Positions 1 through 24,621 of a DNA stretch of 24,621 nucleotides are shown in pieces. Source of the DNA: a virus; the IMG/VR virus record IMGVR_UViG_3300030012_000763, positions 1 through 24,621 of that record; one strand, written 5' to 3'. Position 1 is the stretch's first letter, and each line of letters starts with the position of its first letter. The translations under genes and the position numbers were made by a program. The notes below the pieces were generated by a model. It saw only the letters and a program-made list of their open reading frames with translations. It had not been told where the DNA came from and did no database searches.

Positions 1-1221
1 ATAGACGCAGGAACGCTCTCTAACCTTCCAGCAGGCTTCAAAGCTCGTGGCCTACGAATTAGAGACGATGATGAGCCTCTGCAGCCGGGTGAATTTAGGG
101 ACGTAGACGCTCCTGGAGGTGCAATACGTGATAGTTTGATGCCTTTGCCGTTCAAAGGCCCTGACGGCACATTATTTAACCTTCTAGGCTTCGTAGTTGA
201 CGCAGGCAGGCGATTCGCGACCATAACTGACCTCAAGGTAGGAGATGGCAACCAACAGGCTGCTGTAGGGACTACAATCGCGATGATGGAGCAGGGCTCT
301 CGTGTGATGAGCGCAGTTCATAAACGCTTACATTATGCGATGAAACTTGAATTTAAGTTGCTTTCAAGGGTTATGGCAGAAAGTCTGCCGCCTGTTTACC
401 CATATTCAATTGAGGGGGTAGACTCTGCAGTAAAGGCGCAGGATTTTGATGACCGGATAGACGTCATACCTGTGTCCAACCCTAATGTCTTCTCTCAAGC
501 ACAACGCATTGCTCTTGCTCAAACCAAGATGCAGCTTGCGTCACAGGCCCCACAGATACACAACATGTATGAAGTCTATCGGGACATGTATGAAGCGTTG
601 GGTGTACGGGACATTGACAAGTATTTGATGAATGAAGAAGCTCAACAGCCTACGCCGAAGGATCCTGCACAAGAAAACCAAGAAGCACTTGATGGTAAGA
701 AGATGCAAGCGTTTCCCGGGCAGAACCATGAGGCGCACATTATGGCGCACCTTGTTATGTCGGGGTCTCCACTTGTTTCTGCAAATCCGATGGTCGCTGT
801 AAATCTTCAAAAACATGTCTTTCAACATGTACAGATAGATGCGGTTGAAAGAGCTATGCGCGAGTCTGGCATGGAAGGGCAACAGCAGGTCCCCCCAGAG
901 GTGCAGATGCAGATAGATGCTTTAGCTGCTGTATACATGGCTGAAGGTATGAAAGCCGTACAAGACATGGGTCGCCAGCTTTCTGGCAGTGCTCAACCAG
1001 ACCCTGTGGTGGCATTGAAGCAACAGGAATTACAGCTTGACGCATTGGCAGAGCAGAATGACAAGGAACGGGAAGAGCGAGAGCTTAACCTTAAACAGGC
1101 TCAAATGATGGATAAATCTCGTCAGTTTGATGAGCGTATTAGAAGTCAAGAAGAGCAGACAGCCGCTAGAATACAGGCTGCTTTAGAAAGAGAACGCATG
1201 AAAGATAGGAGCGTACAATGA
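1..1221 (+). CDS. Portal protein, C-terminal part (5' end outside window)
   Basis: The frame is open from base 1, so the gene enters from the left; 406 residues are visible. The portal is the ring at the capsid vertex through which DNA is packaged and ejected. Features typical of P22-type portals are a segment reading NLPAGFKARGLRIRD near the visible start, the stretch SNPNVFSQAQRIALAQ in the middle, and a long Gln/Glu/Arg-rich helical tail over roughly the last 70 residues, suited to a barrel or coiled coil. The P22 portal is about 725 residues, so about 300 residues may be missing upstream. The stop overlaps the next start as ATGA. An internal ATG at 136 is not the real start, because coding similarity continues upstream of it. 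Confidence 0.88.
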   Translation: MDAGTLSNLPAGFKARGLRIRDDDEPLQPGEFRDVDAPGGAIRDSLMPLPFKGPDGTLFNLLGFVVDAGRRFATITDLKVGDGNQQAAVGTTIAMMEQGSRVMSAVHKRLHYAMKLEFKLLSRVMAESLPPVYPYSIEGVDSAVKAQDFDDRIDVIPVSNPNVFSQAQRIALAQTKMQLASQAPQIHNMYEVYRDMYEALGVRDIDKYLMNEEAQQPTPKDPAQENQEALDGKKMQAFPGQNHEAHIMAHLVMSGSPLVSANPMVAVNLQKHVFQHVQIDAVERAMRESGMEGQQQVPPEVQMQIDALAAVYMAEGMKAVQDMGRQLSGSAQPDPVVALKQQELQLDALAEQNDKEREERELNLKQAQMMDKSRQFDERIRSQEEQTAARIQAALERERMKDRSVQ

Positions 1222-1412
1222 GTGTAGTAAAGATAGTGACAAATACCCCAACAGAGGCACCAAAGGCTAAACCTTTTGCAGAGATAGATGGGCAAGGTCG
1301 TGTGCCATATGGCGAAGCAAAAGAGGTGTCTGTACCGACAGCTATGGGTATCTCAAAAGTTCGCGGCATGGGCGCAGCAATTAAGGGCGGCAGCTATCAT
1401 AGCTGCAAGTAA
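1218..1412 (+). CDS. Small protein with C-terminal RG-x-GA motif, unknown function
   Basis: This 64-residue protein begins inside the portal stop (ATGA overlap), so its translation is probably coupled to the portal. The N-terminal half is Pro/Lys/Glu-rich and looks unstructured. The C-terminus carries VRGMGAAIKGGSYHSCK, a Gly/Arg-rich ending of a type I associate with small proteins of uncultured marine phages. A related ending (ARGCGAVMNGRRKRT) closes the protein at 8713-9081. No enzymatic or membrane signature is visible. The function is unknown; a structural or portal-associated role is only suggested by position. Confidence 0.7.
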   Translation: MSVVKIVTNTPTEAPKAKPFAEIDGQGRVPYGEAKEVSVPTAMGISKVRGMGAAIKGGSYHSCK

Positions 1413-1426
1413 GATAAGAGGCGAAA

Positions 1427-1873
1427 ATTTTAGCGGAATTGGCGGCTGCAAACGCGGCTTTTACAATTATCAAGAGGGCAGTCCAGAACACTGGAGATAT
1501 TGCCAAAGCAGGAAGGGCTATATCAGATTTTGTCATAGCCAAAGAGGAGCTGCAGCGAAAAGGTAATAAGAAAAAGAAGTCGGGGGTTCGCTCATCTGAT
1601 CTTGAAGAGTTTATGGCTCTAGAAAGTATTCGCCAAAAAGAATTACAATTAAAACAGATAATGATTTACACAGGAAGACCGGGGCTTTGGCAAGATTGGC
1701 AGAAATTTCAGGCAGATGCTAGAAAAGAACGCAGGGTGAGAGAAGAGCTGGCAAGACGCAGAAGGGCTGAACTTGCAGAAGCAATTGGTTTAGGTGCAGC
1801 AGGTCTCTTAGTCGCTTCAATGGTGGCAGGGCTTGTTGCTTGGGTAGCTTGGCTTAAAGGGATGTTTGACTAA
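1427..1873 (+). CDS. Conserved phage protein with basic helix and C-terminal membrane segment; probable ATT start
   Basis: The 148-residue form starts at ATT (1427), five bases after the strong ribosome site AAGAGG (1416-1421). It begins MLAELAAANAAF, which matches my memory of related marine phage proteins that start with a similar LAELAAANAAF segment. The first standard start codon is TTG at 1439, 17 bases from that ribosome site and inside the conserved segment. The middle is charged and helical (KGNKKKKSG, then many Glu/Arg/Lys). Residues about 117-143 form a hydrophobic segment followed by WLKGMFD. It is probably a tail-anchored inner-membrane or virion protein. It leads a run of membrane proteins up to the holin. 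The function is unknown. Confidence 0.72.
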   Translation: MLAELAAANAAFTIIKRAVQNTGDIAKAGRAISDFVIAKEELQRKGNKKKKSGVRSSDLEEFMALESIRQKELQLKQIMIYTGRPGLWQDWQKFQADARKERRVREELARRRRAELAEAIGLGAAGLLVASMVAGLVAWVAWLKGMFD

Positions 1874-2079
1874 TGAGCGCAGAAGACGTAGCAAGAAAGC
1901 TTTTGGAACTCAAAATACTTCCTCGATTCATGATGTTGTGCATGACAGGGGTGTACATTAGATGCATAGAGTGGGCACTTTCACAGCCAGATTTAACAAC
2001 TCAACAGGCTTCGCTAATATCGGTCGTCACGGGGGCTATGACAGGCAGTCTGGCGGTGTGGCTCAATTCAGAGAAGTAA
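1873..2079 (+). CDS. Small two-helix membrane protein, holin-like in design
   Basis: This 68-residue protein starts in the TAATG junction with the gene before it, so the two are probably translationally coupled. Two hydrophobic stretches are visible, about residues 15-33 (ILPRFMMLCMTGVYIRCIEW region) and 46-64 (LISVVTGAMTGSLAVWL), with a short polar linker containing LTTQQ. Size, topology and place beside a recognisable 3TM holin suggest a membrane role in lysis or infection. Many phage small membrane proteins share this layout without being holins, so the assignment stays open. Confidence 0.7.
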   Translation: MSAEDVARKLLELKILPRFMMLCMTGVYIRCIEWALSQPDLTTQQASLISVVTGAMTGSLAVWLNSEK

Positions 2080-2475
2080 ATGCCAGCGAAGTTGAATGAA
2101 AATACTGAGGTAGCACTACCGTTACGCAACATCATATCTATGGTTGCAGCAGCGTCTCTTGCTACTTGGGCATATTTCGGCATTATAGAGCGGCTTAATC
2201 AGATAGAAACAAACATCACAATGATGGAATCTGATGTTGAACACAACACAGAGTTTAGAATTAAATGGCCTAGAGGAGAGATGGGCTCGCTCCCGGCTGA
2301 TTCTGAGCAATTTATGCTAATAGAGCACTTAGCTTTAGAATTTGAAAAACTTCAATCTCAAATAGAAGACGGTAAAGCTCCCTATGATCAACAACAGAAG
2401 TTGACATTAGAGTTTTACGAAAAAAGAATAACGACAATAGAAGAAAATTTAGAAAAGATACGAAACGGTGGTTGA
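2080..2475 (+). CDS. Membrane-anchored coiled-coil protein, unknown function
   Basis: This 131-residue protein has one membrane segment (about 17-36, IISMVAAASLATWAYFGIIE) followed by heptad-like helices: a first coil near 37-55, a conserved central stretch NTEFRIKWPRGEMGSLPADS (56-75), and a second long coil to the end. The start ATG follows the previous stop directly. I associate the central stretch with a family common in uncultured marine phages and of unknown function. An N-terminal anchor plus an extended coil resembles spanin or holin-accessory proteins in layout only; no lipoprotein box is present. Confidence 0.72.
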   Translation: MPAKLNENTEVALPLRNIISMVAAASLATWAYFGIIERLNQIETNITMMESDVEHNTEFRIKWPRGEMGSLPADSEQFMLIEHLALEFEKLQSQIEDGKAPYDQQQKLTLEFYEKRITTIEENLEKIRNGG

Positions 2476-2677
2476 GTTAACTTTTGTTTTATTGCTGGTT
2501 ATGGGCGGGGAGAAAGTAGAATATACCCCATACAAGTCACTTGGTGAGTGCCTTTCTGTGCGCCGAAAGATAAAACGTAATGTAGGCCACACCAACAATT
2601 TTGACCAAAAGTGGTCATGTAAAGAACTTAAAGTTATGATATTAAACGGAGAAATCCTAGATTTTATTGAGGAGTAA
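2468..2677 (+). CDS. Small protein with hydrophobic N-terminus and two cysteines
   Basis: This 69-residue protein starts at GTG (2468), overlapping the end of the previous gene by 8 bases. The first 12 residues after the start are strongly hydrophobic (LTFVLLLVMGG), like a short signal or membrane anchor, followed by a polar domain with Cys28 and Cys51 and the segment YTPYKSLGECLSVRRKIKR. Secretion with a disulfide would be consistent, but no standard cleavage site is clear. Its position between two membrane proteins favours an envelope role. The family is one I recall only as hypothetical. Confidence 0.6.
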   Translation: MVELTFVLLLVMGGEKVEYTPYKSLGECLSVRRKIKRNVGHTNNFDQKWSCKELKVMILNGEILDFIEE

Positions 2678-2680
2678 ACC

Positions 2681-3061
2681 ATGTTTCAGGCTCTTATTGG
2701 TCCTATTGCATCATTGGCAGGCTCATTTGTTGAGGGGCAAGTATCCAAGCAAAAGGCGAAAGCAACTCTTGCACAAACTGAGGCGGAAGCAAAAGCTGAA
2801 ATAATGAAAACTGCAGCTACCCACGATTCGAAGTGGGAGTTGATTATGGCTGAGTCCACAAAATCGTCCATCAAGGATGAAATAGTCACGGTGATTATAC
2901 TCATTCCGTTAATACTTGTTTTCATTCCAGGCATGGAACAGATTGTAAAAAATGGTTTTGACCGTCTTAATGAATTACCAGAGTGGTATACATATCTAGT
3001 TTTTCTTACAATATCCGCAGCTTTGGGTATCAAAGGAGTAGACAAGTTTAGGAAAAAATAG
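2681..3061 (+). CDS. Holin of the GTA 3TM type
   Basis: This 126-residue protein opens with the hydrophobic/amphipathic MFQALIGPIASLAGSF, then a charged Ala/Glu/Lys helix (23-45). The conserved TAATHDSKWELIMAESTKSS-type segment (44-63) and DEIVTV lead into a membrane helix (about 68-84, ending FIPGME). A last membrane helix spans about 103-120, followed by basic GVDKFRKK. This order matches the family named 'holin of 3TMs, for gene-transfer release' (GTA_holin_3TM). Such proteins form membrane lesions at lysis. The ribosome site GAGGAG lies just upstream. No endolysin is visible in the window, so a lysis role is inferred from family alone. Confidence 0.8.
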   Translation: MFQALIGPIASLAGSFVEGQVSKQKAKATLAQTEAEAKAEIMKTAATHDSKWELIMAESTKSSIKDEIVTVIILIPLILVFIPGMEQIVKNGFDRLNELPEWYTYLVFLTISAALGIKGVDKFRKK

Positions 3062-3065
3062 TAAA

Positions 3066-3085
3066 TATCTCATATGGATGAGATA
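3066..3085 (+). promoter_or_regulatory. Hairpin holding a start codon in its loop
   Basis: The bases form a perfect 8-bp stem (3066-3073 with 3078-3085) and the four-base loop ATGG contains the start codon of the gene at 3074. No clear Shine-Dalgarno lies in front of that ATG. A ribosome finishing the holin gene at 3061 would be placed to open the stem, so translational coupling is plausible. An 8-bp palindrome can arise by chance. Confidence 0.45.
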
Positions 3086-3271
3086 ACTCTCGCACAATTC
3101 ATATTGAAACTTATTAGAGACCGCAAAGAAAACATTGTGGATGTTTTGGTTAATAATGAAGTGAAAGATATGGAGCACTACAGGCAGTTAATGGGAAACA
3201 TTGATGGCCTGCAATATGTTGAACAGGAACTCAAGAGCCTGCTAGAGAAACAGGAGCTAATAGATGACTGA
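3074..3271 (+). CDS. Small helical conserved phage protein, unknown function
   Basis: This 65-residue protein is almost wholly helical and acidic to mixed in charge, with VKDMEHYRQLMGNIDGLQYV in the middle and VEQELKSLLEKQE at the end. I recall similar short proteins in marine phages, where they are annotated as hypothetical. Its start lies in a hairpin loop without a good ribosome site, and its end overlaps the GroES gene by 8 bases. This places it in a coupled series from holin to chaperonin. No catalytic or binding motif is visible. Confidence 0.72.
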   Translation: MDEITLAQFILKLIRDRKENIVDVLVNNEVKDMEHYRQLMGNIDGLQYVEQELKSLLEKQELIDD

Positions 3272-3698
3272 TGCAGTCAAAGCTACAAATGAAGACAAAC
3301 CGTCCTCCCCCTGGGTACATCCCTCAGAACGTGTGCTCGACCCTTCAAAAATTGATAAATCGCTATTAGATAGAATGCCAGATCCTACAGGCTGGCGTAT
3401 CTTGGTTCTCCCTTACAAGGGTAAAGGTAAAACTGAAGGAGGCGTTTTGCTTCCAGACCAGATATTAGCAAATCAAGAAATATCCACTCAGGTGGGTTAT
3501 GTACTTAAAGTAGGTCCTCTTGCTTACGAAGATAAAGACAAATTTCCTTTGGGCACTTGGTGTAATAAAGGGGATTGGGTTATTTTCGCAAGATATGCGG
3601 GTTCTCGCTTTAAGATTGAAGGTGGCGAGGTTCGGATACTTAATGATGATGAAATTCTTGCTAAGATATCTGACCCTGAAGACATTTTACACGTTTGA
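3264..3698 (+). CDS. Phage-encoded GroES-like co-chaperonin
   Basis: Residues 40-140 read as a Cpn10 fold: PTGWRILVLPYKGKGKTEGG, the mobile-loop hydrophobic tripeptide VLL (61-63, position of the GroEL-binding IVL in GroES), TQVGYVLKVGP, then KGDWVIFARYAGSRFKIEGG and a terminal DDEILAKI like the ESDILA end of GroES. About 38 extra residues precede the domain. GroES caps the GroEL chamber; phage versions such as T4 gp31 adapt it for coat folding. The gene lies directly before the scaffold and three genes before the coat protein, which supports that role. Ribosome site CAGGAG is 7 bases before the start. Confidence 0.88.
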   Translation: MTDAVKATNEDKPSSPWVHPSERVLDPSKIDKSLLDRMPDPTGWRILVLPYKGKGKTEGGVLLPDQILANQEISTQVGYVLKVGPLAYEDKDKFPLGTWCNKGDWVIFARYAGSRFKIEGGEVRILNDDEILAKISDPEDILHV

Positions 3699-3706
3699 GG
3701 AGCATC

Positions 3707-4600
3707 ATGGAAAATCAAGAAAACAAACAAGCAGAGGAAGCTTTAGCAATTGAGCCAAGAGAAGAGGCCGTTGAGGTAGAAGTAGATGCTTCAACTTCAG
3801 ACGAGGCTGTTGAGGTAGTAGAACAAGCGGCTGCAGAAGAGCAACAAGAGAAGCCCGTCTCAGATTCTAAAAAGCGTATTGATCGTCTGACAAAACTTCG
3901 CAGAGAAGCTGAGCGTCGTGAACAAGATGCACTTCAGTATGCACAAGGCGTGAAAAAAGAATTAGAAGAAACAAAAGCTAGATTGCAAAATCTAGACCAA
4001 GGGTTTGTTAGAGAATTTTCTAATAGAGTTGAAGCAGAAATCGCGCAGGTCAAAAATGATTTAAGCCAAGCATTGTCTGTCGGGGACAGCACTGCTGCAG
4101 TAGAAGCGCAAGAAAAGTTAGCAAAACTTGCCGTTTCTGCGGACAAGGCTGAAAACGCTCAAGCAGTACAAAAACGCCGCCAAGAGCAGCCCGTTCAAGA
4201 GCAGCCTGCCCAGCAACAGCAAGCTGCACCCCGACCTGCTGATCCAAAAGCAGAGGAATGGGCAAACAGAAATGAATGGTTTGGTTCAGACAATACCATG
4301 ACATATGCGGCTTTTGGTATTCATAGACAGCTTGTGGAGCAGGAAGGGTTTGACCCCAGCTCAGATGAGTATTATAATGAATTAGACAAACGAATGAAAA
4401 CGGAGTTTCCGCATAAGTTTGACACAAATCAGTCACAGAGTAATCGACCCGTTCAGACGGTTGCTTCTGCATCTAGGACTGCTAACAAATCTGGACTCAA
4501 GAAGGTCAGTTTGACCCCATCTCAAGTTGCTATTGCAAAAAAATTAGGAGTTTCTCTTGAGGATTACGCAAGGCAAGTTGAATTACTAGGAAGGAGCTAG
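3707..4600 (+). CDS. Scaffolding protein
   Basis: The ATG at 3707 follows GAGGAG (3697-3702) and is preferred to an in-frame TTG at 3695. The 297-residue protein has an acidic disordered N-terminus (1-50), a long charged helix or coiled coil (about 53-160), a Gln/Pro-rich linker, a conserved block around DPKAEEWANRNEWFG, and a helical C-terminus (VSLTPSQVAIAKKLGVSLED). Scaffolds guide coat assembly and leave before or during packaging, typically binding coat through a C-terminal helix. Place, composition and length fit well; identity as scaffold is an inference from these rather than from a diagnostic motif. Confidence 0.8.
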   Translation: MENQENKQAEEALAIEPREEAVEVEVDASTSDEAVEVVEQAAAEEQQEKPVSDSKKRIDRLTKLRREAERREQDALQYAQGVKKELEETKARLQNLDQGFVREFSNRVEAEIAQVKNDLSQALSVGDSTAAVEAQEKLAKLAVSADKAENAQAVQKRRQEQPVQEQPAQQQQAAPRPADPKAEEWANRNEWFGSDNTMTYAAFGIHRQLVEQEGFDPSSDEYYNELDKRMKTEFPHKFDTNQSQSNRPVQTVASASRTANKSGLKKVSLTPSQVAIAKKLGVSLEDYARQVELLGRS

Positions 4601-4602
4601 TG

Positions 4603-5088
4603 ATGGCTGAAATTCAAGTTACAAAGAACGTAGGCGTTGATCGTAGCTCTCGTGCTAGTCAGACAAGGGAGAAAGAGACACGGCGTAAGCCTTGGGCTCC
4701 CCCGTCTATGCTAGACGCACCACCTGCGCCCGATGGATACAAACATCGTTGGGTCAGGGCCGAAGTTCGTGGATTTGACGATACGAAAAACATTTCTGCT
4801 CGTCTGCGCGAAGGATACGAACTGGTCCGCCAAGATGAGTACCCGGATTTCGAGGCACCCGTCGTTGAATCAGGTAAATATGCTGGTGTGTTTGGAGTTG
4901 GCGGATTAGTTCTCGCTCGTATTCCGTTAGAAACGGTAGCCGAAAGGAAAGCCTACTTTGATGGTAGGACTAAAGACCAGATGGATGCCGTGGACCACGA
5001 TATGATGAGAGAAAATTCTCACTCTACGATGAGGATCGGCAATGCCGATCGTCAGTCGCGTGTAACCTTTGGCGGTCCTAAAAATTAG
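4603..5088 (+). CDS. Conserved head-region protein between scaffold and coat
   Basis: This 161-residue protein starts at ATG 4603 with AAGGAG six bases before it; an in-frame GTG at 4600 is less likely. The N-terminus is basic and polar. The middle carries PPAPDGYKHRWVRAEVRGFD and NISARLREGYELVR, then a Gly-rich hydrophobic GVFGVGGLVLARIP. The last part is helical and ends RVTFGGPKN. I recall this as a conserved neighbour of scaffold and coat genes in uncultured marine phages with no known function. A head-assembly or minor capsid role is likely from position. Confidence 0.75.
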   Translation: MAEIQVTKNVGVDRSSRASQTREKETRRKPWAPPSMLDAPPAPDGYKHRWVRAEVRGFDDTKNISARLREGYELVRQDEYPDFEAPVVESGKYAGVFGVGGLVLARIPLETVAERKAYFDGRTKDQMDAVDHDMMRENSHSTMRIGNADRQSRVTFGGPKN

Positions 5089-5107
5089 GACCTGATTGGA
5101 GAAAAAA

Positions 5108-5755
5108 ATGGCAAACCAAGATACTGCTTTTGGTCTGCGTCCAATTGGCTTAACAGGTGCAGGTGCAAACACTACTGGTGTGACTCAATACGAGATCGCA
5201 TCGAACAACACCAATGCAATCTTCCAAAACTCGCCAGTGATTCCACTGGCTGCGGGGGTTATTGACATTGTTGGTGCGGCAAACGGTGGTACAGTACCAG
5301 CCCTTGGGGTCTTGATGGGCGTTGAATATGTAGACAGCACTTCTAAGAAGACTGTTTTCAAAAACTATTGGCCTGGGTCCAATAATGTAAGCGTCGATAC
5401 AAACTTTCCTGTGAAAGCTTTTGTAGCAGACAACCCTAATCAGTTGTTTATGATCGCCGCAGACGGCACTTCAACTGATCGTGCAACTGCTCTGACAAAC
5501 ATCTTTGCTAATGTCTCTTTGGCAAACGGAACTTCTGGTTCAACCGCAACTGGTCGTTCTACTGCCGAAATGGATATTTCAACAGTTGCAACCACAGCCA
5601 CCTTAATCATGCGTGTTGTTGGCCTTACAGGTGATGACGCAAATCTTGATTTTGATGCGGCAGGAGTGAACTATATAGTTCGCTTTAACTTCCACCATAA
5701 TGCTCCATGCTCTAGCTCTGATTCTCAGACTACAGCGGCAAGCACTGGCATATAA
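5108..5755 (+). CDS. Probable capsid decoration or minor head protein
   Basis: The 215-residue protein starts at ATG 5108 behind GGAG (5098-5101); an upstream in-frame TTG at 5096 overlaps this ribosome site and is rejected. The N-terminus ANQDTAFGLRPIGLTGAGAN resembles small head proteins that precede the coat gene in many marine phages. The rest is Thr/Ala/Gly/Asn-rich and beta-like, with alternating hydrophobic residues and few charges. It sits between the head-region protein and the coat gene, so a decoration or stabilising role on the capsid is likely. No direct motif for a named family was recognised. Confidence 0.68.
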   Translation: MANQDTAFGLRPIGLTGAGANTTGVTQYEIASNNTNAIFQNSPVIPLAAGVIDIVGAANGGTVPALGVLMGVEYVDSTSKKTVFKNYWPGSNNVSVDTNFPVKAFVADNPNQLFMIAADGTSTDRATALTNIFANVSLANGTSGSTATGRSTAEMDISTVATTATLIMRVVGLTGDDANLDFDAAGVNYIVRFNFHHNAPCSSSDSQTTAASTGI

Positions 5756-5769
5756 GGGGGACATAGATA

Positions 5770-6675
5770 ATGGCTATTTCTCGCGCACAACTAGCTAAAG
5801 AGCTAGAGCCAGGTTTGAACGCACTGTTCGGTCTGGAATACACCCGCTATGAAAACGAACATGCAGAGATTTTTGAAGAAGAAACCTCTGATCGGGCGTT
5901 TGAAGAGGAAGTGATGCTTGGTGGGTTCTCTACAGCACCTGTCAAAGGTGAGGGCACTGCCGTCACATTTGATGATGCACAGGAAACTTACACAGCACGT
6001 TATACACATGAGACTATTGCTCTTGCTTTTTCAATCACTGAAGAAGCTATTGAGGATAATCTGTATGACCGCCTTGCATCTCGTTATACAAAAGCTCTTG
6101 CTCGTTCAATGGCTCAGACAAAGCAAATTAAAGCTGCGTCTATCTTGAACAATGCATTTAGCACAGGCTCACCAATTGGTGACGGTGCAGCTCTTTGTTC
6201 TAACGCACACCCATCACTGTCAGGCAATCAATCAAACATTTTGGCAACAGCCGCTGACCTCAACGAAACTTCTCTTGAGCAGATGTTGATTGATATTGCA
6301 GGCTTTACAGATGAACGTGGGCTGAAAGTTGCTGTACGCGGCACTAAACTGATTATTCCAAAAGAGCTTCAGTTTATTGCAGAGCGTGTGCTCAACTCAA
6401 ATCTGCGTCCAGGTACAGCCGACAACGATGCAAATGCGATGAAGAACATGGGTATGTTGCCTGAAGGGGCAGTGGTTAACCACTTCCTGACAGACACAGA
6501 TGCATTCTTCATCAAAACAGATGCTCCTAACGGATTTAAAATGTTTAATCGTTCACCGATTAAAACCGCTCTTGAAGGCGATTTTGATACAGGGAACACA
6601 CGTTTTAAAGCTCGTGAGCGTTACAGCTTTGGGGTCTCTGATTGGCGTTGTGTGTTTGCAACACCTGGGGCATAA
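5770..6675 (+). CDS. Major coat (capsid) protein, gpT-like
   Basis: This 301-residue protein has an N-terminal helix (AQLAKELEPGLNALFGLEY), an acidic EIFEEETSDRAFEEEV loop region, and a long helix around LYDRLASRYTKALARSMAQT. ALCSNAHPSLSG resembles the DG..LF...HP region of Mu gpT-type coats, and KLIIPKELQFIAERVLNS is a P-domain-like strand-helix. The end RARERYSFGVSDWRCVFATPGA-like stretch is typical of these coats (here it begins FKARERYSFG). Length matches gpT (about 305) rather than P22 coat (about 430). An HK97 fold is expected. A strong terminator follows immediately, consistent with a highly expressed transcript end. Confidence 0.85.
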   Translation: MAISRAQLAKELEPGLNALFGLEYTRYENEHAEIFEEETSDRAFEEEVMLGGFSTAPVKGEGTAVTFDDAQETYTARYTHETIALAFSITEEAIEDNLYDRLASRYTKALARSMAQTKQIKAASILNNAFSTGSPIGDGAALCSNAHPSLSGNQSNILATAADLNETSLEQMLIDIAGFTDERGLKVAVRGTKLIIPKELQFIAERVLNSNLRPGTADNDANAMKNMGMLPEGAVVNHFLTDTDAFFIKTDAPNGFKMFNRSPIKTALEGDFDTGNTRFKARERYSFGVSDWRCVFATPGA

Positions 6676-6679
6676 AACA

Positions 6680-6693
6680 GTTTCTTCGGAAAC
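6680..6693 (+). promoter_or_regulatory. C(UUCG)G tetraloop hairpin after the coat gene
   Basis: GTTTC and GAAAC form a perfect 5-bp stem around TTCG, closed by C-G, the exceptionally stable UUCG tetraloop form. It starts 4 bases after the coat stop and lies just before the terminator. It has no T-tract of its own, so it is more likely a 3'-end stabiliser or folding nucleus than a terminator. Confidence 0.6.
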
Positions 6694-6695
6694 AG

Positions 6696-6727
6696 AAAGA
6701 GCGACTTCACAGTCGCTCTTTTTTATT
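6696..6727 (+). terminator. Intrinsic terminator downstream of the coat gene
   Basis: An 11-bp perfect stem (6696-6706 with 6711-6721), GC-rich at its core (GAGCGACT with AGTCGCTC), closes a four-base loop TCAC and runs into TTTTATT. This is a textbook rho-independent terminator, and it ends the portal-to-coat transcript. Confidence 0.88.
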
Positions 6728-6734
6728 ATATATT
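6706..6734 (+). promoter_or_regulatory. Candidate sigma-70 promoter overlapping the terminator
   Basis: TTCACA (6706-6711, one change from TTGACA) is followed 17 bases later by TATATT (6729-6734, one change from TATAAT), with a start expected near 6741. The -35 element lies in the loop and 3' arm of the terminator. It would restart transcription for the genes from 6828 on. AT-rich DNA can give such matches by chance. Confidence 0.45.
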
Positions 6735-6739
6735 AAATT

Positions 6740-6827
6740 TGGGCGTAACTTTAGCTTTGTAGACAGGATCATGCCCACCTGACATTGCACGGACTACAAA
6801 GCGAAACCTTGTGCAAGGGGTATCAAT
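6740..6827 (+). ncRNA. Putative structured 5' leader with pseudoknot-type pairing
   Basis: This untranslated stretch precedes the gene at 6828. GCTTTGTAG (6754-6762) pairs perfectly with CTACAAAGC (6794-6802). TGGGC (6740-6744) can pair with GCCCA (6773-6777), which lies between those arms, so the two helices interleave as in an H-type pseudoknot. Inside, CAGG (6764-6767) and CCTG (6778-6781) can form a small hairpin presenting GCCCA. Near the ribosome site AAGGGG (6815-6820), two exclusive pairings are possible: TTGCAC (6785-6790) with GTGCAA (6811-6816), or CCTT (6807-6810) with AAGG (6815-6818). No known riboswitch family was recognised. Confidence 0.45.
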
Positions 6828-7310
6828 ATGGCTGCAACTACTTTTTCAGGTCCAGTGACTTCTACTGGCGGATTTATTTCAGGAGCAAATTCTCTCGTAT
6901 CTATCACTGCGAATACTACATTGACCGCAGCTTCTCATGCGGGAAGAACAATGGTTCTAAGCGTAGCGAGCGGAGCGACACTTACTCTTCCTGCTGCTAG
7001 CGGTACGGGTAATATCTACAAGTTCTTTGTGGCTACTACCATCACCTCAAACAATTATATTATTCAGGTTGCTAACGGCAACGACACTATGGCTGGTGTA
7101 GCTATCGTGGCTAATGATTCTGATAACTCTGCTTCTATTTTTGAGACAGCAGCCGCGTCAGACACTATTACTTTAGACGGCACCACAACCGGAGGGATCC
7201 TTGGTGGCACGATTGAGATCCAAGATGTAGCGACAAATGTATTTTCAGTCGTAGCTCGTGGCGCAGCGACAGGTACTGAAGCTACTCCATTCTCTGCCGC
7301 TGTTTCATAA
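6828..7310 (+). CDS. Beta-rich structural protein, probable decoration or head fibre
   Basis: This 160-residue protein is Thr/Ser/Ala/Gly-rich with almost no Lys or Arg. It begins MAATTFSGPVTSTGGFISGA and continues with alternating strands such as GATLTLPAASGTGNIYKFFV and NYIIQVANGNDTMAG. I recall very similar proteins in marine phage structural regions, annotated as structural or hypothetical. The start has AAGGGG upstream and lies after the structured leader, so it is the first gene of the second transcript. A capsid-surface or head-fibre role is inferred from composition and its place just after the coat gene. Confidence 0.72.
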   Translation: MAATTFSGPVTSTGGFISGANSLVSITANTTLTAASHAGRTMVLSVASGATLTLPAASGTGNIYKFFVATTITSNNYIIQVANGNDTMAGVAIVANDSDNSASIFETAAASDTITLDGTTTGGILGGTIEIQDVATNVFSVVARGAATGTEATPFSAAVS

Positions 7311-7320
7311 GGAGTTTATC

Positions 7321-7404
7321 ATGGGTAAGCTCAACGGTGGTAAAAAGTCTGTAAAGAAGGTTATTAAAGCCGTCAAAAAGGCTACGAAAAAGAACGGAGA
7401 GTAA
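7321..7404 (+). CDS. 27-residue lysine-rich peptide
   Basis: A strong ribosome site (AAGGAG, 7309-7314) stands 6 bases before ATG 7321 and the reading frame stops at 7404. The peptide begins MGKLNGGKKSVKK and has 10 lysines in 27 residues, with K-K pairs spaced 3-4 apart so that an amphipathic helix with one basic face is possible. It fits exactly between two genes with good starts at both ends. It may bind DNA or RNA, or act as a small packaged basic peptide. Function unknown. Confidence 0.65.
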   Translation: MGKLNGGKKSVKKVIKAVKKATKKNGE

Positions 7405-7407
7405 GCT

Positions 7408-7680
7408 ATGGCAGGCTCTGATGTTAAGACGAAACGGATTACTGGCACCGGGTCATTAGGTGTCGGCCCCGCTCGTATTCGACAGATACAGTTAAAAACT
7501 ACATCTGGAACTCCAAGACTCACTATTACAGATGCTTCAGGCGGTGCTACAGTCTTAGATTTAGACTTTAATGCTTCTGATACACACTCTGTAAATATTC
7601 CTGCTGAGGGTATTCGTGTAAGTGACATTTTTGTCAGCACTCTAACCAATATTACAGCAGTAACCTTCTTTTTTAATTAG
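7408..7680 (+). CDS. Small beta-rich conserved phage protein
   Basis: This 90-residue protein starts 3 bases after the previous stop, with GGAGAG at 7395-7400 as ribosome site. It reads MAGSDVKTKRITGTGSL, then RIRQIQLKT, LTITDASGGATVLDLDFNAS, and ends in TNITAVTFFFN. The pattern of short strands and turns suggests one compact beta domain. I recall near-identical proteins in many uncultured marine phages, usually as hypothetical. A virion role is likely from its place among structural genes; nothing more specific can be seen. Confidence 0.75.
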   Translation: MAGSDVKTKRITGTGSLGVGPARIRQIQLKTTSGTPRLTITDASGGATVLDLDFNASDTHSVNIPAEGIRVSDIFVSTLTNITAVTFFFN

Positions 7681-7687
7681 GTGAGTT

Positions 7688-7972
7688 ATGGCTTCGCGTA
7701 ACGATAAGATGCCGAAGCGAAACAAAAAGAATTTCCGCCCTACAAAAGCTGGGGCGGGAATGACAAAGGCAGGTGTGGCTGCATACAGAAGAGCCAACCC
7801 TGGGTCCAAGTTACAAACTGCCGTTACAGGAAAAGTAAAAAAAGGCTCAAAAGACGCAAAACGTCGCAAATCCTTTTGTGCTCGTAGTGCTGGACAAATG
7901 AAAAAGTTTCCCAAAGCTGCAAAAAATCCAAATAGTCGTTTACGTCAGGCTCGTCGGAGATGGAAATGTTAA
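7688..7972 (+). CDS. Basic Cys-containing phage protein (DUF6321-like)
   Basis: This 94-residue protein is very basic. It contains MTKAGVAAYRRANPGSKLQT (25-44), GSKDAKRRKSFCARSAGQMK (53-72), and ends PNSRLRQARRRWKC, with Cys64 and Cys94. The MTKAGVAAYR-NPGSKLQTAVT and RRKSFCAR blocks are the hallmarks I associate with a widespread phage family that I believe is DUF6321. The function is unknown. The charge suggests nucleic-acid binding; the two cysteines could bind metal or form a bond. Its end overlaps the next gene by a few bases. Confidence 0.75.
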   Translation: MASRNDKMPKRNKKNFRPTKAGAGMTKAGVAAYRRANPGSKLQTAVTGKVKKGSKDAKRRKSFCARSAGQMKKFPKAAKNPNSRLRQARRRWKC

Positions 7973-8196
7973 ACATAAGCACTTTGATAAGTGGCGCGAG
8001 TTTGGCTTTCATAGGTTGGATTGCTTTTTCTGTTGTTGAATTAAAAACAGAAACGGCAGTTATCTCTGTTAAAGTTGATCAAAATCATAAGCTTTTAGCT
8101 GAATTATGGGATTTTTATCTGCAGGAGAGGGTAAATGACGATATCGCGTGGACAACTCGCAAACCAAATATCCAAGCCCCCGATGAAAGGTCGTAA
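7966..8196 (+). CDS. Small membrane protein with N-terminal anchor
   Basis: ATG 7966 lies 6 bases after GGAG (7956-7959); the in-frame ATG at 7960 touches the ribosome site and is less likely. The 76-residue protein has one membrane helix (about 7-24, LISGASLAFIGWIAFSVV), then a helical stretch VELKTETAVISVKVDQNHKL and a polar end. It overlaps both neighbours: 7 bases with the gene before and 62 with the gene after. The layout resembles small phage anchor proteins of the holin-accessory type, but no named family is recognised. A membrane protein among basic soluble proteins is noteworthy. Confidence 0.65.
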   Translation: MLNISTLISGASLAFIGWIAFSVVELKTETAVISVKVDQNHKLLAELWDFYLQERVNDDIAWTTRKPNIQAPDERS

Positions 8197-8422
8197 AAAA
8201 ATGAAAGGTAATCCTACTCCAAAAGGTTTGAGTTACTTCCGAAAGGGAGGCGCAGCTTCAAAAAAATCAAAAGGGAGTAAAATTTGCCCTGAAGGTAAGG
8301 CTTGGGCAAAGCGCACCTTTGATACATACCCAAGCGCATATGCAAACTTGGCTGCATCAAAGTATTGTAAAGACCCTAATTATGCTAAAAAATCTAAGGG
8401 TGGCAAACGTAAAGGTAAGTAA
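8135..8422 (+). CDS. Basic protein with conserved Cys-containing SAYANLAASKYC domain
   Basis: This 95-residue protein has a strong ribosome site (AGGAGAGGG, 8123-8130) inside the upstream gene. The first 48 residues are Lys/Gly-rich. The conserved domain spans about 49-84: ICPEGKAWAKRTFDTYPSAY followed by ANLAASKYCKDPNYAK, with Cys51 and Cys78. The tail is again Lys-rich. I recall this domain from many phages and some large viruses, with unknown function. The two cysteines, aromatic residues and basic flanks could form a small nucleic-acid-binding unit, but no zinc-finger spacing is standard. Confidence 0.75.
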   Translation: MTISRGQLANQISKPPMKGRKKMKGNPTPKGLSYFRKGGAASKKSKGSKICPEGKAWAKRTFDTYPSAYANLAASKYCKDPNYAKKSKGGKRKGK

Positions 8423-8713
8423 ATGGCAAAGAAAAAAGACCCTGTTGTTGGGACAGGAAAAAAGCCAAAAGGAAGTGGTAGGCGGCTATACACAGATGAA
8501 AACCCTAAAGACACCGTATCTATAAAGTTTGCTACGCCTGCGGATGCAAGATCAACAGTGGCAAAAGTTAAAAAAATAAAAAAACCATTTGCTAGGAAGA
8601 TACAAATACTTACAGTTTTAGAACAAAGGGCAAAAGTTGCAGGGAAACCTGAACAGGCTAAAATAGCCAAAGCTGGAAAAGAAGCAATACGCAGACAACA
8701 AGGAAGAGCCTGA
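8423..8713 (+). CDS. Small basic phage protein with GSGRRLYTDENPKDTVSIKF motif
   Basis: This 96-residue protein starts directly after the previous stop. Its N-terminus KKDPVVGTGKKPKGSGRRLY is followed by TDENPKDTVSIKFATPADAR, a block I recall as a conserved signature of small marine phage proteins. Helices then run VAKVKKIKKPFARKIQILTV and QRAKVAGKPEQAKIAK. The final residues are basic (GKEAIRRQQGRA). The protein is highly basic, with no cysteines and no membrane helix. It belongs to the island of basic proteins from 7321 to 9797. Function unknown. Confidence 0.75.
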   Translation: MAKKKDPVVGTGKKPKGSGRRLYTDENPKDTVSIKFATPADARSTVAKVKKIKKPFARKIQILTVLEQRAKVAGKPEQAKIAKAGKEAIRRQQGRA

Positions 8714-9081
8714 TGGGAGAATTAAAAAAATGGTTAAATCAAAATTGGGTTCGGATTGGTACTGATGGAAGCATTAAGGGTAAATGTGGGACATCCAAAG
8801 ACAAGAAAAACCCAGACCGCTGCCTACCAGCTTCAAAAGCTAGAAGCCTCTCAAAAGCTGAAAGAGCGTCTACAGCAAGAAAGAAAAAGAGAGCGGGAGC
8901 AAAAGGCAAGACAGTGGTATCTAATACAAAACGAGCAAAAGTTACAAAGCTCGCAGATGGAGGCCCCGTCAAACGGCCTTTTAGGGGTAAAAAGGTGGCT
9001 GGCACGGCTGTTGCTAGGGGATGCGGCGCAGTGATGAATGGCAGAAGAAAAAGAACAAGTGGGTCTGTAGTGCAATTTTGA
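8713..9081 (+). CDS. Basic Cys-rich protein (DUF5872-like N-terminus, RG-x-GA C-terminus)
   Basis: This 122-residue protein starts in a TGATG overlap. Residues 1-45 (KKWLNQNWVRIGTDGSIKGK, then CGTSKDKKNPDRCLPASKAR) match a domain I recall from T4-like phages and giant viruses as DUF5872, with Cys25 and Cys37 12 residues apart. The middle is Lys/Arg-rich. The end, VARGCGAVMNGRRKRT, resembles the end of the 1218-1412 product. It thus looks like two short conserved modules joined by a disordered basic linker. Nucleic-acid or virion association is plausible; function unknown. Confidence 0.73.
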   Translation: MGELKKWLNQNWVRIGTDGSIKGKCGTSKDKKNPDRCLPASKARSLSKAERASTARKKKRAGAKGKTVVSNTKRAKVTKLADGGPVKRPFRGKKVAGTAVARGCGAVMNGRRKRTSGSVVQF

Positions 9082-9088
9082 GGTTCTA

Positions 9089-9649
9089 ATGGATTTTGCA
9101 ACCGAAGAAGCTATCAAAGTTGAAATGAGAGATTGGTCCGCTCATGCGTTAGAAATTCCAAATGAGTATTATAACAACCTGCCTGCTTGCCCCTATGCAA
9201 AAAAAGCTTGGGCGACAAATAAAGTCGGCTTTTCTTTTAAATATGACCAAGATTGGCAAACACTTTATACTTTAATTTCTACCTGGGATGACAATAAAGA
9301 CGTTGTCATTCTTATAGATTTTTGTCCTCTCCCTCTTGATGAAATGGATGAGTTTCTGGATAAAATTAATCACGCCATATCTCAAGGTATATTCATCAAC
9401 AAAGACATGTTTTTAATGGGTTTTCATCCAGAGGATGAAGGCAATGAGTTGTTGGATAATGAGTTTGAATCGACTGTTGAAACGCCATATGGTATGGTGT
9501 TCTTGCAGAGACTTTCAAAGTTGCAGGAAGCCTCTGACGCCCTTAGACTAAAGGGGTATTATAAAATTGCACAGCAATATTATGATGCAGATTTTTTGTA
9601 CAAGCAACGTCAAGACTTTTACAGGAGACTGAAAAGTGAAAAAAGCTAA
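9089..9649 (+). CDS. Enzyme-like conserved phage protein, possible DUF1415 relative
   Basis: This 186-residue acidic protein differs from its basic neighbours. In order it shows NLPACPYAKKAW (30-41), KDVVILIDFCP (70-80), DEMDEFLDKINHAI (84-97), KDMFLMGFHPEDE (105-117), TPYGMVFLQRLSKLQEA (132-148) and a helical tail. The cellular family DUF1415 has, from memory, the same order: NLCPFA, a hydrophobic strand, a dFldyldfl helix, a strand ending FHP, and RSPYPxlHLLREaS. That suggests a distant relative. Cys34, His113, Pro114 and Arg141 are candidate functional residues. DUF1415 has no settled function, so none is claimed here. Starts 8 bases after the previous stop. Confidence 0.68.
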   Translation: MDFATEEAIKVEMRDWSAHALEIPNEYYNNLPACPYAKKAWATNKVGFSFKYDQDWQTLYTLISTWDDNKDVVILIDFCPLPLDEMDEFLDKINHAISQGIFINKDMFLMGFHPEDEGNELLDNEFESTVETPYGMVFLQRLSKLQEASDALRLKGYYKIAQQYYDADFLYKQRQDFYRRLKSEKS

Positions 9650-9797
9650 GAAGATGATGCGTGGTGGCGCAGCAAAAGCGAAAAAGAAGCCTGCTTTCAT
9701 GAGAGGTGGGGGTATGGCAAAGGCTAAACCAGCAATGATGCGTGGTGGCGGCAAGGCAAAAAAGATGATGCGTAAGGGCGGCAGAGTTAAAAAGTAA
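9636..9797 (+). CDS. 53-residue Lys/Met-rich protein with four M-R-G-G repeats
   Basis: GTG 9636 follows AGGAG (9623-9627) by 8 bases and overlaps the previous gene by 14; the stop overlaps the next start (TAATG). The sequence is low complexity with MMRGG at 7-11, FMRGGG at 21-26, MMRGGG at 34-39 and MMRKGG at 44-49, separated by Lys/Ala linkers. There are no acidic residues. At DNA level a 16-base unit (atgatgcgtggtggcg) occurs at 9654 and 9735. I recall similar MMRGG proteins in marine phages. RGG repeats often bind RNA in other proteins; here that is only a suggestion. Confidence 0.68.
   Translation: MKKAKKMMRGGAAKAKKKPAFMRGGGMAKAKPAMMRGGGKAKKMMRKGGRVKK
9654..9750 (+). repeat. Direct repeat within the MRGG protein gene
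   Basis: The 16-base unit atgatgcgtggtggcg is identical at 9654-9669 and 9735-9750, with partial copies in between and after. It encodes the MMRGG repeat, so codon choice as well as protein is conserved, which suggests fairly recent duplication. Confidence 0.7.
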
Positions 9798-10465
9798 TGA
9801 CGACCTCTGGTTCAAAAAACTTTGAGCTTCAAGTCGATGATTATATCGAAGAAGCTTTTGAGCGGTGCGGGCTCGAATTTAAGACGGGATACGATGCTCG
9901 CACCGCAAAACGATCGCTCAATCTGCTTCTAGCAGATTGGGCAAATCGTGGCTTGAATCAATGGACGATAAAACAACGGTCTTTGACACTTACTCAAGGC
10001 ACTGCCTCATATGATTTGAATGCCGATGTAATAGATGTTTTATCTGCAGTTTGTCGTAGAAGCGGGTCAGATACAGTGCTCAACCGAATTAGCAGGCAAG
10101 ATTATCTTGTCTTACCAGATAAAACCCAACAAGGCAGGCCAAGTCAATTTTTCTTGGACAGACAAGTAACGCCAAAGATTTTCTTATACAATGCGCCTGA
10201 AAATGCAACAGATACAATTATCTATGATACTCTTGTTCGGATAGATGATGCGGATCAACTAGACAATACGCTTGATTTACCTTTTAGATTTTATCCTTGT
10301 TTAGCTGCGGGTCTTGCTTATTACGTCGCAATAAAACGTGCTCCTGATAGAATACAGCTTTTAAAAGCAATTTATGATGAAGAATTTGAAAGAGCTAGGG
10401 CAGAAGACCGTGACCGCTCTTCCTTCAATATTTCCCCTAATTACCAATACTTGAGGGTAAACTAA
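9797..10465 (+). CDS. Head-tail adaptor (P22 gp4-like)
   Basis: This 222-residue protein begins with helices typical of adaptor proteins that bind under the portal: QVDDYIEEAFERCGLEF, then TAKRSLNLLLADWANRGLNQ and a strand-rich middle (TLTQGTASYDLNADVIDVLS). The C-terminal helices read YPCLAAGLAYYVAIKRAPDR and EEFERARAEDRDRSSF. This helical bundle pattern with LLxxWxxxGL is shared by gp4 of P22 and related head-completion proteins. It is longer than P22 gp4 (about 166) because of the strand-rich middle. It starts the connector part of the operon. Assignment is from pattern memory. Confidence 0.75.
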   Translation: MTTSGSKNFELQVDDYIEEAFERCGLEFKTGYDARTAKRSLNLLLADWANRGLNQWTIKQRSLTLTQGTASYDLNADVIDVLSAVCRRSGSDTVLNRISRQDYLVLPDKTQQGRPSQFFLDRQVTPKIFLYNAPENATDTIIYDTLVRIDDADQLDNTLDLPFRFYPCLAAGLAYYVAIKRAPDRIQLLKAIYDEEFERARAEDRDRSSFNISPNYQYLRVN

Positions 10466-11040
10466 TGCCTTCTTTTGCAACGGGGAAAAAAGCTTATTTT
10501 ATTTCAGATAGGTCTGGATTTCGATACCCATACTCATCAATGAAAATTGAATGGACGGGGGCAGCCGTAGGACCAGACGAATTTGAACCAAAACATCCGC
10601 AGCTTAATCCTAGAAGACATGCAGCCGACCCCCAGGGGTTGAGATTAGCAAAAGTTGATCGCACAGAACCCTCGGTAATTCAGTTACTTAGACCGGATTG
10701 TTTTCAAAGTAGTTCATCTGGGTCTTCGGTAATCACTGTGACAGAACCGTCTCATGGAAGAAGCACCAATGATTCAGTTAGATTTAGAAAGGTTAATGGG
10801 TTTGATGGTTTTACAAAGACAACACTTGAGTTGTCTACGGGTTACACAATAACAGTGGTCGATGAAAATACTTACACCATTACCGTTACAGGAGAGACGG
10901 CGACGGTTGGGGGCATACGAGGCGGAGGCGAATTTGCAACGGTTGACACTGGCACAAGCGTTGCTCCCTCTCCTGCGTCTACCTTTGACGCAACAAATGT
11001 CACACTTGATTTAACAACTAAAACTTTTGACGAGGGTTAA
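10465..11040 (+). CDS. Head-tail connector-associated protein with inserted beta domain
   Basis: The 191-residue protein opens with a conserved block KKAYFISDRSGFRYPYSSMK (8-27) and EFEPKHPQLNPRRHAADPQ (39-57), which I recall beside adaptor genes in many marine phages. Residues about 86-158 are a beta domain (SSVITVTEPSHGRSTNDSVR to the GGG at 153-155) that resembles a domain in the nozzle protein at 22371-24512. The tail is Thr/Ser-rich. It overlaps the adaptor stop as TAATG. A role at the head-tail joint or as a small ejection or tail protein is inferred from position. Confidence 0.7.
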   Translation: MPSFATGKKAYFISDRSGFRYPYSSMKIEWTGAAVGPDEFEPKHPQLNPRRHAADPQGLRLAKVDRTEPSVIQLLRPDCFQSSSSGSSVITVTEPSHGRSTNDSVRFRKVNGFDGFTKTTLELSTGYTITVVDENTYTITVTGETATVGGIRGGGEFATVDTGTSVAPSPASTFDATNVTLDLTTKTFDEG

Positions 11041-11691
11041 ATGGCAAAGCAAACAGTAGGAATTGGTTCTGCCGCAAATGATGGTACTGGCGATACCCTT
11101 CGTGACGGTGCAGATAAAATTAATGACAACTTTGATGAAATTTACAATGCGCTGGGCACTGGCACCACATTAACAGACATCATCAACACCTCTGGCTTGA
11201 TTGACGTAAGTTCTGGTGCTAACAAAATTGTATTTTATTATGCCGCTTTAAGTGATTTGCCCAGTGCATCCACGTATCATGGGGCGATTGCTCATGTTCA
11301 CGCAACTGGTGGTTTGTATTTTGCTCACGGTGGCAATTGGATACGGCTTAATGATGAAGTTAGCGGCCCAACAACCACGTATACAACAACAGCAGCTACG
11401 GGTTCTGCTTACACTTTTTCTGGTCCAGGTGCTACCGCTGGTAATAATCCCAACTTTACCTTCTACAAAGGTCACACATATTTAATCGACAACACTTCCT
11501 ATGTTAGCAGTCATCCTTTGCAGATACGAACAGCTTCTGGTGGATCTGCTTTTACAACAGGAGTTACAGATAATTACAATAGCACCACTGGGTTAACTCA
11601 ATTTATTGTGCCGCATGAGCCTAGTGACACTTCTCTGGTGTATCAGTGTACTGTTCACAGTAGCATGGTTGGAAACATAACTATAGTATAG
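11041..11691 (+). CDS. Tail structural protein with C-terminal cupredoxin-like domain
   Basis: Three parts are visible. Residues 1-40 (VGIGSAANDGTGDTLRDGAD, then KINDNFDEIYNALG) form a tail or neck attachment motif common in phages. Residues 70-105 (LPSASTYHGAIAHVHATGGL) form a small His-rich module seen in other marine phage proteins. Residues about 125-216 resemble a cupredoxin: strands, SSHPLQI with His158, and the end VYQCTVHSSMVGNITIV with Cys203, His206 and Met209. C-x2-H-x2-M is the amicyanin-type copper loop, and with His158 all four type-1 copper ligands are present. Whether copper is bound, or the fold serves adhesion, is unknown. No signal peptide. Confidence 0.75.
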   Translation: MAKQTVGIGSAANDGTGDTLRDGADKINDNFDEIYNALGTGTTLTDIINTSGLIDVSSGANKIVFYYAALSDLPSASTYHGAIAHVHATGGLYFAHGGNWIRLNDEVSGPTTTYTTTAATGSAYTFSGPGATAGNNPNFTFYKGHTYLIDNTSYVSSHPLQIRTASGGSAFTTGVTDNYNSTTGLTQFIVPHEPSDTSLVYQCTVHSSMVGNITIV

Positions 11692-11703
11692 CGAGTAAGT
11701 AAT

Positions 11704-12351
11704 ATGTCATTCACATACGCAGAACTAAAACAAGCTATACAAGATTTTTCAGAAAACACTGAAACATCCTTTGTTACGAACTTACCTGTGTTTATTCGTG
11801 GTGCAGAAGATCGCATCTTTACCCTTGTTGATCTTGAGTTGTTCAGAAAAAACGCTACTTCTGCGTTGTCAAATGGCGACCCCTTTTTAAGTTGTCCAAC
11901 TGATTATCTTGCTTCATTTTCTTTGCAAATTACCACGGCTGGAAGCCAAGATTTTCTATTGTTTAAAGACGTTAATTTTGTTCAACAGTATAATTTAGAT
12001 AAGGGAGCTAACGGTGTTCCAAAATATTATGGTGTATTTGACATAGATAATTTTATAGTAAGCCCCACTCCAGACAGTAATTACACTGTTGAGCTGCATT
12101 ATTACTATAGACCAGCCAGTATTACTGCGGGAGCAGATTCTGCAACATCATGGTTGAGCGAGAACGCCCCTAACGCTCTTCTTTACGGCTCACTTGTGGA
12201 AGCGTATACTTACATGAAAGGCGAAGCGGATATGATGGGGCTTTACGAACAACGGTTTTCACAAGAACTTATGCGTCTAAAGGACTTAGCGGAAGCAAGA
12301 GAAAATTCAGACGCCTATCGTAGAGGTTTACCAGAAAAGCCAAGGACTTAG
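11704..12351 (+). CDS. Tail adaptor / tail tubular-type protein
   Basis: This 215-residue protein has an N-terminal helical part (TYAELKQAIQDFSENTE, then NLPVFIRGAEDRIFTLVDLE), a strand-rich centre around GVPKYYGVFDIDNFIVSPTP and YTVELHYYYRPASI, and a C-terminal helical bundle. The C-terminal segment (NAPNALLYGSLVEAYTYMKG) is followed by YEQRFSQELMRLKDLAEARE. This arrangement matches phage adaptor or tail-tubular-A-type proteins, which form the ring below the portal. It lies between the connector genes and the small tail proteins. Which ring it forms relative to the 9797 product cannot be told from sequence alone. Confidence 0.75.
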   Translation: MSFTYAELKQAIQDFSENTETSFVTNLPVFIRGAEDRIFTLVDLELFRKNATSALSNGDPFLSCPTDYLASFSLQITTAGSQDFLLFKDVNFVQQYNLDKGANGVPKYYGVFDIDNFIVSPTPDSNYTVELHYYYRPASITAGADSATSWLSENAPNALLYGSLVEAYTYMKGEADMMGLYEQRFSQELMRLKDLAEARENSDAYRRGLPEKPRT

Positions 12352-12360
12352 GAGTAGCAA

Positions 12361-12789
12361 ATGGCAACAAGTAACGCAGCAACCACATATCTTGAGAATA
12401 AAATACTTAGTTTTATTTTCAAGAACAATGCTGGTTCATTCACGACCCCAGGTGACAGCATATATGTTGGCTTGGCAACAGCAGTTTCTGACGCGGAAGC
12501 TGGTTCTTTAACTGAGGCTACCTTTGGGTCTTACGCAAGACAGCAGGTTACAGCGGCAAACTGGACATTAGCTTCTGCTAGTACAAATCAACAGACAGTT
12601 GTAAATGCAGCAAACATTGAGTTTCCAGCATCAAGTGGAACTAGTAACACCGTGACTCATGCATTTCTTGTAGATGCAGCATCAAGCGGTAATATCCTAT
12701 TTGTCGGTGCGCTAGACGCAAACAAGACTATTGCCACGGGGGATATTTTCCGTATCAACGCTGGGAATCTTACGATCGAGTTGAAGTAA
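12361..12789 (+). CDS. Small conserved tail protein (YLENKIL type)
   Basis: The 142-residue protein begins with the helix ATTYLENKILSFIFKNNAGS, then beta strands: SIYVGLATAVSDAEAG, SYARQQVTAANWTL, VTHAFLVDAASSGNILFVGA, and ends TGDIFRINAGNLTIELK. I know this as a very widespread phage protein of tail or host-recognition regions with unresolved function, often annotated as a putative tail fibre or baseplate protein. A TAGGAG ribosome site precedes the start and the stop overlaps the next start (TAATG). Confidence 0.78.
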   Translation: MATSNAATTYLENKILSFIFKNNAGSFTTPGDSIYVGLATAVSDAEAGSLTEATFGSYARQQVTAANWTLASASTNQQTVVNAANIEFPASSGTSNTVTHAFLVDAASSGNILFVGALDANKTIATGDIFRINAGNLTIELK

Positions 12790-13169
12790 TGGCTCTTGTT
12801 CTGAAAGACCGAATTAAAGAGACTACGACCACCACTGGCACAGGCACATATACGCTTGCTGGTGCGCTAACTGGTTTTGAGGCTTTCAGTCAGATAGGTA
12901 ATTCAAATACTACATACTACTGTTGCACAGACGGAACTGACTTTGAGATAGGTATTGGCACCTACACTGCATCTGGTACAACCTTGGCCCGTACCACAAT
13001 ATTGCAGTCTAGCAACTCCGATGCTGCTGTTAACTGGACATCTGGCACTCGCACTATCTTCTGTACGTTGCCAGCAGAGAAGATGATATTTAACAATGCG
13101 AGTAATGTAGCGCAGAACTTTACAGAACAAGACCCGAATGCGTTGGCATTCGCAATAGCATTGGGATAG
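12789..13169 (+). CDS. Small conserved beta-rich tail-region protein
   Basis: This 126-residue protein reads VLKDRIKETTTTTGTGTYTL, GFEAFSQIGNSNTTYYC and FEIGIGTYTASGTTLARTT. It ends with FCTLPAEKMIFN plus a short tail. The pattern DRIKETTTTTGTG-YTLAGA is one I recall as widely shared among phages from marine and soil samples, always in structural regions and without assigned function. A Cys-Cys pair is present at about 44-45. The last 25 residues (NNASNVAQNFTEQDPNALAF) look unlike the family core and may be an added tail for docking. Confidence 0.73.
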   Translation: MALVLKDRIKETTTTTGTGTYTLAGALTGFEAFSQIGNSNTTYYCCTDGTDFEIGIGTYTASGTTLARTTILQSSNSDAAVNWTSGTRTIFCTLPAEKMIFNNASNVAQNFTEQDPNALAFAIALG

Positions 13170-13173
13170 AAAA

Positions 13174-13503
13174 ATGGCTAACGCATTTAAAACATTTACA
13201 GACACCGCAGTAGGAACATCCAACGCAGATGTTTATACCTGCCCCAGCGCGACAGAGACAACAATCATCGGCTTGAACATTGCCAACATACTGACAGTTT
13301 CAATTACGGTAAACGTACAGTTAATCAATAACGATGGCGACAATGTACATATTGTCAAATCAGCCATTGTCCCTGTTGGCTCGTCATTGGTAGCAGTTGG
13401 CGGAGACCAAAAAATTGTGATGAATGCTTCTGATATTTTGAGGATAACAGCAAGTCAAGCATCAGCGGCAGACGTTACACTGTCTGTACTGGAGATTACA
13501 TAA
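13174..13503 (+). CDS. Small conserved beta protein of the tail region
   Basis: This 109-residue protein is strongly beta-like: TSNADVYTCPSATETTIIGL, NIANILTVSITVNVQLINND, HIVKSAIVPVGSSLVAVGGD and DILRITASQASAADVTLSVLE. Related proteins are common between connector and fibre genes in uncultured marine phages. The composition (Ile/Val/Thr/Ser strands, few charges) fits a single beta-sandwich unit such as a fibre collar or decoration. The stop overlaps the next start (TAATG). Function not assigned. Confidence 0.73.
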   Translation: MANAFKTFTDTAVGTSNADVYTCPSATETTIIGLNIANILTVSITVNVQLINNDGDNVHIVKSAIVPVGSSLVAVGGDQKIVMNASDILRITASQASAADVTLSVLEIT

Positions 13504-14066
13504 TGGCATTAAGTACAATAGGCGCAAATCAAATAGCTTCATTACCCACTGGTTCGGTAGACACTGCACAACTAGCTTCTAATGCTGTAACAGACGCTAA
13601 ATTAGCAAGTGGTGCAATCACTTCTGCGGCCATGCCCACTGGCTCTGTTATACAAGTTGTGCAGAGTACTAGCACCACTCAATACAATATGGCCGCAGCA
13701 GATACATTTGAAGATACAGGTTATTCAGTTACAATTACACCTCGTTCATCTAGCAATAAAATTCTAATTACTTTCAGTGCTTTTGGAATTTTGTTAAACT
13801 CTAGCCACATTGGTGTTCAGTTACTAAGAGGGTCAACTGTTATTTCTTTGAACGAAGGGCTTTCAACTGATCCAAACTATTGGCATACGCCTAATTATGG
13901 TTTTTCATATTTAGATGGTCCATCTACAACTTCTGCTACAACTTATAAGATCCAAGCCAGATGCGACACCAGGACATCCAATGTGGAAATGAGATTCCTT
14001 TATGCATCAAATAATATTCCAGGCGACCCAAACATGAGTTTGATTGCACAGGAAATAGTTGGATAA
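13503..14066 (+). CDS. Tail fibre with C-terminal beta-sandwich tip
   Basis: The 187-residue protein has a short N-terminal shaft rich in Ala/Thr/Ser (QLASNAVTDAKLASGAITSA, the AKLASGA motif typical of marine phage fibres). A sandwich domain from about residue 50 (IQVVQSTSTTQYNMAAADTF) follows, with the conserved strand YSVTITPRSSSNKILITF and the segment GPSTTSATTYKIQARCDT, ending in a hydrophobic MSLIAQEIVG. The same C-terminal domain type occurs in the 17408-17956 product. It likely forms a trimeric adhesin. It opens the adhesin array. Confidence 0.75.
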   Translation: MALSTIGANQIASLPTGSVDTAQLASNAVTDAKLASGAITSAAMPTGSVIQVVQSTSTTQYNMAAADTFEDTGYSVTITPRSSSNKILITFSAFGILLNSSHIGVQLLRGSTVISLNEGLSTDPNYWHTPNYGFSYLDGPSTTSATTYKIQARCDTRTSNVEMRFLYASNNIPGDPNMSLIAQEIVG

Positions 14067-14953
14067 TGGCATATATCGGCGCACAACCAAACAAAACACT
14101 GACAGAAACAACGAGTCAGTCTTTTAACGGCACAGGTTCGGCGACCGCGTTCACACTTAACCGTGCTGTGAACACTGGTGAAGAGCTTGAGGTATTTGTT
14201 GACAACGTGCAGCAGGAGCCTGGATCTGGTAAGTCATACACAGCCACAGGAACTACCCTGACGTTTGACGAGGCTCCGCCGTCTGGCACAGGTAACGTGT
14301 ACGTTATCTATCGCGGTCAAGCAGAGGTAACAACACGGCTAGAAGCACCAGACCTTTCTATTACAACCGCAAAGCTGGCGGCTAGTGCAGTAACTAATGC
14401 TAAAATAGACACAATGGCGGCAAGCAAACTAACAGGTGCGTTACCCGCTATTGATGGTTCATCTCTTACTGGCTTAACCAGTGGATTTACTTTTTTATCT
14501 GACCAAACTTTAACTGGCAATAGTCAAGTTACTTTTACAGGATTTCCTAGTGGCGTTGAAATAATTAAAGTTATTATTGAAAATGCAAGTGTAAGCACAT
14601 CTGGAAGCCAAAGAATGAGAATTGGAAGTAGCGGAGGTCTTGCAACCGCCTCATATATAAGAGGCGATACTTTTGCTGCTACAGGAGTAGGTAACAGTAA
14701 TGATGGAAATGCAGATTCGTGGAGATTACAGAGTTGGACAGGCGCAGGTAATACTATTTTGCACAATGGCGAATTAGTGCGATTAACAGGAAACAAATGG
14801 TTTTGGCATTGTAACGCTTTTGTTAGTAATGAGCCATCATATATGAATGTATGGCAGGGTTACAAAGAGCTTTCTGCCGAATTAACTCAATTACAATTTT
14901 ATGCTGCTGCTGGTACATTTGATAGCGGTGTTATGCGCGTAGCTTATCAATAG
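14066..14953 (+). CDS. Tail fibre: MAYIG attachment domain, shaft, and tip domain
   Basis: This 295-residue protein has an N-terminal beta-sandwich (1-90: MAYIGAQPNK, SFNGTGSATAFTLNRAVNTG, VFVDNVQQEPGSGKSYTATG). A shaft (about 95-140: ITTAKLAASAVTNAKIDTMA, SKLTGALPAIDGSSLTGL) and a C-terminal tip (about 142-295) with strands such as VEIIKVIIENASVS and a Trp/Tyr-rich end follow. The N-terminal domain is paralogous to those in the 16174-16902 product. This architecture is that of a modular fibre: docking, spacer, receptor-binding tip. The tip family was not identified. Confidence 0.76.
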   Translation: MAYIGAQPNKTLTETTSQSFNGTGSATAFTLNRAVNTGEELEVFVDNVQQEPGSGKSYTATGTTLTFDEAPPSGTGNVYVIYRGQAEVTTRLEAPDLSITTAKLAASAVTNAKIDTMAASKLTGALPAIDGSSLTGLTSGFTFLSDQTLTGNSQVTFTGFPSGVEIIKVIIENASVSTSGSQRMRIGSSGGLATASYIRGDTFAATGVGNSNDGNADSWRLQSWTGAGNTILHNGELVRLTGNKWFWHCNAFVSNEPSYMNVWQGYKELSAELTQLQFYAAAGTFDSGVMRVAYQ

Positions 14954-14962
14954 GAGTTTGAA

Positions 14963-15994
14963 ATGCCATTAAGCAAAATTAAAACAAACTCTGTGGCTGA
15001 CGAGGTTTTTGAAACAGGGTCTAACCTTATAATCAATGGTGCAATGACCGTGGCGCAGAGGGGAACGAGTGCTACTGCGTCTAATTCAGTGGCATATCTA
15101 ACCTTAGACAGGTGGCAATATACCTATGGGGATAGCACTACAAATGAGTATTCAACTTGGACCATGAGCCAAGATTCAGACGCACCTGCTGGCTTTTCAA
15201 ACTCTACAAAGTTTATATGTACGACTGCCGCTTCTGCGCCTAGTACCCTTACTGCTGCTTTAATTCAACAAAAATTTGAGGGTCAAAACATACAACAGAT
15301 ACAGTTTGCAAAATCTGGTGCAAAAACCCTTACTGCATCTTTTTACATAAAGTCTAATAAAACAGGAAACATAGGTGTACAGTTGTATGCAATAGACGAC
15401 AACACAATGAATAGTCAACTTGTTTCAATTAACACAGCAAACACTTGGGAATTTAAAACAGTTACATTTGCTGCAAAAACAAGTGGTACAGAAATTCCTA
15501 ACGATAATACAGAAGGTATGAGAATTAGATTTGTTTTTGAGTACAACACTGGCAGAGCCGTTGGAACAGCAAATACTTGGGCAACAAAGCAAACAAACTC
15601 TCAACTTGTGCCAGCAGGAACTTCAGCAAGAACATCGTCTGTTGATGATACCTTTTTTATAACAGGTTGCCAGCTTGAGGTAGGCGAACAGGCCACACCA
15701 TTTCAGCATCGGTCTATTGGGGATGAGTTGCGTAGATGTCAAAGATACTTTTTTAAGGGTAACGGTGACCCTAGCAATGATAGATATTATGGCACGAGAT
15801 ATTCAACAGATAACGGTTTCGTATTTATTGACTTTCCAGTTACTATGAGAGCAATTCCTACGATGGGATATACTGGCAGAGCCACAGGTTCAGGATTTGA
15901 TAATTCATCTTACAATTCAGTTGATAGAATGGCAGTTTATATGACAAGCACTGTTCCCTATATTACATTTCCTACAGCAGATGCAGAGTTGTAA
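14963..15994 (+). CDS. Receptor-binding fibre A with carbohydrate-binding-module-like jelly roll
   Basis: This 343-residue protein has a short N-terminal docking peptide (MPLSKIKTNSV), then a jelly-roll-like domain (about 19-250) starting GSNLIINGAMTVAQRGTSAT, with YLTLDRWQYTYGD, a central strand pair ending TFFITGCQLEVGEQATPFQ, and a C-terminal domain (251-343: RRCQRYFFKGNG to TADAEL). The NLIINGAM...DRW...QLE(V/I)GE-ATPF pattern is typical of phage fibres carrying a CBM-like module. Carbohydrate binding on the host surface is inferred. It is a paralogue of the gene at 18868-19959. Ribosome site AGGAG stands upstream. Confidence 0.78.
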   Translation: MPLSKIKTNSVADEVFETGSNLIINGAMTVAQRGTSATASNSVAYLTLDRWQYTYGDSTTNEYSTWTMSQDSDAPAGFSNSTKFICTTAASAPSTLTAALIQQKFEGQNIQQIQFAKSGAKTLTASFYIKSNKTGNIGVQLYAIDDNTMNSQLVSINTANTWEFKTVTFAAKTSGTEIPNDNTEGMRIRFVFEYNTGRAVGTANTWATKQTNSQLVPAGTSARTSSVDDTFFITGCQLEVGEQATPFQHRSIGDELRRCQRYFFKGNGDPSNDRYYGTRYSTDNGFVFIDFPVTMRAIPTMGYTGRATGSGFDNSSYNSVDRMAVYMTSTVPYITFPTADAEL

Positions 15995-16174
15995 ATGAAG
16001 ATTACGGCAGCAAAATACGGAACAGCAGAGTTATACCCAGAACGTGGTAATACAAGGATAATAGCTACTATTGATGGCGTAGAAATGCAAGTTCCTCTTG
16101 ACCCAGCCAACCGCCACTACGCAGCCATCCTTGAGTGGGTAGCTGAAGGTAACACTATTCAGGACGCTGACTAA
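15995..16174 (+). CDS. Fibre-associated small protein A (59 residues)
   Basis: The frame opens one base after the stop of fibre A and closes in a TAATG overlap with the next gene, filling the space exactly. The 59-residue product contains MKITAAKYGT, IDGVEMQVPLDPANRHYAAI and LEWVAEGNTIQDAD. It is paralogous to the 57-residue product at 19960-20133, also directly behind a paralogous fibre. The NRHY-I-EW-I-DAD ending recalls the tail-fibre-linked proteins of many phages. A chaperone or accessory role for the fibre is likely but not shown. Confidence 0.75.
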   Translation: MKITAAKYGTAELYPERGNTRIIATIDGVEMQVPLDPANRHYAAILEWVAEGNTIQDAD

Positions 16175-16902
16175 TGGCATATATAGGCATTGACCCAAAT
16201 GTTGGTGATATTACCTTTCAAAGGTTTACGGGTGATGGAAGCGCAACTGCGTTTACGTTGGCGCAAAGTGTTGTTAGCGGTGAGGCACTAATTGTAACGA
16301 TTGGTAACGTAGTGCAAGAGCCAGGGATAGGCAAGGCATACACAGCGCAAGGGACAACACTAACCTTTTCTGCTGCGCCAGCTAATGGCGATGTGATTAC
16401 CGTGCGCTTTTTTGGTCGTGCCGTAGACCAGCCTACCAGCTTTGCAATGCAGTTGTTCAAGTACACAGCAACAGCAAGTCAGACCGCGTTTACAGGTGCA
16501 GATGCTAACGGTGCGATACTAGCCTTCTCTGGTAACGATGTGGACGTATATCTAAACGGTGTACATCTTGACAGCACAGACTTTACCCCCAGTAACGGGG
16601 ATACAATTACACTAGCATCTGGCGCAGCGGTAAACGATGAGTTAGTTATCCGTGCCTTTCGCGCTTTTACTGTGACAGATACAGTCAGCAAGTCTAGCGG
16701 TGGTACATTTGCGGCTGAGATTACAGCGACACAGTTTCAGACTACAAACACCACGGTTGATACGGCTGTGTTCCGCACCAATGGACAAAGTGTAAGTGAA
16801 GATACTACAATAGCATCAACCAAGAATGCATTAGCGATTGGTCCTTTGACCATAAGCTCATCAACTACAATTACCGTCAACGATAATCTGACGATACTGT
16901 GA
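16174..16902 (+). CDS. Tandem beta-sandwich tail protein (MAYIG type)
   Basis: The 242-residue protein has two tandem beta-sandwich units: unit 1 at about 14-88 (FTGDGSATAFTLAQSVVSGE to VRFFGRA) and unit 2 at about 95-167 (YTATASQTAFTGADANG, VDVYLNGVHLDSTDFTPSNG, LVIRAFRAF). A C-terminal segment ends with STKNALAIGPLTISSSTTIT. Unit 1 resembles the N-terminal domain of the 14066-14953 fibre. The protein lacks a receptor-type tip, so it may be a docking or linker subunit to which the C1q-type proteins downstream attach. The start overlaps the stop of the small protein A. Confidence 0.73.
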   Translation: MAYIGIDPNVGDITFQRFTGDGSATAFTLAQSVVSGEALIVTIGNVVQEPGIGKAYTAQGTTLTFSAAPANGDVITVRFFGRAVDQPTSFAMQLFKYTATASQTAFTGADANGAILAFSGNDVDVYLNGVHLDSTDFTPSNGDTITLASGAAVNDELVIRAFRAFTVTDTVSKSSGGTFAAEITATQFQTTNTTVDTAVFRTNGQSVSEDTTIASTKNALAIGPLTISSSTTITVNDNLTIL

Positions 16903-16909
16903 GGCACAG

Positions 16910-17404
16910 ATGGCTTCGATACTAAATGTAGACCAGATTAGACGAGCGGCTGGCAGCACAGATGCGTTAGTAATTGACAGTGGCGATAGGGTTACAACGC
17001 CCACTAGACCAGCCTTTTTTGCCAGAAGAACTGGAACTACTGTTACATCAGGGAATGATTATATTTTCGATAGCGTAGAGACAAATATTGGAAGTCATTA
17101 TGATTCGTCCACAGGAAAATTTACAGCACCAATAGCAGGTATATATTTTTTTAGTGCTAATATTTTATCTATGGATAATACCAATGCTAATGGTTTCGTA
17201 ATTGTAAAAAACAATACGAATAATGCTAATGAATTAGGAAGATTTAGGTCACATAGCAGTAATGCTGTCCACAACACACTTTCTTTAAGTGTTACCGTTA
17301 GTCTTTCTGCAAATGACACTGTTTTTTGTCATGTTAGTGAGGGCAGTTTGTACGGTGGCACTGATAATGCTTGGTCTGCTTTTAGTGGACATTTAGTAGG
17401 ATAA
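16910..17404 (+). CDS. C1q-like fibre protein 1
   Basis: This 164-residue protein starts with the docking peptide ASILNVDQIRRAAGSTDALV and the common turn RVTTPTRPAF. The C1q/TNF-like domain (about 38-164) shows IFDSVETNIGSHYDSSTGKF followed by TAPIAGIYFFSANIL, the F-T-A-P-x-x-G-x-Y-x-F core of C1q domains, and the end AWSAFSGHLVG. Such domains form trimeric knobs; in phages they tip fibres and bind host surfaces. It is a paralogue of the 17953-18462 product. GAGG stands before the start. Confidence 0.8.
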   Translation: MASILNVDQIRRAAGSTDALVIDSGDRVTTPTRPAFFARRTGTTVTSGNDYIFDSVETNIGSHYDSSTGKFTAPIAGIYFFSANILSMDNTNANGFVIVKNNTNNANELGRFRSHSSNAVHNTLSLSVTVSLSANDTVFCHVSEGSLYGGTDNAWSAFSGHLVG

Positions 17405-17407
17405 GTC

Positions 17408-17956
17408 ATGTCAACATTGTTTGTAGATACAATAAATGAGAAGACCACAAACAACGGGGTGGAGATTCCGGGTCATGTGTTGCAGGTGCAACAGACAGTT
17501 TTTAAGGACAGCTTCTCAACTTCCATTGGACCTAATTTTGCTGAAGTTACAGGACTGAGGTGTAATATCACACCTAAGTCAACTAGTAGTAAAATTTTAA
17601 TAAAGGCTTCTTTATGTCTGGCTTCACAATACTTTTCATTTAGAGGCAGAATTTTAAGAGACGGAACCGCTATTGACGATTCGTTGGGTAACCAGCGCGG
17701 TTCTAACAGAAAGCGAGTTAGCTACTCCTATTCTCAGTATTATAGCGGAAGCAGCACACAGTACGATATGATAGCAGGGGTAGTTGAATATTTAGACTCT
17801 CCTTCTACGACCAGTGCTGTTCAATACAGTATAGACCTTGGTGGTTATAGCACAAGTTATGCTGTCTATGTTAATAGAACTCATAACGACAATGATGGAG
17901 CCGCTTACTTTGGAACTCCTATTTCAACAATGACTTTAATGGAGATTGGTGCATGA
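17408..17956 (+). CDS. Tail fibre with short docking peptide and beta-sandwich tip
   Basis: The 182-residue protein begins MSTLFVDTINEKTTNNGVE, a docking peptide of the STLxVDTI type, then VLQVQQTVFKDSF. The tip domain carries GLRCNITPKSTSSKILIKAS and SPSTTSAVQYSIDLGGYS, ending MTLMEIGA, the same domain type as in the 13503-14066 fibre. Its start is close to the end of the C1q-like gene and its stop overlaps the next start by four bases (ATGA), so the two C1q genes and this fibre form a coupled unit. Confidence 0.75.
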   Translation: MSTLFVDTINEKTTNNGVEIPGHVLQVQQTVFKDSFSTSIGPNFAEVTGLRCNITPKSTSSKILIKASLCLASQYFSFRGRILRDGTAIDDSLGNQRGSNRKRVSYSYSQYYSGSSTQYDMIAGVVEYLDSPSTTSAVQYSIDLGGYSTSYAVYVNRTHNDNDGAAYFGTPISTMTLMEIGA

Positions 17957-18462
17957 CCAGCATATTAAAAGTCTCCGAAATCCAAGACCCAACGAACTCA
18001 AACAGTGCGCTAACGATTGATAGTAGTGGGCGTGTCCTTACACCTGCTAGACCAGCATGGTCTGCGTATAGAACAGGAGGTGCAGCAGCACAAACCACAC
18101 AAAATGCGTATGTAACTTGTCCTTGGAACGCCACTAGTATAAATGATGGAAATTTTAATACCAGCACTTATGCATATACAACGCCTGTCGCTGGCCTATA
18201 TCACATCAACTACAACATGAGAATAGATGACGCTAATTCGGGACTTTACATAATTGCAAACATAGCTTTTGACGGCACTTCCGCAGCCAATAGTGAGGCT
18301 TATGTTATTGAATCTAATGAGGGTCAATATCACTCAATGACATTTTCAGGAATATTTGAACTTTCCGCAAGTGTGGCAATTACAAATCAAATGTTTGTTG
18401 CAGGTGACACAAGCTGGGACTTTGAAGCCTATGGTCAGTTTAGCGGATATTTAGTGGGATAA
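17953..18462 (+). CDS. C1q-like fibre protein 2
   Basis: The 169-residue protein has the docking peptide MTSILKVSEIQDPTNSNSAL, the turn GRVLTPARPAWSAYRTGG, and a C1q-like domain with STYAYTTPVAGLYHINYNMR as the diagnostic core and AYGQFSGYLVG at the end. Compared with C1q-like protein 1, the docking part and the ends are most alike and the middle has diverged, as expected if the exposed face has been selected for different ligands. Start overlaps the previous stop (ATGA). Confidence 0.78.
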   Translation: MTSILKVSEIQDPTNSNSALTIDSSGRVLTPARPAWSAYRTGGAAAQTTQNAYVTCPWNATSINDGNFNTSTYAYTTPVAGLYHINYNMRIDDANSGLYIIANIAFDGTSAANSEAYVIESNEGQYHSMTFSGIFELSASVAITNQMFVAGDTSWDFEAYGQFSGYLVG

Positions 18463-18465
18463 ATA

Positions 18466-18864
18466 ATGGCAACAGTATCAGAAGCAATCTTAGCATTAGA
18501 CCCAAACTGTCGGTTCGTATTACACGGTGAGCCTACAGACGCAATTAGCTTTAACGCAGGCTTTCGTCTTGTAGTTGGCATAGATGACAATAACTTAGCC
18601 ATACTATCTGATGACTCAGATGCGTGGGAAAAGGTAGGAATAACATGGGGCACAGTAAAAACAAAGTTAATTGAACTCAACGAACTGGAACCGATAAAGT
18701 TGCTGCGCGAAGAGCGTAACCGCCGTATCGCTGAGACAGATTGGTGGGCATCGTCTGATCTTACCATGTCCGCAGAACGCACAGCCTATCGTCAGGACTT
18801 GCGCGATATAACCAAAACATACTCATCACTTGACGAGGTGGTGTGGCCTGATAAACCGGAGTAG
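18466..18864 (+). CDS. Tail-fibre assembly protein (XkdW-like C-terminus)
   Basis: This 132-residue protein has an N-terminal part (AILALDPNCRFVLHGEPTDA) and a C-terminal helical domain LREERNRRIAETDWWASSDL followed by TMSAERTAYRQDLRDITKTY and ending VVWPDKPE. That pattern, R-N-x-x-L/I-AETDW....R..YRQ.LRDI....W, is the hallmark of tail-fibre assembly and XkdW-type proteins. These act as chaperones for fibre trimerisation. It lies between the C1q gene and fibre B, which are its likely clients. Confidence 0.82.
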   Translation: MATVSEAILALDPNCRFVLHGEPTDAISFNAGFRLVVGIDDNNLAILSDDSDAWEKVGITWGTVKTKLIELNELEPIKLLREERNRRIAETDWWASSDLTMSAERTAYRQDLRDITKTYSSLDEVVWPDKPE

Positions 18865-18867
18865 CAC

Positions 18868-19959
18868 ATGAGTAGAGCAAGAGAATTTGCAGACCTAGCT
18901 GGCTCGGTTGATGCTGGTGGTATTACGGGCAAGAATCTGATTATCAATGGTGCGATGCAGGTTGCCCAGAGGGGAACTAGCGTTAGCTATGCACATGATG
19001 GAACGATTGCTGCGTACAATTTAGATAGATTTAATTTTGCTATGAGAGGTGGTGGTTATGCAGATGAATATGATTGTACTGTTACCCAAGTGAGTGACTC
19101 TCCTGATGGATTTCCAAACTCTTTAAAAATAACAACTGGCACTGCTGAAAGTGCTATTGGTGCAGATGAGTATTATGTACTATACCAATCTATTGAAGCA
19201 CAAAATTTGCAAAGTTTAGGTTATGGTACATCTTCAGCAAAAAAAATAACTTTATCTTTTTATGTAAAGTCATCCCTTACTGGTACATTTGGAACTACAC
19301 TTTATCAAGCAGACGATAACAGAGTAATAAACAAAACCTATACTATTGATTCAGCAAATACATGGGAAAGAAAAACAATTACTTTTCCAGGAGACACAAC
19401 TGGTGTTATTGATAATGACAACGGTGGAGGTCTAAATGTTTATTGGACTTTTGGTGCAGGGTCTGATTTTGATGGAGGGAGTGCTACCACTTGGACAGCC
19501 TATACAAACACAAACCTTGTAAACAGCAGTGGTTCAGACGCTCTAATAACAACAGCAGGGGCAACTTGGCAAGTAACAGGCGTACAGCTTGAGATAGGCG
19601 AAAAAGCAACCCCTTTTCAGCACGAGAGCTATGAGGCAACACTACGCAAATGCCAACGCTATTATTTTCCAGCGCAAAACTACAATATTTACTCAGGATG
19701 GGCTGTAACATGGTCTGGTACTACACAGTATCCAAAAGTTAATGCTGATTTTCCTGTCCCCATGAGAGCCGCACCTACTATTACTTACGCGCAGTCCAAC
19801 AATAACACTGCCAATCAAATTGAATGGGTTGACGGCTCAACCACAGGCGCGAGTTCATGGGGTGTAGGCGTAAATGGTATATATTTTGTTTATACTTCCT
19901 CAAGTATAGCACAAAATATAAGTGGTCAGTTTAGATATACAGCAGATGCGGAGTTATAA
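18868..19959 (+). CDS. Receptor-binding fibre B with carbohydrate-binding-module-like jelly roll
   Basis: The 363-residue protein shows the docking segment MSRAREFADLAGSVDAGGIT, then GKNLIINGAMQVAQRGTSVS and a jelly roll with NLDRFNFAMRGGG, a central TWERKTITFPGDTTG strand, and QVTGVQLEIGEKATPFQHES. The C-terminal domain begins LRKCQRYYFPAQN and ends RYTADAEL. It is a paralogue of fibre A (14963-15994): the same domain order with different exposed sequence. A GGAG ribosome site stands upstream; the start sits 3 bases after the chaperone stop. Target sugar unknown. Confidence 0.78.
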   Translation: MSRAREFADLAGSVDAGGITGKNLIINGAMQVAQRGTSVSYAHDGTIAAYNLDRFNFAMRGGGYADEYDCTVTQVSDSPDGFPNSLKITTGTAESAIGADEYYVLYQSIEAQNLQSLGYGTSSAKKITLSFYVKSSLTGTFGTTLYQADDNRVINKTYTIDSANTWERKTITFPGDTTGVIDNDNGGGLNVYWTFGAGSDFDGGSATTWTAYTNTNLVNSSGSDALITTAGATWQVTGVQLEIGEKATPFQHESYEATLRKCQRYYFPAQNYNIYSGWAVTWSGTTQYPKVNADFPVPMRAAPTITYAQSNNNTANQIEWVDGSTTGASSWGVGVNGIYFVYTSSSIAQNISGQFRYTADAEL

Positions 19960-20133
19960 ATGAACATCACAAGCGCAAAGTATGGGACAGACCAAAATGG
20001 AAATAATATAGGGGTCATGGCAGTGATTGACGGCGAAACAATGTGGGTTCCAAATGACTCTGGTAATCGCCATTGGGAAGCTATTATTGAATGGGAAAAG
20101 AAAGACGGCAACATAATACAGGACGCTGATTAA
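19960..20133 (+). CDS. Fibre-associated small protein B (57 residues)
   Basis: The frame starts directly behind the stop of fibre B and ends in a TAATG overlap with the next gene. The 57-residue product carries MNITSAKYGT, VIDGETMWVPNDSGNRHWEA and IIEWEKKDGNIIQDAD, and aligns by eye with small protein A along its whole length (KYGT, IDG, VP, NRH, EW, IQDAD). Its constant place after each copy of the fibre argues for a dedicated fibre accessory or chaperone. Confidence 0.75.
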   Translation: MNITSAKYGTDQNGNNIGVMAVIDGETMWVPNDSGNRHWEAIIEWEKKDGNIIQDAD

Positions 20134-20852
20134 TGTTCGGCGAACTGTCGATATCGGAAAACCCGCTTGCCACTCAAGGCATTTTGTTTTTTGGGTCTGA
20201 GTCTCTTGACGCAAACTTCACACAGTCAACAGACTTATCCGCCATACTTAGCGGTAGTATGTCGGTTGATGCGTTTTTTTCAAAGGTGTCCGCAGCGGCA
20301 GGGACGCTAGTCGCTGAAATAGAAATTACATCTGATTTCACACAGACTACACAAGGGCTGCGCTTTGCTACTGGCGTGGCTGACTTAGACTTCCAGTTCG
20401 ACCAAACAACAGCGGCGAATTTTACAGCCTCTGCCGATGCGTCACTTGATGCTAACTTCACACAGACAAGCACAGCAATCAAAGTAGCTTCTGGCGTAGC
20501 TCAAGTGGACTTTAACTTCACACAAACATCCGCTGCCATAGCTATACTTTACTTGCTTAGTGATCAAGACGCTCAATTTGACTTTGACCCACTAGGCGGT
20601 TTGATATTAGACACTGGACTGAGTATGGATTTTCAGTTCGACATTACGCAGGCTTTAGGCGGGTTTTTGCGCTTTGCCTCCCAGTCAATGGACAGTGTGT
20701 TTATTATGACAGCAGATGGTGCTATACTCTGGGTAGAGATTGACGCGGGCGGCACACCAGAAAGCTGGACACAAGTCACGCACACAGGCGATAGCTGGAC
20801 GGAGATAAACGCAGGCACATCGTCTGAAACATGGACAAACAAGGTGGTATAA
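20133..20852 (+). CDS. Protein of nine 20-residue beta repeats with Trp-rich tail
   Basis: This 239-residue protein has repeat cores with consensus (L/V/M)-D-(A/F)-(N/Q)-F-(T/D)-Q-(T/S) at residues 25, 45, 65, 85, 105, 125, 145, 165 and 186, so the period is exactly 20 residues for eight copies and 21 for the last. Strict length with weak identity suggests a beta-solenoid, one turn per repeat. The C-terminal 40 residues have Trp at 200, 212, 222 and 234 (WVEIDAGGTPESWTQVTHTG, SWTEINAG), a motif I recall in marine phage tail proteins. Probably a rod-like fibre or spike shaft in the adhesin array. Start overlaps the previous stop. Confidence 0.74.
   Translation: MFGELSISENPLATQGILFFGSESLDANFTQSTDLSAILSGSMSVDAFFSKVSAAAGTLVAEIEITSDFTQTTQGLRFATGVADLDFQFDQTTAANFTASADASLDANFTQTSTAIKVASGVAQVDFNFTQTSAAIAILYLLSDQDAQFDFDPLGGLILDTGLSMDFQFDITQALGGFLRFASQSMDSVFIMTADGAILWVEIDAGGTPESWTQVTHTGDSWTEINAGTSSETWTNKVV
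20205..20711 (+). repeat. 60-base periodic coding repeats
   Basis: The bases ttcacaca(g/a) recur at 60-base multiples (around 20218, 20338, 20458 and 20518) and encode the F-T-Q core of the 20-residue repeat. The period holds in the DNA as in the protein, but units have diverged apart from this core. Confidence 0.7.
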
Positions 20853-21644
20853 ATGGCAAGCACGTTTACAACAAACTCAGGCATTGAAAAGCCAGGATCT
20901 GGTGAGCAAGCTGGAGCCTGGGGCACAACTGTAAATACAAACTTTGATATTATAGACCGTGTGTTAAACGGCGTTGTTACGCTTACTTTGACAGGCACAA
21001 CCACGACATTAACCACAACGGACGGTCAGCTTTCTGATGGGCATTACAAAGTTTTAGTGTTGTCTGGTTCGCCGTCAGGTACAAACACAGTTACTATTAC
21101 TCCGAATGATCAGTCAAAGCTGTATCTTGTAAACAACACCACCTCACAGTCTGTTGTGTTTACACAAGGTTCTGGGGGCAATGTTACTATTCTAGCGGGG
21201 GCTTCTGCTTGGATTTATGGCGATGGTGCAGGTTCTGGCGCACAGGTAAGGATTTTACCTGCTGATTTGGTGGGGGATTCAAGTCCCCAGCTTGGAGGAG
21301 ATTTGGATGTTAATGGCAACTCGATTGTTTCTACCAGCAACGCTAATATTAACATTACACCCAACGGCACAGGCACAGTTGCTATATCTAAACTGCAAGC
21401 AGCAAGCCTAAATTATCCTACGGCTGACGGTACAAACGGTCAGTATCTGCAAACAAACGGATCTGGCACTCTAAGTTTTTCTACTGTGCCGATCAGCGGC
21501 ACTACCTTTACACTAGGTAGTTGGACAATAAGTGTAGTCAGTAATGAACTTGTGTTTAGCTACGGCGGCAATGGTGTAGCTAAAATAAAAACCACAGGTG
21601 AAATTGTATCTGCGGATGATGTAACTGCATTTGGAACTATATAA
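20853..21644 (+). CDS. Tail fibre (EKPGSGEQAGAWG type)
   Basis: This 263-residue protein begins with a widely shared phage segment ASTFTTNSGIEKPGSGEQAG, then AWGTTVNTNFDIIDRVLNGV, followed by beta repeats. The middle holds QLGGDLDVNGNSIVSTSNAN and ITPNGTGTVAISKLQAAS, the shaft motif of countless marine phage fibres. The C-terminal part (TFTLGSWTISVVSNELVFSY) ends with a small hydrophobic strand. It is a fibre or neck-attached structural protein. It follows the repeat protein directly and is likely a part of the same appendage. Confidence 0.78.
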   Translation: MASTFTTNSGIEKPGSGEQAGAWGTTVNTNFDIIDRVLNGVVTLTLTGTTTTLTTTDGQLSDGHYKVLVLSGSPSGTNTVTITPNDQSKLYLVNNTTSQSVVFTQGSGGNVTILAGASAWIYGDGAGSGAQVRILPADLVGDSSPQLGGDLDVNGNSIVSTSNANINITPNGTGTVAISKLQAASLNYPTADGTNGQYLQTNGSGTLSFSTVPISGTTFTLGSWTISVVSNELVFSYGGNGVAKIKTTGEIVSADDVTAFGTI

Positions 21645-21646
21645 TT

Positions 21647-22363
21647 ATGCCTATTCCTGCTTCTGGCGCGATAAGTTTTTCTGACATTAGAACTGTCTTT
21701 GGGGGTACTGCGCCTGATGGCCTGTCTGAATATTATAAAGGCGGTGGTCTTGTCACAGATAACGCGACTACTAGTAGCGTACCCACAAGCGGGGCTATAA
21801 GTTTTAGTAATTTTAGAAGTAGTTCAGGCAGTAACAATAGAAACATAGCATTTAAAATGAGGTATGATCCTGGTGCTACGTTTTCTGGAGTAGGTTTGCA
21901 GGCAAGTGATTCGGTAACTGCCACCCCATATAGCTATAGTGTTACTGTTTCTAGTAGTAATCCATATTATTATCAACCAGTGTTTCGAGCAGGTACAGGT
22001 TATGTTACGTCTTTAAGTTTTTCTGTTACACAAAATGAAGATGTTGCGTACAACGATCCTCATGTAATTTTGTACGGTGGCACAGATAGTTCAAGCGTGA
22101 CAGACGAGGTTTATAAATGGCTTGCGTACAGCAATGGGTCAACCGGTGGTGGGTTAAGTCATGTTCTTACTTTTAATGCCGATGGAAGTATTAGTGGCAT
22201 AACCTCTTCAACAATTATTTTTACAGTTACAAGTTTATATTATTCAAATGTAAACTCAAACCACAGATGGTATAGATTTGCCGCAAAATCACCCACAAGT
22301 ATTGGCAAGCAAGGCAATATGATTGATTTATCAAGTTTAACTTCAATAGCGCAACCTACATAG
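21647..22363 (+). CDS. Tail fibre (SGAISFSDIR type)
   Basis: The 238-residue protein carries two copies of a short motif, ASGAISFSDIRTVFGG (5-20) and TSGAISFSNFR (47-57), separated by a Gly-rich DGLSEYYKGGGLVTDNA. This N-terminal module is widespread in phage fibres and probably docks the protein. From about residue 62 a Ser/Tyr/Thr-rich tip follows (YSVTVSSSNPYYYQPVFRAG, VILYGGTDSSSVTDEVYKW), ending with basic and hydrophobic residues. The tip resembles no domain I can name. It is the last adhesin before the nozzle gene. Confidence 0.74.
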   Translation: MPIPASGAISFSDIRTVFGGTAPDGLSEYYKGGGLVTDNATTSSVPTSGAISFSNFRSSSGSNNRNIAFKMRYDPGATFSGVGLQASDSVTATPYSYSVTVSSSNPYYYQPVFRAGTGYVTSLSFSVTQNEDVAYNDPHVILYGGTDSSSVTDEVYKWLAYSNGSTGGGLSHVLTFNADGSISGITSSTIIFTVTSLYYSNVNSNHRWYRFAAKSPTSIGKQGNMIDLSSLTSIAQPT

Positions 22364-22370
22364 GTGGCTT

Positions 22371-24512
22371 ATGCCGTTAACAAAATTACAATTTAGACCA
22401 GGCATTAACAGAGAAGTCACTTCGTACTCTAACGAAGGTGGATGGCGCGATTGTGACAAAATTAGGTTTCGGTTTGGTTATCCTGAAAAAATGGGTGGCT
22501 GGCAAAAGTTCACTGAAGTAACCTATGACGGAACTGTTCGCGCTTTGCATAATTGGATTGCTCTTGATGGTTCTGACTTTTTAGGGTTAGGCTCTCATTT
22601 AAAGTATTATATTGAAGAAGGTCAAACACTTAATAACATAACACCAATTCGCTCTACAACGTCAGCAGGTGACGTTACTTTTGCGGCAACAAACGGCTCT
22701 GCGACTATTACTGTTACAGATGTAGGGCATGGTGCCTTTCAGTTTGACTTTGTAACCTTTTCTGGTGCGGCAAGTCTTGGCGGTGTAATCACTGCCACTG
22801 TTCTTAATCAAGAGTATCAAGTCTCGAGGGTTGTAGACGCAAACACCTATGAGATTACAAGCGCAGTAGCCGCTAATTCATCTGACTCTGGCAACGGCGG
22901 TTCAAGCACCGTGGGTGCATATCAGATAAACGTGGGGTTGGACACTGCTGTTGGTGGCACAGGTTGGGGTGCAGGTTTGTATTACGGCGTGACCAACGGT
23001 GCGTTGCAAACAACAGTTAATGAAGGTGGCACACTAACCGCTGGAGATACAACAATTACCGTTGCAAGCACTACGGGTATTGTAGCAAGTGACGTTGTTC
23101 TAATTGGTGATGAACTTATCCTAGTTGGTGGTATATCAAGCAATGATTTAACAAGCTGCACTAGAGGTCATTCAGGCACCACAGCCGCATCACACGCTGA
23201 CGGTTCTGTTGTAAGATTAGCACTGGGCAACGCTGATTCAGCAGATGATTTCTCTGGTTGGGGGGACGCAGCATCTGGTGGTTTAACAACTACTACACAG
23301 ATACGCCTGTGGTCGCACGACAACTTTGGTGAGGATTTGCTTATTAATCCACGCGATGATGAAATTTATTACTGGGACAGAACTAATAATGTAACAACCA
23401 GAGCGGTAAAACTTAACACGATTACTGGTACAAAAAGAAGCATTCCAACAAAAGCAAAACAGGTTCTTGTCTCTGACCGTGACCGACATGTTATTGCCTT
23501 TGGATCTGATGGGCTTAACAGTAGTTCGTCAGCGACAGACGGGGACGGTATACAAGATCCTTTGCTTATTCGCTTCTCTGACCAAGAAAACCCTACCGAA
23601 TGGTTTCCTACAACCACCAATACTGCGGGTGATTTGCGTTTGGGTGCAGGCTCAACCTTTGTGCAAGCTGTAGAAACAAAACGTGAGATACTTGTATGGA
23701 CAGACACTGCCCTTACATCTATGCGTTTTATTGGGCCACCCTTTACCTTTGGATTGCAACAGTTAGCGAGTAACATAACGATTATGAGTCCAAACGCTGC
23801 GGTAGCGACAGAAGACTTTGTTTTTTGGATGGGCATTGATACTTTTTACGTTTATGACGGGCAAACACAAACATTGCCTTGCACTGTAAAGGACAAAGTG
23901 TTTTTAGACTTCAATCTTACACAAAAAGATAAAGTAATAGCCGGGATAAATTCTGAGTTCAGTGAACTGATTTGGTTTTATCCATCAGCTAGTGCGAGCG
24001 ATAATGATAAGTATGTAACCTACAATTACAGTGAAAAAGTATGGTACTTTGGCACACTTTCAAGAACTGCATGGTTGGACCGTGGCACTCGAAACTTTCC
24101 TATAGCTACAGGAAGTAGTCTAATATACAACCACGAAATAGGATATGATGATGATGGGTCATCTATGAACTCATTCATTGAATCAGCGGCAATAGACATT
24201 GGCGACGGGGACAGGTTTTCATATATACGAAAAGTTATACCTGATTTGACCTTTGATGGGTCTACTAATTTATCAACTCCACAAGCTACGTTTACCGTGA
24301 AAGCTCGAAATAATCCGGGGGCAGACTTTGACAGCACTCAATCTGGTACGACTAGCCGCACACAAACAACACCAGTAGAAGAGTTTACAGAGCAATTAGA
24401 TTTAAGAGTTCGTGGACGTTCCTTTGCACTTCGTGTAGAATCAGATGCATTAGGGTCTAAATGGAAATTAGGTAGCCCTCGTGTAGATATAAGGCAGGAT
24501 GGTAGAAGATAA
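22371..24512 (+). CDS. Tail nozzle / packaged-DNA stabilisation protein (P22 gp10-like)
   Basis: The 713-residue protein begins LQFRPGINREVTSYSNEGGW, then CDKIRFRFGYPEKMGGW, a diagnostic start for the beta-propeller nozzle of short-tailed phages. Two inserted beta modules are visible: about 105-187 (ATITVTDVGHGAFQFDFVTF) and about 213-284 (TVNEGGTLTAGDTTITVAST, TSCTRGHSGTTAASHADGSV). The rest carries propeller blades (DNFGEDLLINPRDDEIYYWD, DRDRHVIAFGSDGLN, FVFWMGIDTFYVYDGQTQTL). P22 gp10 is about 472 residues, so the insertions explain the length. It closes the tail tube below the adaptor rings. TAATG overlap links it to the next gene. Confidence 0.82.
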   Translation: MPLTKLQFRPGINREVTSYSNEGGWRDCDKIRFRFGYPEKMGGWQKFTEVTYDGTVRALHNWIALDGSDFLGLGSHLKYYIEEGQTLNNITPIRSTTSAGDVTFAATNGSATITVTDVGHGAFQFDFVTFSGAASLGGVITATVLNQEYQVSRVVDANTYEITSAVAANSSDSGNGGSSTVGAYQINVGLDTAVGGTGWGAGLYYGVTNGALQTTVNEGGTLTAGDTTITVASTTGIVASDVVLIGDELILVGGISSNDLTSCTRGHSGTTAASHADGSVVRLALGNADSADDFSGWGDAASGGLTTTTQIRLWSHDNFGEDLLINPRDDEIYYWDRTNNVTTRAVKLNTITGTKRSIPTKAKQVLVSDRDRHVIAFGSDGLNSSSSATDGDGIQDPLLIRFSDQENPTEWFPTTTNTAGDLRLGAGSTFVQAVETKREILVWTDTALTSMRFIGPPFTFGLQQLASNITIMSPNAAVATEDFVFWMGIDTFYVYDGQTQTLPCTVKDKVFLDFNLTQKDKVIAGINSEFSELIWFYPSASASDNDKYVTYNYSEKVWYFGTLSRTAWLDRGTRNFPIATGSSLIYNHEIGYDDDGSSMNSFIESAAIDIGDGDRFSYIRKVIPDLTFDGSTNLSTPQATFTVKARNNPGADFDSTQSGTTSRTQTTPVEEFTEQLDLRVRGRSFALRVESDALGSKWKLGSPRVDIRQDGRR

Positions 24513-24621
24513 TGTCAAGTAATCAGGTTGCACCCCCAAGGCTTCCAGAACCGCCGATTGAGTATACTCAACAATATATGGCGGATCTTGTACGTTCGAT
24601 ACAGGTTTTTATTGAGCAGGA
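24512..24621 (+). CDS. Start of a conserved small tail-end protein (cut by window)
   Basis: Only the first 36 residues are visible: MSSNQVAPPRLPEPPIEYTQ, then YMADLVRSIQVFIEQ. A Pro-rich start followed by a helix of this kind is frequent in small proteins that follow the nozzle gene in marine podoviruses. The gene runs off the right edge. Overlap with the nozzle stop (TAATG) indicates coupling. Function unknown. Confidence 0.6.
   Translation, partial: MSSNQVAPPRLPEPPIEYTQQYMADLVRSIQVFIEQ

Follow-up and report, generated by a model that had tools for sequence, protein, structure and literature searches.

A folded RNA leader of three crossing helices ends at the Shine-Dalgarno sequence (SD) of a probable head-decoration gene in a 24,621-nt phage contig (the whole stretch of DNA analysed here, called the window). 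Judged by sequence comparison, the folded leader is conserved in hundreds of relatives among marine and freshwater phages despite change of sequence. We regard it as fairly probable that it is a cis-acting element controlling translation of the head-decoration protein, switchable between a pseudoknot and a hairpin.

The gap behind the capsid gene

The leader lies in a 152-nt non-coding gap (6676–6827) directly after the major capsid gene; the capsid gene, the elements in the gap and the downstream gene are on the + strand. The capsid gene (5770–6675) matched Pfam PF25209 (6.6e-15), PF10124, Mu-like gpT (7e-7), and phrog_371, major head protein. The first-pass annotation had called this gap the only one longer than 100 nt, and 6676–6827 is indeed the only one that is non-coding, the apparent gaps at 9650, 15995 and 19960 being open frames. 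Positions 9595–9799 hold a Lys/Gly-rich repetitive frame (MRGGG repeats) between longer frames. Two small frames, one of 59 aa (15995–16174, MKITAAKYGT...) and one of 57 aa (19960–20133, MNITSAKYGT...), resemble each other and look paralogous; each comes after a longer structural-type frame. A 144-aa frame (3264–3698) lies upstream of the capsid gene, at the position annotated as GroES co-chaperonin in relatives.

The gap contains, in order, a terminator, a promoter-like site and a leader of ~80 nt running up to the SD of the gene at 6828. The intrinsic terminator behind the capsid gene (6694–6723), graded strong, has a 13-pair stem, a 4-nt loop and a T-rich tail. The sigma-70-like site TTCACA-17-TATATT (6706–6734) has 10 of 12 consensus bases and a predicted start at ~6740; its −35 hexamer sits within the terminator stem. 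Such matches are common by chance in this region (2 found, 1.7 expected), and the match in the window alone is not above chance. In 50 of the 63 homologues the best −10-like hexamer starts 11–16 nt ahead of helix A, the first helix of the leader, which makes a transcription start at or near helix A (~6740) likely. No terminator was found in the gap sequence between the leader and the downstream gene.

Helices of the leader

Helix B is a perfect 9-bp inverted repeat (GCUUUGUAG, 6754–6762, with CUACAAAGC, 6794–6802), present as first described. The interleaved complement reported with it (6740–6744/6773–6777) is also present; in full it is 7 bp long, including one G-U pair, and is here called helix A (UGGGCGU, 6740–6746, with AUGCCCA, 6771–6777). 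A third interleaved helix, C, had been missed: its core pairs 6785–6790 with 6811–6816, and with a G-U pair it reaches 8 bp (UUGCACGG, 6785–6792, with UUGUGCAA, 6809–6816). Its 3′ strand directly adjoins the SD (AGGGG, 6816–6820). Helices A, B and C are the only Watson–Crick helices of at least 5 bp in 6738–6827. The crossing order A B a C b c is that of two hairpins joined by a loop–loop helix, with strand b inside the loop of helix C. The small helix d (CAGG, 6764–6767, with CCUG, 6778–6781) encloses strand a in its loop. The window thus has the three crossing helices, arranged as A B d a d′ C b c-SD and ending at the SD, of the class discussed below.

A 9-bp Watson–Crick helix crossed by one of at least 5 bp arose in 12 of 5000 dinucleotide shuffles. 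Nested minimum free energy (MFE) folding of 6700–6840 gave no signal (z = −0.31); since nested folding cannot score crossing helices, this result is uninformative and was dropped as a test.

Two mutually exclusive pairings had been proposed to cover the ribosome site, and both are possible in the window. In the nested MFE fold of 6740–6827, a candidate anti-SD, ACCUU (6806–6810; CCUU is invariant in the 63 homologues), pairs with GGGGU (6817–6821). Helix C/c shares 6809–6810 with this alternative hairpin and uses the strand that would form the hairpin loop.

The original observation is confirmed, and it was understated: besides helix C, it had overlooked helix d and the promoter-like site, whose predicted start is where the leader begins. 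It had also missed that very divergent relatives share this topology and that RF03012, a known but different RNA, occurs at the homologous position.

Covariation in window-type homologues

A nucleotide search of the phage collection gave no matches; we therefore turned to protein searches. Homologues were retrieved by three queries (the downstream protein, the capsid protein and the leader core), yielding 126 distinct window-type leaders, of which a non-redundant set of 63 with <93% identity was aligned. One candidate, L278, was rejected as a chance match to the core pattern.

In the non-redundant set, 99.0% of cells in helices B, C and d are paired, and seven pairs have changes on both sides. 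Cells changed on both sides number 104, against a shuffled mean of 23.0; none of 500 shuffles reached 104, a control that ignores kinship and alongside which a tree-based count was made. Parsimony on a tree of 35 downstream proteins gave ~34 double changes, 22 pair-keeping single changes and 8 breaks. Shifting the partners by 1–3 columns reduced pairing to 30–44%.

Compensatory change in the two arms initially named had been suggested as a check, and it was found in both. For helix B/b, 97.7% of cells are paired and six of the nine pairs have changed on both sides. Helix A is misaligned by MAFFT since the A-to-B distance varies, and it was scored by re-registration: it is kept in 63/63 re-registered leaders, as GGGC/GCCC, GGGG/CCCC, GGGA/UCCC, GGGU/ACCC, GGAAC/GUUCC or GAGC/GCUC, with an own-loop score of 14.2 versus 12.2 for shuffled partners (sd 0.25). 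In helix C, the alignment pair 57–78 is CG in 50 leaders and UA in 13. Helix d and most of helix C are invariant within this set and therefore rest on evidence from outside it. The case that the leader is helical is made by covariation, that is, by comparing sequences. The earlier reading as an interleaved, pseudoknotted regulatory RNA is supported to that extent; the regulatory role itself is what we infer.

The spacing of the leader to the ATG is 11–14 nt, with a fixed distance from helix C, in 61 of the 63 homologues. Twelve of 122 leaders lie 286–1120 nt from the capsid gene, still at a nearly fixed distance from the ATG; the leader therefore belongs to the downstream gene. It occurs solely before this downstream gene family, in one copy per searched genome.

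A wider class with the same order of helices

This arrangement recurs before the homologous gene in the cultured Pelagibacter phages HTVC023P and HTVC027P and in phages DSL-LC04 and 023Pt_psg01, built there from arms almost wholly different from those of the window type. Many contigs related to HTVC023P and DSL-LC04, including many from freshwater, share this order as well. Among 35 DSL-type leaders, pairing with the own partner scored above pairing with shuffled partners for helix B (22.3 versus 12.7, sd 0.8), helix A (15.4 versus 13.7) and helix C (14.4 versus 12.7, where the automatic choice of C was wrong for at least L454 and L479). Helix d, invariant among the close homologues of the window, varies in pairs here (GACAG/CUGAC, GACGG/CCGAC, GACCG/CGGAC and GACUG/CAGAC).

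The relation between the window type and the divergent members is recognizable with a covariance model, R1, built from the window-type leader with only B and d paired. At the leader position, R1 matched L318 (the HTVC023P-leader match, E = 2e-5), L478 (4e-5), L440 (9e-5) and L382 (2e-4); it also matched L412 (0.006). The R1 search missed some class members, such as L320, L424 and L461. Two bacterial-genome contigs carry the leader, in phage-like loci. Several relatives examined (Rhizobium phages, QDWS535) are without such a leader, which counts against the model favoured below.

RF03012 at the homologous position

The window has no match in Rfam 15, in line with the statement that no known family could be assigned, and a scan of other class members gave no family matches. 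Permissive matches in 6650–6850 to STnc50, STnc250 and MicX were rejected; they reflect the terminator hairpin and T tract and lie far below gathering scores.

Many close capsid relatives, Roseobacter phage CRP-901 among them, have RF03012 (Mu-gpT-DE) in place of the window-type leader. The RF03012 model matches L322, L139 and L104; against the window it gave no match at the gathering score, nor at E up to 10 in 6650–6850. The two RNAs share their place between a Mu-gpT-like capsid gene (in the window, the PF10124 match in 5770–6675) and the decoration-protein gene, after a terminator and a promoter-like site; both end at the SD, and both have CUGAC/GACAG elements. They differ in fold: RF03012 holds the SD in a CCUG/CAGG helix and has one internal hairpin and a linker that covaries with the start-codon region, whereas the window lacks the CCUGAC...GACAGGAG helix containing the SD, its AGGGG lying outside the four main helices.

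The covariation of the linker was seen in 57 distinct RF03012 copies (e.g. L322:3494-3546). A GCC-type linker occurs with AUGGC (40 copies; second-codon context AUGGCU/GCG) and a CCC-type linker with AUGGGU (17 copies), with no exceptions. Linker/start-codon complementarity scored 12.48 versus 10.56 for shuffled partners (sd 0.27, maximum 11.44). This pairing is missing from the Rfam consensus structure displayed by cmscan; from the covariation, RF03012 probably closes a pseudoknot across the SD and start codon.

The downstream gene

The gene at 6828–7310 encodes a 160-aa protein, probably a head-decoration (cement) protein: it follows the capsid gene, and the gene at the homologous position in DSL-LC04 is annotated ‘cement protein’. 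Pfam and PHROG searches with the protein gave no matches. The predicted structure of the protein has a pLDDT of 68, a modest confidence, and the top-scoring PDB fold, the capsid spike of Pa223 (TM 0.45), is only a suggestive likeness. Sequence matches in PDB (actinohivin, spore photoproduct lyase) were set aside as apparent artefacts of composition.

The decoration proteins of the window and its relatives have a common N-terminal tag, M-A/G-x-T-T-F-x-G-P, beyond which their C-terminal modules (roughly 74–261 aa) are unrelated. Leader types and decoration-protein groups are mixed, and identical leader types precede unrelated C-terminal parts. The leader type does not track the C-terminal part, which makes this variable portion of the protein an unlikely regulator.

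Proposed control of translation

The leader probably sets the amount of decoration protein made. In the model we favour, RNA synthesis would begin at or near helix A, and the RNA would fold as a kissing-hairpin pseudoknot, hairpins A/a and C/c being joined by the long loop–loop helix B/b, with small helix d around strand a. In this fold the SD would be unpaired, immediately 3′ of helix C. When helix C is not formed, strand c would become the loop of a local hairpin and the SD would pair with the upstream anti-SD (ACCUU/GGGGU). Late in infection, the dose of decoration protein may then depend on whatever favours or disrupts the pseudoknot: a head protein of the phage, a factor from the host, a metabolite, or the timing of folding during transcription.

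The alternative hairpin and the start site are supported; the operation of the switch, its direction (pseudoknot = on) and its ligand are what we infer. The SD/anti-SD hairpin and helix C would exclude each other in the window. Among the DSL-type leaders, the flanks of strand c are paired with each other and show covariation (CUC/GAG, CUU/AAG, CC/GG), scoring 6.51 versus a shuffled mean of 5.59 (sd 0.20, maximum 6.27 of 1000), on sequences that are related and with shuffles that ignore kinship. In window-type leaders the CCUU and C strands are nearly invariant, and covariation of the alternative hairpin is thus seen only in the wider class.

Our reading, in which the pseudoknot is open and the hairpin closed, is tentative as to direction. 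The opposite sign (folded = off) is suggested by RF03012, whose folded state would hide the SD and AUG, and by HTVC027P-type leaders, in which helix c overlaps the SD.

A constitutive role is a possible, though clearly less probable, explanation: the pseudoknot would tie up the 5′ end as a stabilizer or translation enhancer, shielding an abundant late mRNA from decay and giving steady high translation with no switching. A transcript starting at helix A, as predicted for the window and most homologues, would have its 5′ terminal bases paired; the downstream structural gene is likely needed in many copies, and one leader type serves unrelated decoration proteins. Among T4 mRNAs the most stable is that of gene 32, and it carries a pseudoknot at its 5′ end (PMC3014915). 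The constitutive explanation gives no reason why the last helix always abuts the SD at a fixed distance, why the flanks of strand c are paired or why RF03012, at the same place, pairs with the start codon.

A small-molecule riboswitch is improbable. The conserved unpaired and linker bases (AGACAGG, GAC-AGA) exceed what the helices need, and the layout resembles that of the SAM-II and preQ1-II riboswitches, with a pseudoknotted aptamer beside the SD. However, the leader is found solely before virion structural genes, which to our knowledge no known riboswitch controls, and the Rfam search that gave no match included the riboswitch families. A small RNA transcribed from the gap and acting in trans, for which the promoter-like site of its own and the sRNA type given to RF03012 in Rfam could speak, is less probable still: no terminator precedes the gene, the 11–14 nt to the ATG are kept in 61/63 leaders, and the leader keeps its place before the downstream gene where other genes have come between it and the capsid gene. 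Conservation of DNA rather than of RNA pairing (a promoter, operator or recombination site) would fit long invariant blocks such as CCTGACRTTGCA and is strongly disfavoured by the pair-keeping double changes, the loss of pairing on a one-column slide and the same topology built from different arms.

Relation to known systems

Translation control by a leader that can switch between pseudoknot and hairpin, the reading we prefer, has relatives in kind. The S4 alpha operon has a pseudoknot at the ribosome site with alternative pairings. So does the rpsO operator bound by S15 (PMC3014915), and in this both resemble the window leader; they differ from it in serving cellular genes and in sequence and topology, and no homology is claimed. 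Among phages, the gene 32 leader of T4, T2 and RB69 forms an H-type pseudoknot bound by gp32, the ssDNA-binding protein (PMC3014915). Like the window leader, that of T4 gene 32 is a phage mRNA leader with a pseudoknot; there it controls translation of a phage protein, and the mRNA is stable (PMC3014915). The gene 32 pseudoknot lies 67 nt upstream of the start codon with an A+U-rich stretch before the SD, whereas in the window three crossing helices abut the SD. According to a 2010 review, T4 gene 32 may still be the sole viral pseudoknot in translational autoregulation (PMC3014915).

The kind of element is thus already known, from the T4 gene 32 pseudoknot leader and from RF03012 at the same locus. 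A literature search of partial coverage found no account of the leader described here; as far as that coverage goes, the way it is built, how widely it occurs and the swapping of architectures appear to be new.

Known pseudoknotted leaders of phage mRNAs are few, and this one offers defined arms for mutation. The three leader architectures exchanged at one locus are a natural experiment on the evolution of such regulators. More speculatively, and with a good deal of doubt, widespread kissing-hairpin translation switches, interchangeable with the unrelated RF03012 fold, might set the dosage of decoration protein in one of the most abundant marine phage groups by sensing the state of capsid assembly, for example through free capsid protein.
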